Assembly (NCBI GenBank): GCA_021773355.1
Contig: JAJFKE010000026.1
Span: forward strand, 114,358-178,357
Direction of reading: 5' to 3'
DNA length: 64,000 nucleotides
Origin: Gammaproteobacteria bacterium
GTDB lineage: Bacteria > Pseudomonadota > Gammaproteobacteria > Pseudomonadales > Pseudohongiellaceae
In this document: one piece after another, positions 1-64,000 of the stretch
Position numbering within the stretch: position 1 is the first letter of the stretch
Layout: each line of letters starts with the position of its first letter
Program-made: the position numbers and the translations under genes
Notes under the pieces: model-generated
What the model was told of the DNA's origin: nothing
The model's database searches: none
Seen by the model: the letters and a program-made list of their open reading frames with translations, nothing else

Positions 1-780
1 CGCCACGCCGGCTATTGCTTCAGTAATTTCGTGCGTACTCTAAGTCTTAGCTTGAGCGGTGCTCTGGTGGCACGTGCACCAGTGAGTGACGTAACGGCTA
101 AACACTATAGGCAAATGACTCGCATGAGTTCCTCGCTGGCACTGGTCTCGGATATTTCCATGATGCTGTTAGGCGGCGCACTCAAGCGTAAGGAAAGGCT
201 CTCGGCCAGACTTGGGGATGTGTTAAGCAATCTTTATCTCGGCTCAGCGGTACTAAAATATTATCGAGATAATGGCAGCAAGTCGGAAGATCTTCCCTAT
301 GTGGATTGGAATATTCAACTGGCCATGTACAACTGTCAGATTGCATTGAATGAATTTTTTGAAAATCTACCGAATAGGCCTATCGCCTGGTTATTGAAAC
401 TGGTGGTTTTCCCTTTCGGCTCGCGCTATCGCTTGCCAGATGATTCACTGGAGCATCGCATGGTACAAACCATGTTCAGTGACAATCCGCTACGGGATCG
501 AATTAGCCAGCATATGTATATTGGCAGCGACGATAGCGACCCCAGCTTCATTATGGAAGATGCCTTCAAGCAGCTGCTTGCAAGCAAGGCGACGCGAGAC
601 GCGATCAGAACGGCGATAAAAGAAGGTAAAATTGCTGCATCTGAAGATCTGACTGTCCTGGCAAAAGCCGCGGTAAAGATGTCGCTATGCAGCAAGGCTG
701 ACGCCGATGCATATCTGGCTGCGGAGACAGCTAGAAATCGGGCTATTCAGGTTGATGATTTTCCGCCTGACAAGTTCTGA
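1..780 (+). CDS. fadE: Acyl-CoA dehydrogenase FadE, C-terminal part (5' end outside window)
   Basis: The frame is open from base 1, so the gene begins before the window; about 259 residues are visible. The segment matches the C-terminal DUF1974 part of FadE, the membrane-associated acyl-CoA dehydrogenase that performs the first oxidation of fatty-acid beta-oxidation. Recognisable stretches are GGALKRKERLSARLGDVLS, LPYVDWNIQLAMYNCQIAL, a conserved LPNRPIAWLLKLVVFPFG and the terminal RAIQVDDFPPDKF, which parallels the RSINVDDFDPEEL region of E. coli FadE. It reads towards the liu genes on the same strand but is separated by 276 bases with its own promoter-like signals, so it is probably a separate transcript. 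The catalytic part cannot be checked here. Confidence 0.93.
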   Translation, partial: RHAGYCFSNFVRTLSLSLSGALVARAPVSDVTAKHYRQMTRMSSSLALVSDISMMLLGGALKRKERLSARLGDVLSNLYLGSAVLKYYRDNGSKSEDLPYVDWNIQLAMYNCQIALNEFFENLPNRPIAWLLKLVVFPFGSRYRLPDDSLEHRMVQTMFSDNPLRDRISQHMYIGSDDSDPSFIMEDAFKQLLASKATRDAIRTAIKEGKIAASEDLTVLAKAAVKMSLCSKADADAYLAAETARNRAIQVDDFPPDKF

Positions 781-950
781 TTTGCTGCTGCGATTGCGTG
801 CTCTGTTTTCTTATTTCCATCTGTGCTTAGCCCTCACCAAGGACATGTGCAGGCATTGGTGATGTATCCGTAGCACTATTCAAACTAGCTGCCATCGTGT
901 AATTGCTTGCCGAGCCGCGATAGCTGTTAAGTGTTGCTTTTTTGATTATA

Positions 951-979
951 TTGACGTTAACGTCAACGTAATCTATAGT
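951..979 (+). promoter_or_regulatory. LiuR-type palindrome overlapping a sigma-70 promoter
   Basis: Bases 951-966 form a perfect 16-bp palindrome, TTGACGTTAACGTCAA, of the kind known for LiuR, the MerR-family regulator of branched-chain amino acid catabolism. The first six bases also serve as a -35 (TTGACG); a 17-bp spacer leads to TATAGT at 974-979 as -10. The operator therefore sits on the -35 and spacer of the promoter for liuR-liuA-liuB. The rest of 781-1056 shows no other gene or clear terminator. Confidence 0.72.
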
Positions 980-1056
980 TCATTACAACGCATGTGAAGC
1001 TCCTTATTTCTATTTATTTTGAGCCTTTTCCGAGGCCGATAGTCGGACGGTATTAG

Positions 1057-1443
1057 ATGAGCAAGAGCTACTCCATATCAGACCTGGCAGCTGAGTTTGA
1101 TATCAGTACCAGAACCATTCGCTTCTACGAGGAGAAGGGCTTGCTTAGTCCTCGAAGAGTAGGGACGGCGCGAGAGTACGCCAGTGCAGAGCGAGTTAAG
1201 CTGATGTTGATTTTGCGTGGTAAGCGTCTTGGGTTTTCGTTGGAACAGAGCCGAGACATCATTGATCTTTACGACCCAGCTGCGGGCAATATGAAGCAGT
1301 TACAGTTGCTGCTGGATAGGATTGGAGAAAAACAGGCAGAACTGCTGCAAAAAAGAAAAGAAATCAACAGCATGTTAGCTGATTTAAAGCAGGCCAAAGA
1401 AAACTGTGAAAAAGCGCAGGAGGCTATAGCAAATAAACGCTGA
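1057..1443 (+). CDS. liuR: MerR-family regulator LiuR
   Basis: A 128-residue MerR-type transcription regulator. The N-terminal winged helix-turn-helix is plain ([20 protein letters not shown], then GLLSPRR), and residues about 75-125 form the long dimerisation helix rich in Lys, Glu and Gln. There are no Cys pairs of the metal-sensing type. It is the first gene of a tight set with isovaleryl-CoA dehydrogenase 10 bases downstream, the standard arrangement of liuR, and a LiuR-like palindrome lies 90 bases upstream. By family knowledge it responds to an acyl-CoA intermediate of leucine degradation and controls its own operon. The start ATG has only a weak ribosome-binding site. Confidence 0.87.
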
Positions 1444-1453
1444 AGAAAAATTT

Positions 1454-2626
1454 ATGAATACTAACTACTCAACATTGAACTATGGATTAGCCGAAGAAAT
1501 GGAAATGCTGCGGGATACGGTTTTCCAATTCTGTCAACGTGAACTTGCCCCCAGAGCCTCTGCTATCGATATTGACAATGCTTTTCCCTCCGATATGTGG
1601 AGGAAATTTGGTGATCTGGGATTGCTTGGGGTTACGGTGGAAGAAGAGTACGGGGGTTCCAATATGGGCTACCTGGCACATTGCATCGCCATGGAAGAAA
1701 TATCACGAGCCTCCGCCGCTGTTGGACTGTCTTACGGAGCGCACTCAAACTTGTGTGTAAATCAGATTCGGCGTAATGGCAACGAACGGCAGAAGCTAAA
1801 GTACTTACCTAAGCTTTGCTCGGGGGAACATGTAGGTGCCCTGGCTATGTCAGAACCCGGTGCGGGGTCCGATGTGGTTAGTATGGGCTTGCGCGCAGAG
1901 CCTGTCGGAATTTCAGGCGATATCTACCGTCTCAATGGGTGCAAGGCCTGGATTACCAATGGTCCGGATGCGGATGTCTATGTCATTTATGCAAAAACAG
2001 ACTCTTGCTGTAATGACATAACAGCCTTTATCGTAGAACGAGATTGTTCTGGTTTTAGTCGAACCAAGAAGCTGGATAAGTTGGGCATGCGAGGCTCTAA
2101 CACCTGTGAGTTGGTATTCGAGGATTGTGAGGTACCCGCAGAGAACATCCTTGCGGGAAAAGATAAGGGTGCCGCGGTATTAATGTCGGGGCTGGATTTT
2201 GAGCGTACTCTGCTTGCGGCTGGGCCGGTTGGAATTATGCAAGCTTGTCTTGATGTTGTGTTGCCTTATGTACATGACCGCAAACAATTCGGTCAGGCGA
2301 TAGGGGAGTTTCAATTGATGCAAGGAAAACTGGCTGATATGTATGCCAGCCTAAGTGCATCCCGGGCTTATCTGTATGCAGTAGCGGCTGCCTGTGATCG
2401 AGGAGAGCAGATCAGAAAAGATGCAGCAGCGCTTATCCTGTTCACCTCCGAGAAGGCCACGCAAATGGCGTTGCAGGCTATCCAATGTCTTGGCGGCAAC
2501 GGCTATACCAATGATTACCCGGTTGGCCGATTGCTGAGAGACGCAAAGCTGTATGAAATAGGTGCTGGCACTTCGGAAATCCGGCGCATGCTTGTCGGTC
2601 GTGAATTGTTTCGCGAGTCTTGCTGA
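1454..2626 (+). CDS. liuA: Isovaleryl-CoA dehydrogenase
   Basis: A full-length (390 aa) acyl-CoA dehydrogenase with the three usual domains. It contains the substrate/FAD signature [29 protein letters not shown], and the C-terminal signature [20 protein letters not shown]. The catalytic base is best placed at Glu250 in [17 protein letters not shown], the position typical of isovaleryl-CoA dehydrogenases. It oxidises isovaleryl-CoA to 3-methylcrotonyl-CoA in leucine degradation and passes electrons to ETF. It follows liuR by 10 bases and precedes the carboxylase beta subunit by 16 bases, so the three are co-transcribed. Confidence 0.92.
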
Positions 2627-2642
2627 GAAGGACAACATTGTC

Positions 2643-4280
2643 ATGCCCATACTTGAATCAAAAATTAACACCGATAGTGAAATATTTAAGTCAAACGCCG
2701 ACTGCATGCAGGAGCAGCTTGATGATCTTCGGCTGAAGCTCGCCGAAATATCTCTAGGCGGTGCCGAAGCGCAACGCCAACGTCATACTGAACGAGGGAA
2801 ATTACTGCCCCGCGCAAGAATTGAAGCTCTAATAGATGCCGATTCCAGCTTCCTTGAGTTGTCCCAATTTGCTGCTTTTAAAGTTTATGGCGAAGATCTC
2901 GCCGCCGCTGGCATTCTCACCGGCGTAGGCAGGGTGAGTGGTCGCGACTGTGTGATAGTAGCCAACGATGCGACGGTGAAAGGAGGTACCTACTACCCTT
3001 TAACCGTAAAAAAACATCTAAGGGCGCAAGAGATAGCGGCTCAGAATAATCTACCTTGTATCTATTTAGTCGATTCTGGCGGCGCTAACCTGCCGCGGCA
3101 GGATGAAGTGTTTCCAGATCGAGATCACTTTGGTCGTATCTTTTTTAATCAAGCTAATATGTCGGCGCGGGGTATTCCTCAGATTGCCGTGGTGATGGGA
3201 TCTTGTACAGCCGGTGGTGCCTACGTTCCTGCCATGTCAGACGAGTGCATTATGGTGAAGGAACAAGCAACCATTTTCCTGGCAGGTCCGCCTTTAGTTC
3301 AGGCAGCAACAGGGGAAATCGTCAGTGCCGAAGAATTAGGCGGTGCGGAAGTGCATTGCCGTAAATCCGGTGTCGCAGATCACTATGCGCAAGATGATCA
3401 GCACGCGCTAGAAATAGCACGAAGTATTGTGCGGAATAGTTCGGCGAAGGATGCAGCTAATGTCCGTCAGGGTGACAAAGTAGGGAATAGTAGTGGTGAA
3501 GATGAAATCACTGCACCGGTGTATGACATCGAAGAGCTAAATGGCATTGTGCCTGCGCAGAGTAATCAAAGTTATGATGTGCGAGAAGTCATAGCGAGAC
3601 TTGTCGATGGGTCAGATTTCGATGAATTCAAAGCGCTGTATGGCAAGACCCTGGTTTGTGGCTTCACCAAAATTCGAGGGCATCGAATAGGCATAGTAGC
3701 CAATAATGGTATTTTGTTTAGTGAATCCGCCGTCAAGGGTGCACACTTCGTTGAGTTATGTTGTCAGCGAAAAATACCTCTGGTATTTCTACAAAACATT
3801 GTGGGGTTTATGGTGGGTAAGGTCTTCGAAGAAGGCGGCATAGCTCGCAATGGCGCTAAGATGGTAATGGCCGTCGCCTGTGCAAAAGTTCCGAAATTTA
3901 CCGTCATTATTGGAGGTTCCTTTGGAGCAGGAAATTACGGTATGTGTGGCCGGGCCTATGATCCGCGTTTTGTGTTCATGTGGCCAAATGCGCGTATCTC
4001 AGTAATGGGGGGCGATCAAGCTGCCGGAGTTATGGCCACCTTGAAACGCGGGCAGATGGAGAAGCAGAAACTCCAGTGGAGTGAACAGGAAGAAGAAGAT
4101 TTCAAAAAACCGATTCAGGATAACTATCAAAGACAAGGTCACCCTTATTACGCATCCGCCCGTATATGGGACGATGGTGTAATTGAGCCAAGCCAGACCA
4201 GAGAGGTACTCGCGCGCTGCCTGGAAATTTCAGAAAATGCAGAAATCGAAGAAACTCGCTACGGTGTGTTCAGAATGTAG
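2643..4280 (+). CDS. liuB: Methylcrotonyl-CoA carboxylase, carboxyltransferase (beta) subunit
   Basis: 545 residues, counted from the ATG at 2643 that follows a GAGAAGG ribosome site overlapping the end of liuA; an upstream in-frame start would add 27 residues inside liuA and is not credible. It has two crotonase-fold halves with the glycine-rich loops [16 protein letters not shown] and [20 protein letters not shown], and the family stretch [29 protein letters not shown]. With the biotin-carrying alpha subunit (LiuD) it would carboxylate 3-methylcrotonyl-CoA. The usual next genes liuC, liuD and liuE are absent; a phage-like repressor follows instead, so the alpha subunit must be encoded elsewhere. 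Confidence 0.93.
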
Positions 4281-4425
4281 GCGAACTGTTGTGGCGGCAA
4301 TACTTTCAAACTAATAATCACGAAGCTAGCGGTCTAGTTTCAAATAACACAGCCACTAGCGACTCTCTAATATGCTATGGGTTTTAGTGTAAGCTGTTTC
4401 CCGCTTGTTTAGCGGAAAAATAATA

Positions 4426-4437
4426 TAACCATAGTTA
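4426..4437. promoter_or_regulatory. Palindromic operator copy 1 (TAACCATAGTTA)
   Basis: The 12-mer TAACCATAGTTA occurs here and, identically, 48 bp downstream at 4474-4485, both ahead of the CI-like repressor gene. It is a near-perfect palindrome (perfect form TAACTATAGTTA). The rest of 4281-4497 is AT-rich and carries no gene. Confidence 0.55.
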
Positions 4438-4473
4438 ATTTGTTATTATTAACTTTGATTTGTTATGTGTGCT

Positions 4474-4485
4474 TAACCATAGTTA
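4474..4485. promoter_or_regulatory. Palindromic operator copy 2 overlapping the repressor promoter
   Basis: Second identical TAACCATAGTTA. A plausible promoter is TTGATT (4455-4460), a 17-bp spacer and CATAGT (4478-4483); the -10 lies inside the palindrome, so binding would block polymerase. Transcription would start close to the ATG at 4498, giving a very short or absent leader, consistent with the lack of any ribosome-binding sequence there. This fits autorepression by the downstream protein. Confidence 0.52.
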
Positions 4486-4497
4486 TACAATCACCCC

Positions 4498-5136
4498 ATG
4501 ACGGTACTTGGGGACAACATAAGAAGAAGGATTAAAGAACTTCACATCAGCCAGGAGGAGGTCGCCCGTCAAGTTGGTATTTCCCAGGTAGCCTTGCACA
4601 AGATAATTGTAGGCAAAACAAAAACCACTGGTCACATAGTACGAATTGCATCTGTCTTGGGATGTACCGCCGAGGAGTTGTCCTACGGCGAAAGTAAAGG
4701 CGAAGGCGAAGTCTCCGAACCTACGGCCAGGCGCAGCTTTGGCAAAGTACCGCTGATCTCGGCAGAAATTGCCCAGTCCTGGGATAAAATCCACGATGCC
4801 TTTCCCCCAGATTCGGAAAACCAGTACATTTTCTGCCCGCCAGGCCATGGCCCTAGATCTTATGCCTTGAACGTCAGCGACGATTCCATGACTTCAACTC
4901 AGGGTAAAAGTTACCCTCGGGGTTCAGTCATTTTTGTGGATCCGGATCAGGTATCTGATATATCGCCGGGCGATCAGGTCATAGCCCGGTTAAATGAGTT
5001 CCCCGAAATCGTGTTCAAGAAATATGTCAGGGAAGGGTCCAAACAATATTTGCAATCTCTGAACCAAATCTATGATCCGATCTATGATGAGTTTGAAATC
5101 ATTGGTAAAGTCATCGGAAAATACGAAGAAGAATAA
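4498..5136 (+). CDS. CI-like XRE regulator with S24 (LexA/CI) C-terminal domain
   Basis: 212 residues. Residues 8-60 are an XRE helix-turn-helix (SQEEVARQVGISQVALHKII). Residues about 118-208 are an S24 domain with the serine in NVSDDSM (Ser130), VIFVDPD and a lysine in VFKKYVREG (Lys174/175), closely like lambdoid repressors. The linker between the domains has no Ala-Gly or Cys-Gly dipeptide, so classical self-cleavage is not obvious. It is preceded by two identical palindromes, and a third lies before the small HTH gene downstream, so it likely represses both itself and that gene. There are no phage structural genes nearby, so it is either a domesticated repressor or the remnant of a mobile element. 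Confidence 0.85.
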   Translation: MTVLGDNIRRRIKELHISQEEVARQVGISQVALHKIIVGKTKTTGHIVRIASVLGCTAEELSYGESKGEGEVSEPTARRSFGKVPLISAEIAQSWDKIHDAFPPDSENQYIFCPPGHGPRSYALNVSDDSMTSTQGKSYPRGSVIFVDPDQVSDISPGDQVIARLNEFPEIVFKKYVREGSKQYLQSLNQIYDPIYDEFEIIGKVIGKYEEE

Positions 5137-5282
5137 GATACCCCTTTGCGCTTGACGGTGTGAACCCAGATTTAGACCCGGAATTACAATCTTGCTGCTG
5201 ACTAGCGTGCCTCGAATCATCTACATCGTGCGAAAAACCGTTCTTCTATGAATTAAATAACATTTCTTATTGTAATTAAAAT

Positions 5283-5294
5283 TAACTATAGTTA
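5283..5294. promoter_or_regulatory. Palindromic operator copy 3 (TAACTATAGTTA)
   Basis: A perfect 12-bp palindrome differing by one base from the two copies ahead of the CI-like gene. TATAGT inside it (5287-5292), with a weak TTCTTA 17 bp upstream, could be the promoter of the small HTH gene at 5395. The rest of 5137-5394 is AT-rich and without a credible gene. Confidence 0.5.
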
Positions 5295-5394
5295 TTTTAG
5301 TTGTAATGAACAATTGAGAAAATCATCGTATTGCAGTGAGCTAAGGTGGCAAGCGCGCCGCTTACCCACTGCCTACATTCGAAGGGAGAAAGCT

Positions 5395-5646
5395 ATGCCG
5401 GTCAGGCAAGGGCAGAAATTCAGCAAAGAAACGCAGTTGGCGAAGAAAAATATTCGGCTGCTCAGACTCGCCGCTGGAATCAAAGTAAACGAAGGGGCAA
5501 GACTTTTAGGTGTTAGCAGGAAGCAACTGGAAGACATAGAAACTACCCGCAACTATGGCTGCTATCTCAGTCTGGATTTACTGGTTAAGGTAAGTCAGCA
5601 ATACGGGGTATCCGTGGAATTCTTGTTAAACGAAAACACTAAATAG
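5395..5646 (+). CDS. Small XRE-type helix-turn-helix protein
   Basis: 83 residues from the ATG at 5395, chosen because GGGAGAA lies directly upstream; a longer reading from a TTG at 5314 lacks a ribosome site and has a non-family N-terminus. The core KNIRLLRLAAGIKVNEGARLLGVSRKQLEDIE is an XRE DNA-binding fold, and the rest completes the five-helix domain (VSQQYGVSVEFLLN). There is no ligand or oligomerisation domain. The palindrome upstream ties it to the neighbouring CI-like repressor, suggesting a two-protein switch like repressor/antirepressor or Cro-type pairs. The partner relation is inferred, not shown. Confidence 0.72.
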   Translation: MPVRQGQKFSKETQLAKKNIRLLRLAAGIKVNEGARLLGVSRKQLEDIETTRNYGCYLSLDLLVKVSQQYGVSVEFLLNENTK

Positions 5647-5801
5647 GCAAACTGAAGAGAGTCGATTAGCGATAGCAACGCAGTTTACCTAAATTTCAAA
5701 TTTGCTATTGCTTTAAGAATTCTAAGGTTCGGTTAAAATGACCTTTGCTCAATATTACTGTGCGGCATCTACACCGATCAGTTTTGCTCTTCCAGGCCGC
5801 C

Positions 5802-6548
5802 TTAATTAAATTCAATCTCATCTTCATCATGCACATTGTCAACTAGCCGCGCAGCTACCATTGCCTGCAAAGAGCTGGATTTGAATTCGCGGCGATACAA
5901 GACCAGAACTACGACGGCACAGGCAGCAATAAATATCCAGTCGTTGATAAACCAAGCGAGTGCGGCCATGGCGAAATAATAGGCTCGGATGCCATAATTA
6001 TAGCTGTGGGCTGCGCGGTCAAGCACCTTGGCCATGGCTTTGAAATCGCGCTTAACAGCTTGTGCCTGATAATTCGCATTTTCCTTATAGTATTTAACGG
6101 TATTAAAAGATGATCCAAATAAAATAAAACAAAATCCGTATTGTCGCAGCGCCCAAGTGAAGGTAAAGAAACCATATACAAATATAAAAATCATCAGCAG
6201 CAGCTTCATCTGCACGATTTCCACCGATACTTCGGTAACAAACCACAAGGACCCCATGTTCATGAACATATCACTGGCAGTACTGAGTACAGTAACTAAA
6301 GAAGCAAGTATCAGCAGTGAGGTAGAGGCCAGAAATGAGACCTGTTTCTCCAGACTCCCCAGCAATTCTGCATCTACCTCGCTCATGCCACTAGTGGCGA
6401 GCTTCTTGACCCACTCCTTGCGATAACGATAGAGCACACTGCTGAGGCTGTTACGCTTCTTGGCCGCCCGTCTGGCGAATAGGCTATAGCCAAACCAGCA
6501 AGTGATAAACCAGATGAAACTAAATATGTCGAGTGGGTTGACGTTCAT
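5802..6548 (-). CDS. DUF599 family membrane protein
   Basis: 248 residues from the ATG at 6548; a TTG 39 bases upstream would add 13 residues but does not fit the family start, which is normally M-x-PLDI followed by a membrane helix. The protein opens with NVNPLDIFSFIWFITCWFGYSLFARR, has two central hydrophobic segments (ASTSLLILASLVTVLS and MKLLLMIFIFVYGFFTFTWALRQ), the family-typical AHSYNYGIRAYYFAMAALAWFIND, and a last membrane helix (WIFIAACAVVVLVLY). DUF599 proteins are inner-membrane proteins of unknown function. It stands alone and is divergent from the ModF-like ATPase. Confidence 0.85.
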   Translation of the reverse strand: MNVNPLDIFSFIWFITCWFGYSLFARRAAKKRNSLSSVLYRYRKEWVKKLATSGMSEVDAELLGSLEKQVSFLASTSLLILASLVTVLSTASDMFMNMGSLWFVTEVSVEIVQMKLLLMIFIFVYGFFTFTWALRQYGFCFILFGSSFNTVKYYKENANYQAQAVKRDFKAMAKVLDRAAHSYNYGIRAYYFAMAALAWFINDWIFIAACAVVVLVLYRREFKSSSLQAMVAARLVDNVHDEDEIEFN

Positions 6549-6742
6549 GGCGCGCAGCTTACTGAGTGAGATATTGAAAAGCAACAACTAGCATAAAATC
6601 TATCGAGCGTGTGTGAATCCGTAGCGTTTTCCGTGATGCACAAGCGTTAGTGTCTATGATTGACGAAATAAACGAGTGAATTTTCAATCCGAGTAACTTT
6701 CGCTCTGTATTTGCGCGCGCCGTCTATGGCAACATCCAGTCT

Positions 6743-8260
6743 ATGTCTAGAATTGTCTCAGTACATAACGCCCAATGTCGCATTGGCAAACACACCGTAT
6801 TGCGGGTAGAAGAGTTTGTAATTGAACAAGGCCAACATTGGTGTGTCTTTGGTCGAAACGGGAGTGGCAAGAGCTTATTGGCGAACTTGATTGCGGCCAA
6901 GCGTTTGGAGTCTGGAAACTACGTTGAGTATTGCTCCGGGTTCGATCCGATGCAGGACATACACCTGGTCTCATTTGAAGAGCAGCAGCGACTTTGGCTG
7001 CGAGATAATCGACTGGATATCAGTGAATACAGCAGTGACGCTCAAGACAAAGGAACATTGGTAAGCCAGCTCATTCGCAGTGTGCGGGCAATGGAGCAAC
7101 AGGATGATAATCTGCTGCAGCAGCTCAGCTGCGAACTCGCGCTGGATGCTGTCATGCATAAGGGCATTCGCTTTCTTTCATCCGGACAGATAAGGAAAGT
7201 TCTTATCGCGCGAGGATTGTATGCGTATCGGGGCGATTCACCGCAGTTGCTGATACTCGATGACCCCCTGGAGAGTATTGATAGAGGCTCACAACAGCAG
7301 ATCCGAAATTGCATCAATGACCACATGACCGAGGGCTTCAGTAGTTTACAGTTGTGCCGGCGGCAACAGGATATTTTGCCTGGAGTCAGCCATATGGTTC
7401 TGATGGAACGGTCTGGATCGAAATTGCAGATAGTAAAGCAGGGCCTTATAGAGGAATTGTCCAATGGAAGCGACTTTTCCAGAATAACTGCCAGTGCCGC
7501 AGCTGTCCCATCAAGTCTCTTGGGCCTATTGACCAAAAAGCGGGCGACGATGCAACCAGCTGAAGAATTGATTAAGTTGGAAAACGTCACAGCAAGCTAT
7601 GCAGACCTGGTAGTTTTAAATAAAGTGAGTTGGACCATGACCACCTCTGATCACGTGTTAATTGAGGGCCCCAATGGCTGTGGCAAGTCGACCTTGCTAT
7701 CTCTAATAGACGGTGAGAATCACAAAGGCTATGGTCAGAAGCTGTCTCTTTTTGGTCGACGCAAGGGTAGTGGAGAAACAATCTGGGAAATTAAAAAACA
7801 CTTCGGTATTGTTTCCAATGAATTGCACAATAAATACATCAAAGGCTGGCGGGTGTTAGATGTAGTGGTGTCTGGTTTTTTCGATTCCGTGGGCCTGTAC
7901 GACGATAGCAGCAGCACGGAGCAAGGCTTGGCAAAGCGTTGGCTGGAAGCGCTGGGGGTAGCTGAACTACAGACTCAGTATTATCATGAAGTGTCGTTCG
8001 GCCAACAGCGGCTGGTCTTACTGGCACGGGCCATGGTGAAGAACCCGCGTATACTAATTCTGGATGAGCCCTGCGTTGGACTTGATGACTACCATCGTCT
8101 GCTTATCTTGTCGGTATTAGACGAGATTGCAGCGAAGACAACTACCCGGCTAATTTATGTGACACATGTAGCTGATGAGCAGCCAAAATGTATCAATCAG
8201 AGGCTCACCTTTACTCAGTGTGACGCTGGCGGATTTTCAATTCAGCAAGAATCGCAATAG
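6743..8260 (+). CDS. modF: ModF-like double ATP-binding-cassette protein
   Basis: 505 residues with two ABC ATPase domains. Domain 1 has Walker A GRNGSGKS, signature LSSGQ and Walker B LLILDDP. Domain 2 has GPNGCGKST, the stretch LSLFGRRKGSGETIWEIKKHFG that is nearly diagnostic for ModF (old name PhrA), signature SFGQQR and Walker B ILILDEP. No membrane segments are present. In E. coli modF lies beside modABC, yet no molybdate permease genes are seen here. The window does encode a molybdenum enzyme (38183-42237) and moeA, so a role around molybdate/molybdenum cofactor is thinkable but unproven. Start ATG at 6743 without a strong ribosome site. Confidence 0.85.
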   Translation: MSRIVSVHNAQCRIGKHTVLRVEEFVIEQGQHWCVFGRNGSGKSLLANLIAAKRLESGNYVEYCSGFDPMQDIHLVSFEEQQRLWLRDNRLDISEYSSDAQDKGTLVSQLIRSVRAMEQQDDNLLQQLSCELALDAVMHKGIRFLSSGQIRKVLIARGLYAYRGDSPQLLILDDPLESIDRGSQQQIRNCINDHMTEGFSSLQLCRRQQDILPGVSHMVLMERSGSKLQIVKQGLIEELSNGSDFSRITASAAAVPSSLLGLLTKKRATMQPAEELIKLENVTASYADLVVLNKVSWTMTTSDHVLIEGPNGCGKSTLLSLIDGENHKGYGQKLSLFGRRKGSGETIWEIKKHFGIVSNELHNKYIKGWRVLDVVVSGFFDSVGLYDDSSSTEQGLAKRWLEALGVAELQTQYYHEVSFGQQRLVLLARAMVKNPRILILDEPCVGLDDYHRLLILSVLDEIAAKTTTRLIYVTHVADEQPKCINQRLTFTQCDAGGFSIQQESQ

Positions 8261-8294
8261 GCTTCAGCAGTTCCTGTAGCCAGTACCGAATCGA

Positions 8295-8729
8295 CTACAT
8301 ACGAATATAATTCTCCAGCTGTTCTATGGTTGATTGCTGAAAGGAAATTATGTCCTTGACCAGATCGCCTAAAGAAACCACACCCACTACTGTATTTTCA
8401 TCGACGATGGGTAGGTGGCGTATATGGTGTTCGGTCATAATTTCTAATGCGCCCTGAACACTGCTGGTGGAAGTAGCAGAAATGACATCGCTACTCATGA
8501 TCTCGGCTACCAGCGTTTTTTTCGATCCTCGGCCCTTAAGAATCACTTCGCGAGCATAGTCTCTCTCCGAGATTATGCCTTTTAAGGTTGCACCCTCCAT
8601 AACCAGAAGAGCGCCGGCGCGTTTGTCGGCCATTATCTGAATGGCTTCAAACACGGTGGCATCCGGTCGTACCGACCAGATATCGTTGCTGTTTTTTTGT
8701 TTCAGTATCTGTTGTAGCGTGTGCATCAT
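8295..8729 (-). CDS. CBS-domain pair protein
   Basis: 144 residues consisting almost entirely of two CBS domains: residues about 10-72 (WSVRPDATVFEAIQIMADKRAGALLVME, then GIISERDYAREVI) and 78-140 (VISATSTSSVQGALEIMTEH, then HLPIVDENTVVGVVSLGDLV). Such stand-alone pairs bind adenine nucleotides and act as energy or redox sensors, or bind partner proteins; the target is not evident. A strong GGGGGTGA ribosome site precedes two adjacent ATG codons (8729 and 8726), either of which may be used. The final QSTIEQLENYI helix is typical of this family. Confidence 0.88.
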   Translation of the reverse strand: MMHTLQQILKQKNSNDIWSVRPDATVFEAIQIMADKRAGALLVMEGATLKGIISERDYAREVILKGRGSKKTLVAEIMSSDVISATSTSSVQGALEIMTEHHIRHLPIVDENTVVGVVSLGDLVKDIISFQQSTIEQLENYIRM

Positions 8730-8757
8730 TCACCCCCAGTAGTTGCAGTGACGGCCA

Positions 8758-9351
8758 CTAATTTACTCGAGACAGAGAAATACTGGCGAATCCTGAGTTG
8801 TTGCCATAGAAACCGTAACTGTCATTTACGAAAAGGCTTAGCTTGCCGTCACATGTTGCGACGAAGTTGTAACTACCACTAGCTTCATCAAAATTAAGAT
8901 CTGATATTCCTCGTAGACTGCCGCTCTTGCAATTCGCCTGGAACAACATGAGTTCGAACCATTTGTGCTGCCTCGATCGCTTTAGAATTGAGACTGACTC
9001 TAGAGGCATTAGCTTATTGGCAAAGCCGTGCTCATCCAGAGGCGTATTGCGCTCATTTTTATCGATGTAGCCGTCGCGCCAATTACTCAAAAGCCTGATA
9101 TCCAGCTCATATCGGGCGCCGGCCTGCAAACCAAGCTCGGTGTCGAAATTGGCAATATTGGTAAAGAAGTGTACGGTCGCAGATTCACCCGTGGCGAGGA
9201 TGGCACCCTGTTCCGTATCACCCAGTGGCAGCCAGCCGGGAACGGCGCAGGCGCCAAGCAGGAGCATTAGCAGGCCAGCTGCCGGACTTTTAAGACGCCT
9301 GGATAGCTCACTATCCCTTCGATATTCTGTTGCCTTGTCTATTAAGTTCAT
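8758..9351 (-). CDS. Putative lipoprotein of unknown function
   Basis: 197 residues. A basic N-terminus (SELSRRLKS) is followed by a hydrophobic stretch and the lipobox LLLGAC, predicting lipidation at that Cys near residue 35. The mature part is beta-rich; the end CDGKLSLFVNDSYGFYGNN resembles the carbohydrate-binding-like ends seen in many exported proteins, with only two further cysteines (FQANC and ATC) that may form a disulphide. The ATG at 9351 follows GGAG by 8 bases. It lies 28 bases upstream of the CBS gene on the same strand and may be co-transcribed with it. Function unknown. Confidence 0.75.
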   Translation of the reverse strand: MNLIDKATEYRRDSELSRRLKSPAAGLLMLLLGACAVPGWLPLGDTEQGAILATGESATVHFFTNIANFDTELGLQAGARYELDIRLLSNWRDGYIDKNERNTPLDEHGFANKLMPLESVSILKRSRQHKWFELMLFQANCKSGSLRGISDLNFDEASGSYNFVATCDGKLSLFVNDSYGFYGNNSGFASISLSRVN

Positions 9352-9540
9352 CCTGACTGCTCCATCTATCTAACCAGTAGCCGTTCGAATTGGTACTGAT
9401 TGGATTACCATCATACTACTCCGACCCGTGTACGAGCTCAATCGGGGAGAGGGTTAATCTGCTCATTCCTACAGCCAGTGTAAGTGGTATTATTCCTCAG
9501 GTCAGCGTGACAGAGCTAGGTAGAGGTGAAGGGAGGGTTA

Positions 9541-9909
9541 ATGCAGCAGATACAGTGGGATGATTTCTTAAAAGTCGAACTAAGAGTGGGCATTATTACA
9601 GGAGTTGAAGATTTTCCTGAGGCTAGACGACCAGCCTATAAATTACAGGTGGACTTTGGCGCTGAAATTGGCGTAAAAAAGTCCAGCGCTCAAATTACAG
9701 ACCTCTACAGCAGACAGGATCTGTTGGGCAAGCAAGTCATGGCGGTAGTGAATTTTCCGCCGAAACAGATAGGGCCAATCATGTCTGAGTGCCTGGTCAC
9801 GGGGTTTTATGATAAAGACGGTGCCGTTGTATTAGCTGTGCCCGATCCAAGTGTGGGCAAGATCGAAGGAGCGGGAAGCGACGTAGCTAACGGTGAACGC
9901 TTAATTTAA
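9541..9909 (+). CDS. csaA: CsaA-like tRNA-binding domain protein
   Basis: 122 residues from the ATG at 9541, which follows GAAGGGAGGG; a GTG 15 bases upstream lies within that ribosome site and is rejected. The whole chain is a tRNA-binding OB fold: [65 protein letters not shown] and a terminal [19 protein letters not shown]. This matches CsaA, a dimeric tRNA-binding and chaperone-like protein related to the EMAP/MetRS C-terminal domain. It precedes a FecR-domain gene by 40 bases on the same strand, but no functional tie is apparent. Confidence 0.88.
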
Positions 9910-9949
9910 GAGTAAATTTCCACAAAGTGCAAGGAGAAGGGCCAAATAT

Positions 9950-10570
9950 TTGAAAGTTTCGATTCAAAAATGCCTAATTATTTTGCTATCGATAGTGTTA
10001 ATAATTCCACTGGCTCTTGCTCAGTCTGAGATAGTGGCTAGAGTTGTCTCCGCCAGCGGTCGAGTTGAAGTTGAACGAGCGGATGGTAGCCGGGAAACAT
10101 TGCAACGGCGCAGCAACATTTATGTCGGCGACAGCATAGAATCTTTTGCTGACGCTTTTCTTCAATTGAGATTCATCGATTCTGCCATTCTAAGTCTGGG
10201 CAGTGATTCCATGCTCAATGTCAGGAAATACCAATATCAGAATTTGGATTCTGACCGTGTTGAGTTGTATTTGGCTGCAGGTAGCATGCGCACTATTACA
10301 GGCAGCATACAGGGAATGAACTATAGCCTTGTAACTGATGTGGCTACGGTAAAACCTGCTCGCGCTGACTATGAGACTGTTGTGGAGCGCGAGAATTTGC
10401 TTTATTTCGCTGTCTACGATGGAGGAATAAATGTTAGTAATGTCCAGGGTAGCTTGTATCTAGGAGTCGACGCGGATGCGGATTTTGCGAGTGTTGAGAT
10501 TGGCTCAGCGCCCGTAGGATTGATACATCAACCACTCAGCTTGGGCGTTCCCATTGTCAATATAAGATAA
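9950..10570 (+). CDS. Exported FecR-domain protein
   Basis: 206 residues starting at TTG 9950, chosen because AAGGAGAAGG (9931-9940) lies nine bases upstream and the resulting N-terminus is a clean signal peptide (MKVSIQKCLIILLSIVLIIP, then LALAQ). Residues 25-125 are a FecR domain: ARVVSASGRVEVERADGSRE, VGDSIESFADAFLQLRFIDS, LSLGSDSMLNV. FecR domains are beta structures found in sigma regulators and in many periplasmic proteins. There is no transmembrane anti-sigma architecture and no sigma gene adjacent, so this is a periplasmic member of unknown role. Confidence 0.8.
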   Translation: MKVSIQKCLIILLSIVLIIPLALAQSEIVARVVSASGRVEVERADGSRETLQRRSNIYVGDSIESFADAFLQLRFIDSAILSLGSDSMLNVRKYQYQNLDSDRVELYLAAGSMRTITGSIQGMNYSLVTDVATVKPARADYETVVERENLLYFAVYDGGINVSNVQGSLYLGVDADADFASVEIGSAPVGLIHQPLSLGVPIVNIR

Positions 10571-10654
10571 GTTCCTGTAACGCTTAAAATATTAGCCGAG
10601 CTGCTGAATTTTCTGCTATCTTTCCCAGAGCTAAACAACCGTTGAGGATAGCTA

Positions 10655-12247
10655 ATGGACCGCAGAAAGTTCATCCGTAACAGCAGCCTGTTGACCAGCT
10701 CCATGTTAATGCCCTCCATAGCACAGGCCGCAGATAACTGGTCCGGTGGAGCGATTCAGCACCTTATTCCCCTATGTAATCAAGACAGCATCTTGTTGAA
10801 GGTGTCTTTTAGTGAACCTCAAAATAGTCCCTCTCTGGAGATCGGTCAGCGGGTTTTTCCTGGCAGGCAGGCAGATACCCTGGGCCGCTTCTGGACTTTC
10901 GTGGCAAGCCCCCTGGAAAGTAATCAGCAATATGAACTAAGTTTGCAGAATTCTTCTGGCCAGCCCTTTGCGGATTCCTGGCAACTTAAGACTACTCCAG
11001 CCAATGATGAGCCGGCACAGACAATGCGTTTGCTGATTTTTAGCTGTGCCGGCGGGCCAGACAATGCTGTTAGCAGCAGCGGTGCCTGGCGTTATTTGCC
11101 GGTAACTACAAGACAAAGAATATTCCAGCGTGCTCTTTCCTTTTCGCCGGATCTGGCAATTGGTGTGGGTGATCAGGTGTACTGGGATCAGAATGTTGCG
11201 CGTCGTTGGAGCAGAAGTGAACAAGCGCTGAGAGAAAGAGAATTGATCTGGGGCAAATACGGCAGCTTCGATGAAGATCTACCGGTATTTGGTTCAGCTA
11301 ATGAAGCCACCTTGACCGGCTGTTTGGACGAACAGATCGCCTCTCTATACAGCACTAATTTTCGATCTGTCCCTCTAATTCTGACTCAGGATGATCATGA
11401 CTACTTCGAGAACGATGAGGGCACCGATGACATCATGACATTCCCGCCGCGCAATTTCACCTCGCGTTTGGGCAGGGCTTCACAGTCACTCTACTACCCT
11501 GAATTTCTTCCCGATCAAAACAGGCCAGTTCATCTTGCTGGCTCAGCAGCTAATGGTGTTAGTGAAAACTATGGCTCCTATCGCTGGGGATCCTTACTGG
11601 AAATACTGATGTACGACTGCCGTCGATTTATATCCATTGCCGGTCCTAATGCAGTATTTGTAGAAGAGGGCGCAGAGCGTTGGATGGCAGGACGCACAGC
11701 AGATGAGGACAGCACCCGCCATCTGATTCATCTTCCTTCCACACCGTTTGGCTGGACCGCCGGTAAGTGGGGTGAGTGGTATCCAGACTATTTGCAGCCT
11801 AACGGTCAGCTAGGCATTGAGAATCCAAAACCCTATTGGCAGAGCGGGTGGTTTTCCCAGCATCAGCGAATCCTGTCTTCTTTGGCCGATCAGGACCAGC
11901 GTATACCGTTGATTATCTCTGGAGACCTGCATGCCATAGGGTCTGGCTTGATAAACCGTAGTGGCGAACTGAATTTTGAGAATCCAATCCATACACTGCT
12001 GGCAGGTCCTGTTGGTACTGGCACTGGTTGGCCTAGTTCTGCCAGAGGGATCGGATCAACCGTTCCCATTGATATGGAAGTCGAAGAACGTGTGCATCCG
12101 ATGGAGAAAAATGGTTTTTCGATTCTGGATATTGATAGCGATAGTATCCAGGTGCAACAGTTTGCCTGGTTGCCAGAAGATGGTCTCGACGCAATAGATT
12201 CCTTACAGCCATTTTCGAGTTTTCGTTTGAATCGGGGAACGATTTAA
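10655..12247 (+). CDS. PhoD-like metallophosphatase, Tat signal
   Basis: 530 residues. The N-terminus MDRRKFIRNSS with a short hydrophobic stretch ending SIAQA looks like a Tat signal. Metal-binding blocks of the PhoD/metallophosphatase fold are present: FSCAGGPDN, IGVGDQVYWD, LTQDDHDYFENDE and ISGDLHAIGSG. PhoD-type enzymes are periplasmic phosphodiesterases/alkaline phosphatases with Fe/Ca centres; the actual substrate is unknown. It follows the FecR gene by 84 bases and precedes a small membrane protein by 30 bases on the same strand. There is no pho-box that I can identify. Confidence 0.85.
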   Translation: MDRRKFIRNSSLLTSSMLMPSIAQAADNWSGGAIQHLIPLCNQDSILLKVSFSEPQNSPSLEIGQRVFPGRQADTLGRFWTFVASPLESNQQYELSLQNSSGQPFADSWQLKTTPANDEPAQTMRLLIFSCAGGPDNAVSSSGAWRYLPVTTRQRIFQRALSFSPDLAIGVGDQVYWDQNVARRWSRSEQALRERELIWGKYGSFDEDLPVFGSANEATLTGCLDEQIASLYSTNFRSVPLILTQDDHDYFENDEGTDDIMTFPPRNFTSRLGRASQSLYYPEFLPDQNRPVHLAGSAANGVSENYGSYRWGSLLEILMYDCRRFISIAGPNAVFVEEGAERWMAGRTADEDSTRHLIHLPSTPFGWTAGKWGEWYPDYLQPNGQLGIENPKPYWQSGWFSQHQRILSSLADQDQRIPLIISGDLHAIGSGLINRSGELNFENPIHTLLAGPVGTGTGWPSSARGIGSTVPIDMEVEERVHPMEKNGFSILDIDSDSIQVQQFAWLPEDGLDAIDSLQPFSSFRLNRGTI

Positions 12248-12277
12248 ATTCAGCTTACAGAGAGTGAGGTGAAGAAT

Positions 12278-12682
12278 ATGAATAGGGCGCTCAGAAATGT
12301 TCTGGGGATTATTCTTGGCGTGGTTGTTGGTGGGGTAGTCAACATGGGTCTGATTTTAGTAGCTCCCATGATAATTGCGCCACCTGCCGGTGTCGACATG
12401 TCCGATCTTGAAAGCATGAGAGCAGGTATGCATTTGTTTGCGCCGCAGCATTTTGCTGGTCCCGTCCTGGCGCATGCCCTCGGAACCTTCGTAGGCGTTT
12501 TGGTCGCCTATTGCCTGGTAGCCTCACACAAGCTGTTGGCAGTTTATTTCGTTGGCGTGTTTTATCTCGTCGGTGGTATTGCTGCCGCCACAATGATCCC
12601 GGCTCCTGCGTGGTTTATTGCTAGCCTATATTCCAATGGCCTGGTTAGCGATGAGACTAGGCTCCAGCAAGTTTCAGTCTAA
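12278..12682 (+). CDS. Small membrane protein of unknown function
   Basis: 134 residues from ATG 12278, with GAGTGAGG as ribosome site; a GTG nine bases upstream is too close to it. Three hydrophobic segments are visible: LGIILGVVVGGVVNMGLILV, FAGPVLAHALGTFVGVLVAY and AVYFVGVFYLVGGIAAATMI. Glycines in the first two are spaced for helix packing. I recognise no named family. It is 30 bases after the PhoD-like gene and probably in the same transcript. Confidence 0.72.
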   Translation: MNRALRNVLGIILGVVVGGVVNMGLILVAPMIIAPPAGVDMSDLESMRAGMHLFAPQHFAGPVLAHALGTFVGVLVAYCLVASHKLLAVYFVGVFYLVGGIAAATMIPAPAWFIASLYSNGLVSDETRLQQVSV

Positions 12683-12720
12683 TCCCTAATTCTTTCTCAA
12701 TTTATTAGTTTTGCTTTCTC

Positions 12721-12737
12721 CTGACACTTTCTGTCAG
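12721..12737. repeat. Short inverted repeat upstream of the GST gene
   Basis: CTGACA, five bases, TGTCAG: a perfect 6-bp inverted repeat about 95 bases before the glutathione S-transferase start. It could be an operator or a weak hairpin; nothing links it to a known regulator. Confidence 0.3.
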
Positions 12738-12831
12738 TGACCTCAGTTAGAGTTTGCGGCGACACTGGGGTGAAATAACAAAGATTCCGGTGGATACACG
12801 TATTTACCAACTACCGACAGGAGTAAAAAAC

Positions 12832-13458
12832 ATGGCTGAAATTACTTTTTACAGCAATCCACAGTCCCGCGGACTCATCGTACATTGGTTATTGGAGGAA
12901 TTGGGTGTTCCCTATGAAACCCAGTGGATTGACTATGGGGAACAGATGAAAGGAGCCGAGTATCTAGCGATAAATCCAATGGGAAAAGTACCTGCCATTC
13001 GACACAATTCTGCGGTGGTGACAGAAGCGGCAGCTATTTGCATTTATCTGGCAGTCAGTTATCCAGAGAAGGGTTTAATCCCCTCCGTTGGTGATCCTAA
13101 ACTGGCGGATTTTTACCGTTGGATGCTGTTTGCTGCCGGACCTGTGGAAATGGCCATTACGGCGCATTCTTTCGGGTGGGAGATCGCCGAAGAAAGACGA
13201 GGTCAGTTGGGTTTCGGCAATCACGAAGATACGTTGGCGGCATTGGAGATAGCAATAGCAGATCGGTCCTTTATCTGTGGTGACAAATTCTCTGCGGTTG
13301 ACGTCTATTTTGGATCCAGTTTGCAATGGGGCATGCTGTTCGGAGCTATTGAAAAACGTGCGAGCTTCGAGGAGTATGTCAATAGGTTGCAAGCCAGACC
13401 GGCAGCGCAACGTTCCGTTAAAATAAACGAAGATCGCGTCAAGAGCCTGACAAACTAA
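12832..13458 (+). CDS. Glutathione S-transferase family protein
   Basis: 208 residues from ATG 12832, preceded by GACAGGAG. Residues 1-80 are the thioredoxin-like N-domain (ITFYSNPQSRGLIVHWLLEE, NPMGKVPAI with the cis-proline, VVTEAAAICIYLA with the Glu that contacts glutathione). The helical C-domain includes FICGDKFSAVDVYFGSSLQW, with the structural N-cap box. It would conjugate glutathione to, or reduce, electrophilic compounds in the cytosol. The GST subclass cannot be fixed. The next gene (DUF3291) starts 51 bases downstream. Confidence 0.9.
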   Translation: MAEITFYSNPQSRGLIVHWLLEELGVPYETQWIDYGEQMKGAEYLAINPMGKVPAIRHNSAVVTEAAAICIYLAVSYPEKGLIPSVGDPKLADFYRWMLFAAGPVEMAITAHSFGWEIAEERRGQLGFGNHEDTLAALEIAIADRSFICGDKFSAVDVYFGSSLQWGMLFGAIEKRASFEEYVNRLQARPAAQRSVKINEDRVKSLTN

Positions 13459-13509
13459 CAAGGGACCTGCCATCTACCAGTTTGGAAGTAAAATTAGGGA
13501 GCTTTTCTA

Positions 13510-14016
13510 ATGCACAATTGGCAACTCGCCCAACTAAATATTGCACATATGCTGGCTCCGGCAGACTCTGCCCAGCTCGCTGACTTTTTCGCCAATCTGG
13601 ATCGTATCAATGCCCTGGCTGACACTGCGCCGGGGTTCATTTGGCGACTACAGGACGATAGCGGCAGTTCCACCAGTTTTCGGCCCTTTGGAGACGATGT
13701 GCTGGTAAATATGTCGATCTGGCGTGATCTGCAATCGCTACACGACTTTGTATACCGCTCGGCCCATATCGAAATTATGGCGAGGCGCAAACAATGGTTC
13801 GAACATCTATCCGAAGCCTACTCAGTTCTGTGGTGGGTTGCTGAGGGGTCTATTCCCTCGATGGGTCAAGCTCAACAGAAATTAGCTTTGCTAAAGAAGC
13901 TCGGGCCAACCGAAAACGCATTTACATTCAAGAAGGCATTCGCCGCGCCTGATCAGTTGGCAAAGCAAGACCCTTCGCTTACTGTGCAGTATGACGACAG
14001 CTGTCCAGCTACCTGA
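13510..14016 (+). CDS. DUF3291 family protein
   Basis: 168 residues with the DUF3291 pattern: LAQLNIAHMLAPADSAQLADFF, GFIWRLQDDSG, LVNMSIWRDLQSLHDFVYRSAH and QWFEHLSEAYSVLWWVAEG. These are small cytosolic proteins with a ferredoxin-like alpha/beta fold related to antibiotic-biosynthesis monooxygenases; their function is unknown. It stands between a GST and a glyoxalase-fold protein, which hints at a small detoxification group. Its end overlaps the longest reading of the next gene. Confidence 0.82.
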   Translation: MHNWQLAQLNIAHMLAPADSAQLADFFANLDRINALADTAPGFIWRLQDDSGSSTSFRPFGDDVLVNMSIWRDLQSLHDFVYRSAHIEIMARRKQWFEHLSEAYSVLWWVAEGSIPSMGQAQQKLALLKKLGPTENAFTFKKAFAAPDQLAKQDPSLTVQYDDSCPAT

Positions 14017-14035
14017 TTTCGCAGAAGGAAAAATC

Positions 14036-14413
14036 GTGCATAAGAGCAAACTCGCTGGATTCATCATCGATTGCAACACCGAGGCGCTGGATGAGGCAGC
14101 AGAATTTTGGTCGCGAGCCTTGGGAATGGACATTGAGCGTCTTCCGGCCGAGGAAGGAGGGAAATATGTGCGCCTCATGGATAAGGCTGGTGATCTGCAT
14201 ATTGAAGTGCAAAAGGTAGAACACCAGAGCCGGGTCCATTTAGATATTGAAACAGACGATATCGAAGCAGAGGTGAATAGACTCACTAAGCTAGGTGCTG
14301 TTGAAATCAGCCGGGTCAGCAGTTGGTGCGTGATGCAGGCACCGACCGGGCAACGGTTCTGCATTGTTCGCAAATGCACAGAAAATTTTGAGAACAATGC
14401 CCGTCAGTGGTAA
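14036..14413 (+). CDS. Glyoxalase/VOC-fold protein
   Basis: 125 residues from GTG 14036, favoured because AGAAGGA stands just upstream and the family domain begins at once (KLAGFIIDCNTEALDEAAEFWSRALGM). An ATG at 13991 would add 15 residues and overlap the DUF3291 gene. The VOC fold shows YVRLMDKAGDLHIEVQKVE, VHLDIETDDIEAEVNRL and the closing APTGQRFCIVR. Such proteins are metal-dependent dioxygenases, isomerases or resistance proteins; the usual metal ligands are only partly conserved, so the reaction is open. Confidence 0.82.
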   Translation: MHKSKLAGFIIDCNTEALDEAAEFWSRALGMDIERLPAEEGGKYVRLMDKAGDLHIEVQKVEHQSRVHLDIETDDIEAEVNRLTKLGAVEISRVSSWCVMQAPTGQRFCIVRKCTENFENNARQW

Positions 14414-14450
14414 AACAACTCTTCGCCGAGACGAAACTGGGAGATAAACA

Positions 14451-15437
14451 ATGATAAGAACTTCCCGCAGCAGCATCCTGCCGTTTTTTGTAGGGCTGCT
14501 ATTACTTAATAGCGCCTATGGGCAAACCTACCAGCCTCCACGCACTGAAAATGGCCTTCCTGACCTGCAGGGAACCTGGAGCAATGCTTCCATTACTACG
14601 CTTGAGCGTAATGCGCGGTATGAAAATCTGGTGCTAAGCGATGATGAAGTCATTCGAGCCACCAACGATCACCCACAAAATGTGCGCCTGGCAACCGATG
14701 ACAATATGGTCGCCGGTCAGCTGCCAGATGGCAGTGATTTGCCCCGAGGTAGAGGTTATAACGCTTTCTGGATAGATCCGGGCACCAAGTTCGGAACGAT
14801 TAATGGCGAACATCGAACTTCCTGGATAATCGATCCAGCGGATGGACGGATTCCCTACAATGAGAATGGGCTGGCACGTAGAGCAGCACTGCGTGAGAAA
14901 AACTCAAGCTTCGATGGTCCCGAGACTCGCCCCCTGGCTGAACGCTGCATAAGTACCGGCCTTAGAACCGGGCCGCCAATGATCAATGGTCTTTACAACA
15001 ATAACTATGAAATTGTGCAGACCAGGGACTACATCGTGCTTAGAACTGAAATGATTAGCCATGCCCGCATCGTGCCCATTAATAGTTCACACAAGATGGC
15101 AGCACTTTCGCCAATGTTTGGCGAATCCGTCGGCCATTGGGAGGGTGACACCCTGGTGGTTGAAACAACCAACTTCAGTCCTATGCAGCAAGAGGCGGCA
15201 GTAAGTCTCACTTCTACGGGTCGCGTCGTGGAAAAATTCACCAGGGTTTCCAATGACCAGATTGTCTATGAATTCACGGTTGACGATCCCACTTACTACT
15301 CGCAAGCCTGGCATGGAGAACTAAGTTTTTTGGCAACTCAGAGCAAAGTCTATGAATTTGCCTGCCATGAGGGAAACTATGCCATGAGCGGGATTCTGGC
15401 TGGAGCACGCAGAGCAGAGCACGACGAACAGCAATAA
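14451..15437 (+). CDS. Exported protein with PDLQGTW motif, unknown function
   Basis: 328 residues with a signal peptide (SILPFFVGLLLLNSAYG before QTY). The mature start NGLPDLQGTWSNASITTLER and the later blocks ERCISTGLRTGPPM, NNNYEIVQTRDYIVL and GHWEGDTLVVETTNF define a common exported family in Acidobacteria and marine gammaproteobacteria with no known function. Two cysteines (ERC and FAC) may pair. It is 18 bases upstream of the metallo-beta-lactamase-fold gene's ATG, so the two are probably one operon. Confidence 0.78.
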   Translation: MIRTSRSSILPFFVGLLLLNSAYGQTYQPPRTENGLPDLQGTWSNASITTLERNARYENLVLSDDEVIRATNDHPQNVRLATDDNMVAGQLPDGSDLPRGRGYNAFWIDPGTKFGTINGEHRTSWIIDPADGRIPYNENGLARRAALREKNSSFDGPETRPLAERCISTGLRTGPPMINGLYNNNYEIVQTRDYIVLRTEMISHARIVPINSSHKMAALSPMFGESVGHWEGDTLVVETTNFSPMQQEAAVSLTSTGRVVEKFTRVSNDQIVYEFTVDDPTYYSQAWHGELSFLATQSKVYEFACHEGNYAMSGILAGARRAEHDEQQ

Positions 15438-15455
15438 TTAATGAGGATTCTAACT

Positions 15456-16304
15456 ATGTTGAAATTAAAAACAGTTTTCCTTAGCAGCTTATTTCTAGTT
15501 CTTGGTATGACATCCGCGCAAGCACAGAACCGCTTGACCATCGAGCAGGTCAAACAAGGTCTGTATATGATCGTCGGTCCCGGCGGCAATGTTGGCGTTC
15601 GGGTCACCTCCGAGGGGGTCATTCTGATCGACGACAAATTTCCTCAGGATTTTGAGGAAATAGAATCATTGGTAGCCAGTGTTAGTGACTTACCAGTCAA
15701 GTACGTAATCAACACCCACCATCACGGTGATCATTCCGGTGGTAATCAGGGATATATAAAGATCGCAGAAATCATAGCGCATCAGAACGCGCGGGATAAT
15801 ATGTTGCGCGGTGACCAGGAGGCGCCGCCACGATTGGTATTTACGGATCAGACCGCTGTGTATCTAGGTGGTGCCGAGGTACGAGCTTTTTATATGGGGC
15901 GAGGCCATACCAATGGTGATGCAGTTGTGTATTTCCCTGATTTGAAAACCGTACATGGCGGAGATTTGCTGCATGGTACAGCGCCTTTTATCGACTACGC
16001 AAATGGCGGCAGCAGTCGTGGTTGGGTGAGTACAATCAATAAATTGCTGTCATTGGATTTTGATACCGCGATTCCTGGACATGGCAGCCTGATGGACCGT
16101 AGAGACGTGCTTGACTTTCGCAATCAGATGGAAGCAGCGCGTGAGCATATGGCCGAATTGATACGCTCTGGCCTGCAAAGGGAAGACGCCGCCGAGGCTA
16201 TTGTCAGTCGTGATTTAAGTTGGACTCAGGCCGCCGAAGGTTTGTTTATGAATAGAAGCATTCCTGGCTTGTATGATGAAATTTCGGCTGAGATCGAATT
16301 GTAG
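15456..16304 (+). CDS. Exported metallo-beta-lactamase-fold hydrolase
   Basis: 282 residues from ATG 15456, nine bases after GAGG; an ATG 15 bases earlier includes that ribosome site. It has a signal peptide ending TSAQAQ. The metal motif is complete: NTHHHGDHSGGNQ (HxHxDH), then GRGHTNGDAVVYFP, VHGGDLLHG and IPGHGS. It would be a periplasmic Zn-dependent hydrolase of the broad MBL superfamily (lactonase, lactamase-like or esterase); the loop set does not identify the substrate. It is grouped with other exported hydrolases. Confidence 0.88.
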   Translation: MLKLKTVFLSSLFLVLGMTSAQAQNRLTIEQVKQGLYMIVGPGGNVGVRVTSEGVILIDDKFPQDFEEIESLVASVSDLPVKYVINTHHHGDHSGGNQGYIKIAEIIAHQNARDNMLRGDQEAPPRLVFTDQTAVYLGGAEVRAFYMGRGHTNGDAVVYFPDLKTVHGGDLLHGTAPFIDYANGGSSRGWVSTINKLLSLDFDTAIPGHGSLMDRRDVLDFRNQMEAAREHMAELIRSGLQREDAAEAIVSRDLSWTQAAEGLFMNRSIPGLYDEISAEIEL

Positions 16305-16352
16305 AGAAGGCAATTTCTTAGCGCGTACCAATCTAACTGGGGGATGGTATAG

Positions 16353-16748
16353 GTGGGTGAGACGGATCTGGATAAATTGCTGGCGCTGATGCAGCCTACC
16401 TTGCTACCCGGTGAGTTTGTTTTTTGCACTGCAAAAGACTTGATCTATGGCGATTTGGCGGAATTGCGTCCGATTGCTTCCTATCAGGAAGAAGAAGGAC
16501 TGAGTCTAATATTGAATAAGGCGGACGCCGATAGAGCCGGGTTAGACTATAACTCGGTATTCAAGGCAATTACTCTATCTGTTCACTCAAGTCTGGATGC
16601 GGTGGGGTTTACCGCGGCTGTTGCGGGAAAACTGGCGAGCAATGGAATCAGCGCCAATGTTGTGGCGGCACGTTTTCACGATCATCTTTTTGTTCCCAGG
16701 GATCGCGCCGAATTCGCGCTCCAGCTTCTTACAGAAATTCAGACTTAG
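16353..16748 (+). CDS. ACT-domain protein
   Basis: 131 residues beginning at GTG 16353. It carries two ACT-like halves: LPGEFVFCTAKDLIYGDLAE, PIASYQEEEGLSLIL and, in the second, ITLSVHSSLDAVGFTAAVAG followed by NGISANVVAARFHDHLFV. This matches the small bacterial ACT_3/ACT_7 family of unknown ligand, likely amino-acid binding. The start is supported by the family N-terminus; GGGGGATGG further upstream is a possible ribosome site. It is 48 bases after the MBL-fold gene and may be read through from it. Confidence 0.83.
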   Translation: MGETDLDKLLALMQPTLLPGEFVFCTAKDLIYGDLAELRPIASYQEEEGLSLILNKADADRAGLDYNSVFKAITLSVHSSLDAVGFTAAVAGKLASNGISANVVAARFHDHLFVPRDRAEFALQLLTEIQT

Positions 16749-16856
16749 TCATCGTTAGAAGGCCTGCTCCCGCCTTGGCTAAGCATCTGTTTCATTCGGT
16801 ACTGGTAGTGATCCCCTGTGCATGGCTGTAGGTCATAATTCTGGGTTATAGTTTGT

Positions 16857-17120
16857 AAGGACCCTCTGACTAACTCCAAACTGCCTCTGGCTTTTGGCTT
16901 GTTCCGAGGTTGAGGCGTCTCTTTGAAGGCATGCGTCGGCCTGTCGAGAAGAGACAAGGAAAAGATCGGGGCAAGCTGGTGCCCCGAAGGGCGCGGCCTG
17001 CAGCGCCCATCTTCGTCGTTGCCATTCTTGCTAAGGGAGTGACCATTAGCGGCAAACGGCGTCTAGAATCTGTACGCTGCAGGCCACGCAGAGGTGTTGG
17101 AGTTAATCAGAGGGTCCCTT
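16857..17120. repeat. 264-bp inverted-repeat-bounded structured element
   Basis: The left end (16857-16879) and right end (17097-17120) are inverted copies: 22 of 23 bases match with one single-base gap, around GACCCTCTGAYTAACTCCAA. Inside are further hairpins: GTCTCTT/AAGAGAC (917-923 with 949-955 of 16xxx), CGGGGCA/TGCCCCG (16967-16973 with 16980-16986) and GGGCGC/GCGCCC (16989-16994 with 17003-17008). The interior looks richer in G+C than its surroundings. It has no convincing gene. It fits a non-autonomous mobile element (MITE-like) or a structured RNA with a long closing stem. I see no target-site duplication. 16749-16856 and 17121-17224 hold nothing else recognisable. Confidence 0.6.
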
Positions 17121-17224
17121 GCTCGACACCGATGTCCGGCGTTGATAAGGTGACTAAAGCTGCGTACTACAGCGCTCTGAGCCCTGGCTACACCTATCCA
17201 AATTTTAAGATGAGGCTATCCAAT

Positions 17225-19657
17225 ATGAAGACCAGACTCCTGTCAGGCTTAACACTATTTGCTGTCACTGCTCTCGGCAGTGTAGTACTAATGGCGCAGG
17301 ACAAGGCGTCAATAAACATCGAAGGGCTGGATCAGCCGGTAGAAATTCTTAAGGATAAATGGGGTATTTCCCATATTTACGCGGAGACTGAGCACGATCT
17401 GTTTTTTGCTCAGGGTTATAGCGCGGCGCGAGATCGCCTGTTTCAATTTGAAATCTGGCGCGCACAGGCCACCGGAACCACGGCGGCATTATTCGGGCCG
17501 CGCATGATCGATAGAGATCACGGTACCCGCTTATTTAAGTTTCGTGGGCCGATGGCAGATGAAATGAATCATTATCATCCCCGTGGCGTAGATATCATTA
17601 CCGCGTTTGTCCATGGCGTGAATGCCTATATCGATGAAGCACTGGATGATCCGGATTCTCTGCCCTTGCCGTTCAAGTTGCTAGGTATTCAACCTCAACA
17701 CTGGACAGAGGAGGTAGTCATATCTCGTCACCAGGGTTTATTGGGGAATATCGCACAAGAGTTAAATATTGGTCGTTCCGTGTGCACTATTGGCGAAGAC
17801 GCGGTACGCGAGTTACAGTATTTTCACCCTCACGATCCGCTTCTCACCCTGGATCCCAAGGTCGATTGTGACTCATTGGTTCAAAACGATATTCTGCACC
17901 TCTATAGTGCCTACCGAAGTAGTTTGAAATTTGAGCCCAGCGATATTCAATTGGTTGAAAATCGCAACTCTACACAGGACTATGAAGCAATCGCCAGCAC
18001 AGCCCTGGCAGAAGACATCGACCTGCAAAAACACGACCTGGACGACATAGGCAGTAATAATTGGGTAGTAAGCGGGGCACTCACCCAAGATGGATGGCCG
18101 ATGATGATTAACGATCCGCATCGCGCGCAGGCAGTTCCCTCGTTACGCTATTGGGTTCATCTGGTAGGGCCGGGCTGGAATGTGATTGGTGGTGGAGAAC
18201 CGGAGATTCCTGGTATTTCTATAGGCCACAACGAACAGGGTGCCTGGGGTCTAACGGTATTCGGCACCGATGGGGAAGACTTAATGGTCTATGAAATTAA
18301 TCCAGTTAACCCAAACCAATATAGGTTCCAGGATCGCTGGGAAGACATGCGCATCATCGAGGAAACCATAGACGTCAAGAGAAGCGATTCTGTTACCGTC
18401 GAACTGAAATATACCCGTCACGGACCGGTGACCTTCGAAGACCGTGCCAAGAACCTGGCCTATGCCGTTAGACCTGCGTGGATGGAAGTAGGAGGTGCTC
18501 CTTACCTGGCTTCATTGCGCATGGATCAGGCCAAGACCTGGGAAGAGTTTCGCGATGCCACAAACTACAGCCACATCCCCGGTGAGAATATGATTTGGGC
18601 TGACCGCGATGGCAACATCGGTTGGCAGGCGGTGGGTATAGCGCCGCTACGCAGAAACTTCAGTGGGCTGGTGCCGGTACCCGGTGATGGTCGTTATGAA
18701 TGGGATGGATTTTTAGAAATAAAACAGAAGCCGAATGCACTCAATCCTGAAGTGGGATTTATAGAAACATCAAATAGTAATTACACAGAGGCTGATTATC
18801 CTCATTTAGATGCTATAGCTTACACCTGGACGGATCCTTATCGCTGGGCGCGGGGCAGTGAAGTATTAGGCTCGGGTCGTAAGTTCAACATGTCGGATAT
18901 GATTGAGCTTCAACACGATTATCTTTCCATACCGGCGCGCTCTTTACTGCCATTCTTTAAAAGCCTGCACGCCGAAGATGCGCAGGTCGAAACCGCGCGA
19001 CAGATGCTAATGGACTGGAACTTTGTGTTAAATAAAGACTCCATAGAGGCGGGTATCTATGTCGCCTTTGAACGTCAACTACAAGACAATATTGAAAGCC
19101 TAAAAGTACCAGCTATTGCCAGTGATTATTTGAATGTGGGGATGAAGACCACCATTGATATGTTGTTGGCACCCGATGGTGACTTCGGCGATGACCCGAT
19201 CCAGGGACGGGATTCTTTTCTGCTGGATACCCTGGGGCAAGCCGTAGCCACTCTGCGAGAAAAGTTGGGCCCTAATATTCAGAATTGGGTTTACGGACAA
19301 GCAGACTATAAACACGTGCTCCTACGTCATCCGCTGGGAGCAGCGGTGAACGAAGAAATGCGTAGCCGTCTTGAGGTAGGACCGGCTCCCCGCGGAGGCA
19401 ATAGTTTTACATTGGGTAATACGGGAAGTGGAGACAATCAAACTTCAGGTGCTTCCTTCAGAATTTTTATCGATACGCGAGATTGGGACAACACCCTGGG
19501 CATGAACACGCCGGGCCAGGTTGGCGACCCCGATAGTCCACTGTACGACAATTTGTTTGAATTATGGGCCAATGACAAAGTGTTTCCGGCGTTCTATTCC
19601 CGTGACAAAATTGAAACCGTATTGTACGAGAAGCTGGATCTGCGTCCTGCGAACTGA
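17225..19657 (+). CDS. Penicillin-acylase family N-terminal-nucleophile hydrolase
   Basis: 810 residues from ATG 17225, nine bases after TGAGG; the open frame continues 105 codons upstream into the structured element, but that part has no family similarity and would bury the signal peptide (MKTRLLSGLTLFAVTALGS, then VVLMAQ). The order is an alpha chain with DKWGISHIYAETEHDLFFAQGY and ARDRLFQFEIWR, a linker, then the maturation site DIGSNNWVVSGA where Ser277 becomes the beta-chain nucleophile, IGHNEQGAWGLTVFGTD, and HIPGENMIWADRDGNIGWQ. It is a periplasmic amidase; members cleave beta-lactams, acyl-homoserine lactones or other amides, and the substrate is not readable here. Confidence 0.9.
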   Translation: MKTRLLSGLTLFAVTALGSVVLMAQDKASINIEGLDQPVEILKDKWGISHIYAETEHDLFFAQGYSAARDRLFQFEIWRAQATGTTAALFGPRMIDRDHGTRLFKFRGPMADEMNHYHPRGVDIITAFVHGVNAYIDEALDDPDSLPLPFKLLGIQPQHWTEEVVISRHQGLLGNIAQELNIGRSVCTIGEDAVRELQYFHPHDPLLTLDPKVDCDSLVQNDILHLYSAYRSSLKFEPSDIQLVENRNSTQDYEAIASTALAEDIDLQKHDLDDIGSNNWVVSGALTQDGWPMMINDPHRAQAVPSLRYWVHLVGPGWNVIGGGEPEIPGISIGHNEQGAWGLTVFGTDGEDLMVYEINPVNPNQYRFQDRWEDMRIIEETIDVKRSDSVTVELKYTRHGPVTFEDRAKNLAYAVRPAWMEVGGAPYLASLRMDQAKTWEEFRDATNYSHIPGENMIWADRDGNIGWQAVGIAPLRRNFSGLVPVPGDGRYEWDGFLEIKQKPNALNPEVGFIETSNSNYTEADYPHLDAIAYTWTDPYRWARGSEVLGSGRKFNMSDMIELQHDYLSIPARSLLPFFKSLHAEDAQVETARQMLMDWNFVLNKDSIEAGIYVAFERQLQDNIESLKVPAIASDYLNVGMKTTIDMLLAPDGDFGDDPIQGRDSFLLDTLGQAVATLREKLGPNIQNWVYGQADYKHVLLRHPLGAAVNEEMRSRLEVGPAPRGGNSFTLGNTGSGDNQTSGASFRIFIDTRDWDNTLGMNTPGQVGDPDSPLYDNLFELWANDKVFPAFYSRDKIETVLYEKLDLRPAN

Positions 19658-19689
19658 GCTTAATTCTGAATAATATTGAGGAAAAACCA

Positions 19690-21162
19690 ATGGGCAAAGT
19701 AGACAAGTTCGATAAACAAGGAACGCGTTTGCCGATCAAGATCGATAGTACATCGAACGGCGAATACGAACCGATTCCAATTTCGGCAGTCAATCAGCAA
19801 GCGAATAAGCTTGCCTTTGAAATGGCAGACAGCCATGCCAGAAAACGCGCTCAGTCGCGCCGACAGTTCCTGGTGTCAAGCTGTGGCGCGGCCAGCACTC
19901 TGCTGGCATTTAACCAAGCGAATGCCTATAGCAATGTCCGTGGCGGCTACTTTGATGTTCGCCAAGAAAGCGCACTCGATTCTTTCTCTGCTGCGGCTCA
20001 GCTTGAGGGTGGTGAATTTATTTTCGATGTCCAGGGTCACTACGTAAATCCAGAAGGAGACTGGCTCGCGAATGTACCCTCGTTCGCTAGACCCTACGCA
20101 GGTATGGAAAAAGCGTCCTGCGAAGCCGCCAACAGCGGCGGTGATCGCGCTTATCTGAACTGCCTATCTGGCAGTGAGTTTATTAAGGACATCTTCATGG
20201 ATAGCGACACCGACATCATGGTGCTGTCCTTTGTACCTTCCACCCGTGAGAGTGAACCGGTAACTATTGAAGAGGCAGACGAAACTCGCAGGATCGTGTC
20301 TGAGCTGGAAGGCAGCAAACGGCTAATGATTCATGGTCGGGTGAACCCAAACCAGGAAGGTGACCTTGAAGGCATGGATGAATTGGCTGAGAACTGGGAC
20401 ATATGTGCCTTCAAGACCTATACACAATACGGTCCAGGAGGCGTTGGTTTCTTCTTGCACGATGATCCAGGCCTGGCCATGATCGAACGGGCTAGACGCT
20501 TGGGCGTGCGTAACATTTGCGTGCACAAGGGACTGCCCTTTGGTCCCCAGTCCTATGAGCATAGTCAGTGCTCGGACATAGGTATCGTTGCCAAGCAATT
20601 TCCAGACATAAATTTTATTGTTTACCACTCTGGTTTCGTCGGCAATGTAACCGAACAGGAATTTGTGGCCGGAGCAGGGCGTGATGGTATAGATACACTT
20701 ATTCAATCTGTAATCGACAACGAAGTAAGCCCAAATTCGAATGTCTATGCAGAGCTAGGCAGTACCTGGCGCTTTTTGATGCGTAATCCTGACAATGCAG
20801 CTCATGCGTTGGGCAAATTGTTCAAGTATATTGGCGAAGACAATGTTCTTTGGGGAACTGATTCGATTTGGTATGGATCACCGCAGGATCAGATCCAAGC
20901 TTTTCGGACCTTTCAGATATCTCAGGAATTCCAAGAAAGATATGGTTACACCTCTATCGGCGAGGAGCTTAGACGCAAGGTATTTGGCCTTAACGCCGCC
21001 AAACCGTACCAGATAGATCAGGACGAAATTAGAGCGCTAACCGCCAGCGATATGGTTTCGCTAGAGAAGATAGCGTATCAGGAAAATCCACAGCCGAGTT
21101 TCCTCACTTACGGTCCCAAGAATCGTCGCGAGTTTTTGAACTTCTTGAAGTTGGGTGGTTGA
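19690..21162 (+). CDS. Amidohydrolase-family protein with internal Tat-like motif
   Basis: 490 residues. An unusually long N-terminal region (about 55 residues) precedes a Tat-like motif, SRRQFLVSSCGAASTLLAF. The amidohydrolase-2 barrel follows: FDVQGHYVNPEGDW, ICVHKGLPFG, FIVYHSGFVG and NVLWGTDSIWYG. The first metal motif, normally HxH, reads Q-G-H, so one histidine ligand is replaced by Gln. It follows the penicillin-acylase gene by 32 bases with GAGG before its ATG, so they are likely co-transcribed and perhaps act on one substrate. Reaction unknown. Confidence 0.83.
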   Translation: MGKVDKFDKQGTRLPIKIDSTSNGEYEPIPISAVNQQANKLAFEMADSHARKRAQSRRQFLVSSCGAASTLLAFNQANAYSNVRGGYFDVRQESALDSFSAAAQLEGGEFIFDVQGHYVNPEGDWLANVPSFARPYAGMEKASCEAANSGGDRAYLNCLSGSEFIKDIFMDSDTDIMVLSFVPSTRESEPVTIEEADETRRIVSELEGSKRLMIHGRVNPNQEGDLEGMDELAENWDICAFKTYTQYGPGGVGFFLHDDPGLAMIERARRLGVRNICVHKGLPFGPQSYEHSQCSDIGIVAKQFPDINFIVYHSGFVGNVTEQEFVAGAGRDGIDTLIQSVIDNEVSPNSNVYAELGSTWRFLMRNPDNAAHALGKLFKYIGEDNVLWGTDSIWYGSPQDQIQAFRTFQISQEFQERYGYTSIGEELRRKVFGLNAAKPYQIDQDEIRALTASDMVSLEKIAYQENPQPSFLTYGPKNRREFLNFLKLGG

Positions 21163-21230
21163 TGTCACCAAGGGCTGGAGATATAAGCTTACGTTGAGAG
21201 CCCGTATGTCGGAGCTCTGGTCCATAGGAC

Positions 21231-21593
21231 TTACACCCGTACTAACATACTGATTACAGCAGCCACAGAAAAAACTATTGCTGCTATGCTGGTGTAGGAT
21301 GCCTGCAATTTCGAAGTATCGAAAGTTTGGTATTGCTCTAACAAATATGTGAATGTGCCGACTGCATCCAAAGTCATCACCATAGTGAGTAAGTCTTCAT
21401 ATAAAGCCTGTGGGGAAACCACGGCGATCATCAACGCAAACCAGCATAGACCGGCGACGAGAAAGATACTACGACGGCTAGTCTTTAATTTTCTAAAACT
21501 CTGATCGACCTGTTCAGTAAATCCTCGGTCTGCGATCATAGCGGGCTGAGCGAGCAATTTATCTAATTGGTCAAATTCTGAATTGTCATTCAT
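21231..21593 (-). CDS. Small membrane protein, probable anti-sigma partner
   Basis: 120 residues with a soluble N-terminal part (FDQLDKLLAQPAMIADRGFTEQVDQSFRKLK) and three hydrophobic stretches (SIFLVAGLCWFALMIAVVS, DLLTMVMTLDAVGTFTYLL and SIAAIVFSVAAVISMLV). Its ATG overlaps the sigma gene's stop (ATGA), indicating translational coupling. Position and architecture suggest an anti-sigma factor or sigma accessory protein. I see no zinc-binding HxxxCxxC anti-sigma motif, so this is inference from context. Confidence 0.68.
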   Translation of the reverse strand: MNDNSEFDQLDKLLAQPAMIADRGFTEQVDQSFRKLKTSRRSIFLVAGLCWFALMIAVVSPQALYEDLLTMVMTLDAVGTFTYLLEQYQTFDTSKLQASYTSIAAIVFSVAAVISMLVRV

Positions 21594-22141
21594 GACGCTT
21601 TCTCCAATCCGCCTGTCTTAGTTAGAATTTCTTTCAGTTTGGTTTTGCCACGGCTGATGTTCGATTTTACTGATCCCAGAGGCATATTCAATATGTCTGA
21701 TACTTCTTGATGAGAGAAGCCAAAGCTATGAGATAGTGTAATAGTTGCAGTCTCATCTGGATTAAGTTGGGTTAGTGCTTTCTCTATGTCTATTTGCTCA
21801 GTAGAGATAGCTTCGTATTTTTCAGTTAGTATTTCTTGTTGATCGGTAAACTGCTCTGTTATTTCAATCCTTCGTTTTGTTTTCCTCAGATGCTGAAGAA
21901 AACTATTATGAGCAATTTTAAATAGCCAACCGGAAAAATTTCCTGCCCCCTTAAAAGTTTCCAGTTTTCGAAAAGCGGTTATAAAAGTTTCTTGGGCAAG
22001 GTCATCTGCCAGATCGTAGTTCCTGCATAGCCGCACAAGATAGGCTCGAATCTTGTTCTGATGCATTCGTACGAGAGCAGAAAACGCGTCGTTGTCACGA
22101 TGCGTTAGCGTCCGCAGTATTAATGAGCCTTCTTCATTCAA
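21590..22141 (-). CDS. ECF-family RNA polymerase sigma factor
   Basis: 183 residues. Region 2 is clear (DNDAFSALVRMHQNKIRAYL, DLADDLAQETFITAFRKLETF, NFSGWLFKIAHNSFLQHLRK) and region 4 is a helix-turn-helix (TQLNPDETATITLSHSFGFSHQEVSDILNMPLGSVKSNISRGKTKL). The best start is TTG 22141, without a good ribosome site, 21 bases after the stop of the upstream membrane gene. It would direct polymerase to a small stress regulon, probably held by the coupled downstream membrane protein. Confidence 0.9.
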   Translation of the reverse strand: MNEEGSLILRTLTHRDNDAFSALVRMHQNKIRAYLVRLCRNYDLADDLAQETFITAFRKLETFKGAGNFSGWLFKIAHNSFLQHLRKTKRRIEITEQFTDQQEILTEKYEAISTEQIDIEKALTQLNPDETATITLSHSFGFSHQEVSDILNMPLGSVKSNISRGKTKLKEILTKTGGLEKAS

Positions 22142-22162
22142 ATTTATGTACGGCTTGGTGAA

Positions 22163-22528
22163 TTAGTTGGAATCGCGTAATCGATACTTGCCAGAAATCA
22201 GATAGGCAATACCAATAAATAAAGGAATTGCTCCAAATACTGCTCCCGACCAGCTACCTTCCAACCAGATGCCTAAAACCAGTGGAATTCCTATGGCAAG
22301 CCATACAAGACCATATTTGTAATCTGTTTTGTAACTATTGCTGGCGCCGCTGAGCATTTTCATCATGTCGGGATCGACGTTTCCACCTAGCTCAACTACC
22401 TTAACAATGGTATCTAATTTCTTAGCGTTTAGCCGTTGAATAAAATACAAAATACTCAGCGGTAATACACCTAATGAGAAGAATATTGAGAAAATCGCTA
22501 TAAATGCTTCGCCTTCCATACTAGTCAC
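22163..22528 (-). CDS. DUF6249-like membrane protein, first gene of the sigma operon
   Basis: 121 residues: an N-terminal membrane helix (FIAIFSIFFSLGVLPLSILYFIQ), a cytosolic segment LDTIVKVVELGGNVDPDMMKMLSG, and two C-terminal helices (YGLVWLAIGIPLVLGIWLEG and FGAIPLFIGIAYLISG). This layout is that of DUF6249 proteins, often found with ECF sigma genes. It leads the three-gene minus-strand operon with the sigma factor and the small membrane protein. It may relay an envelope signal or be a target of the sigma factor. Confidence 0.75.
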   Translation of the reverse strand: MTSMEGEAFIAIFSIFFSLGVLPLSILYFIQRLNAKKLDTIVKVVELGGNVDPDMMKMLSGASNSYKTDYKYGLVWLAIGIPLVLGIWLEGSWSGAVFGAIPLFIGIAYLISGKYRLRDSN

Positions 22529-22619
22529 CTGTAAAAATTGATGTTTAATCTATGATGCCTGCCGGATTGCTTTTGGATTCATCGATGATGAAAATATTTT
22601 ACTGTCTAACTTATTGAAA

Positions 22620-23561
22620 TTAATCAAAAACCTTGAAAGTCTGCACTTCGATGGTGAGGTGTTGCAAATGAATATCTGCGGGCAATTGTGCACGGTAGTG
22701 GGCCGGGTCTTGAGGTGAGGTAGAGACGATGGAAATAATTGCCGAATAGATGCCCGGAGCTACGGTCCAGAGATGCAGATCTACCACCCGGTCAGTGGGG
22801 CTCTGTTCGATACTTTCGCGTATTGCCTGCTGGCTGCGTTCCGGTGCCTGTTCATCGAGCAAGATTGCACTGCTGGATTTCAATAGACCAAGGGACCAGC
22901 GTGCCACAAGCACGGCCCCAACAATGCCCATTAAGGGATCCATCCATACTGCGCCAAAATATTTACCAATCAGCAGAGCAAAAATCGCGAGTAGGGACGT
23001 CACTGCGTCTGCCAATACATGGAGGTAGGCTGACTTCAGGTTGTGATCATGGTGGTGATGATGTTCTTCATGATGCTGTTCAGATTGCGAATGCTCATGA
23101 TCATGATTTACTCCAAGAATAAATACACTGGCGCCGTTTACTAGTAAACCAAGTACTGCGACGAAGATGGCTTGATTAAAGGCAATGGTTACTGGTTCTA
23201 TCAATCGCAACACGCTTTCGAAAGCCATAATCGCAGCAAATACGGCCAGAAGAATGGCGCCGGTGTAGCCGCCTAATGTATTGACCTTGCCGGTACCAAA
23301 ACTGTATTTAGTATTATGCGCGTGTCGTCGAGCATAAACGTAGGCGAAGGCATTGATTCCCAAGGCAACAGCATGGGAGCCCATATGCAAGCCATCTGCG
23401 AGTAAAGCCATGGAGCCGAAGGCGATCCCGGCGCTTATTTCCACAATCATCATAGCGGAAGTTAATGCGATAACTACAAAGGTACGTAGTTCCGCCGGAC
23501 GTTTCTGATCCTGACCAAAGCTATGAGAATGTTTCCAGTGCGCCAGTTGCTCTTCTCGCAT
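22620..23561 (-). CDS. dmeF: Cation diffusion facilitator, DmeF-like (Co/Ni efflux)
   Basis: 313 residues starting at ATG 23561 behind AAGGAGG. Six membrane helices are visible, with the metal sites DGLHMGSH in helix 2 and LADAVTS in helix 5 (HxxxD and DxxxD-type geometry). Between helices 4 and 5 lies a His-rich loop (DHEHSQSEQHHEEHHHHHDH), and a C-terminal cytosolic domain follows (VDLHLWTVAPGIYSAIISI). The N-terminal SHSFGQDQKRPAELRT is typical of DmeF. It exports divalent metals such as cobalt or nickel from the cytosol by proton exchange. Confidence 0.9.
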   Translation of the reverse strand: MREEQLAHWKHSHSFGQDQKRPAELRTFVVIALTSAMMIVEISAGIAFGSMALLADGLHMGSHAVALGINAFAYVYARRHAHNTKYSFGTGKVNTLGGYTGAILLAVFAAIMAFESVLRLIEPVTIAFNQAIFVAVLGLLVNGASVFILGVNHDHEHSQSEQHHEEHHHHHDHNLKSAYLHVLADAVTSLLAIFALLIGKYFGAVWMDPLMGIVGAVLVARWSLGLLKSSSAILLDEQAPERSQQAIRESIEQSPTDRVVDLHLWTVAPGIYSAIISIVSTSPQDPAHYRAQLPADIHLQHLTIEVQTFKVFD

Positions 23562-23734
23562 GAATCCTCCTTGTCAGGGGTGACTTATAGCACGGTTTTT
23601 TCGCCGGAATCCAATGCCTGGGCGACAGTTTGTCGCGGATCATTTCGATAGCTGTGACCGTAAATCCTCTGCTATAGTATTTCCCTGCTTAAACAAGATA
23701 TTTACCAGTTACAGACCAAACCGTTGGAGAAACA

Positions 23735-24316
23735 ATGAATAAGTTCTTAGCGAGTCTCTTAGTTCTGACACCCTTGCTGGCGAGTAGCGCCCTGGCAGTT
23801 GAGGAGGCTGATCCCGCCTTGGCTGAAATTATTAATTTTCGGCAATATAGTCCTAGCTTTGCCAGCTCTGGCCAACCAAGCCGCGAGCAATTCGCTACCA
23901 TAGCCGAGAATGGATTCGAACGAATTGTATATATTGCTTTTACTAACAACCCCAATGCCTTAGCGGATGCCGATCAAGTGGTTAAAGGCTTGGGCATGGA
24001 ATATATGCAGGTGCCGGTCTCCTTCGATAATCCTCTGCCAGATGACTTCTACGCCTTCGCGGATTCCATGCAGAGAAACACTGGCAAGAAAACGCTATTA
24101 CATTGCCAGGTAAACGCCAGAGCCACGGCGTTTAGTTTTCTGTATCGCGTGATTTATGAGGACGTGCCAGTCGACGAGGCCAAGGCCGACATGAATACGG
24201 TTTGGCAACCCAACGAAGTCTGGCGCGATTTTATCTTCACGGTCATGGCAGAAAATAATCTATCCCCTGATTGTGAGGGCTGTGACTGGACACCACCACC
24301 ACCACGGGGTCAGTAA
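23735..24316 (+). CDS. Exported DSP-like phosphatase with CX4R loop
   Basis: 193 residues with a signal peptide (MNKFLASLLVLTPLLASSAL, then AVEE). The fold matches the beta-lactamase-hydrolase-like/protein-tyrosine-phosphatase group: SPSFASSGQPSREQFATIAENGFERIVYIAF, then the active loop LLHCQVNARATAF. The loop is Cys-x4-Arg rather than the classical Cys-x5-Arg, as in the HCQANYRAS subfamily. The C-terminus has a CEGCDW pair and a PPPPRGQ tail. It is probably a periplasmic phosphatase or sulfur-handling enzyme; the substrate is unknown. It ends at a shared terminator with the convergent large gene. Confidence 0.8.
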   Translation: MNKFLASLLVLTPLLASSALAVEEADPALAEIINFRQYSPSFASSGQPSREQFATIAENGFERIVYIAFTNNPNALADADQVVKGLGMEYMQVPVSFDNPLPDDFYAFADSMQRNTGKKTLLHCQVNARATAFSFLYRVIYEDVPVDEAKADMNTVWQPNEVWRDFIFTVMAENNLSPDCEGCDWTPPPPRGQ

Positions 24317-24403
24317 GAATACTGCTATTGCTCAACCGTGCTTTGGTTTGGCAGAAAACCAAGACATAAAAAAGGGGAATCGTATCTTTGACTCTTCCAC
24401 CTA

Positions 24404-24439
24404 AAAAAGGGGTAAGCTCTAACGAGTTCACCCCTTTTT
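24404..24439. terminator. Bidirectional rho-independent terminator
   Basis: A 10-bp perfect stem, AAAAAGGGGT with ACCCCTTTTT, encloses a 16-base loop that can fold further (CTC/GAG). A-runs on one side and T-runs on the other let it serve both the phosphatase (plus) and the fused monooxygenase (minus), which converge here. Confidence 0.85.
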
Positions 24440-24462
24440 GCTTTCTAAAGGCTTAGTCAGTC

Positions 24463-26295
24463 CTAGTCAGAACCACCCTGGTCTACATTCTTCCAGGAAT
24501 AGAATCCCATGAACATTTCTTCCCAGCTCTGTTCACCCCAATTGATCTCTGTGTTTGGATCAGGATTGAATCCGTTCTGCGAAGAGTTATCGAAAGCACC
24601 TACGGCCACAATCTTGGTGCCTGCAGGGACTCTCAAAGGCTGTTCCAATTCGTGGGCCAGTTGCCAGTTGAAGGAATAGGCTGGAACAGAAAGCAATAGC
24701 TCCTCACTGCCATCAGGATACACTGCGGTAAATTTCATGCGCTTTCCGCGGAAATGCATATGCGGCATAAGGCTGTAAATCTCGGCTTCTTCTGGAACCG
24801 TAGTTACCAATTCCATCTCGTGATCCTTAGCCTGAGCAGGAATGCTGATTGAAAAAGCATTACCCACACCGCCCGACATGCGCTCATTAGGAACTTCACC
24901 ATCATCGTAGAAGTAGATGCCGATTTCAGTCGAATCGGTAGTCTCTTTACCAGATGTTGTGTAATGCATCTGTAGATTTAGCGTAGTGCCTGCTTTTAAA
25001 AGGCCACCCACACCAGGAGGGTTAAGTGAAACGCTGTTTCCCGGCGCATAGCCCGCAACTGAGCCAAGGTCAGGGTCGTTACCGCCACCTAGAAAAGCAC
25101 CGATGTCAATATCCGGAATCTGCTTGAAGATTTCACCAATATTCGGTTGCTGTCCGGAGGCAACTGCGGTGAATAATTGGTTGCGAATGTCCTGTGCTTT
25201 TTCAGGAGGAAGTGTTGCTAACAAATCCATCAAGATTTGTTGAAAGTCCGGGGCACCCTCCGGCGGTATCACTGTAGTAATAATGTGATGAAGTACGGCT
25301 GGATCGCCCGGTACCACTTCACTGCCCTTTATCCATACATCTTTTTCAAGACCCAGGTCGATAGGGATGTCCATGTAGTCAACAACGCCTGTGGCTGGTA
25401 TGGCTTGTTCAGGAACCTTAACAATAAGATCTGGCTCGCCAAGAGACCATTTAGTGGTAGGCCATATGAGTGCGGTTAGAGGATCATTTTCGCTGTCCAC
25501 CTTTGCGCCGGCATTAACCCAACGAACCAGCTTTTGCATTTCTTCGTCATTAAGATTCATTTCGTTCTTCATCTTATGACCGACTTTGTTATCCAACTGA
25601 CCAGGAGGCATGCGTTTGGTCATAACCACTTCACGAATCATTGGTGACCAACCCTGAACAGCGAGGTTGCTGTCCATGGCAAAGGGAGCAATACCGCCGT
25701 CACGGTGGCAGCTGGCGCAGTTCTCAGCAATGATTGGTGCAATGTCTTTCTCGTAGGAAAGTTTGGCATGAGCCTGCGAGTTGGGAAATTGAATGACTTG
25801 AGCAGTACCGGAGGTAGCGACCAGGTCAAAATCCTCACCGGCAAGCAATTGATCAATCGAGCTTTCCATTCCTGCTATAGGGCCGCGGTAAAGAAGTTCG
25901 AAATTACCAGGGTTATACAGTACCGCTTCATCAACACGGCTTATACCCAACATCTCAGTAACCAGCTGGGTATCGTCCATCAATACTGGAAGGTCCAGAC
26001 CAAGGGCCGCTACTTCCGCCCCAACCTGGGCGCGATCTGAATGAACGCCCGGGTTCAGCAGAAAGAACTGCACACCCTGTTGTCCATATTTCCCTTGCAG
26101 AGCCTTCAGACTGTCTGCGTCAGACTGATTGCTACCTATAGGCAAGATAACGACAGCATTTTGATCGTCATACCAGGCCATGTGCTGGAAAGCACCTTGA
26201 TGGTCGATCAAAGCAAAATCGCCAACTCGCTCACCCGCATTTGCAGTGGCTGCAACCAGAACTGCTGATAAGGCCAAACCCAAAGAAATTTTCAC
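24463..26295 (-). CDS. Exported thioredoxin-fold / cytochrome c / copper type II monooxygenase fusion
   Basis: 610 residues with a signal peptide (residues 1-20). Residues about 22-165 have a peroxiredoxin/thioredoxin-like fold whose usual CxxC position reads SNQS, so it is catalytically dead as a thioredoxin. Residues about 178-270 are a mono-haem cytochrome c (CASCH, Cys193, Cys196, His197) with the distal stretch TKRMPPG. Residues about 290-605 resemble the copper type II ascorbate-dependent monooxygenases (PHM/DBH family): AVLHHIITT, LQMHYTTSG, PHMHFRGKR and a Met-rich EMFMGFYSW as likely copper ligands. The haem may supply electrons to the copper site. Oxidation of an exported substrate is inferred; no partner genes are adjacent. 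Confidence 0.85.
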   Translation of the reverse strand: MKISLGLALSAVLVAATANAGERVGDFALIDHQGAFQHMAWYDDQNAVVILPIGSNQSDADSLKALQGKYGQQGVQFFLLNPGVHSDRAQVGAEVAALGLDLPVLMDDTQLVTEMLGISRVDEAVLYNPGNFELLYRGPIAGMESSIDQLLAGEDFDLVATSGTAQVIQFPNSQAHAKLSYEKDIAPIIAENCASCHRDGGIAPFAMDSNLAVQGWSPMIREVVMTKRMPPGQLDNKVGHKMKNEMNLNDEEMQKLVRWVNAGAKVDSENDPLTALIWPTTKWSLGEPDLIVKVPEQAIPATGVVDYMDIPIDLGLEKDVWIKGSEVVPGDPAVLHHIITTVIPPEGAPDFQQILMDLLATLPPEKAQDIRNQLFTAVASGQQPNIGEIFKQIPDIDIGAFLGGGNDPDLGSVAGYAPGNSVSLNPPGVGGLLKAGTTLNLQMHYTTSGKETTDSTEIGIYFYDDGEVPNERMSGGVGNAFSISIPAQAKDHEMELVTTVPEEAEIYSLMPHMHFRGKRMKFTAVYPDGSEELLLSVPAYSFNWQLAHELEQPLRVPAGTKIVAVGAFDNSSQNGFNPDPNTEINWGEQSWEEMFMGFYSWKNVDQGGSD

Positions 26296-26699
26296 GTGTT
26301 AATCCCCTTTTTTCAAAATTTTGATCGTAAGGAAGTATTTTCCTAATCGATAAAGTCTACTGGTTTCTAGAAGGATTGCAGCTACTTTCTGCAGTTTTTG
26401 TTACCGACTTACCCATTTCTCTGTAGCCCAATGAATACGGGCACGCAGCAGGTGTTTGCGGTATATTTCATGCGCAGGTGGAAGAGAGCTATGCTTGATA
26501 ACTAGTTACTGAAAATTCGAATTAAACAGAGTGCGGTTTCAGGCCTTAAAAAAGATTGTAAAGGCGCTTTTTTGGGCGGTGAGCAGTTCTGTAAATAGCG
26601 CTGGGACAGTCATGCTTACGCAGTGTTTTATATGTTAGCTTAATTGCCAATACTGGGGTCTCGCCATTGACTTCAATCGCCACTAATCCTGAGGTCACC
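26296..26699. other. Intergenic region between divergent genes
   Basis: 404 bases between the divergent fusion monooxygenase and the Kef-type antiporter. It must hold two promoters, but I could not pick convincing -35/-10 pairs. A weak AAAAAAG/CTTTTTT hairpin lies near 26548-26574. No credible gene is visible. Confidence 0.5.
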
Positions 26700-28475
26700 A
26701 TGCATACTGATAGTTTGTTAGTAAACGCGCTGTATTATCTGCTTGCCGCCGTGATTGCAGTACCCTTATTCAAAAAAATTGGCCTGGGGTCCATTCTTGG
26801 TTATTTGTGCGCTGGCATCGTGCTTGGGCCTCATGCTCTAGCCATAATTGATGATCCGGTTCAGGTTTTACACTTCGCAGAATATGGCGTCATTCTGCTG
26901 CTATTTGTGATCGGACTTGAATTGGCTCCCAGCAAACTTTGGAACATGCGCAGTCATATAGGAATAATAGGGGGTAGTCAGCTGTTACTTACTGCGACCT
27001 TAATAGCTGGGTTATTATTGCTCTCTTTGAGTGTTCCACAATCTCTAATACTCGGACTGACCTTGGCATTGTCGTCAACCGCCTTCGCTATCCAGTTGAT
27101 GAACGAAGAGCATATTCTTGCCTCGCCCTTAGGTCGTAAGGGCTTTGGCATACTCTTGCTGCAAGACCTTGCGGTAATCCCCATTCTTATTCTGGTCGGT
27201 GTTCTGGCGCAGAGTGCTGCCGCAGAATCTGAATCAGTACCCTGGTACTTCGGCGTTCTGGCTGTTGCCGTTGTTCTGCTCGTTGGTCGATTTGCTCTTA
27301 ATCCTGTTCTGGGAATTGTAGCTGCGACTAATAACCGAGAAATCATGACGGCGGCAAGTCTGCTAATCGTAATAAGTGTTGCAGTGCTGATGGAGGCTGT
27401 TGGCTTGTCCATGGGTTTGGGGGCGTTTCTTGCTGGCATACTCCTGGCGAACTCCAATTTTCGACATCAACTGGAATCGGATATTGAGCCGTTCAAGGGA
27501 ATACTGCTGGGCCTGTTTTTTATCGCCGTTGGTATGACTCTCAATCTGAGTCTTCTGCTTCAGAGTCCTCTGTTGATGCTCGCCGCGGCGCTGGCCTTGG
27601 TAACAGTTAAGACCTTGGCTATCGTAGGAATACTGCGTTGGCGCCAGGTTTCGTTCAAGGAGAGTTTTCAGTTGGCTCTTATGTTGTCACAGGGCGGTGA
27701 GTTCGCTTTCGTGGTTCTCTCTGAAGCCACTCAGTTGCAATTATTCAGTAGTACATTATCTGAGCAGATTACATTGATAGTTGGCTTGTCCATGGCCATG
27801 ACCTCGCCACTGGTAGTTTTACAGCGCAAGATCTGGCACCGTCGCAGCGAGACGATCCCGGATCAGGACGCTTATTGGGACGATCATGAACCGGAAGTTA
27901 TCATTGCCGGCTTCGGTAGATTTGGCCAGATTGTAGGCAGGATGTTGCAGGCGCGGCACGTGCCGTTTACGGCAATGGATAAAGATTCTGCCCATGTAGA
28001 ATTTGTGGAGCAGTTTGGTAATCGTCTGTTCTTCGGTGATCTTACTCGCCTTGATCTACTCAAGTCCGCGGGAGTTAAGCACGCGAAGATACTCGTGCTG
28101 GCAGTGGATGATGCCGAAGAATCGCTAACCATAGTGGACTTGGCCCGAGAACAAAATCCGGATATACGCATTGTGGCCAGAGCAATAGATCGATTCCATG
28201 CCTACGAGCTGCACAAGCGAGATGTCCATAGTGTTATTCGCGAGACATTTGCCAGCAGTCTCGAGGCAGCAACAGACACACTTGAGCATCTAGGCTATAC
28301 CGAAGGCCAGGCCTTGGATGTGGCAACTATGTTCCGAAAACATGATGAAGCCATGTTGCTGCGCTCGGCCGAACACAAAGATGATATGGAAGAATTACTT
28401 AACCTGGCTCAACAAGGTCGATTAGAGTTGGAACAACTATTTGAGCAGGACAGCAAGAACCCAGTATCTTCTTAG
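26700..28475 (+). CDS. Kef-type cation:proton antiporter with TrkA-N domain
   Basis: 591 residues from ATG 26700, with GAGG upstream; a TTG 33 bases earlier is less likely. It has twelve to thirteen membrane helices of the CPA2 family, with characteristic LGYLCAGIVLGPHAL, ALSSTAFAIQLMNE, LLLQDLAVIPILIL and MLSQGGEFAFVVLSEA. A cytosolic Rossmann TrkA-N domain follows (VIIAGFGRFGQIVGRMLQAR, with an acidic residue near AMDKDSAHVEFV), and the acidic C-tail is as in KefB/KefC. It exports potassium in exchange for protons, gated by nucleotide or glutathione conjugates in known members. No KefF/KefG ancillary gene is next to it. Confidence 0.9.
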   Translation: MHTDSLLVNALYYLLAAVIAVPLFKKIGLGSILGYLCAGIVLGPHALAIIDDPVQVLHFAEYGVILLLFVIGLELAPSKLWNMRSHIGIIGGSQLLLTATLIAGLLLLSLSVPQSLILGLTLALSSTAFAIQLMNEEHILASPLGRKGFGILLLQDLAVIPILILVGVLAQSAAAESESVPWYFGVLAVAVVLLVGRFALNPVLGIVAATNNREIMTAASLLIVISVAVLMEAVGLSMGLGAFLAGILLANSNFRHQLESDIEPFKGILLGLFFIAVGMTLNLSLLLQSPLLMLAAALALVTVKTLAIVGILRWRQVSFKESFQLALMLSQGGEFAFVVLSEATQLQLFSSTLSEQITLIVGLSMAMTSPLVVLQRKIWHRRSETIPDQDAYWDDHEPEVIIAGFGRFGQIVGRMLQARHVPFTAMDKDSAHVEFVEQFGNRLFFGDLTRLDLLKSAGVKHAKILVLAVDDAEESLTIVDLAREQNPDIRIVARAIDRFHAYELHKRDVHSVIRETFASSLEAATDTLEHLGYTEGQALDVATMFRKHDEAMLLRSAEHKDDMEELLNLAQQGRLELEQLFEQDSKNPVSS

Positions 28476-28532
28476 AATACGCTCTGCTAAGGAGCGATTA
28501 ATTTATCTGTTATTAACTTCTGGCTTTGGACA

Positions 28533-29948
28533 GTGCAAACGAATCAGGAAACAGAGTCAAAGGCCAATACACACTGGCGGCTCAGCCCTAACTACCACGG
28601 CGAACCTATGCATGAGTGGTTGGCGGCGAATGAGTTTCTTTCGATAGATGAACAGCAGATTCGACGTGACCGAGCATTGCGACGCTTACTAGAGCACTGC
28701 TATGACCTCGTCCCCTATTACAAAGAATTATTCGGGCAGCTAAATATTAAACGCAGACATCTGCGGGACCCGAACATACTGCAGGAGTTGCCAATTCTTG
28801 AAAAGTCCGATGTGGCGGCGAATACTGACAAACTGCAAGCCGAATTTTTAGCCCCAGGTCAACACAGCACCCGCAGCACTCGATCTTCCGGCACGACTGG
28901 CCAACCGACAACTGTTTATCATGACAAACGTAGTTTGGGAATGTTTCCCTGGTTAAAGCAACGGGAGTTGCGTTGGTTTCGCTACGATCCAATGGGGAGC
29001 CTGCTTTCTATTCGTCCCGATATCGAGATGCCGAAGACCCCTCAAGGTGCTTTAGTGAAAGCGCGGGAAATATTGAAGCTTGATGGCTGGCCTTATATGA
29101 GGAACTTGTTTGAAACCGGCCCTAGCTGGGGTTTTAGCAATATCAATACCGTGACAGACCAGGCCGAACTGTTAAATCGACTAAGACCGAATTACTTGAT
29201 CATGCAGTCATCCTGCCTTGAATTTATCTCCATGCAGGATATCAGTTCTGGAACAATGGACAGTCTTCGGGCAGTACAGAGTATTTCCAATACTCTGACG
29301 TCAAGCATGCGTGAACAAATAGAAAGCACACTGGGCGTACCCGTTCATCAAGACTATGGGCTAAACGAAATAGGTCTTGTTGCCGCTCGTTGCCCAGAAG
29401 GAGGTCGTTATCATGTTCATGAAGAGCACTGCCTGGTAGAAATAGTAAATGACGACGGCTCTCCCTGCGCGCCGGGAAGCCAAGGAAAACTATTGACTAC
29501 CTCATTGTCCAATTTCGCCATGCCGCTGTTACGTTACGATGCTGATGATCTGGCGGAAACTGTTGAGGGTCCCTGTAGTTGTGGTCGTACCCTGGCTTCT
29601 TTTGGTTCTATTCACGGGCGCTACAGGCGTACCGCTTTCTTGCCCGAGGGAACATTTCAACGCTGGGCTGCAATTCAAACGGCATTGGCCAGGAACTCCC
29701 GAATTAATAAAGCGGCGGTGCGAAAATACCAGCTATATCAAGATCTATGTGGAGCGTTTGAACTGCGCATAGATTGTGATCCGGAGTTTTCTACACAAAT
29801 TTTTGCCGATTGTCGGACGTCATTTGATCAAGCTTATTCATCAAATCCAACACCGATGCTTTCCATTCTGATTGCTAAGGAATTCAAAGGTGAAGGACAA
29901 CGCAAATTTCAGAATTTTATTTCAGAGTTCACCCCGGAGATCGATTAG
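28533..29948 (+). CDS. PaaK/CapK-like adenylate-forming ligase
   Basis: 471 residues from GTG 28533 (an ATG at 28608 is an alternative). It belongs to the phenylacetate-CoA ligase/CapK group: N-terminal LRRLLEHCYDLVPYYKELF, P-loop TRSSGTTGQPTTVYHD, the adenylate motif HQDYGLNEIGLVAARC, and PLLRYDADDLAE. A possible zinc site is formed by ARCPEGG and PCSCGRTL. CapK members act with polysaccharide or secondary-metabolite systems and activate carboxylic acids as acyl-AMP or CoA esters. The next gene, a GNAT protein, overlaps its stop by one base, so the two very likely cooperate: one activates an acyl group, the other transfers it. Confidence 0.82.
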   Translation: MQTNQETESKANTHWRLSPNYHGEPMHEWLAANEFLSIDEQQIRRDRALRRLLEHCYDLVPYYKELFGQLNIKRRHLRDPNILQELPILEKSDVAANTDKLQAEFLAPGQHSTRSTRSSGTTGQPTTVYHDKRSLGMFPWLKQRELRWFRYDPMGSLLSIRPDIEMPKTPQGALVKAREILKLDGWPYMRNLFETGPSWGFSNINTVTDQAELLNRLRPNYLIMQSSCLEFISMQDISSGTMDSLRAVQSISNTLTSSMREQIESTLGVPVHQDYGLNEIGLVAARCPEGGRYHVHEEHCLVEIVNDDGSPCAPGSQGKLLTTSLSNFAMPLLRYDADDLAETVEGPCSCGRTLASFGSIHGRYRRTAFLPEGTFQRWAAIQTALARNSRINKAAVRKYQLYQDLCGAFELRIDCDPEFSTQIFADCRTSFDQAYSSNPTPMLSILIAKEFKGEGQRKFQNFISEFTPEID

Positions 29949-30499
29949 TGAGTAGCGACCTTACACCTGTGGTAGTCGATACCGAGAAATGGTTAGATAG
30001 CATAGCCTATTTTCGCGTGGAGGTCTGGAAGCTAAACGGCATGGTTGATATGTCCCACTTTCCTGATGATAAGTGTTTGGAAGAAGTCGATAAAATAGCT
30101 ACTCATCTGATCGTAGAGAGGAAAGGAGTATTGATGGCCGCTACACGCTATGTTCAGTATCCTGATCTGGCAAGTAGCCACAATAAGGATTATTACGAAA
30201 CTGCCGGCATAAGCCTGAGCGGACCAATAGGCCTGCCGGAACACACGGTTGTTCACCCCGATTATGCAGGTCGGGGTCTTGGCAAAGCTATTGCAGATGC
30301 TCATGTCCGGCAGGCTATGAGGAATGGCGCGCGTTATATGATTACGGAAAATTCGCCGACGGCGGCCGAGATTATGCGAAAAAGAGGAAGAAAGTCTTTG
30401 GGTATGGCCCCTGGTGATCCTCGATTTCCGAATATTGAGTTTGAATGGATGTTGTCCGATATGAAACTCATTGTTGCTGAGCTAACTGGGAAAAATTAA
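29948..30499 (+). CDS. GNAT-family acyltransferase
   Basis: 183 residues starting at GTG 29948, which overlaps the TAG stop of the ligase (TAGTG). The acyl-CoA-binding motif A is visible as VVHPDYAGRGLGKAIADAHVRQAM. The N-terminal half (FRVEVWKLNG, then EEVDKIATHLIVERKGVLMAATR) loosely recalls the R..W..D..D..R pattern of acyl-homoserine-lactone and N-acyl amino acid synthases, which share the GNAT fold. That resemblance is by eye only. Coupling to a CapK-like ligase suggests acylation of an amine by an activated acid. Confidence 0.78.
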   Translation: MSSDLTPVVVDTEKWLDSIAYFRVEVWKLNGMVDMSHFPDDKCLEEVDKIATHLIVERKGVLMAATRYVQYPDLASSHNKDYYETAGISLSGPIGLPEHTVVHPDYAGRGLGKAIADAHVRQAMRNGARYMITENSPTAAEIMRKRGRKSLGMAPGDPRFPNIEFEWMLSDMKLIVAELTGKN

Positions 30500-30523
30500 T
30501 TATGCAGGGTATTGAAACTTAGC

Positions 30524-30569
30524 CTGGAACCGATCAACGACTGGCGGCAACATTCATAGGAATAGAATA
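30524..30569. repeat. 46-bp direct repeat, left copy
   Basis: Forty-six bases starting CTGGAACCGATCAACGACTG recur exactly and in the same orientation at 34311-34356. The repeat includes the last codons (IPMNVAASR) and stop of a gluconolactonase-like fragment on the minus strand. The two copies bracket about 3.8 kb. Confidence 0.9.
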
Positions 30570-30773
30570 AAGGCTGGTGCGTGAAGTCATAAAGAGTGTT
30601 CTGCCATCAACGCCTCCGAAACCAACGTTGGCCGGCATCTGTGGTGTTTCAATAAACTCGATTTGTTCGCCGGATGGATTGCGGATGCTCACTCCTCCAA
30701 CCCAGGTAAGATAAACATTTCCCTTTTCGTCCAGAGTCATGCCATCGGAACCCTGATCTGCGAATTCAGTTTT
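30534..30773 (-). pseudogene. 3' fragment of an SMP-30/gluconolactonase-type gene
   Basis: Only the C-terminal part of an SMP-30/LRE-type beta-propeller hydrolase remains: TEFADQGSDGMTLDEKGNVY, then VSIRNPSGEQIEF and FMTSRTSLYSIPMNVAASR. The catalytic-type GMTLDEKGNVYLT strand is present but the propeller start is missing. In the same reading frame, directly upstream, stands the stop codon of the permease gene (30774-30776), so the fragment was joined exactly behind that gene. It could still be translated weakly from the internal ATG at 30740, but a 68-residue piece would not fold as an enzyme. Confidence 0.78.
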
Positions 30774-33206
30774 TTACTCATAACGCAAAGCATCCCCAGG
30801 CTCTAAAAACAATGCCCGTCGGGTTGGCAAATAGCAAGACATGGCTATTAGGAAAGCCATAATGGATATGACCGCAATCGTCACCGCTGGTAGATAGGCC
30901 ACCGCGTTAACATCAAGAGTATTGGCAATAAAAGAAACCACTATCAAACAAGCAGGCGCTACTCCGAGGATTACACCAACCGCCATAAAATAGAATCCTT
31001 GCTTAAGAAAGCGGACCAGGATTTTCGCATTGGTAGAACCTACTGCACGACGTATACCAATTTCATGAGTGCGTTGAGATACTGTTCTCGTTATAACTCC
31101 GTAAATACCGATACCTGCCAGTGCAAGAGCCGCTAAGGAGAACATAGTAAACATCTCGGCAACCACACCTACACCCCCTTGCCCAAAGTAAATCATTCGA
31201 TCTAATGTTTGAAAATTTTCGAGGGGTATTTCTCTATCTACATTTGCCGCCGAGAGCTTTATCGATTCTTCAAAATCTCGAAGACTCACTTGCGCTGTAC
31301 TCTTCGCCATTAGAAAATAGCTACTTGGGGAATTTTGTGTCATCGGCCTGTACAGACTTGGCCTGCTGCTTGGCCTGCTAACGCCGAATGGATTTTGTAG
31401 AACCGTAGGAACAACACCTATGATTGTTAGCCATTCATTCTGATCGTTTGATAAATCTCGAATTCGACGACCTATAGCTGATTCGCCCTCCCACAATTGA
31501 GTAGCCAATTGCTCACTAATCACCACTACTTGTTCTGAGTCGGCAGAATCCGATCCGTCAAACTCACGACCACTGACAGGAGGAATACCCAATTCACTAA
31601 AATAGTTTTCACTTACCCAGATTGAAGCCTGTTCTGGAAATTGGCTATCGTTCGATAGATCGCGATCCTCTACTTCGAAGCGACCGCTTTGACCGCGCAT
31701 TCCTGGGGGTGCCGTGGAGAAAGCAACAGAACTAACACCGGGAATTTCAAATACAAGATCATTCAGCTGTCTGAGATAACCTTGCTGAGCCTCTATGTCG
31801 TTATAAGCCGGTGTATTAAGACTAAAACTGGCAAGTAGGTAGTTCTCAGTCTCGATTCCGTAGTCTGAATTCGTAACCTGTCCTACTAAATAGATTGTCA
31901 CACCGCAGCAGATCAATAGAAAAGAAGAAAGAACAACTTCGACACTGACAATCATTTTCATCATTGTACCTTTGCTCTGCCCGCCGCTGAATTTATCGCT
32001 GCTGCTAAGAAGAAAAGCCGAATGAGTACGATAGGCCCTAAAAGCCACAAAAAACCCTGCTGCTAACCATGTAAGCAAAGTTGCTATAACGCCTGACATT
32101 AAAACCGAAAGATCGAGGTCCATGGTCAGCCAGAATGGCGAAAATGGTAGAGCGTTCAAAAACCCATTTTCCATATAGCTAAGCATAAGCTGGGTTAGCA
32201 CTACTCCGATGAACAAGCCGCCACTGCAGATTAAGAACGATTCGACCAATACCTGTTTGGCTAACTGCCAGCCTACTGCTCCTACTGAAGACCTAATAGC
32301 GAGTTCATGTTGACGTGACGCGGATCGAATAAAAAACAGTGACGAGAGGTTTATAGTCATCAACAGTAATATGGTCAGTGTAATGAAATTCAATAGATTC
32401 CCAATACCTAGATTGGAGGGAGATATCAGCGCTGCATAAGGGGTGACTATTTCTGTACGATTTGCGTACTGTTCTGGATAATCTACTGCGAGCCTAGAAA
32501 TAAGCGCTTCAATTTCAACCCCAGCGTTTCTCAGGTCAGAGTCATCACTTAAAACCCCCACTATCGATATGGGCACCCCTTCTCCCGGCAGTGATGTTTC
32601 TGAATCAGTTAGCGGCACCCAAAATTTCTCGGCGATTGGTAATCCAAACCCCTCTGGCATTACTCCAATAATTACAGAGGGTTTTCCATCAATCTGACTA
32701 GTTCTGCCAACTATATCGGTTGTACCTGCATAATATTCTTGCCAGAGACTCTGACTAATGAGTATGGTGCTCTCCGCGCCCTGGTTCGCATCGGCAGGTT
32801 CAAAACTCCGACCTAGTATTGGAGCAACACCTGTTGCACTAATCAACTCTTCAGATATAGCCGCGCCTTGATAAGTACGAGCATAATCACCATCGCTGAA
32901 GACCCTCGACATCATACTAAAGGCACCTAATGTCGAATAATTTTCGCTGCTACTGAGTAGCTGATTGAACGTAAATAGATCGTGATTGGCTATACCAGTT
33001 TCGTTATTACCAATGGTTGTCTTTAGCACAACGTATCGATCACCATCTGGAAACGGCAGGGGTTTATCAAATAGGCTGGCGGCCAACGTGTTAGCTGCCA
33101 TATAGAGAGCCAAACCCACCGCAATTATTAGGAATGTTATTACGGTAAATGCTGGCGTTTTACGCAACAGACGAAGTGAATATTTAATGTCTTGTAGAAT
33201 CTGCAC
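30774..33206 (-). CDS. MacB/FtsX-type duplicated orphan permease (ADOP family)
   Basis: 810 residues, with the diagnostic start MQILQDIKYSLRLLRKTPAFT, an N-terminal membrane helix, a periplasmic MacB_PCD domain, a first FtsX block of helices, a second periplasmic domain (DYGIETENYLLASFSLNTPA) and a last FtsX block ending GIGIYGVITRTVSQRTHEIG and GDALRYE. This is the 'duplicated orphan permease' layout common in Acidobacteria. No ATPase gene is adjacent. Such genes often lie near NtrC/NtrY-type two-component genes, and a broken histidine kinase is found upstream. Function unknown, perhaps envelope stress or efflux. The gene looks intact. Confidence 0.88.
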   Translation of the reverse strand: MQILQDIKYSLRLLRKTPAFTVITFLIIAVGLALYMAANTLAASLFDKPLPFPDGDRYVVLKTTIGNNETGIANHDLFTFNQLLSSSENYSTLGAFSMMSRVFSDGDYARTYQGAAISEELISATGVAPILGRSFEPADANQGAESTILISQSLWQEYYAGTTDIVGRTSQIDGKPSVIIGVMPEGFGLPIAEKFWVPLTDSETSLPGEGVPISIVGVLSDDSDLRNAGVEIEALISRLAVDYPEQYANRTEIVTPYAALISPSNLGIGNLLNFITLTILLLMTINLSSLFFIRSASRQHELAIRSSVGAVGWQLAKQVLVESFLICSGGLFIGVVLTQLMLSYMENGFLNALPFSPFWLTMDLDLSVLMSGVIATLLTWLAAGFFVAFRAYRTHSAFLLSSSDKFSGGQSKGTMMKMIVSVEVVLSSFLLICCGVTIYLVGQVTNSDYGIETENYLLASFSLNTPAYNDIEAQQGYLRQLNDLVFEIPGVSSVAFSTAPPGMRGQSGRFEVEDRDLSNDSQFPEQASIWVSENYFSELGIPPVSGREFDGSDSADSEQVVVISEQLATQLWEGESAIGRRIRDLSNDQNEWLTIIGVVPTVLQNPFGVSRPSSRPSLYRPMTQNSPSSYFLMAKSTAQVSLRDFEESIKLSAANVDREIPLENFQTLDRMIYFGQGGVGVVAEMFTMFSLAALALAGIGIYGVITRTVSQRTHEIGIRRAVGSTNAKILVRFLKQGFYFMAVGVILGVAPACLIVVSFIANTLDVNAVAYLPAVTIAVISIMAFLIAMSCYLPTRRALFLEPGDALRYE

Positions 33207-33849
33207 TTATTTTTTCTCCTCGTTGTGCTGTACTTGACGAGCTCAAAAAAGACACGTCCCTATGCGAACTCTCTAGAAAGTCGGGCTATTAAACAACATG
33301 TAGCCGACTTGACGATTTCTCATCGTCTTGCTGGTTACCTTCGCTGAGCTGTTCGGGATTATCACCACCAGCCTGTATTTTTCCGTCAAAAAATTGAATT
33401 TGCCGCCTAGCGTTTTCCGAACTCTATCCGTTGTGACACCTACCTGGTTCTAGCAATTATTGTGTGTAGCGTTGGCCAGTTTCACATCAATGCGTGAAAA
33501 TTAATAGAAAGTTGATTAAGGTATGCAAACCGCCAACTTCTAAAGCATAATCATCTTCTGCCTAGACTAGCCTTCTAAGAAACTGGCTAACACATCACTT
33601 ATAGAGCAATCCCTATGCCAAGTTATAAGTCATTGAAATTACTATTTATTTAATTAAGTATTGTCTGGTATTGCACAATCTGTGCATATTTGGGACGGTG
33701 ACCTGTCCCAATTTCGCGACAGTGGGATTCGGCGTACGGTCACTCAATAGAGAAGGGTATTTGCAGGCGGGCTATAGCGCCACTTTCATCGCTGCGATTC
33801 TCCAGTATGGCCTATCCAGCGTGTTTTGCTGCTATTTGACGGCAGAGCG
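33207..33849. other. Gene-poor region upstream of the permease
   Basis: No credible gene. An imperfect palindrome at 33704-33721, TGTCCCAATTTCGCGACA, has the TGTCxC-N6-GCGACA shape of NtrC-family activator sites, and an overlapping TGGGAC/GTCCCA pair lies at 33691-33710. A binding site for an NtrC-like activator of the permease is possible. I could not find a convincing sigma-54 -24/-12 promoter. Confidence 0.4.
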
Positions 33850-34245
33850 TTAGGCCCCCTTGTCTTTAGTTTTAAAAAACGTCACAAAGAGATTTGCTGC
33901 ATTGCTGATGCCAGTTCCTTGATCGATCACCATAAACTCTACCGATCTGAGCAACCTTCGACAGCTTATTTCAACAGCAGTGGCGGAGACCGTAATGGCC
34001 TCCAATGCATTTTTTATCAGATTAATTAGTACCTGTTCGATATGCACCACATCTCCGAGTAGGTTTATGTCAGCGCCATCATCGTTAATAACTACGGGTT
34101 GTCCGGTGAAGAATTGTTTTAGCTTTAGTATGGATTCTGAACTGAGAAGTTGATTTTCTGTGATTCCGGTAGCTTGTCTATACGAGCGTATATGGAGATG
34201 AAGTCTCGCAAGCCCTCTGCTCGCTCTCTGATAACCGCCAGGCCT
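33850..34245 (-). pseudogene. Broken NtrY-type histidine kinase fragment
   Basis: Two frames carry one protein. The upstream part reads GLAVIRERAEGLRDFISIYA, then RIDKLPESQKINF; near 34140 the frame shifts and continues SESILKLKQFFTGQPVVIND, then GDVVHIEQVLINLIKNALEA, VIDQGTGIS and VTFFKTKDKGA followed by a stop. These are the H-box-distal helix, N-box and the start of the G-box of a PAS/NtrY-type sensor kinase. The G2 box (GIGL) and everything before the dimerisation helix are missing, so this is a dead remnant, probably of the regulator once linked to the permease. Confidence 0.75.
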
Positions 34246-34310
34246 TATTGCAAGTCTTAATCGTTGCGCTCACTAGGAGGCTTCGATAAGTGGTTGTTCA
34301 AGGTTTGGCA

Positions 34311-34356
34311 CTGGAACCGATCAACGACTGGCGGCAACATTCATAGGAATAGAATA
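34311..34356. repeat. 46-bp direct repeat, right copy
   Basis: Exact second copy of the repeat at 30524-30569. On the minus strand it again encodes the terminal IPMNVAASR and stop of the gluconolactonase fragment, but the sequence further upstream on that strand is not gluconolactonase-like. Confidence 0.9.
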
Positions 34357-34793
34357 GAGGAATGCCTATTATCAGAAAAATTAAGGTTTTTCGAAAGTTA
34401 TGCATGGTCAATTCAATTACTGATGCTATAAATTGCAAGCAGTCTACTTCAATCGAGTGTGGTTTGCAGCTTCAGGTGGAAACCAGCTCTGCATGAGAAT
34501 GTTCGCCGAATATTAGTGCTAAAGAGCGGCATAACCGGACTATTGTGGCAACTTTTTGAATAGAAGTTGCTATCATTGCCTTTTTTGGTGGGCCAACTTC
34601 TAGTCTTAAAAATTACTCGGAAGTGATCTGATACCGCGGCATCGAGCGTAGGGTTTAATTCCTTTGTTAATGACCAATTTCTCGATCCGCTTGTTGTGAT
34701 AGATTGCCATCGTTTCGTGATTATTAATTCAGAGGCTCCCTAAGAGAGTTACAGTCCGGTTTGCTCGCCGTTAAGGGAATATTGGAAAACATC
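34357..34793. other. Intergenic region before ferrochelatase
   Basis: 437 bases without a credible gene. It is AT-rich and presumably holds the hemH promoter; I see no regulator site that I can name. Confidence 0.45.
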
Positions 34794-35825
34794 ATGTCTA
34801 AGGCTGTCTTGCTGTTAAATCTTGGTACACCCGCTGAACCTACCACTAAAGGTCTGCGCGATTTTTATAAATATTTCTTTTCCGATCCCTACGTTTTTGA
34901 TATGAATCCCTTGGGTCGATGGCTGTTACGCAATCTGATCATATTACCTTTTCGCGCACCTAAAACAGCAAAAGACTATGCCTCGATTTGGATGGAGGAA
35001 GGTTCTCCGCTGAAAGTGTACGCCGATCGTCTTCAGTCCAGTGTGCAGTCAGCTTATCGGGAAACAGGAGAAGACGTTCTCGTTCTAAATGGCATGGCAT
35101 ACAGCGAACCATTTATTAGTCAAGCTATGGCGGAGTTGGAGGCTAAGGGCAGGGATGAGATATTAGTGCTGCCTCTGTTCCCTCAATATTCTACAGCCAC
35201 GACAGCCTCAGTGTTTCACGAAGTCAGACAGGCGGCTGAGAAATGGTCAACACGTCCTCGCTTGCAGTTTGTCGACGATCTATTTTCAGAACCGGCGTTT
35301 ATACGCGCCTGGTCAATTCTAATTAGCAAGCACGTTAATTTGAAAGAAATTGACCATGTGGTGTTTAGTTATCATGGGCTGCCGGAATCAAATATTAAGA
35401 AGGCAGATAGCGTAGGGGTCTGCGAGTTCAAGCAATGCTGTGCGCAAATTAATGAAGCTAACCGTTACTGTTATCGGGCGCAGTGCATGGCAACCACCAA
35501 AAATATCGTCGAGGCTTTGGGTTGGGACGAGGACGCTTATTCAATTGCATTTCAGTCCCGATTCGGTCGCCAGGCTTGGATTCAACCCTATTTAGACGAA
35601 CATCTAACAAGCTTGCTGGAGAATGGTGGTAAAAAAATTGCCGTCGTGACGCCGTCTTTCGTTTCAGATTGTCTGGAAACCATACATGAAATTGGTATCG
35701 AATACAGAGAACAATTCATGCTAGGCGGTGGTGAGGTATTCCATTTGGTTCCCAATCTGAATGATGATCCAGCCTGGTTTCGTTCGGTCTTCGAAATATC
35801 CCAGACTCATCTACATGGAAGCTAA
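34794..35825 (+). CDS. hemH: Ferrochelatase with internal cysteine cluster
   Basis: 343 residues from ATG 34794; the frame extends 11 codons upstream, but the family begins at AVLLLNLGTP. It inserts ferrous iron into protoporphyrin IX. Catalytic features are His194 in FSYHGLPES and Glu297 in SDCLETIHEIG, with QYSTATTASV and FQSRFGRQAW as expected. An insert has Cys210, 215, 216, 226 and 231 (VCEFKQCC and YCYRAQC), a pattern I associate with Bacteroidetes-type ferrochelatases rather than the usual gammaproteobacterial ones. It suggests an iron-sulfur or other metal site and possibly transfer. It stands alone. Confidence 0.92.
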   Translation: MSKAVLLLNLGTPAEPTTKGLRDFYKYFFSDPYVFDMNPLGRWLLRNLIILPFRAPKTAKDYASIWMEEGSPLKVYADRLQSSVQSAYRETGEDVLVLNGMAYSEPFISQAMAELEAKGRDEILVLPLFPQYSTATTASVFHEVRQAAEKWSTRPRLQFVDDLFSEPAFIRAWSILISKHVNLKEIDHVVFSYHGLPESNIKKADSVGVCEFKQCCAQINEANRYCYRAQCMATTKNIVEALGWDEDAYSIAFQSRFGRQAWIQPYLDEHLTSLLENGGKKIAVVTPSFVSDCLETIHEIGIEYREQFMLGGGEVFHLVPNLNDDPAWFRSVFEISQTHLHGS

Positions 35826-36005
35826 GCTTGCAGTCATAAGTTTGAACTGGATCAAGCTATCTTCTTAGTTTGTTCTGAATCTTCCTGCCAGCATTGCCCA
35901 ATTGTGTTATCGTAATCAACCCGGAGATTCCGGGAATAGATCGCTTCTATTTCTGTATTTATCCAGCAGGATTTAAATGCCGAGGTCACAGCTGGACTAG
36001 CTTAC

Positions 36006-37781
36006 ATGTTCTTGATAAATCATCTAAAGTTCCTATGGAACGGGGGCTTGCAACCTTCTGCCAGCGATCCCATTACGCTTCGAGAACGTCGTACTCTATC
36101 CACTACTATCTTTTTTGTATTACCCGTTGCAATTGGCCTAATCGTATCTAACTTCTATACCGGTGGTGAACGAGACAATATTTATATTGCCGTTGCTACC
36201 GTAGTCGTATTCTTCGGCTTATATCTCCAGGCCTACTTCAATCAGCAGCTGCTTGCCTCACAGATACCATTATTCGCCTTTTGGGTAGTGATGTGTCTGG
36301 CGATGCTCTCTGTGGGTGTCTGGGCTAATACCTGGGCGTGGTTACTCTGTCTACCTGCTATCGCATCGATGGTGGCAGGACGGATGGCAGGCGTTATTTG
36401 GGCTGTGATTTGCGCAATTACTTTGTGGGTATTTGCGTATATGCAATTTACAGGATATGAATTTGCCTTTTCTGGACCTATGGAGGGCTTTCAACCACTT
36501 ACTCTGGCATTCGAGGCGAGTTTGGTGTTGTTAATGCTAGCTTCAGCGACCTTTGTTTTCAGAAACACTCAGGTAAAAGCAGAGAAGAGATTGAATGAAA
36601 CGGTCCATCAGCTTGAGAAGGAAGTACATGAACGAACCCTGGCAGAAAATGAAGCGCGACAATCGGAACAGGCAAAGGCTTCTTTTTTGGCGGCAATGAG
36701 TCATGAGTTACGCACACCATTGAATGGTGTCATAGGTGCCTCGCAATTGCTGAAAGAGGGTGACCTCCCCAGTAAGAAGAAAGAACTGGTCGATGTGGTG
36801 CTGCAAAGCAGCGAGACATTGTTGGAGCTGATAAACAATGTAATGGATTTATCGCGCTTGGATAGTCAGTTGATTGAATTGGAAAAAGTCCCTGTAAATC
36901 TGGCTGAGCTATTGCGATCGACTCTGGCTCCACTGGCGTTTCAGGCCAAGGAAAAAGCTGTCAAATTTTCTCTGGTAATTGAGGATGATATTCCTGAATT
37001 CGTGCTGGGCGATCCAACCCGACTTCGTCAAATTTTGCTAAATCTTGTTGGCAATGCAGTTAAATTCACTAATACGGGCGAAATCGACATCGTGTTGGAT
37101 ACAGCCTTGGAGCGGCTACGCCTCAAGGTTTCTGATACAGGTATAGGTATCACAAAACAGGCTCAGGCCAGCCTATTTGAACCCTATGTGCAGGCGGAGA
37201 AAACTACAATGCGCAGATTTGGTGGCTCTGGCCTAGGCCTAACCATCGTCAAACAACTGGTGTCTGCGATGGAAGGGAAAATCGTTGTCAACTCTGTGCC
37301 CGGCAGGGGTTCAACCTTCACTGTTTTTCTTCCCCTGCAAAAAGCCAAGGCGCCTGCAATAAAACCTACTAGCCGCGCTGATATCAATTTACCGTCACTT
37401 TCGATTGTTGTGGCAGATGACAATGCGGTTAACAGGATGGTGTTATCTCGACTATTGGAAGCTGACGGTCATAAAGTCGTGACTATGTCCAACGGCAGAG
37501 AGGTTTTGGATTATCTACCCGATCATATTGTCAACGTGATCATGATGGATCTGCAGATGCCGGTAATGGATGGCGTGACAGCAGTGCGAAAGATTCGTTC
37601 CATGGATGGCAGTCGATCTACTATTCCCGTTATAGCGGTAACGGCTAATGTGGTTCACGAAGACCCCAGCGATCTAATCGCATCGGGTATGACAGGTTTC
37701 CTCGGTAAGCCTTTTCGTCAAGAAGAATTGCGCTCCGCCCTGCAAAAAGCCATGTCCCCGAACCCTTCCAGTTTTATCTGA
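36006..37781 (+). CDS. Membrane hybrid histidine kinase with receiver domain
   Basis: 591 residues. Residues about 30-185 hold six to seven hydrophobic segments (TTIFFVLPVAIGLIVSNFY, AVATVVVFFGLYLQAYF and more) without a periplasmic loop domain, like MASE-type sensors. A short coiled coil leads to the H-box MSHELRTPLNGV, N-box LLNLVGNAVKF, G1 SDTGIGI and G2 GGSGLGLTIVKQL. Residues about 465-580 are a receiver with the phospho-acceptor Asp in MMDLQMPVMDG and the Lys in FLGKPF. It would sense a membrane or internal signal and phosphorylate its own receiver; no output regulator or Hpt gene is adjacent. Confidence 0.9.
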   Translation: MFLINHLKFLWNGGLQPSASDPITLRERRTLSTTIFFVLPVAIGLIVSNFYTGGERDNIYIAVATVVVFFGLYLQAYFNQQLLASQIPLFAFWVVMCLAMLSVGVWANTWAWLLCLPAIASMVAGRMAGVIWAVICAITLWVFAYMQFTGYEFAFSGPMEGFQPLTLAFEASLVLLMLASATFVFRNTQVKAEKRLNETVHQLEKEVHERTLAENEARQSEQAKASFLAAMSHELRTPLNGVIGASQLLKEGDLPSKKKELVDVVLQSSETLLELINNVMDLSRLDSQLIELEKVPVNLAELLRSTLAPLAFQAKEKAVKFSLVIEDDIPEFVLGDPTRLRQILLNLVGNAVKFTNTGEIDIVLDTALERLRLKVSDTGIGITKQAQASLFEPYVQAEKTTMRRFGGSGLGLTIVKQLVSAMEGKIVVNSVPGRGSTFTVFLPLQKAKAPAIKPTSRADINLPSLSIVVADDNAVNRMVLSRLLEADGHKVVTMSNGREVLDYLPDHIVNVIMMDLQMPVMDGVTAVRKIRSMDGSRSTIPVIAVTANVVHEDPSDLIASGMTGFLGKPFRQEELRSALQKAMSPNPSSFI

Positions 37782-37866
37782 TCACAAAACTATCGACTGA
37801 TTTACCGTCGGTTTAGAATTCGGAGTTGTTAGATGGACACTGCTTATTCTGCAACTTTAATTAACG

Positions 37867-37880
37867 ATGACATAAATCAA
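37867..37880 (+). promoter_or_regulatory. FNR/ANR-like site upstream of the 38-residue membrane protein
   Basis: ATGACATAAATCAA matches the FNR/ANR consensus TTGAT-N4-ATCAA at eight of ten positions. A -10-like TATGCT lies at 37902-37907. If transcription begins near 37915 the site is centred at about -41.5, the standard position of a class II activator site. Together with the strong ribosome site ahead of 37943 this suggests oxygen-regulated expression. Confidence 0.45.
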
Positions 37881-37942
37881 AATCTCTAGAACCATCCCGT
37901 CTATGCTGAAGCCTGACACTGTTAGTTAGTGGAGGTAGAGTG

Positions 37943-38059
37943 ATGGAAGTCCCACATCAAGAACGTGAGGCAAGGTTGTTGCCGGTGATAGGCTGCATTT
38001 TTGTTTGCTATGTTGTAATTCTGGGCGGATCCTATTTCATAGGCAACTATCTTTTTTGA
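37943..38059 (+). CDS. 38-residue single-pass membrane protein
   Basis: A short gene starting at ATG 37943 immediately after GGAGGTAGAGTG, one of the best ribosome sites in the window, and ending TGA 38057-38059. The chain begins MEVPHQEREARLLPVIGCIF and continues into one hydrophobic helix (VCYVVILGGSYFIGNYLF). The basic/acidic N-terminus would stay in the cytosol. A FNR/ANR-like site and -10 box precede it and a strong terminator follows 76 bases later, so it forms its own transcript. Its size and regulation recall small subunits of respiratory oxidases, but I do not recognise a family. Confidence 0.6.
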   Translation: MEVPHQEREARLLPVIGCIFVCYVVILGGSYFIGNYLF

Positions 38060-38135
38060 TAGCTACAGAAATACCCGGTTATTTGAGATGGTAGTAGCGT
38101 TCAACTGCCAGCAATTGGTGGCTGTACGGCCACAA

Positions 38136-38167
38136 AAAAGGGGCGCACTTGGCGGTGCGCCCCTTTT
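38136..38167. terminator. Bidirectional rho-independent terminator
   Basis: A 13-bp perfect stem, AAAAGGGGCGCAC with GTGCGCCCCTTTT, and a 6-base loop (TTGGCG). It serves the small membrane protein (plus) and the molybdenum hydroxylase operon (minus), which ends 16 bases away. Confidence 0.92.
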
Positions 38168-38182
38168 GTATTTCAGTTTGAT

Positions 38183-39172
38183 TTAGGCGCTGATTGCGCG
38201 CTTAACCAGATTTTGCATCAATGGAATTTTAAATCCATTGTGTGCCAAAGCACGTGCACCATCTGTTGCCATTGTGGCCACAGATTCTGCAGTCACTGCA
38301 TTCTTCGCCTGGCCTCGTATTGCATTCTCGACGTTAGTAACTCGTCTTGGCGTACACTGTACCGCTCCACACACTATGCGTGAGTCTTCCACATTGCCAG
38401 CGCTGACCTTGAAGGCAGCCGCTACATTGACGAGTGAAAAATCCCATACATTGCGATCAGCAACTTTCTCAAAATAGAAAGTTGCATTAGCCCAGGTGTT
38501 AGGAATTCTTACTGTTGTAAGAATCTCACCGGGACGCAGCGCCGTCGTGTTTTCAATATCGTTTGCCGGACCAACGAAGTAGTCCTCAGCTGCCAATGTA
38601 CGCTCGCCATTCACACTGCGAATGACCATAGTGGCATCTAGTGCTACCAGGGCAGGGGCAGTATCTGAAGGGCTGGCTGCAACACAGCGACTGGTTTCAA
38701 ACAATGAGTGTTCACGGTTCATGCCCTGAGGTGTGTCTGCGTAACACAGATTACCTCCGGCTCTATAACAGGACAGTCCGCGGCGGTAGTACCAGCAGCG
38801 AACGTCCTGCGAAACATTGCCGCCCAAGGTACCGATATTTCGAATCTGCGGGCTTGCTACCACACTGGCTGCTTGAGATAACAGGGAATATTGAGCCTGA
38901 ATAACACTATTATTAGCTACTTCGCTTAGTGTAGTCAGAGCACCGATTTCGATACCGTCGCTGGTTTCACGAACGCCCCGTAGTGACTCGATGGCACTCA
39001 GGTCGATCATGGCATCAGCTACTTTGGCCCTGTCTTTTAACCAGCCGTAAGTATCCTGGCCGCCACCAACTAACCATCCTCTATCGGCGAGCCGATCGGC
39101 TAGTGCTAGGGCATCTTCAACCTGTACCGGTTGGTACAGTTCCATATTTGGCATTACGTCATGAGATGGCAT
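38183..39172 (-). CDS. Molybdenum hydroxylase, FAD-binding subunit (CoxM/XdhB-like)
   Basis: 329 residues. The FAD-binding domain shows ALADRLADRGWLVGGGQDTY, QIRNIGTLGGNVSQDVRCWYYR and ETSRCVAASPSDTAPALVAL; the CO dehydrogenase flavoprotein C-domain follows (VRIPNTWANATFYFEKV). The YYRRGLSCYRAGGNLCY segment with its cysteines resembles the extra loop of aldehyde oxidoreductases of the YagS type, which can carry an iron-sulfur cluster. It is the last gene of the operon with the molybdopterin and 2Fe-2S subunits, nine bases after the large subunit. Confidence 0.9.
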   Translation of the reverse strand: MPSHDVMPNMELYQPVQVEDALALADRLADRGWLVGGGQDTYGWLKDRAKVADAMIDLSAIESLRGVRETSDGIEIGALTTLSEVANNSVIQAQYSLLSQAASVVASPQIRNIGTLGGNVSQDVRCWYYRRGLSCYRAGGNLCYADTPQGMNREHSLFETSRCVAASPSDTAPALVALDATMVIRSVNGERTLAAEDYFVGPANDIENTTALRPGEILTTVRIPNTWANATFYFEKVADRNVWDFSLVNVAAAFKVSAGNVEDSRIVCGAVQCTPRRVTNVENAIRGQAKNAVTAESVATMATDGARALAHNGFKIPLMQNLVKRAISA

Positions 39173-39181
39173 AGATAACCT

Positions 39182-41617
39182 CTAGAAAGTGTTAGTTTTA
39201 AGGGACTTGGTACTGTAAGTATTACCAGCCAAGTGATTAATGATCATATCCGTCGTGGTCGGTGCTGTATTAAACAGATGACCGTCCAGCGCATCGGATA
39301 TAGCGCTTGCCAATGCAGCAGCAGATGCGCCTTGCGTTGGTTCTCCAATGCCTCGTCCTCCCGTTGGATTCTGAGGATCAGGGATGTTTACCGCGCCTAC
39401 CTTGGTGTTTAGGTTAACGTCCAAATACGTCGGTGGCTTGCTTTGATACAAGCCTGTGTTGGCAGGAAGACCATTCTGCGGATCGTAAACATGACGTTCC
39501 AATGCAGCAAGTCCTATGCCCCAAACACCGCCACCTCGCATGGCGTTATCGAAGTTCTTCGGATGCACTACGGTGCCGCAATCGGCAATAGCGGTGTAAT
39601 CCAGAACTTCGTATTTACCGGTGTCTTTGTCCATTTCAATTTCACAGAAACCGACGATCACACCAGGAGGCTGACCCTGACCCGGGATATTGTCTTTGGA
39701 GACACCGATCAAACCAGTTCCCGCCAGACCTTGTACTGCAAGTTGGGTCAGAGGGTTGATATCGTCAGGATATTCCTGGCCGCTGTATTTTCCGCCCAAC
39801 TCCATGGCCCGTTGTGCAGCCTGTGCGTAGCTTAGTCCTTTGCTTGAATCAGCGCTCTGATACACGCGTTCATCACCAATTTCGTAGTCATCGGCTGAAC
39901 CACCGAGATCGGCTGCAGCGATTTCCTTAAGCTTGGTGATGGCATCCTGTGCCGCTACCCAGTTAGTTCGGGTGTGAGTAAAGATGGTGTTTGAACCACC
40001 CTGACCAGAACTGTGAGGTAAATGGTTGTCAGATCTACCGCGCATAATCTCGCATCGATCCCAGGGCATTTTCAGGGCTTCTGCCGCTGCCCTACAGGTG
40101 CCAGCATAGGAGTAAGTACCCAGGTTGCCGACACCGCTGTGAATATACAGCTTGCCGTCTGGCGCAATACGAACCAGGCCATCATAGCCTCTGCCGCCAG
40201 CACCGTGATAGCCAATGCCGACACCAATACCGCGTACTTTGCTGCCATTCTGCTTGGGCAGGGCGAGCTTCTCGTCCCAACCAAACACACGCTTACCTTG
40301 ATCGAGCGCTTCTCGCACGAAAGCACTGGTTACAGGGCCCTGACTGCCACCTTGAAATCCGTTACTGTCAAGCACGTTTCGGCGCCGGAAAGCGACTCTG
40401 TCCATGTTGATTGCCGCGGCTGCCTTGTCAGTCATTGGTGCTAACACAGCCGCCATTTCATTCTGACCCGGTCCGCGTTGCGCACCACGTGGAGTTGTAT
40501 TGGTATAAACGGAAATTCCGCGATAGCGCATATTTTCCGGCTGATAGGCTACGGTGACGTGTTGTGCTGATGAGTTGCCGCTGCCACCGCCGGTGGCTCC
40601 GCCATCATTAACAATCACTAAATCGACTGCAGACACCTTGCCGTTTTCCTTTACGCCTATCTTGATCCAGCCCTGCATGCCGGAGCGAGCAGAACCGATG
40701 TAGAACTCTTGCTCCCGTGTAATACGCAATTGCACCGGACGATTCAGAACACGTGAGAAGTTGCCGGTAATTGCCATGAACGGGTAAGGGCCGATCTTGG
40801 AACCAAATCCACCACCGGTGGCTTCATTGATAAATACCAGGTCTGCTAAATCTATGTTAAGCATTCTGGCCAAGCCTGCATTGTTCGCACTCTGGCTCTG
40901 TGAGGAACCGTGGAAATAGCATTTGCCATTTTCCCAGTAAGCCATACCTGTTCTGGCTTCTAGCGAGTGGTGTGGATAGCCAATTGTTACAAAAGGTTCT
41001 TCGATTATTGCAGCCGCGTCGGCGAAGCCGGCATCAATGTCGCCAAAGGCCCACTCGGTGGTGAATTCACCACCAACCGGTTCCTTGCCTGACTTGATCG
41101 CGTCTATGGCTGATTGCGGCCATTTGATATCGCGAATCTCGGCGCCCACGATGGGAGCGCCTTCAGGACCCTCTTCGCGGGTTCGAACCAATACATTACC
41201 TTCAGGGTAAGCGTTACTGCCACCGGGAGTTAGGCTTTCAATTGGATCAACCACGAAATCGCGTCTCTCAAAGTCGATGCGAATCTTATCGATGGCTGAC
41301 TCAGCAATTTCTTCGGTAATCGCAGCAACAGCTAATATGGGCTGTCCAACGTAGGTTACATATTCAGAAGCGAGAGCTGGATTGCCTGGAGGTGCAACCG
41401 GCGGCAAATCATCTGCGGTAAAGACGCCAACTACTCCGTCCATACGCAGTGCTTCAGATGTATCGATACTAACAACTCGGCCACTGGGTAGCGGGCTGGT
41501 TAGTAAACGGGCGAAGACCATTCCTTCTCGCTTATAGTCCTCAGCATACTTAATCTCACCAGTTACCTTGCCGGGCACATCTGGTGGTATGAAATCGAAA
41601 CCTATATGAGTACTCAT
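39182..41617 (-). CDS. Molybdenum hydroxylase, molybdopterin-binding subunit (CoxL/XdhA-like)
   Basis: 811 residues of the xanthine/aldehyde oxidase large-subunit family: DVPGKVTGEIKYAEDYKREG, FINEATGGGFGSKIGPYPFM, TPRGAQRGPGQNEMAAVL, the cofactor loops GVGNLGTYSYAGTCRAAAEAL and GQGGSNTIFTHTRTN, and the catalytic glutamate in GGRGIGEPTQGASAA. It hydroxylates an aldehyde or heterocycle with water as oxygen source. There is no CoxL AYXCSFR loop, so it is not a form I CO dehydrogenase. It has no signal peptide of its own and would be carried out with the Tat-tagged small subunit, whose gene overlaps it by four bases. Confidence 0.9.
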   Translation of the reverse strand: MSTHIGFDFIPPDVPGKVTGEIKYAEDYKREGMVFARLLTSPLPSGRVVSIDTSEALRMDGVVGVFTADDLPPVAPPGNPALASEYVTYVGQPILAVAAITEEIAESAIDKIRIDFERRDFVVDPIESLTPGGSNAYPEGNVLVRTREEGPEGAPIVGAEIRDIKWPQSAIDAIKSGKEPVGGEFTTEWAFGDIDAGFADAAAIIEEPFVTIGYPHHSLEARTGMAYWENGKCYFHGSSQSQSANNAGLARMLNIDLADLVFINEATGGGFGSKIGPYPFMAITGNFSRVLNRPVQLRITREQEFYIGSARSGMQGWIKIGVKENGKVSAVDLVIVNDGGATGGGSGNSSAQHVTVAYQPENMRYRGISVYTNTTPRGAQRGPGQNEMAAVLAPMTDKAAAAINMDRVAFRRRNVLDSNGFQGGSQGPVTSAFVREALDQGKRVFGWDEKLALPKQNGSKVRGIGVGIGYHGAGGRGYDGLVRIAPDGKLYIHSGVGNLGTYSYAGTCRAAAEALKMPWDRCEIMRGRSDNHLPHSSGQGGSNTIFTHTRTNWVAAQDAITKLKEIAAADLGGSADDYEIGDERVYQSADSSKGLSYAQAAQRAMELGGKYSGQEYPDDINPLTQLAVQGLAGTGLIGVSKDNIPGQGQPPGVIVGFCEIEMDKDTGKYEVLDYTAIADCGTVVHPKNFDNAMRGGGVWGIGLAALERHVYDPQNGLPANTGLYQSKPPTYLDVNLNTKVGAVNIPDPQNPTGGRGIGEPTQGASAAALASAISDALDGHLFNTAPTTTDMIINHLAGNTYSTKSLKTNTF

Positions 41618-42237
41618 GCTAATTGCCCCGAGGCGCGCAGCACGCCGTTAAGATAATGTTCATAAGCTCCACAGCGGCACAGATTTCCTGACATGGCTGC
41701 AGCGGCTTCCTCTTTGGTCGGGCGCGGATTGCTGTTGAGCAAGGCCACCGCCGACATCACCTGGCCTGGTGTGCAAAAACCACACTGCGGGGCGTTCTCT
41801 GCAATGAAGGCCTGCTGTACGGCATGCAATGTGCCATCGGCGGCTTTAACGCCTTCGATAGAAACCACGGCTTTGCCTTTGACGTTGTGGCTTAGTACCG
41901 AACAAGAATAATTAGGGACGCCATCGATTAACACTGTGCAAGCACCGCACTCGCCGCGATTACAACCGATCTTGGTGCCGGTCATGTCGAGCTTGTATCG
42001 CAAAGTGTAGGCAAGTGTTTCCGTGGGAAGTACATCAACGGGTCGATTACGGCCGTTAATGTTGAGTGTTACCAAGCGTTCAGCAGCTGATTGTCCAGAT
42101 TGAGCATTCGCTGCAAGGTATATTCCCGTGCCTGTTGTAGCGGCGGCACCAGAGAAGATAACTCCCTTGATAAAACGTCTGCGTGTTAGTTTGGAATTCA
42201 CTGACATTGCTCCGTTTTTTGTGGTGTTGAAATGCAT
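41614..42237 (-). CDS. Molybdenum hydroxylase, 2Fe-2S subunit with Tat signal
   Basis: 207 residues. Starting at ATG 42237 (AAGGA seven bases upstream) the chain has a Tat signal: SKLTRRRFIKGVIFSGAAAT, ending near LAANAQSG; an ATG at 42207 would shorten the leader by ten residues. Both clusters are present: CNRGECGACTVLIDG with an upstream plant-type ferredoxin fold, and CGFCTPGQVM with CRCGAY. It links the molybdenum site to FAD. The subunit order small-large-medium and the ATGA overlap show one operon. The enzyme should be periplasmic, like E. coli PaoABC. Confidence 0.9.
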   Translation of the reverse strand: MHFNTTKNGAMSVNSKLTRRRFIKGVIFSGAAATTGTGIYLAANAQSGQSAAERLVTLNINGRNRPVDVLPTETLAYTLRYKLDMTGTKIGCNRGECGACTVLIDGVPNYSCSVLSHNVKGKAVVSIEGVKAADGTLHAVQQAFIAENAPQCGFCTPGQVMSAVALLNSNPRPTKEEAAAAMSGNLCRCGAYEHYLNGVLRASGQLA

Positions 42238-42656
42238 GCTAAATCCTTACAATTTGCATGCTTATTTATTACATTTACAGCTAGCGATGAGGCTATTAGT
42301 TTTCACTCCAAAAAGCAACAATTTCGGGCCGAGTCGCCAGCCGCAAAGGCACGGATTCCGCGGCTTTAACAGTGATTGCTCGATAAAAGTTACACACTGT
42401 CACAATATAAGCTTACGACATTACTCAAAGGGCTAAATTCGACTCTGCGTTGGGCATGATTGTGAGTCCAGGTTTTGACCTTGCCAAATCGACATCCCTG
42501 GATTAGTTTGCCTGTTCATTGGTAGATTTGAGGTAGTGGTGCCGTTGCTCAGTCAATTGCGCTAAATTGCTAATCCCGACCCTGAAATCGAGAGGCTGGG
42601 GAAAATTCTATGGACATCGCCGTTTAATCCGGCGCCGCAAAATCGAGAATCTCAAG
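42238..42656. other. Intergenic region between divergent operons
   Basis: 419 bases between the molybdenum hydroxylase operon and the M14 peptidase gene. It must contain both promoters. I see no palindrome or promoter pair strong enough to report, and no credible gene. Confidence 0.45.
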
Positions 42657-44279
42657 ATGAATAAAATCGCCGCCATTTCAATGCTGATTATTGCAAATTT
42701 GCTAGCCCATGCCGCCAAAGGCCCTGCAGTTTTCTCAGAGGCCATGATATCGGCAGCAGAGCGCAGCAACTATGAAAGGACCTCGACCTTCGCAGAAGTT
42801 ATTGCTGTTCTCGATGCTTTGCAGCAAAGCAGTGATCATATACACAGAGAGACGCTGCTCACTAGCCTGGAAGGGAAGACCGTTCCGCTATTGGTTCTCG
42901 CCAACCCACCCATTAGTACCCCTGAACAGGCGCGCGAGTCGGGCAAACTCGTGGTCTATATCCAGGCGAATATTCATGGTGGTGAGGTAGAAGGCAAGGA
43001 GGCCAGTCTGATAGCTATGCGCGATATTTTGTTCGGCGATAAGCGACACCTGTTAGAAAAACAGATCATTATTTTTGTACCAGTTTACAATTCCGATGGT
43101 AACGATCAGATGACTGCGGATTCGAGGCCGTCGCAGGAAATGAGTCCACTGATGGCGGGGCAGCGCACAGCTCATGGCTATGACTTAAACCGCGACGGCA
43201 TGGTGATCGATACCATCGAAACCGCTGCACTTTATGAAAATATTATCCAACGCTGGGATCCGGATTTATTGGTGGACCTGCATACCACCAATGGAACCTG
43301 GCACGGCTACGCTCTTACCTATGCGCCTTCTTATCACACGGCTGGCGATCCCGGCCCATCAGACTATACAGCCGATATCATGTTGCCCGCGATCCAGAGT
43401 GCGGTGAAAGCAAAATTTGATCTGGATTTTAGTTGGTACGGAGGGTTCGACTACCGCGATTGGCCGCCAACGGAATTTCGAACCTACCATCATGCGCCTC
43501 GATACCTGACAAATAATATGGGATTAAGAAACAGAATGGCGATACTGAGTGAAACTTTCGCTCATGATCGCTTTTATAAACGCGTTCATGCAGCGAATGT
43601 GTTTGTCGAAGAGATTTTGGAATATAGCAACGCGCATGCAGAAGAAATTAGACAGACAAATAATCAGGCCGATGCGCGACTTATCCGACAAATTGAAGAA
43701 AATGCAGGGAACTATCAAAATGGCGTGCAGTTCGAAATGGTCGCCTTGGATGAGCCGCTAGATCTGTTGAGTTACAAATATATTCCCTACACCGCAGCCG
43801 ATGGTAGCAGACAATTTGTGCGCAGCTCGGAAATCGTAGAAATAGAAGGAGTGCTTAATTACAATGCCTTCGAACCAATAAAATCGGCTACGGTGCCCAT
43901 GGCTTATGCGTTTCCGGCTCAGTTCGCTGCGTTGGCAGCGAAGTTACGACAACACGGTATTGTGGTGGAAATACTACATGAGAATAGAAAATTTGAAGGG
44001 GAAGTTTTTGCAATAGACCAAATAGGAAAACAAGGTTTTGTGCAAAACAGTCATCGCAATTCATTGCTGCAAGGCGTTTTTGAAAATGGCAGCAAAGAAT
44101 TTTTAACCGGCGATTACTATGTTGCAATGAACAACCGCCTGGCTAACTTGATTTTTTATTTGTTGGAACCCGAATCCGACGACGGTTTAGCCTACTGGAA
44201 TTTTTTTGATGAATACTTGCAGCAAGAATTGGAAAATTCTGGAACCGTAGAATATCCAGTCTTTAAGGTTTTTAACTAG
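42657..44279 (+). CDS. Exported M14-family metallocarboxypeptidase-like protein
   Basis: 540 residues from ATG 42657, which begins a signal peptide (MNKIAAISMLIIANLLAHAA); 30 further in-frame codons upstream look non-coding. The zinc site of M14 peptidases is visible: NIHGGEVEGKEA (H..E), AHGYDLNRDGMV with the substrate-binding Arg, and LLVDLHTTNGTWHGY (third ligand His). A candidate catalytic Glu is in LSETFAHD. The C-terminal 150 residues form an additional domain found in large bacterial M14 proteins. It probably trims or hydrolyses peptides or amides outside the cytosol. Confidence 0.85.
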   Translation: MNKIAAISMLIIANLLAHAAKGPAVFSEAMISAAERSNYERTSTFAEVIAVLDALQQSSDHIHRETLLTSLEGKTVPLLVLANPPISTPEQARESGKLVVYIQANIHGGEVEGKEASLIAMRDILFGDKRHLLEKQIIIFVPVYNSDGNDQMTADSRPSQEMSPLMAGQRTAHGYDLNRDGMVIDTIETAALYENIIQRWDPDLLVDLHTTNGTWHGYALTYAPSYHTAGDPGPSDYTADIMLPAIQSAVKAKFDLDFSWYGGFDYRDWPPTEFRTYHHAPRYLTNNMGLRNRMAILSETFAHDRFYKRVHAANVFVEEILEYSNAHAEEIRQTNNQADARLIRQIEENAGNYQNGVQFEMVALDEPLDLLSYKYIPYTAADGSRQFVRSSEIVEIEGVLNYNAFEPIKSATVPMAYAFPAQFAALAAKLRQHGIVVEILHENRKFEGEVFAIDQIGKQGFVQNSHRNSLLQGVFENGSKEFLTGDYYVAMNNRLANLIFYLLEPESDDGLAYWNFFDEYLQQELENSGTVEYPVFKVFN

Positions 44280-44320
44280 TCGTTCCTCTGCCGAATTCTA
44301 TGGAGCTTTAAAATCAGAAC

Positions 44321-46777
44321 CTAATTTGTATTGAACAACACGTTGTAAGGACTCACTCCACCTCTATCTACTACCAGATGTTGATAAGCGGCTTGCGGGC
44401 CGGAACTGCGTACGAAATTGCTGCTACCCAATGATTTAACATCGGCGCGGTATCGTCCATGCAGGTATTGGCTAAGCTCTATTGCCGTCACTTCGCCGTT
44501 CTCATCTCGATCCGCATAGCCCTCACGAATCGCCTCATCGAAAAATACCGAGAGATAGCCTCCGGCCTGGAATTTAAAAGCCACCTGTGAAGTTACATCT
44601 TCTTCCGAAGAAAACAGACCCATGCGTCCCGGCTCCGAGATAATGTCTTTGGAAAATCCACCGCTAAAACAAGAATCCATTACCAATAGTATTTTCCCGG
44701 CGTTGCTGTTTCTTAGCAGTTCGGCCAGCTCATCATCCAGCATGGGGCCGTCGTACAACTCCATGGTTTCATCCATGCCATCGGGATCGCTACTATTGGG
44801 TCCTGTTGTTCGTGGCACCCGGTCACCATGCCCGGAATAGAAAATAACCAGGGTGCCTTCTGCACCTATGTTCGCAGTTATAGTGTTGAGTGCAGCTCGG
44901 AAACTGCTATTTGTGGCGTCAGAATTTATTAAGGTATAAGCGTTGTTCGGGTTCATGCCAGCCCCCTCGATTAGCGCATCTCTTGCTCGAATGGCGTCCT
45001 GGTCAGTTAGTTCGAGATCATTTTCAGAGCCGGGATAATCGGCTATTCCGACGAATATTCCGTAGATTTGTTCCCCGCTGATAGTAGTAGCTGCATCTAA
45101 TCTGCTTGCGCTGTCATCTCCAGACCGGATTGCCAATTGATAGGCACCGGTTTCGCCGCTGCTATAGGAGGATACGATGATGCGATATCGACCGGATTCT
45201 TGCAGGTTTAGCTGTAGCAGAGACTGATCGGTGCTGCCGTCATAATCGTCATTTTCGATTACATCTCCACCAGGAGTCTGAAGTCTCAGATAAGTATCAA
45301 AATCCGCAGCGCTTAAATCTATGACGATATTATCGCCGCTGCTGGCATTGAAACTATAGCTGTCTTGAAATTGCTGCTCGCTGGATAGGGCGTCGTTGGA
45401 ATCCAGGCTACCGGGCCAGGTATCGCCTATCTCTAAACTTACATTATTGTTACGCGCAGCAAGCTGATTTTGCTGTTGACCAAGCTCATCTATGCGTAAT
45501 CGGTACTCGCCAGTTTCGCCGCCAGCGAAAGAGGTAACGATAAGCTCGTAGGTCCCGGCATCGGACAGCAGAGTTTCTATGCGACTGTTGCTATTGTCAT
45601 AATCGTCGTTTATCTGTTGCTCGCCATTAGGCTGGCGCAGAATGAGATAGGTATCAAAATCATCGGAACTTAGATCCAAGATGACAGACTGACCAGGACG
45701 ACCTTCGAATTCATAACTGTCGTAATATTCACCACTACTGAAGGCAGTATCTTCATCGAGCAATACGCCGCTAATTTGTTGGTTGATCGATTTTAGCGGT
45801 CTATCGTCGGTGGAAATTGCCAGCGTGTAACCGCCACTTTCTCCCGCGCTGAAGCTAGTCACCAACACTTCATAAATGCCGGTTTCAGTTCTCGGGATGG
45901 AAATCAATGAACGATCAAAACTGGATTCATAGTCGTCGTTGCTGATTTCTTCGCCATTGGGTGAGCGCACTATAAGATAAGTATCAAAATCCCCGGAGCG
46001 CAGATCGACCAGGCTTGAATCACCGCGGTCTGCAATAAAAGTGTAGCTGTCGGTGTAACTGCCATTACTTCTGGTGTCGTCCCCGAGGCGCAGACTTCCT
46101 CGCTCAAATCTCCCGCCAAGAATGAGGCTGGAGCCCGGTAGTATTCGTATTGAATCTTCTTGATATAGTTCGCGACAGTCTTGTGCATCGTGAAACATGT
46201 CTAAATCGAGTAATAAAGCGGACATGCCTCTACCGGCAAAGCGAGGATCATCACACTGACCATCGTGAGCCCAGATACTGCTGTTGTCTCCAAAATCTAC
46301 GCCGGCATTGCTGCTTACCTCGGAACTTTCTAATAAATAGATGGAACCGGCGATAAATAGAGTTCGACAATCGCTGGCATCGTGCAGGCGGTCTGCATCT
46401 ACTAGAGGTGAAGCCATGCCCGCTCCGGCGAAGCGGGGGTCATCACACGCCTGATCATTTGCCCAGGTACTGTCGTCATCGCCAAAATCTATAGGCTCAG
46501 TGGTAACTGTCACTGAATTAGCTGCCAGGGATATGGACCCTGCTATGAATAAGTTGCGGCAGTCTGTTGCATCGTGCAGAGTATCGCTATCGAGTAGGGA
46601 AGCAGCCATTCCTACTCCGACGAAGCGGGGGTCGTCACATTCCTGATCGTTCGCCCAGGGACTTTCATCATCGCCAAAATCGACGGTGGCCAAACTCGAT
46701 TGAGCGAGCGATGGTTGAAACCAGATTGCAAAAGTGAGAGTAATTAGAAGGGCGAGTGTGTGGGTGCCGGTATGCAT
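44321..46777 (-). CDS. Secreted caspase-like (C14) protein with triple 64-residue repeat and three PPC domains
   Basis: 818 residues with a signal peptide (residues 1-25). Residues 33-213 hold three tandem repeats of exactly 64 residues, each with DFGDDxSxWANDxxCDDPRF, a GMAxxLLDxDxLHDAxDC part and GSI; each has two cysteines. Residues about 225-325, 340-430 and 455-552 are three PPC (pre-peptidase C-terminal) beta domains, each with DFDTYL and NDDYD. Residues about 570-780 are a peptidase C14 domain with catalytic His650 in FYSGHGDR and Cys703 in MDSCFSGG. An EF-hand-like loop (Asp756-Glu767, DRDENGEVTAIE) suggests calcium dependence, as in metacaspases. It is convergent with the M14 peptidase. 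Function is unknown; the combination is unusual. Confidence 0.87.
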   Translation of the reverse strand: MHTGTHTLALLITLTFAIWFQPSLAQSSLATVDFGDDESPWANDQECDDPRFVGVGMAASLLDSDTLHDATDCRNLFIAGSISLAANSVTVTTEPIDFGDDDSTWANDQACDDPRFAGAGMASPLVDADRLHDASDCRTLFIAGSIYLLESSEVSSNAGVDFGDNSSIWAHDGQCDDPRFAGRGMSALLLDLDMFHDAQDCRELYQEDSIRILPGSSLILGGRFERGSLRLGDDTRSNGSYTDSYTFIADRGDSSLVDLRSGDFDTYLIVRSPNGEEISNDDYESSFDRSLISIPRTETGIYEVLVTSFSAGESGGYTLAISTDDRPLKSINQQISGVLLDEDTAFSSGEYYDSYEFEGRPGQSVILDLSSDDFDTYLILRQPNGEQQINDDYDNSNSRIETLLSDAGTYELIVTSFAGGETGEYRLRIDELGQQQNQLAARNNNVSLEIGDTWPGSLDSNDALSSEQQFQDSYSFNASSGDNIVIDLSAADFDTYLRLQTPGGDVIENDDYDGSTDQSLLQLNLQESGRYRIIVSSYSSGETGAYQLAIRSGDDSASRLDAATTISGEQIYGIFVGIADYPGSENDLELTDQDAIRARDALIEGAGMNPNNAYTLINSDATNSSFRAALNTITANIGAEGTLVIFYSGHGDRVPRTTGPNSSDPDGMDETMELYDGPMLDDELAELLRNSNAGKILLVMDSCFSGGFSKDIISEPGRMGLFSSEEDVTSQVAFKFQAGGYLSVFFDEAIREGYADRDENGEVTAIELSQYLHGRYRADVKSLGSSNFVRSSGPQAAYQHLVVDRGGVSPYNVLFNTN

Positions 46778-46831
46778 GGAGAAGCCCCTAAAAGAATTTG
46801 AATAAAGCAGAGAGAACGGACTTTGCGTGCT

Positions 46832-49660
46832 TCACGCCAATACTTTTTTCAAGTAATGACCCGTATAAGAAGCTTTTATTTTAACCACGTCTTCCGGCGT
46901 GCCTTCGGCAATAATATTCCCACCGCCACTGCCACCCTCTGGGCCTAAGTCCACTACCCAGTCGGCGGTCTTAACTACATCGAGATTATGTTCGATAACC
47001 ACGATGGTATTGCCCTGATCGCGAAGATGGTGCAGTACGCTTAAAAGCTGCTTTATATCGTGAAAGTGTAAACCGGTGGTTGGTTCGTCGAGAATATACA
47101 GCGTCTTGCCGGTGTCTCTTTTCGATAACTCCCTGGACAACTTAACGCGCTGTGCTTCACCGCCTGAGAGAGTTGTTGCGGCCTGGCCAAGACAAATATA
47201 GGAAAGACCTACTTCCATTAATGTTTGTAATTTGCGGGCAATTACTGGCACCGGATCAAAAAATTCTCTAGCGTCTTCAATCGTCATATCCAAAACTTCG
47301 CTGATGCTCTTGCCTTTGTATTTCACCTCCAGCGTTTCTCGGTTGTAACGCTTACCACGGCAGACATCACAGGAAACATAAACATCCGGCAGGAAATGCA
47401 TCTCAACTTTCACTACACCATCGCCCTGGCAAGCCTCACATCGGCCACCTTTGACATTGAAGCTAAAACGGCCAGGTTTGTAGCCACGGCTTCGTGATTC
47501 CTGAGTGCCGGCAAACAACTCTCTTACCGGAGTAAAAATACCAGTATAGGTCGCCGGGTTGGACCTGGGTGTTCGACCTATGGGGCTTTGATCGATATCC
47601 ACTACCTTGTCCAATAAATCCAGACCCTCAACCTCCTCGTAGGGAGCCGGATTGAGTGTTGTGGCTTTATTCAACTTGGTGGCAGTGATGGGATATAGCG
47701 TATTATTGATGAGTGTAGACTTGCCCGAACCGGATACACCGGTAACGCAGGTAAACAAACCCAGGGGAATTGCTAGATTCACTTGTTGTAAATTATTTCC
47801 ACTGGCGCCCTTCAGAATAAGTAATTTCTTATCATTATAGGCAATACGCTTTTTCGGAATTTCTATTTTCTCGGCGCCAGATAAGTAGCGACCAGTGAGT
47901 GATCTTTTAGACTTCTTGATATCGGCAATCAAGCCTTCGGCAACAATTTCTCCACCATGGACACCGGCGCCAGGTCCGATATCGATAATATGGTCTGCGC
48001 TGCAAATAGCTTCCTCATCGTGTTCTACTACGATCACGGTATTACCCAAGTCGCGTAAGTGAAACAGGGTGTTCAGCAATCGGCTGTTGTCTCTTTGGTG
48101 TAATCCAATTGAGGGCTCATCGAGAATATACATAACCCCCACCAGACCCGCACCAATCTGACTGGCGAGACGTATGCGCTGTGCTTCACCACCGGAGAGG
48201 GTGTCCGCGCTGCGACTTAGAGTAAGATAATTCAGCCCTACATCTATTAGGAATTTCAGACGGTCCTGCAGCTCTTTCAGAATCTTTTCAGCAATCTTGG
48301 CACGGGTGCCGGAAAGTTTAAGTTTATTGAAATATTCAGCGGACTGCGCCACGGTCATTTCGGTGATGCTGGGTAGATTCTTACCCTTTACCAATACATA
48401 GCGGGCATCTCGTTTCAGGCGGGTACCGCTACAATCAGGACAGGACTGTGAACTTAAATACTTCCCCAGTTCCTCCCTGACATGGTTTGACTCGGTTTCC
48501 CGATAGCGACGCTCCATATTCGGCAATATACCCTCGAATGGATAACTGCGGGTCACCGTGTCACCGCGATCATTAACATAATGAAAATCAATGACTTCCT
48601 TACCACTACCTCTAAGGATGAAATTTTTCTGCTTCTTGGAAAGTTTCTTAAACGGCGTTTCGACGGTAAAGCCATAGTGAGAGGCTAAGGAGGTGAGCAT
48701 CTGGAAATAGTAGATATTGCGTCTATCCCAACCTCGTATAGCACCCTCGGCAAGTGCCAGGGACTCATCGGTGATGATGCGGCTCTCATCGAAAAATTGT
48801 TTTAAACCCAAGCCATCACAGGTTCCACAGGCGCCGGCTGGATTATTGAATGAAAAAAGCCGCGGTTCCAATTCTGAAATACTGTGGCCGCATTGCGGAC
48901 AGGCAAATAGTGAGGAGAACACCAAATCTTCTTCTTTCTCCGTACTATCGGTGATGCTCACCACCGCCAGCCCATCTGCCAGTTGAATAGCGGTCTCGAA
49001 GCTTTCCGCCAGTCTTTGCTCCAGTCCCGGCTTGATTTTCAGTCGGTCGATCACCACATCGATAGAATGTTTCTTGTTCTTCTCCAATTCCGGTGGGTAT
49101 TCGATTTCACATACCAGACCATCTACCCTGGCGCGAATAAATCCACTGCTGCTTAATTCACTGAATACATGAAGGTGTTCACCCTTACGTTCCCGAATTA
49201 TGGGCGCCAGTATCATAATGCGGCTGTCCTGGGGCAATGCCATGACTTTGTCCACCATTTGACTGACAGTCTGCGCTTGCAGCTTGATATTGTGGTCAGG
49301 GCAATGGGGTTCCCCAACCCTTGCGAACAACAAGCGTAAATAGTCATAGATTTCAGTAATGGTGCCCACGGTTGAACGCGGGTTGTGGGAGGTGGATTTC
49401 TGCTCGATTGAAATTGCCGGTGACAGGCCTTCGATGTGGTCGATATCGGGTTTCTCCATCATGGAGAGGAACTGTCTGGCATAGGTAGACAGTGATTCGA
49501 CGTAGCGGCGTTGACCCTCGGCATAGAGAGTATCGAAGGCTAAGGAGGATTTGCCTGAACCAGATAGGCCGGTGATCACAACCAACTTGTCGCGCGGAAT
49601 AGTGAGATTAATATTCTTTAGATTATGGGTGCGTGCACCCCTTACAACAATCTGATCCAT
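46832..49660 (-). CDS. uvrA: Excinuclease ABC subunit A
   Basis: 942 residues, the normal length. It has two ATPase halves with Walker [10 protein letters not shown] and GVSGSGKST, signatures [16 protein letters not shown] and [15 protein letters not shown], zinc motifs CPQCGHS-CGTCDG and [17 protein letters not shown], and the DNA-damage-recognition insert. It recognises lesions together with UvrB in nucleotide excision repair. It is divergent from ssb, the classical arrangement in gammaproteobacteria. A CTG-N10-CAG sequence at 49671-49686 is only a weak LexA-box candidate. Confidence 0.97.
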
Positions 49661-49843
49661 GACTAGCTCACTGGTTGGCGAAACAGACCATTATCGACAA
49701 TTCTAATGCCAAGAGCAAAGAACAGCTTGAGAATAAAACGATGAAGTTTATTTCAGCTAAAATTTTTAATGATCGCGGGCATGATATACACTTAGACCAG
49801 TAGTGCATCGTGTGGATAATAGGTTTCAGTCGGGGAGACAACA

Positions 49844-50332
49844 GTGGCAAGTCGAGGTGTTAACAAAGTTATACTGGTAGGTAATGTAGGCAATGATCCT
49901 GAATTCAGAGTTATGCCAAATGGTAATGGCGTGGCCAATGTCTCTTTGGCTACCAGTGAAACCTGGAAAGATAAGAATACCGGTGATCAGCAAGAAAAGA
50001 CTGAGTGGCATCGCGTAATTTTCTTCAATCGGCTCGCTGAGATCGTGGAGCAATACGTGAAGAAAGGCACAAAACTCTTTATTGAAGGTCGTTTGCAAAC
50101 CCGTTCCTGGGAGCAGGATGGCGTTAAACGTTATACCACCGAAATAGTTGCGTCAGAGATGCAAATGCTGGACTCACGAGCTAGTGCGGGTGCCGATACG
50201 GGAGGCAATGCTTTTGGTCAAGGTCAGGGGAGTAGCCCTCAGGCAGCGCAATCCTCCTCTACGGCTACGGCTACGGCTCCGCAGGCTGCCCCTGCCAATT
50301 TCGACAATTTTGATGACGATATACCCTTCTAG
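49844..50332 (+). CDS. ssb: Single-stranded DNA-binding protein
   Basis: 162 residues starting at GTG 49844 behind GGGGAGA. The OB fold is clear ([60 protein letters not shown]), followed by a Gln/Ala/Ser-rich linker with [20 protein letters not shown] and the conserved acidic tip DDDIPF that recruits partner proteins. The 183-base gap to uvrA carries both promoters. Confidence 0.97.
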
Positions 50333-50480
50333 ATGAGCGGATCTGCTTAGTCAGCAGGGAATTGCCTAGCAGCACTCAAATTGTTCAAGCAGAGGCGGCT
50401 ATAGCCCAGCTTCTGCTTGACTTCGAGCCACGTTTGATCAGACTCTAAGCAATGACATCAGTAGCGAGATCTGTACGACA

Positions 50481-51416
50481 GTGAAGTTGTTTTTAGTAGG
50501 AGCGAATAGTCCAACAGGCAGGGCCCTGATCGAAATTTTGCGGAAAAACAAGATTCGCTTCCTGGCGCCCGCCGATAAACAGTTCGACCCCGATAATGCC
50601 GCGGGCATCAGCAAGATGATAACGGATTTTGCGCCAACCCAGTTGGTAAACATGGCCGATTTCATCTCAAGGAACCACAGCGCCTTGAAACGGGCAGAGT
50701 CTTCCGAACAACGTTGTGAGAAAATCAATTATCTGCTTCCGGCTACCCTGGCTGAAATTTGCAAGCACCTGGACTTACCACTAATGCACCTGTCCAATAG
50801 CTATGTGTTCGATGGAGAAAAAAAGCTTGGCTATAACGAAAATGACGAGCCTAATCCCAAGGGTGTTTACGGTCATTACTCTTTGGCTGGGGAATTAGCA
50901 GTTCAACAACACCATTTTCATATCATCCTGCGTTCCGGTTGGCTATTCGGCAAACACAAAAAGGGGCTGATTAAATCCTGGATTCGTTCGGTTAAAAAAC
51001 ATAAGGGCGAGATGGAGGTATCGCGTCGGCGCTTCAGTCCCACCAGCACCACCGATTTAGCTTCTACAATACTAGCCGTAACCAGGCAGGTGGACTGCGA
51101 TGCGAATGTTTGGGGCACTTACCATTACAGCGGACTGGAAATCAAAAAGGAAGTTGAATTCGCGCGGCAAACGTTGAAATACGCGGCCAATCACGATGAG
51201 GAAATTTACCAGTTGTTAGATAGTACTAAAATCACGGAAAACGCGCCGCGACTCCCTGAGATACCAAACTCTACACTTTCCAGTAAAAAGATATTTGATA
51301 CATTTGGCATCAAACAAAAATCATGGCATGGTGAATTACAGGAAACTATCAAGACTCTGTATGTCGATCGGCTTAGATCAATGGAAGATGATTTTCCAGA
51401 ATCCACGGTAGCTTGA
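50481..51416 (+). CDS. RmlD-like NAD(P)-binding protein with altered catalytic motif
   Basis: 311 residues from GTG 50481. A Rossmann start (KLFLVGANSPTGRALIEIL), NYLLPATLAEICKHLDLPLM, LSNSYVFDG and the domain ending resemble dTDP-4-dehydrorhamnose reductases. The active-site motif YxxxK reads YGHYSLAGE, with Ser where Lys belongs, so it may not be a working reductase of that type. No dTDP-sugar genes are nearby. It precedes moeA by 18 bases and is probably co-transcribed with it. Function uncertain. Confidence 0.78.
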   Translation: MKLFLVGANSPTGRALIEILRKNKIRFLAPADKQFDPDNAAGISKMITDFAPTQLVNMADFISRNHSALKRAESSEQRCEKINYLLPATLAEICKHLDLPLMHLSNSYVFDGEKKLGYNENDEPNPKGVYGHYSLAGELAVQQHHFHIILRSGWLFGKHKKGLIKSWIRSVKKHKGEMEVSRRRFSPTSTTDLASTILAVTRQVDCDANVWGTYHYSGLEIKKEVEFARQTLKYAANHDEEIYQLLDSTKITENAPRLPEIPNSTLSSKKIFDTFGIKQKSWHGELQETIKTLYVDRLRSMEDDFPESTVA

Positions 51417-51434
51417 TGATTCGAAATTAGCAGT

Positions 51435-52664
51435 ATGAATTTATCCTCAAAAAGTTTGCTAACTCCTATCGAAGATGCGCTTGACCTGCTGGTGGCGCAG
51501 CTACCTCTAATAGTTGAGCATGAGAATATCCCGCTGCTACAGGCAAAGGGACGTGTTCTGGCAGAGGATTGCGTATCGGAAATCGACGTGCCGTCCTGCA
51601 ACAACAGCGCAATGGATGGCTATGCAGTGAGGGTAGTGGACCTCATTGACGAGAGCAGCAGTCTAAGGGTCACTCAAAGAATTGCTGCAGGTGAGATTGG
51701 AGTTCAATTACGCAGCGGTGAGGCGGCACGCATTTTTACCGGGGCGCCAATACCTGAAGGTGCCGACGCCGTTGTGATGCAGGAAAATTGCAGCAGCAGT
51801 GGTGATCAACTCACGCTGTTACAATCTGTTCGCGTAGGCGAAAATATGCGCCTGGCAGGAGATGATGTTAAAGCCGGTGCTTTGATCCTTGGCCGAGGTC
51901 ATCGCCTGAGTTCTCAAGATATTGGCTTGCTGGCATCGATTGGTAGAGAAAGCGTTACAGTTAAACACAAGTTACGGGTTACTTTATTAACAACCGGCGA
52001 TGAATTAGTGCAACCTGGCTCTCAGTTGCAAGCCGGGCAGATATACAATTCCAATTTCTACACTCTGTCTTCGCTGCTTGAAAGTTTGAATATGGAGGTG
52101 CTGGACGGTGGAATTGTGCCAGATGATTTTGAGGGGACCAGGACAGCATTGCTAGCTGCGGCCGAGCGCAGTGATTGTATTATCAGTACCGGTGGTGTTT
52201 CTGTCGGTGAGGAAGATCACGTAAAGGGTGTGGTCGAAAAAGAGGGTGTCCTGCAATTGTGGAAACTGGCTATCAAGCCTGGTAAACCCCTGGCTTGCGG
52301 CAAAATTGGTGCAACTCAATTCTTTGGCTTACCCGGGAATCCGGTTTCCGCCTTTGTTACTTTTGTCTTGTTTGTCAGGCCCTGTCTGTTAAGCATGTTA
52401 GAGTGCAATCAAATCAGGCCACAAAAATACACGCTGCATGCAGGATTTGCAGCTCAGGTTTCCGGGGAGAGACAAGAGTATTTACGTTGTAAGCTGCTTG
52501 GCGATGAACATGGCAATGTATCCCTGCTGCCAGTTTCAAATCAAAGCTCCGGTGTTGCGGCTTCTCTGAATCAGGCACATGGCCTGGGGATTGTCCCGCC
52601 CTATACATCGGTAGCCATCGGCGATAGTCTTGAGTTTATTCCCTTTTCAGAAATTTTGTACTAG
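51435..52664 (+). CDS. moeA: Molybdopterin molybdenumtransferase
   Basis: 409 residues with all MoeA signatures: PSCNNSAMDGYAVR, IFTGAPIPEGADAVVMQE, TTGDELVQPG, STGGVSVGEEDHVKGV and FFGLPGNPVSAFVTF. It inserts molybdenum into molybdopterin-AMP to make the cofactor, here needed at least by the exported molybdenum hydroxylase encoded at 38183-42237. It stands without other moa/mob genes. It follows the RmlD-like gene by 18 bases. Confidence 0.95.
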   Translation: MNLSSKSLLTPIEDALDLLVAQLPLIVEHENIPLLQAKGRVLAEDCVSEIDVPSCNNSAMDGYAVRVVDLIDESSSLRVTQRIAAGEIGVQLRSGEAARIFTGAPIPEGADAVVMQENCSSSGDQLTLLQSVRVGENMRLAGDDVKAGALILGRGHRLSSQDIGLLASIGRESVTVKHKLRVTLLTTGDELVQPGSQLQAGQIYNSNFYTLSSLLESLNMEVLDGGIVPDDFEGTRTALLAAAERSDCIISTGGVSVGEEDHVKGVVEKEGVLQLWKLAIKPGKPLACGKIGATQFFGLPGNPVSAFVTFVLFVRPCLLSMLECNQIRPQKYTLHAGFAAQVSGERQEYLRCKLLGDEHGNVSLLPVSNQSSGVAASLNQAHGLGIVPPYTSVAIGDSLEFIPFSEILY

Positions 52665-52683
52665 GCCTGTGACCCGAACTAAA

Positions 52684-53421
52684 ATGCCAAACGCCTTCCT
52701 CAAACTTATAGCATCACTGTCAGCTATCGCTTTGCTGAGCGGTTGTGAAATGCCTTCGGAAACGGTTACAACCAGCGAGAGCGATCCATCCAGTGTGGCC
52801 TTGGACATACGAGTTCTGTCACAGGCAGAAGTGGTATCCGGTGCGGGAAGTGTAGATCGGCAGCGGATGATAGCCGATATCCTGTATGAGGCTTTGCAAG
52901 CTCTCAATGAAGATCGTCTTTTAACGCCTCTGGATGATAATGCCCACGCCCGCTTTAAGCGCGTCTTAGCGTACGATGCAGATAATGAAATCGCCCTACA
53001 AGGCTTGCAGGATATTGTTCTGCGTTACCTGCAGCTGTCTGAAGAGTCTATGCGTCGCGGCTTATTCGAAGAGGCGAAGACGATGTTGGATAGAGCGGTT
53101 TTTGTAGACGCGAAACATCCAGATATTAGCTCCGTAGCTGAGGCATTGGAGAGAGAGATGAATTCTGACGATCTCTTTTTCGAATTGGATTATCCGCAAA
53201 TTGCCGCACGCTCAGAGCAGGCACAGAATCAATTAGCAGATATTGCTCAACAGGCCCGAGATCACGAAGCATTTTTCCTGATTACTGCACCGAATGATGA
53301 TATGGCCCGGTGGATGGTCTCTATCATGCGGCAAGCGGTCAGTGGTTATCGCCTGCGTGGGAATATTGAACTGGCCAGCCGCGCCAGCATTCGCTTGAGA
53401 CTGCCTGCCACGAACGACTAA
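52684..53421 (+). CDS. Putative lipoprotein with helical repeats
   Basis: 245 residues from ATG 52684; earlier starts at 52669 (GTG) or within moeA are possible. The signal SLSAIALLSGC gives a lipobox with lipidated Cys about residue 21. The rest is alpha-helical with TPR-like character (VLAYDADNEIALQGLQDIVL, RGLFEEAKTMLDRAVFVDAK). Its place between moeA and the DUF2333 gene on the same strand suggests a shared operon. No named family is recognised. Confidence 0.75.
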   Translation: MPNAFLKLIASLSAIALLSGCEMPSETVTTSESDPSSVALDIRVLSQAEVVSGAGSVDRQRMIADILYEALQALNEDRLLTPLDDNAHARFKRVLAYDADNEIALQGLQDIVLRYLQLSEESMRRGLFEEAKTMLDRAVFVDAKHPDISSVAEALEREMNSDDLFFELDYPQIAARSEQAQNQLADIAQQARDHEAFFLITAPNDDMARWMVSIMRQAVSGYRLRGNIELASRASIRLRLPATND

Positions 53422-53503
53422 TTCCAGTTTCTATCTCCATTCTACTAACTAAGCCAAAACCGCTGAAATACTATCTCTATCCTGTAAGTGCTAAACTGCT
53501 CAA

Positions 53504-54556
53504 ATGTTCTGGACTACTATCAAAACGAGACTGGCCTCGCTATTTTCAGTATTCTCCTTCGCAGGCGAAGGAAACTTCTGGAAAAAACTGCTGCTGACAG
53601 GCTTGGGCTTCGCGTTAATCCTTATTTTGCTCATTGGTATGTATTGGAGTAGCGAACCCGCGCCGTTCTCCGTGCGTCAAATGACCAGCACAAAGCTAGC
53701 GCTCAGTGGTAATGACTATGTCGTTGGTAGCACCACTGTTGCCGCCTTGATTGCAGTCGCAGAAACTCTCCTGGAAAAACCCGGTGGTTATCTGAGTAAT
53801 GATGTTATGCCTCCCGGACTCTATTTGGACAATATCCCGAATTGGGAGTTTGGTGTTCTGGTGCAAGTTCGAGACCTGTCTCGTGCTTTTCGTGAGAGTT
53901 TTAGCCGCTCGCAATCGCAATCCACTGAAGATCCGGATCTGATCATCGCCGAGCCAAATTTTCATTTCAATAATGATAGCTGGCTGTTTCCCCCAACAGA
54001 AAGTGAGTACGCAGAAGCCATCGAGCGTTTAGAGTCTTATCTGGCTCGCATCTCGGACCCACTGAACACCGATGCACAATTTTATGCACGGGCTGATAAC
54101 CTGGCTAATTGGCTGCTGGCCGTAGAATCCAGATTGGGCAGCATGTCACAGCGCTTAAGTGCCAGTGTGCGACAACAACGTATTAATACCGACACTGCGG
54201 GTGAGCAGGGAGCTTCTCAGTCAACCCCAAGCCAAGCGGAGGTTTCGATTAAGACCCCCTGGTTGCAAGTAGATGATATTTTCTATGAGGCCCGGGGTGC
54301 AACTTGGGCATTAATGCATTTTCTTCAGGCGGTGGAGATTGATTTTCAAGACGTATTGGAAGACAAGAATGCTACGGCTAGTCTAAGTCAGATTATTAGA
54401 GAAATGGAGGCTAGCCAGAGATCGATATTTTTTCCAGTCATTTTGAATGGTTCCGGGTTTGGTATATTCGCCAATCATTCACTCACCATGGCTAATTATA
54501 TATCCCGAGCCAATGCCGCTATCATCGATTTAAGAAGTCTGCTTTCCCAGGGATAG
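53504..54556 (+). CDS. DUF2333 family inner-membrane protein
   Basis: 350 residues. One N-terminal membrane helix (LLTGLGFALILILLIGMYWS) is followed by a long periplasmic domain with the family stretches VGSTTVAALIAVAETLLEKPGGYLSND, FHFNNDSWLFPPTESEY and EARGATWALMHFLQAVEIDF, ending in NYISRANAAIIDLRSLL. DUF2333 proteins are common in gammaproteobacteria and of unknown function. It follows the lipoprotein gene by 82 bases and precedes a DUF2937 gene by 65 bases. Confidence 0.88.
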   Translation: MFWTTIKTRLASLFSVFSFAGEGNFWKKLLLTGLGFALILILLIGMYWSSEPAPFSVRQMTSTKLALSGNDYVVGSTTVAALIAVAETLLEKPGGYLSNDVMPPGLYLDNIPNWEFGVLVQVRDLSRAFRESFSRSQSQSTEDPDLIIAEPNFHFNNDSWLFPPTESEYAEAIERLESYLARISDPLNTDAQFYARADNLANWLLAVESRLGSMSQRLSASVRQQRINTDTAGEQGASQSTPSQAEVSIKTPWLQVDDIFYEARGATWALMHFLQAVEIDFQDVLEDKNATASLSQIIREMEASQRSIFFPVILNGSGFGIFANHSLTMANYISRANAAIIDLRSLLSQG

Positions 54557-54621
54557 AATCGGATTAGCAGCCTGAAAATACCGAGAATGAAGGGCGTACG
54601 CTGGTAGAGAGTCGACGAGTC

Positions 54622-55161
54622 ATGATCCTATCTTTGCTGAAAACCTATAGCAGACTCTTGGTTTTTGCCGTCGGGCTTCTTTTGGGTATTCAGGTTCCCA
54701 GCTTTATCGATCAATATGAAAAGCGTATCGATGCACATTTTCAGGAAATAAGTGCCAATATAAGTGGCTTCCAATCTACTGCCGACTTGCTGTTTGCAGG
54801 AGATATGGAGGCGCTCATCAGCTACTATCAGGCAAGTAATGACACGGTATTTGAAAATGATGCGCAGAGCATTCGTTTAATTGTAGACAGGTATACTCGA
54901 ATTTCGAACGAACATGCTGCTCTGACAACTAATATTGTTGCCTCAGCCCTGCATGTCTTATTTTCGGCCGATCAGGAATTTTTTGACGAAACTCTGGATC
55001 AGTACAGCTATACGGTTCCGCTAAACATTCTGTCAATAGAATGGGGCCTGGCTCTCGCGCTACTACTAACCATTGCAACCGACCTCGGATTATTCGGCTG
55101 CGTGAAGTGTGCAGGCTTGTTTCGACGAAACAGGCGCAAAAATCACCTTAGCTCTCATTGA
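54622..55161 (+). CDS. DUF2937 family membrane protein
   Basis: 179 residues: an N-terminal helix LLVFAVGLLLGIQVPSF, the DUF2937 region QYEKRIDAHFQEISANISGF with FENDAQSIRLIVDRYTR, and a C-terminal helix WGLALALLLTIATDLGLFG ending in a basic tail (RRNRRKNHLSSH). The family has no known role. It is the third envelope protein in a row after the lipoprotein and DUF2333 protein, so the three may work together. Confidence 0.86.
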   Translation: MILSLLKTYSRLLVFAVGLLLGIQVPSFIDQYEKRIDAHFQEISANISGFQSTADLLFAGDMEALISYYQASNDTVFENDAQSIRLIVDRYTRISNEHAALTTNIVASALHVLFSADQEFFDETLDQYSYTVPLNILSIEWGLALALLLTIATDLGLFGCVKCAGLFRRNRRKNHLSSH

Positions 55162-55346
55162 TCGCGGCGTATTAAGGCTGTCAATCTAAACTAATTCGAG
55201 AACTAAAAAATTGAAGCACGTGGTATTGATGTGTGGCACCTTCAGTACGGCAGAAGATCTAAACATCACGAGTTCCCCTGTGGGGACTATAAGTCGTGGC
55301 AAAGATTCAAAAATGCTGAACAAACAAGCTCTGTCGGGGTGTACGC

Positions 55347-55799
55347 ATGACTGTCTGGGTTGATGCCGATGCCTGTCCTAAACAAATTAAGGCAATTCTA
55401 TTTCGCGCAGCTGAGCGAACCGGTATGTCACTTTGCCTGGTAGCAAACCAGGCCATGCAGACACCACCATTTAAAAATATAACTGCGATTCAAGTTGCCC
55501 AGGGTTTTGATGTTGCAGACAATGAAATCCTGCGACTTGCTCAGGCAGGCGATCTGGTGATAAGCAGCGATATCCCACTGGCTGACGAGTTAATTAGCAA
55601 AGGTGTACAGGTCTTGAGTCCGCGCGGAGAAGTGTTTGCTGCCAATAGCATCAAGGCGAAGCTGAACATGCGTGACTTCATGGACACCATGCGTAGCAGT
55701 GGTATCCATGGCGGCGGTCCGGCACAACTGAATGAGTCAGATAAAAGAGAGTTTGCAAATGCGCTGGACAGGTATTTGGCACAGCAAGCCAAGCTTTGA
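55347..55799 (+). CDS. yaiI: YaiI/YqxD family protein (DUF188)
   Basis: 150 residues with the family start [20 protein letters not shown] and the acidic motifs [13 protein letters not shown] and [13 protein letters not shown], arranged like a PIN/NYN-type nuclease fold, and the end [20 protein letters not shown]. Biochemical function is not established; a metal-dependent nuclease is suggested by the Asp pattern. Its last 41 bases overlap the tesA reading frame chosen here. The 185 bases before it hold no gene that I can see. Confidence 0.9.
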
Positions 55800-56427
55800 A
55801 TCCATAGGAATCAAATACAAAGCTTTTAAGAGCCTAAGCGTTAGCATGCTACTGCTGTTGCTCTGTGCTTGCAGTAGTGAGCGGTCTTCCTTAGGGGATT
55901 TGCCTGTGGGTAGCACGGTGTTGGCTTTTGGTGATAGCCTCACCGCTGGTTACGGTGCGGATCCGGCACAAAGTTACCCGGACATTTTGCAGAACCTGGC
56001 AGTATTGAATGTAATTAACGCCGGTGTCTCCGGAGAACTTTCCGCAGAAGGCTTGCGTCGATTGCCAAGTTTATTAACTCAACACCGGCCGAATCTGGTT
56101 ATTCTCTGTCATGGCGGCAACGATCTATTGCGCAGCACAGGTAGGGGTAGTGCAAAAAACAATGTGACACAAATGATTGATCTGATTAAAGCGAGTGGCG
56201 CCGAAGTATTATTACTCGGCGTTCCTCAGCCGGGGATATTTTTATCCACGGCCGAGTTTTATGATGAGATCGCCGAGGAAACCGCTGTGGCCTACATCCC
56301 GGATTTAATGAAGCAAGTACTCTCCGATGCCGCCCTTAAATCTGACCCGGCCCATCCTAACGCCGCCGGATACACCGTCATCGCGACTGAAGTTCACGAT
56401 TTTCTGCTGAATGCCGGAGCACTCTAG
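55759..56427 (+). CDS. tesA: GDSL esterase/thioesterase, TesA-like
   Basis: 222 residues from ATG 55759; ATG 55732 adds nine. A hydrophobic stretch with lipobox-like LLLLLCAC suggests it is exported and may be lipidated. SGNH hydrolase blocks are complete: [13 protein letters not shown] (nucleophile Ser), [18 protein letters not shown] and [11 protein letters not shown] with Asp and His of the triad. TesA-type enzymes hydrolyse acyl-CoAs, esters and lysophospholipids in the periplasm. The gene start overlaps yaiI and its end overlaps the convergent reductase by four bases. Confidence 0.9.
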
Positions 56428-57437
56428 TCGAACTTTACTATCATCTTGCCAAAATTATTTCCGCTAAATAAACCGAGAAAAGCATCAACAGCATTCTCGA
56501 TTCCTTCGACTACCGTCTCACGACTCTTAATTTTTCCATCCTGAATCCACGGAATCATCTCAGCAAGAAATTCTTCTCGCATATCGTCGTGATCAAAAAC
56601 GATAAAGCCGTTGATACGGATTTTCTTACCGACGATCAGCATTAGATTATTGGGTCCAGCAGCGGGCTCGGCGTTGTTATAGCTGGCTATCATTCCACAG
56701 GCGGCGATTCGACCGAATGGGTTCATGACATTGAGGGCGGCCTGTAGGTGGTCGCCACCTACATTTTCAAAATAGACATCAACTCCGTCTGGGGCAGCCG
56801 CGGCCAGCGCCTTGCTCAGATCACCGCAGGTCTTGTAATTAATCACGGCATCTACGCCGCATTCTTCTAATAACCATTTAGCTTTCGCGTCGCTACCGAC
56901 GCTTCCAATGACCTTGCATCCCTTGAGTTTTGCAATCTGGCATACATTTGCACCCACTGCTCCAGAGGCCGCAGAAACGAAGACAGTCTCACCCGGTTTG
57001 GGTTCACCAAATTTGAGCAAGCCCACATAAGAGGTAAATCCGGGCATGCCCAAAGTACCTAGATAAAGTGAAAGCTGCTTTGCATCGAATGGAACCAACT
57101 TGCTCATGGTATTTGCCTTGGCGACAAATTTGTCTTGCCAGGCAGCGCCATTTGCTACGATATCTCCCAGCTGTAGGCTGTCATCAGCAGATTCCAATAC
57201 CTCTCCGACAGCGCCGCCGTACATGACGGCATTCAGAGCGTAAGCTTCAGCGTACACAGCATTCTCGCGCATGCGTCCGCGCATATAGGGATCAACCGAC
57301 ATATAGTGATTCTTAACCAGAACTTCGCCCTGCTGCGGGACTGGCAATTCAACTTCTAGCAATTTGAAATTCTCTTGGCTGGGCATGCCACTAGGCCGGC
57401 TGACTAGATGGATTTGTTTCGCGGTGTATTTACTCAT
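56424..57437 (-). CDS. NADP-dependent zinc-free alcohol dehydrogenase-type reductase (CurA-like)
   Basis: 337 residues of the medium-chain dehydrogenase superfamily without zinc ligands. It matches the PtgR/CurA group: VKNHYMSVDPYMRGRMR near the N-terminus, nucleotide loop VFVSAASGAVGANVCQIAKL, VDVYFENVGGDHLQAAL and a C-terminal GIENAVDAFLGLFSGNNFGK. Such enzymes reduce double bonds of enones, including curcumin or prostaglandin-type substrates. It is 55 bases downstream of the TRAP permease on the same strand and may be expressed with it. Confidence 0.92.
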   Translation of the reverse strand: MSKYTAKQIHLVSRPSGMPSQENFKLLEVELPVPQQGEVLVKNHYMSVDPYMRGRMRENAVYAEAYALNAVMYGGAVGEVLESADDSLQLGDIVANGAAWQDKFVAKANTMSKLVPFDAKQLSLYLGTLGMPGFTSYVGLLKFGEPKPGETVFVSAASGAVGANVCQIAKLKGCKVIGSVGSDAKAKWLLEECGVDAVINYKTCGDLSKALAAAAPDGVDVYFENVGGDHLQAALNVMNPFGRIAACGMIASYNNAEPAAGPNNLMLIVGKKIRINGFIVFDHDDMREEFLAEMIPWIQDGKIKSRETVVEGIENAVDAFLGLFSGNNFGKMIVKFD

Positions 57438-57492
57438 GGTTTTCTCTTGCTTGGGATTGACAGTATTTTACGGCTAGGGGCGGGGCGGCGGC

Positions 57493-59508
57493 TCAAGCGT
57501 TGCTAACAAGGGATGCCTTCACGCTTCGATTCTGCATAAACACAATGGCAAATAAAATTACCGCACCGACCAGATGATAGATAATCGGAAACGGCGTCCA
57601 CATCAACAGACCCGCACTAAGCAATAGCAAGCCGGCGCTTAGCAAGTTTATTTTCGTCTCCAGATGCCACTGTAATATTCCAGCCAGGGCATACAGTCCC
57701 ATACAGGACCAGATAAAAACTTCTATACGTTCGGGCCAACTGCCAGAGATTAGTGGTGAGTAGGCAAATAATACAGGTACTAAATACAGACCTTTGGCGA
57801 CTTTCCAACTGGTTAAACCGGTGGCCATTGGTCTGGTGCCGGCAATTCCAGCAGCGGCGAATGAGGCGAGACAGACCGGTGGAGTGACATTGCTGTCCTG
57901 CGATAACCAAAAAATAATTAAATGTGCGCTCAGCAACATGCCGGTGAGTAATTCTGGTTCCAGCAGTTCCTGGCGAATGAGTTGCTTCATCTCCAGTGGC
58001 ATCTCCTGTAAAGCGACCAGGGGGTCACCGCCGAATAGGCCTATGGTCGCCGTTACATTGGACGGTAGATCTCCAGCCTGCAGCGCGATTAACAGTTGTG
58101 ACTGTGAGATGAGATCGAAAATCAGCGGTGCCGAGAGCGTGGCTAAGACTATGTAGGAGGCGGTAACGGGCAAGCCCATGCCAAGCACCAGAGAGGCTAG
58201 CGCAACCAGAACAAGTGTTATAAAAAGACTGCCTTGAGCCCACTCCACTATCATTAATGAGAAGGCGTTGCCCACCCCTGTAGTAGTAACTACATTGATG
58301 ATAATGCCCACCGCGACCAACAGTAGAGCGGTAGAAACCATGGTCTTAACGCCATCCACCACCGCATCGAAGATATCAGGTAGACGCATAGGAGTAGACG
58401 AAAGCCAGGACGCAGCAATCACACTAATAATGGCAAACGCGGCCGAAGTTGTTGGCGTGCGACCGGACACCAGAAAACCGACCAGAATTACCATCGGTAT
58501 GATGAAATGCCAACCTTCTTTGAGTACATCGGATACAGTCTCTGAATCGGCATCGTGAGTGGGGTTTAGCCCAAGTCGCTTCGCCTCGATACGCACGAAA
58601 TAAGATACGGTCAAAAAATACAAAATGGCAGGCAATGCCGACGCCGCGATAATCGTTAAGTAGGGAATTTGTGTGTAGCTCGCCAAGACGAAGGCGCCTG
58701 CGCCCATGACAGGGGGCATTAGGGCGCCACCGGTGGATGATGCGGCTACAACCCCAGCCGAAAATTGTCCAGGAAATCCGGATTTTTTCATCATCGGAAT
58801 GGTGATTACGCCAGTAGAAACTGTATTGGCGACAGCGGAACCAGAGACCGAGCCCATTAGTCCAGACCCGACTACAGCTACCAGACCGGCACCGCCGGTA
58901 AATCGACCTGCCAGACAGCCGGCAAGTTTAACAATAAAATCACCGGCTCCGGAACGCAGTAGAAATGAGCCAAAAATAATGAACATAAATACAAAAGTAG
59001 AAGAGATTTGTGCGGTCAGCCCAAACATGCCTTCGCTGGTGAAGAAGCTTCGATAAAGCACTGTCTCTAAACTGAGTCCTGGAAAGGAGAATACGCCGCC
59101 AATGTAGCGACCCAAAAACAGGATATAGGAAAGACTAATCAGGATTAATATCGGCATAAACCAACCGGTAGTTCGCCTGGTAAACTCTATTGCCAGCCCA
59201 ATCGCGACTATTGAGAACAGATAGTCACTGAGTATGTATTCTGTCTCTCTGGCGTAGAGAGCATTCTCAAACAGGATTAGATAGGTGGAGGTAAGCACTG
59301 CAATAACGGCAAGCGCTACATTGACCCAATAGGCCAGTGATTTGGACGATACGCTGTCGGATTCATTGGCCATTAGAGCGCAGATTGCACAAAATCCACC
59401 GAAGTGTATGGCCGATAGCCATAATTCAGAAATGCTGGCAAATACGTTGCAGTAAATATGGAACAGGGCAAAGAAGAATGCTGCCCAACGCAAATAGTTA
59501 GATTTCAT
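57493..59508 (-). CDS. TRAP transporter fused permease (DctQM, TAXI type)
   Basis: 671 residues with about sixteen membrane segments. It combines the small DctQ-like part and the large DctM part: FTGGAGLVAVVGSGLMGSVSGSAVANTVSTG, FSAGVVAASSTGGALMPPVMGAGAF, LGMGLPVTASYIVLATL and NVTPPVCLASFAAAGIAGTRP. This is the permease of a sodium-driven tripartite uptake system; the adjacent upstream gene, nine bases away, is the matching binding protein. Substrates of TAXI systems are mostly small carboxylates or glutamate-like compounds, not predictable here. Confidence 0.93.
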   Translation of the reverse strand: MKSNYLRWAAFFFALFHIYCNVFASISELWLSAIHFGGFCAICALMANESDSVSSKSLAYWVNVALAVIAVLTSTYLILFENALYARETEYILSDYLFSIVAIGLAIEFTRRTTGWFMPILILISLSYILFLGRYIGGVFSFPGLSLETVLYRSFFTSEGMFGLTAQISSTFVFMFIIFGSFLLRSGAGDFIVKLAGCLAGRFTGGAGLVAVVGSGLMGSVSGSAVANTVSTGVITIPMMKKSGFPGQFSAGVVAASSTGGALMPPVMGAGAFVLASYTQIPYLTIIAASALPAILYFLTVSYFVRIEAKRLGLNPTHDADSETVSDVLKEGWHFIIPMVILVGFLVSGRTPTTSAAFAIISVIAASWLSSTPMRLPDIFDAVVDGVKTMVSTALLLVAVGIIINVVTTTGVGNAFSLMIVEWAQGSLFITLVLVALASLVLGMGLPVTASYIVLATLSAPLIFDLISQSQLLIALQAGDLPSNVTATIGLFGGDPLVALQEMPLEMKQLIRQELLEPELLTGMLLSAHLIIFWLSQDSNVTPPVCLASFAAAGIAGTRPMATGLTSWKVAKGLYLVPVLFAYSPLISGSWPERIEVFIWSCMGLYALAGILQWHLETKINLLSAGLLLLSAGLLMWTPFPIIYHLVGAVILFAIVFMQNRSVKASLVSNA

Positions 59509-59517
59509 TAACCTTAA

Positions 59518-60552
59518 TTAAACCCCTTCCGCCGGTTCTATTGCCGGGCTTATTTCATTCAGTAGTAAACGTTGCGGAATATCCAGACCAACTTCCCGAT
59601 AGTAACGAATTGCACCTGGATGTAGTGGAGCGCCCAAACCATCGATAGCAATTTCCAGGCGCATATCTTTCGTTGCACCATGTATCTCTTGCAGGGTTGC
59701 CAAATTTTCCCATATTACTTTTGTTACGTGATAAACCACTTCTTCCGGAATATCATCTCGAGTAACTAAAACGTTTGGTGAGGCTACGGTGCGAATTAAC
59801 TCAGTCTGATTAGGGTAGGTTCCGGGGGGAAACTCATACCAATCCCAAAGAGGGTACTTGGCGTTTATCTTGTCCAGGCTTTCTTGCGTCCAGTTAAGTA
59901 TGGTCATGCGGTTACCTAATAGAGCATAGGCCTGTGTAATAGAGCTAACTGGAGCTCCCGCAGGAATATTCATTCCTACTATATTGCCATCTTGAATAGC
60001 GCTGGTTGTAGGGCCGTAGCCCATATAGGCCAGACTGAATTTTTCTTCATAATCTATGCCCAGGGTTTCCAGAATGAATCGACCTGTTTGCTCGGCCCCG
60101 GAATTTCGCGCACCTAATACATAGCGCTCGCCATCGAGACTATTGAGATCCATTATTTGACCGCTGCTGGCTAATTCGCTGAGCAGGACAAAATGTTCAA
60201 CGTTTTGCCAAAGCGCACTGACGCTGCGCATATGGGTTTGAGGAGAACTAACCGGGCCCTCTCCAGACCACGACCAGGCACCAAAGGGGCCCTGCAGGAT
60301 TGCAAACTGGACTTGATTGTCTCTTAGTAACTTAACATTCTCTAAGGAGCCGGCCGAGCTGATGGCCGTGAGTGAAATGCCTTCTGACTCTGCCAGCTGT
60401 GCATGAGCGATAGTGGCCAGTGCCACGCCAACTGGATAGAAGGTGCCGCCAGTGGTGGCGGTTGTAAGCACATAGGGTCGGGCACGGGTTAATTCGTCGC
60501 TGCAGGACGCCAGCAGCAAAATTAAAATAACGGCGGTGACAACGTTTTTCAT
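59518..60552 (-). CDS. TAXI-family TRAP solute-binding lipoprotein
   Basis: 344 residues. The signal ends in a lipobox (LILLLASC), so the binding protein is membrane-anchored rather than free. The TAXI domain begins YVLTTATTGGTFYPVGVALA and continues SSAGSLENVKLLRDNQVQFA, LYRY-type gating stretches, SGAEQTGRFILETLGI and NPAGAPVSSI-like NIPAGAPVSSITQ. It delivers substrate to the fused permease encoded nine bases downstream. 60553-60773 upstream shows no gene. Confidence 0.93.
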   Translation of the reverse strand: MKNVVTAVILILLLASCSDELTRARPYVLTTATTGGTFYPVGVALATIAHAQLAESEGISLTAISSAGSLENVKLLRDNQVQFAILQGPFGAWSWSGEGPVSSPQTHMRSVSALWQNVEHFVLLSELASSGQIMDLNSLDGERYVLGARNSGAEQTGRFILETLGIDYEEKFSLAYMGYGPTTSAIQDGNIVGMNIPAGAPVSSITQAYALLGNRMTILNWTQESLDKINAKYPLWDWYEFPPGTYPNQTELIRTVASPNVLVTRDDIPEEVVYHVTKVIWENLATLQEIHGATKDMRLEIAIDGLGAPLHPGAIRYYREVGLDIPQRLLLNEISPAIEPAEGV

Positions 60553-60773
60553 TAATAGTCCAAACCCAATCTCAGTGTGTCAGTGGATATGCCGTAAGCA
60601 GCTTCAAATATTCCCTTAAGCAATTGAAATTTAAGTGAAAACTCAAGATCATTCCGATTCGTAAACGGCAACCGATGAAACCATATTTCCCGCTAAAGCA
60701 CAACGCAGAAGGGCCGCGCTAGGCGCAACTTTAGGTCACAATCTGAAGTCACAGAGGAGGCTGTGGAATAGGG

Positions 60774-61601
60774 CTAGTTGTCAGGAGTCGCTGGCAGTTG
60801 AATAGCGCGCGCCCTGCCTGAGCCACCTTGAATCACGTCTGTGCCTAAGAAGACAGCCCCACTATTTGTGCTCCCAAAGCTGCCAAGGGAAACGCTGGTG
60901 TTTTGCCGTTGTTGTTGAAATTCTGCCAGTGCTTCTAATTCAGACTCTGATAGGTCGAAGGCTAGTGCTTCAAGCTGAGCCTCGGGACTCGCAATAGCCA
61001 TCATCTGTTGGCGTATATCCCGGCGGTTTGTCAGCTGGGGATTGGATTGCATTTCCTGGATCAGCTGCATTCTCGCCTGACCCTGTTCTGCAATCATATT
61101 ACTAAGCGCGCCAATTATTACTTCCAGGCGCTCATCGCTGACATTCAAGGATTGCAGGAATCCTCCGAACTGGCCATGAAGTGCGAAAATTTCTGACATC
61201 TGAGCAGGGTCCAGCGCTGAGAGTTGTTTGAACAAACTAACGCGGGGATCTGTATTTGCGCCGTTGGATTGCGGTTGTAGTTCGCGACTAAGCTGTTGAC
61301 GAATTCTTGCTTCCAGTTGCTCGTACTCGGGATTTATCTGCTGTTGTGCAAGCTCCAGTTGACGCGACAGAGCAGCGATCTGGCTATCGTTGCTATTCAG
61401 CTGTTTCCGCAGAGACTGAAGTTGCTTTTCCGCCTCTATTCTCTGCAGGCTGTTGGTTTCGATCTGCGATAGTAGTTGCGAGATTTGATTTTCATAGTTG
61501 GCGACTTGTTGAGCTTGCAGCTTGGTCTGTTGAGCTTCGTTATAAGCAAACAGAGCGCCGAGTACCAGCAAGAAAATGGCAATGCCTGTAAAAAATTTCA
61601 T
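60774..61601 (-). CDS. Membrane-anchored coiled-coil protein, unknown function
   Basis: 275 residues: an N-terminal membrane helix (FFTGIAIFLLVLGALFAYNE), then a Gln/Leu-rich coiled coil to about residue 110 (ENQISQLLSQIETNSLQRIE, SRQLELAQQQINPEYEQLEA), and a helical C-terminal half (FALHGQFGGFLQSLNVSDER, ASPEAQLEALAFDLSESELE). The end is Gly/Ser-rich. It is two bases from the upstream 81-residue membrane protein, last gene of the FG-GAP operon. No family is recognised. Confidence 0.75.
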   Translation of the reverse strand: MKFFTGIAIFLLVLGALFAYNEAQQTKLQAQQVANYENQISQLLSQIETNSLQRIEAEKQLQSLRKQLNSNDSQIAALSRQLELAQQQINPEYEQLEARIRQQLSRELQPQSNGANTDPRVSLFKQLSALDPAQMSEIFALHGQFGGFLQSLNVSDERLEVIIGALSNMIAEQGQARMQLIQEMQSNPQLTNRRDIRQQMMAIASPEAQLEALAFDLSESELEALAEFQQQRQNTSVSLGSFGSTNSGAVFLGTDVIQGGSGRARAIQLPATPDN

Positions 61602-61603
61602 GA

Positions 61604-61849
61604 TCAGTTCTTCTTTCTGTCTGCTCCCAAGGTGTCACTAACGTGACCGGAAAGAGGCTTCTCTTCTTCCAGCTTGCCGATGAGAAGAATAGCGCCCACG
61701 AATATCGCTGATATTACCGTTATGCTTGTCACCAGCACGATCCGATAGAACATGGCGATGTAGACACCGCTGAAATAGAAAACTAGCTCAGCCGCTATAT
61801 TTATTACTACCCCAGAAATGACTAAGGTTAACCAGACTGCATGTTTCAT
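61604..61849 (-). CDS. Small two-helix membrane protein, unknown function
   Basis: 81 residues with two membrane segments (VWLTLVISGVVINIAAELVF and IVLVTSITVISAIFVGAILL) and a charged C-tail (GKLEEEKPLSGHVSDTLGAD). It lies between the FG-GAP gene (38 bases upstream) and the coiled-coil gene (two bases downstream). Tight spacing argues for a common transcript. Confidence 0.72.
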   Translation of the reverse strand: MKHAVWLTLVISGVVINIAAELVFYFSGVYIAMFYRIVLVTSITVISAIFVGAILLIGKLEEEKPLSGHVSDTLGADRKKN

Positions 61850-61887
61850 GGGCTAAGGTCCAGAGCGTCTTGGTGTGTGGATGCGGA

Positions 61888-63579
61888 CTAATTCGAGAGT
61901 AACAGCAATCCCCGAATGTGACCACTGTCGGTGTCGGTAAAAATAAACACATCGTCACGTTCATCAGCATTTAATCGCACCGGAACTATGTCTCCGTTCG
62001 TCACTTCGGAATTGAGTTCGATTATTCTGTCCGCAGTTTTGCCTGCTACGGCATTCAATTGGCGATTGCCACTGATCGAAATATTGTTTATTACATCTCG
62101 AATATTGAACTCATAATTATCACGCTCCCTGGAATAGTCCAGAGCGCCTAAAAATAGTTCGGATCCATCCTCGGGCAAAGTTTCAGGCTGTATGCTGTTG
62201 AAGAAAATCTTGACCTGATTGTTGATCATCAACAGTAAGTCTTGTCCACTAGGATTAGCGTCAAGATTGGCAAGGCTGCTGAATATTTCTTCATCAGAGG
62301 CGGATTCACGAACTTCCTTTTCAATGTCCCGGAAAGTGGAGGTCAAGCTGATAACAGAGGGAAATTTTAAATCGATGGTAAGCTTTCGCGAGGGCCGCCG
62401 CGCGAAACGTTCTCCATCATTTGGATAGATAAAAGCTTCAATAGCTATGCTTCCCGAAAGGGCCAGCCAAACAAAAATATCGCCCACTGAAATGCTTTCT
62501 ACTCGCCACAGCCAAAGATCTTTTAGTCCGTCTTCATTCTCATCCTGAAGAAATGTGCCAAGCACATTGCCGCCGGAACGCAGTACTTGCCTGGGTTCCG
62601 AGAAATTCATGGCGGATTCACTGCCGGCAAACAAGGAGACTTTACCTCCCTCTCGAAGCAGAAGGTCGTCAATGCCATCACCATCAACATCATCCAGGAT
62701 CTCTTCATGAGTGAGTGCCAACAATCCGGTGAGATTGGAAAAATCCAGATTATCGATATCAAATTCGCCCAGGCGTTCTTCGATTTCCAATATATCGAGA
62801 GAGTAGCTTGCCTGGCTGGAGAAATATTCCTTACCCTCTTTATTAGCAATAAATACGTTCAGTTCTTCCTCGGTTCTGGATATTAGATCATCGAAGCCAT
62901 CGCTGTTGACGTCTCTCAACTCCATCATCGGAATGCGTATGGCTTGTCCCGTGCGACGTTCGAGGTGGTTCCCATCTAAATTCGTACGCATGCGTAATTC
63001 GGAGCGAACACTTAAACTGTCTTGATAATTATACTTGTCACCATTCTTGCTGCCGTCACTTATGTGAAGATTTATAACGCCGGCCCCAGGAATTAGGAAA
63101 TCATCGATGTTGTCGCCGTTAATGTCTTGCGAAAAATGTAAACGATTAACGCCCTTGCTCAAGTAGCCATTTAGATTCGACAGTATAGAAACCGGATCTT
63201 GAACGGATTGATTGGAAACTTGCCATGCCAATATCTCGGAGCCGTCGATCAGGGCGATTATGGAGCTTGAACCCGCTGCTCCAAATTGCCTGCTTAAATC
63301 CCATCCCACCGCCTGGCCCGGGAAAATAATTCTGTGGCTCAGATCGTCGAAATGGAATCCAGTCTCGCTCTGAAAATAGATTTGCAGCGCATTGTCGACC
63401 ACAGCAATCAGATCTTGCAGATCATCACCGTTGATGTCGGCTATAAGCAAGTTTTCCGTTTCCAGCGGTAGCTGGAACTCTTGTTGCAGAAACTCAAGCT
63501 GTTGCGCCCCTAGCTGCGAGGCTGCAGGCAGCAGAGTGCATGCGGAAAAATAAGCGAAGAGTTTGATCAGGCTATTCAT
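61888..63579 (-). CDS. Exported FG-GAP/VCBS-type repeat protein
   Basis: 563 residues with a signal peptide (LIKLFAYFSACTLLPAASQL). At least five calcium-type loops of the beta-propeller FG-GAP kind are visible: DINGDDLQDLI, DINGDNIDDFLI, DVNSDGFDDLI, DVDGDGIDDLLL and DENEDGLKDLWL. These predict an extracellular propeller domain for binding or adhesion; no enzymatic domain is seen. Its ATG overlaps the stop of the upstream FG-GAP gene (ATGA). Confidence 0.85.
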   Translation of the reverse strand: MNSLIKLFAYFSACTLLPAASQLGAQQLEFLQQEFQLPLETENLLIADINGDDLQDLIAVVDNALQIYFQSETGFHFDDLSHRIIFPGQAVGWDLSRQFGAAGSSSIIALIDGSEILAWQVSNQSVQDPVSILSNLNGYLSKGVNRLHFSQDINGDNIDDFLIPGAGVINLHISDGSKNGDKYNYQDSLSVRSELRMRTNLDGNHLERRTGQAIRIPMMELRDVNSDGFDDLISRTEEELNVFIANKEGKEYFSSQASYSLDILEIEERLGEFDIDNLDFSNLTGLLALTHEEILDDVDGDGIDDLLLREGGKVSLFAGSESAMNFSEPRQVLRSGGNVLGTFLQDENEDGLKDLWLWRVESISVGDIFVWLALSGSIAIEAFIYPNDGERFARRPSRKLTIDLKFPSVISLTSTFRDIEKEVRESASDEEIFSSLANLDANPSGQDLLLMINNQVKIFFNSIQPETLPEDGSELFLGALDYSRERDNYEFNIRDVINNISISGNRQLNAVAGKTADRIIELNSEVTNGDIVPVRLNADERDDVFIFTDTDSGHIRGLLLLSN

Positions 63580-64000
63580 GGCGCAGCCACCAGTATGGTC
63601 GTTGCTGTAGCGTGGCGCAGCAACAGGTCAGGCTTGTCGTCTTGATTTAGTGCTAAAACTTCGAATTCAAAAACAGTTCTTGAAGAGACATATTCCCAGA
63701 ACGGCTCGTCGGCGATGCTCAGGTCTTCCAATATTTTCTTGGCCGCCAGCGTGCCGTTCTCGGTCACATACAATGCGTCACGGCGACCGTCTCCGTCAAC
63801 ATCATAGAGTAGAGACATTTGCTCGGAGAGCGCGCGAGCATTGGCAGCCGAAAAGCTCTCGTCCAGCTTCGAACTCGGTCTTCGATTGAAAAATTGATTG
63901 CTTTCGCTGGCTTCGGTTCCAAACAATAACTGTGTGCGATTGATGCTTGCGTTACGGATAGCATCAACTACAGGGATTGTATAATAGCTGACATTGAGTA
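63576..64000 (-). CDS. FG-GAP repeat protein, C-terminal part (5' end outside window)
   Basis: The frame stays open to the window edge; about 140 C-terminal residues are visible. One calcium loop, DVDGDGRRDALYV, and VLALNQDDKPDLLLRHATAT mark another FG-GAP type protein. It is the first visible gene of the operon and overlaps the next by four bases. A TTG at 63926 could be read as a start, but upstream codons remain open and propeller-like, so a longer gene is more likely. Confidence 0.78.
   Translation of the reverse strand, partial: LNVSYYTIPVVDAIRNASINRTQLLFGTEASESNQFFNRRPSSKLDESFSAANARALSEQMSLLYDVDGDGRRDALYVTENGTLAAKKILEDLSIADEPFWEYVSSRTVFEFEVLALNQDDKPDLLLRHATATTILVAAP

Follow-up and report, generated by a model that had tools for sequence, protein, structure and literature searches.

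Caspase homologues of bacteria are usually treated as enzymes of cell death or signalling. The locus studied here encodes a caspase-like protein with an apparent signal peptide and, ahead of its catalytic domain, a triple repeat and three PPC domains, and it raises the question of what a metacaspase-like protease might do outside the cytoplasm and what the repeats contribute. The gene lies in a stretch of 64,000 nucleotides, hereafter the window, from a host whose lineage is gammaproteobacterial by its named relatives. Caspase-homologue genes are rare in Gammaproteobacteria according to a Baltic Sea survey (PMC4933709). We put at slightly better than even the chance that the product is an exported, Ca2+-dependent, Arg/Lys-specific metacaspase-like protease whose repeat units and PPC domains form an attachment arm, the unit itself being portable.

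Architecture of the gene and its product

The metacaspase-like gene occupies positions 44321..46777 of the minus strand and encodes 818 residues, as defined by its open reading frame and by Pfam matches to PPC and C14. A sequence-only reading of this DNA had listed a triple repeat, three PPC domains, a C14 domain with His650 and Cys703 and a loop at residues 756-767, and all of these were found in the 818-residue frame. The protein starts with a probable Sec signal peptide (residues 1-26, 46700..46777, minus strand), a hydrophobic stretch followed by SLAQ that was recognised by eye and that has similar counterparts at the N-termini of relatives. As read by eye, this start supports the earlier proposal of a secreted protein, and export to an extracytoplasmic location, either the periplasm or the outside, is predicted together with its route.

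Three repeat units, here called CDDPRF units, follow on the same strand: unit 1 (residues 31-94, 46496..46687), unit 2 (residues 95-158, 46304..46495) and unit 3 (residues 159-222, 46112..46303). Their WAND, WAND and WAHD motifs start at residues 41, 105 and 169, and each unit contains two cysteines (C47 and C73, C111 and C137, C175 and C201, respectively), a further cysteine being C703. Next come three PPC beta-sandwiches, whose bounds are approximate and were drawn from PF04151 and from the strands of the model: residues ~223-325 (45803..46111), ~331-432 (45482..45787) and ~450-552 (45122..45430, with the best Pfam stretch at 472-537), all on the minus strand. The three PPC stretches matched PF04151 with an E of 1.1e-16 and 61.9 bits (cut-off 25.9). 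The C14 metacaspase-like catalytic domain covers residues 571-818 (44324..45067, minus strand), as judged by a Pfam match at 575-711, PDB sequence matches and Foldseek. The genome has a single C14 match, which falls in this gene, as do all three of its repeat matches.

An AlphaFold2 model of the full-length protein reached a mean pLDDT of 64 and a pTM of 0.33, too weak for reading the p10 part, the EF-hand-like loop or the arrangement of the domains. Its pLDDT fell below 50 at residues 724-745 and 756-818, and the p10 part was poorly modelled.

The CDDPRF unit and its distribution

The three blocks of 64 residues share 105 pairwise identities out of 192, whereas 5,000 shuffled versions averaged 14.4 (sd 3.6) and never exceeded 30. 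At the DNA level, copies of 149 nt are spaced exactly 192 nt apart, with identities to the reference copy of 63% and 74%. The strict 64-residue period that had been noted from the sequence holds in the window gene and in close relatives, whereas in other proteins the spacing varies. We aligned first 24 units and later 48 of 60 distinct X-free units; over these 48, the residues G5, C17, D18, D19, R21, F22, G24, D39, D42 and C43 (unit numbering) are invariant. Modelled alone by AlphaFold2 from this alignment, unit 2 (62 residues) gave a pLDDT of 90.3 and a pTM of 0.76; the model has one helix, spanning 40-49, and two short strands (22-24 and 52-54).

No known domain was recognised in this unit. 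The 24 units gave no credible match in Pfam (best E 0.026, in one member) and none in NCBIfam, and the units had no match among PDB sequences. Foldseek returned 0 matches to the single-unit model in the PDB at E<=10 and, among the viral models of BFVD, 6 matches with none below E 5.4. Since Foldseek performs poorly with chains this short, the absence of structural matches is a lead towards a new fold and not proof of one. In the open-licence literature, no description of the repeat motif strings was found, and the string CDDPRF occurs only in two papers that, by title and abstract, deal with other subjects. Within the limits of Pfam, NCBIfam and the PDB, the CDDPRF repeat is an undescribed domain; it had also been unfamiliar to the earlier reader.

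The unit contains an NDGxCD ... DxxDC pattern which, by eye, recalls the Notch LNR modules. Notch LNR modules have six cysteines. Could the repeat then be a bacterial calcium module of this known superfamily? Apart from the short resemblance seen by eye, the comparisons speak against it: hhalign gave probabilities of 2.6% (two-Cys units) and 3.4% (four-Cys units, described below) against four Notch LNR units, Pfam Notch had 0 matches among the 24 units, the Foldseek search of the PDB was empty at E<=10, and the units carry two or four cysteines, not six. Homology to Notch LNR (PF00066) finds no support in the profile comparison, and we regard membership of the superfamily as most improbable.

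To what extent is the unit tied to caspases? It was found in 11 of 398 sampled genomes of the same phylum, the own genome included and counting one doubtful match (G390, E 1.6e-4); in 11 of 390 sampled genomes of the same order, again with the own genome; and in 10 of 385 genomes of the class of G321, some of them through a weaker four-Cys form only. These samples overlap, and two related profiles were used. Judging by the named loci L002-L026, the phylum is probably Pseudomonadota and the class of G321 probably Alphaproteobacteria. Most of the other unit proteins that were examined are either composed of repeats only or combine a PPC-like domain with one or two units. The repeat-only proteins contain as many as nine units and, judged by eye, begin like proteins with a signal peptide or like lipoproteins. 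The PPC-like domain of the non-caspase proteins stayed below the Pfam cut-off wherever it was scanned.

The four-Cys form, C.WANDGECDEPGIGTG.C..GTD..DC, occurs in arrays of secreted proteins and before trypsins in other genomes of the same phylum (L053, L129, L130, L137). It shares the CD and DxxDC core of the window unit and differs from it in having 4 cysteines within ~34 residues instead of 2 within ~55. Profiles of the two forms were aligned by hhalign with probabilities of 98.0% (5 units) and 97.4% (40 units, 34 after filtering), and the four-Cys form had no credible match in Pfam. In L053 and L129, four-Cys units are joined to Trypsin. In L128, a PPC-like domain (below the Pfam cut-off) is combined with two two-Cys units and a Trypsin_2 domain (E 1.8e-27).

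These proteins do not bear out the earlier treatment of the repeat as a caspase feature, most of those examined having no recognised caspase and some having a trypsin domain instead. Because the unit occurs in repeat-only proteins, because its aligned four-Cys form precedes trypsins and because L128 combines PPC-like domain, units and trypsin, we regard it as a portable module, most likely an accessory of secreted proteins whose partners include at least a caspase and trypsin-like proteases. As most CDDPRF proteins examined carry no recognised enzyme, a protease role is not general for the unit.

Searches for a mobile origin gave nothing to support one. The repeat region of the window had no match in plasmids and phages, the repeat protein of L022 had none in plasmids, and the 18 pattern matches in viral contigs included no relative of the repeat; origin from a mobile element or phage was therefore rejected.

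A few unit proteins have unusual layouts. In L036, L037, L048 and L049 (genomes G309 and G323), proteins of ~650 residues carry three repeat matches, one of them weaker, separated by a very long linker rich in Asp, Glu and Ala. The protein of L061 (genome G594) consists almost wholly of nine CDDPRF units. L137 and L143 (genome G913) are arrays of at least eight four-Cys units, and L137 has no Pfam match.

Catalytic residues and candidate calcium sites

The catalytic domain matched Peptidase_C14 with an E of 8.5e-9 and 35.9 bits (curated cut-off 21.4). In NCBIfam, the model NF047832 (caspase, EACC1-associated) scored 39.2 bits, under its curated cut-off of 140. The nearest PDB sequences are GSU0716, AtMC4, AtMC9 and Yca1. 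In a Foldseek search with the full-length model, GSU0716 ranked eighth with a TMt of 0.50 and a Ca2+-bound metacaspase of C. glabrata had a TMt of 0.48, with poorly superposed matches above and between these entries (rmsd 16-32 for the first seven); GSU0716 and metacaspases were among the significant matches. The window protein has in common with orthocaspases (GSU0716, PDB 3bij) and with the metacaspases AtMC4 and Yca1 the dyad, the acidic S1 residues and similarity of fold; unlike them, it has a signal-peptide-like start, three PPC domains, CDDPRF units and an EF-hand-like loop.

The dyad consists of His650 in SGHG (44828..44830, minus strand) and Cys703 in DSCFSG (44669..44671, minus strand). 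Both residues are conserved in 16/16 aligned rows, as are S648, D669, D681, D701 and D711, so that no loss of the His/Cys pair among relatives was seen. D594 is present in the 15 rows with letters at this position (15/15), and D682 in 15/16, the remaining row having N. Row and locus counts do not equal numbers of independent genes, since L009 and L018 on one side and L015 and L017 on the other are pieces of one assembly each, and the 16 rows include pieces of one gene; L006 and L016 (unknown residues) and L018 and L020 (fragments) were excluded from the caspase alignment. A relative outside the 16 rows, L085, keeps SGHG and DACFSG. Past the active site, residues 716-736 are invariant in all 16 rows, and L085 differs at two positions.

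In TbMCA2, the S1 residues are C92, D95, S156 and D211 and the Ca2+ residues D173, D189, D190 and D220, and both sites are conserved in Yca1 (PMC4357240). In our alignment with Yca1, D594 falls on ND, D669 on MDD, D681/D682 on DDE and D701 on DSC. From this alignment and the residue spacing, the S1 positions of the window protein are T591 (at the position of C92), D594, S648 and D701. Three of the four metacaspase Ca2+ residues are present as the aligned D669, D681 and D682, and D711 lies one residue off TbMCA2 D220. As the S1 and Ca2+ residues are conserved, Arg/Lys preference and Ca2+ dependence are expected. A pocket formed by D594, S648 and D701 would prefer Arg or Lys, and the putative metacaspase site of D669, D681, D682 and perhaps D711 would make activity require Ca2+.

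The sequence-only reading had placed the calcium switch elsewhere, in the EF-hand-like loop at residues 756-767 (44477..44512, minus strand). This loop, DRDENGEVTAIE, compared with the EF-hand loop consensus, is a canonical 12-residue EF-hand loop and is kept in relatives: D756, D758 and E767 are each present in 15/15 rows with letters there, and comparable loops occur in L019 (DSDQDGSLNAIE), L013 (DQDQNSEVTAIE) and L085 (DVDENGELTAIE). The full-length model places helices at 741-751 and 768-781 on both sides of it. However, pLDDT stays below 50 over both the loop and the second helix, and among 34 other dyad-bearing C14 proteins only 1 had a comparable loop, in a survey of 35 loci made up of the best-scoring matches listed and a few weak relatives and thus biased towards LDACR types with top scores. 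Calcium is, moreover, more simply accounted for by the metacaspase Asp site. We therefore consider the loop unlikely to be the main switch. The calcium dependence proposed earlier stands as a prediction, with its source more likely in D669/D681/D682 than in an EF-hand-like loop that the model renders with low confidence.

Possible role, gene neighbourhood and history

How might these parts work together? With a metacaspase Ca2+ site making activity Ca2+-requiring, the protease would be off in the low-Ca2+ cytoplasm and on after export. In each unit, a single predicted disulfide between C17 and C43 would draw the invariant D18, D19, D39 and D42 together, and the clustered Asp residues would form a probable metal site. 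The units and the PPC sandwiches, which resemble collagen-binding domains, would then act together as a multivalent arm, keeping the protease attached to a surface or to its substrate. The resemblance is to the s3a-s3b collagen-binding domains of ColG (PDB 5iku), with a phmmer E of 1.7e-4 and a Foldseek E of 5.8e-9, the ColG entry being one of the first seven Foldseek matches, which superpose badly (rmsd 16-32). The window PPC domains precede a C14 domain, unlike the placement in ColG. A more specific form of this proposal is tentative: that the unit is an unnamed attachment module with a small fold of its own, stabilised by disulfide and Asp residues and binding metal, which was joined independently to exported proteases of the unrelated C14 and S1 clans, and that the result here is a metacaspase held at a surface, switched by calcium and active only outside the cytoplasm.

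The repeats could instead be an inhibitory or folding prodomain that keeps the caspase inactive until it is cleaved, and not an attachment arm. The units are indeed N-terminal, self-inhibition through an N-terminal region is described for several clan CD peptidases (PMC4357240), and two residues close to the active-site Cys that are invariant in 16/16 rows, R718 and K710, are possible self-cleavage sites. Yet the number of units varies from 1 to 5 in relatives, the unit is found alone and with trypsins, and three PPC domains stand between the units and the caspase. A prodomain function is, in our judgement, doubtful, and the attachment arm remains the preferred reading.

Extracellular metacaspases have been predicted before. 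In PMC3501461, 30 of 671 sequences are classed as extracellular, and a role at the cell surface or towards neighbouring cells is suggested; the terms 'ppc', 'pre-peptidase' and 'secreted' are absent from its main text as searched. No paper on a metacaspase with a pre-peptidase domain, or on Peptidase_C14 with PF04151, was found in the open-licence literature. What is new here is the unit-bearing version and the undescribed repeat domain. An exported caspase with an attachment arm, if true, would make an outside role directly testable, be it surface proteolysis, matrix turnover or action on neighbours. Description of the unit, which is compact, has invariant Cys and Asp residues and is confidently modelled, would provide an annotation for a group of secreted proteins that includes proteases.

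A quite different role was suggested by the neighbouring gene, uvrA (46832..49660, minus strand; named by eye from the sequence), which lies upstream across a gap of 54 bp. Upstream sequence of more than 3 kb is available for 14 caspase loci. In 12 of them (L002-L008, L010-L012, L017 and L018) uvrA is the immediate upstream neighbour in the same orientation, and it does not adjoin the caspase gene in L013 and L019. The gap is shorter in several relatives, and no terminator-like site was found in it on the minus strand, so that joint transcription of uvrA and the caspase gene is possible. One could therefore imagine a DNA-damage-linked factor, an exported executioner induced by the SOS response. 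Linkage, short gaps and the terminator search would fit, but the window contains no E. coli-type LexA box at up to 3 mismatches, a loose CTG-N10-CAG between ssb and uvrA was found in only 1 of 9 relatives besides one in the window, two loci lack uvrA next door, and adjacency may reflect simple inheritance. With loose matches only and no consensus box, SOS control through LexA was rejected, and we judge a damage-linked executioner very unlikely. On the other side of the gene, L003, L009 and L011 have ~3 kb between the caspase and an otherwise adjacent downstream peptidase-like gene.

The caspase gene is patchy: of 37 genomes of the same genus that were searched, several of them incomplete, 8 have it, the own genome included. 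Relatives with a covered repeat region have three units (L002-L005, L007, L008, L017 and L018), two in the available frame (L012) or five (L006). L010, L011, L013 and L014 have an extra N-terminal domain with one recognised unit, and L016 an extra domain with two. This extra domain resembles, by eye, the proteins of the same order that combine a PPC-like domain with a unit, and these are a plausible source of a fusion. In a quick tree of the units, in which support values were not considered, the last units of the arrays cluster across genomes together with the single units of L010 and L011 and with unit 2 of L016, and both units 1 and 2 of the window fall among first-position units. This clustering suggests that the array may have grown by duplication from one unit adjoining the PPC domains.

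Two relatives show local irregularities. In L006 (L006:5890-8793), units 3 and 4 hardly differ, as a result of either recent duplication or an assembly effect. In L019 (L019:5782-6570), a frame of 263 aa fuses the N-terminal region of a DNA photolyase (PF00875, E 2.3e-18) with the 3' portion of the caspase gene, either through joining during assembly or because the genome is truly rearranged.
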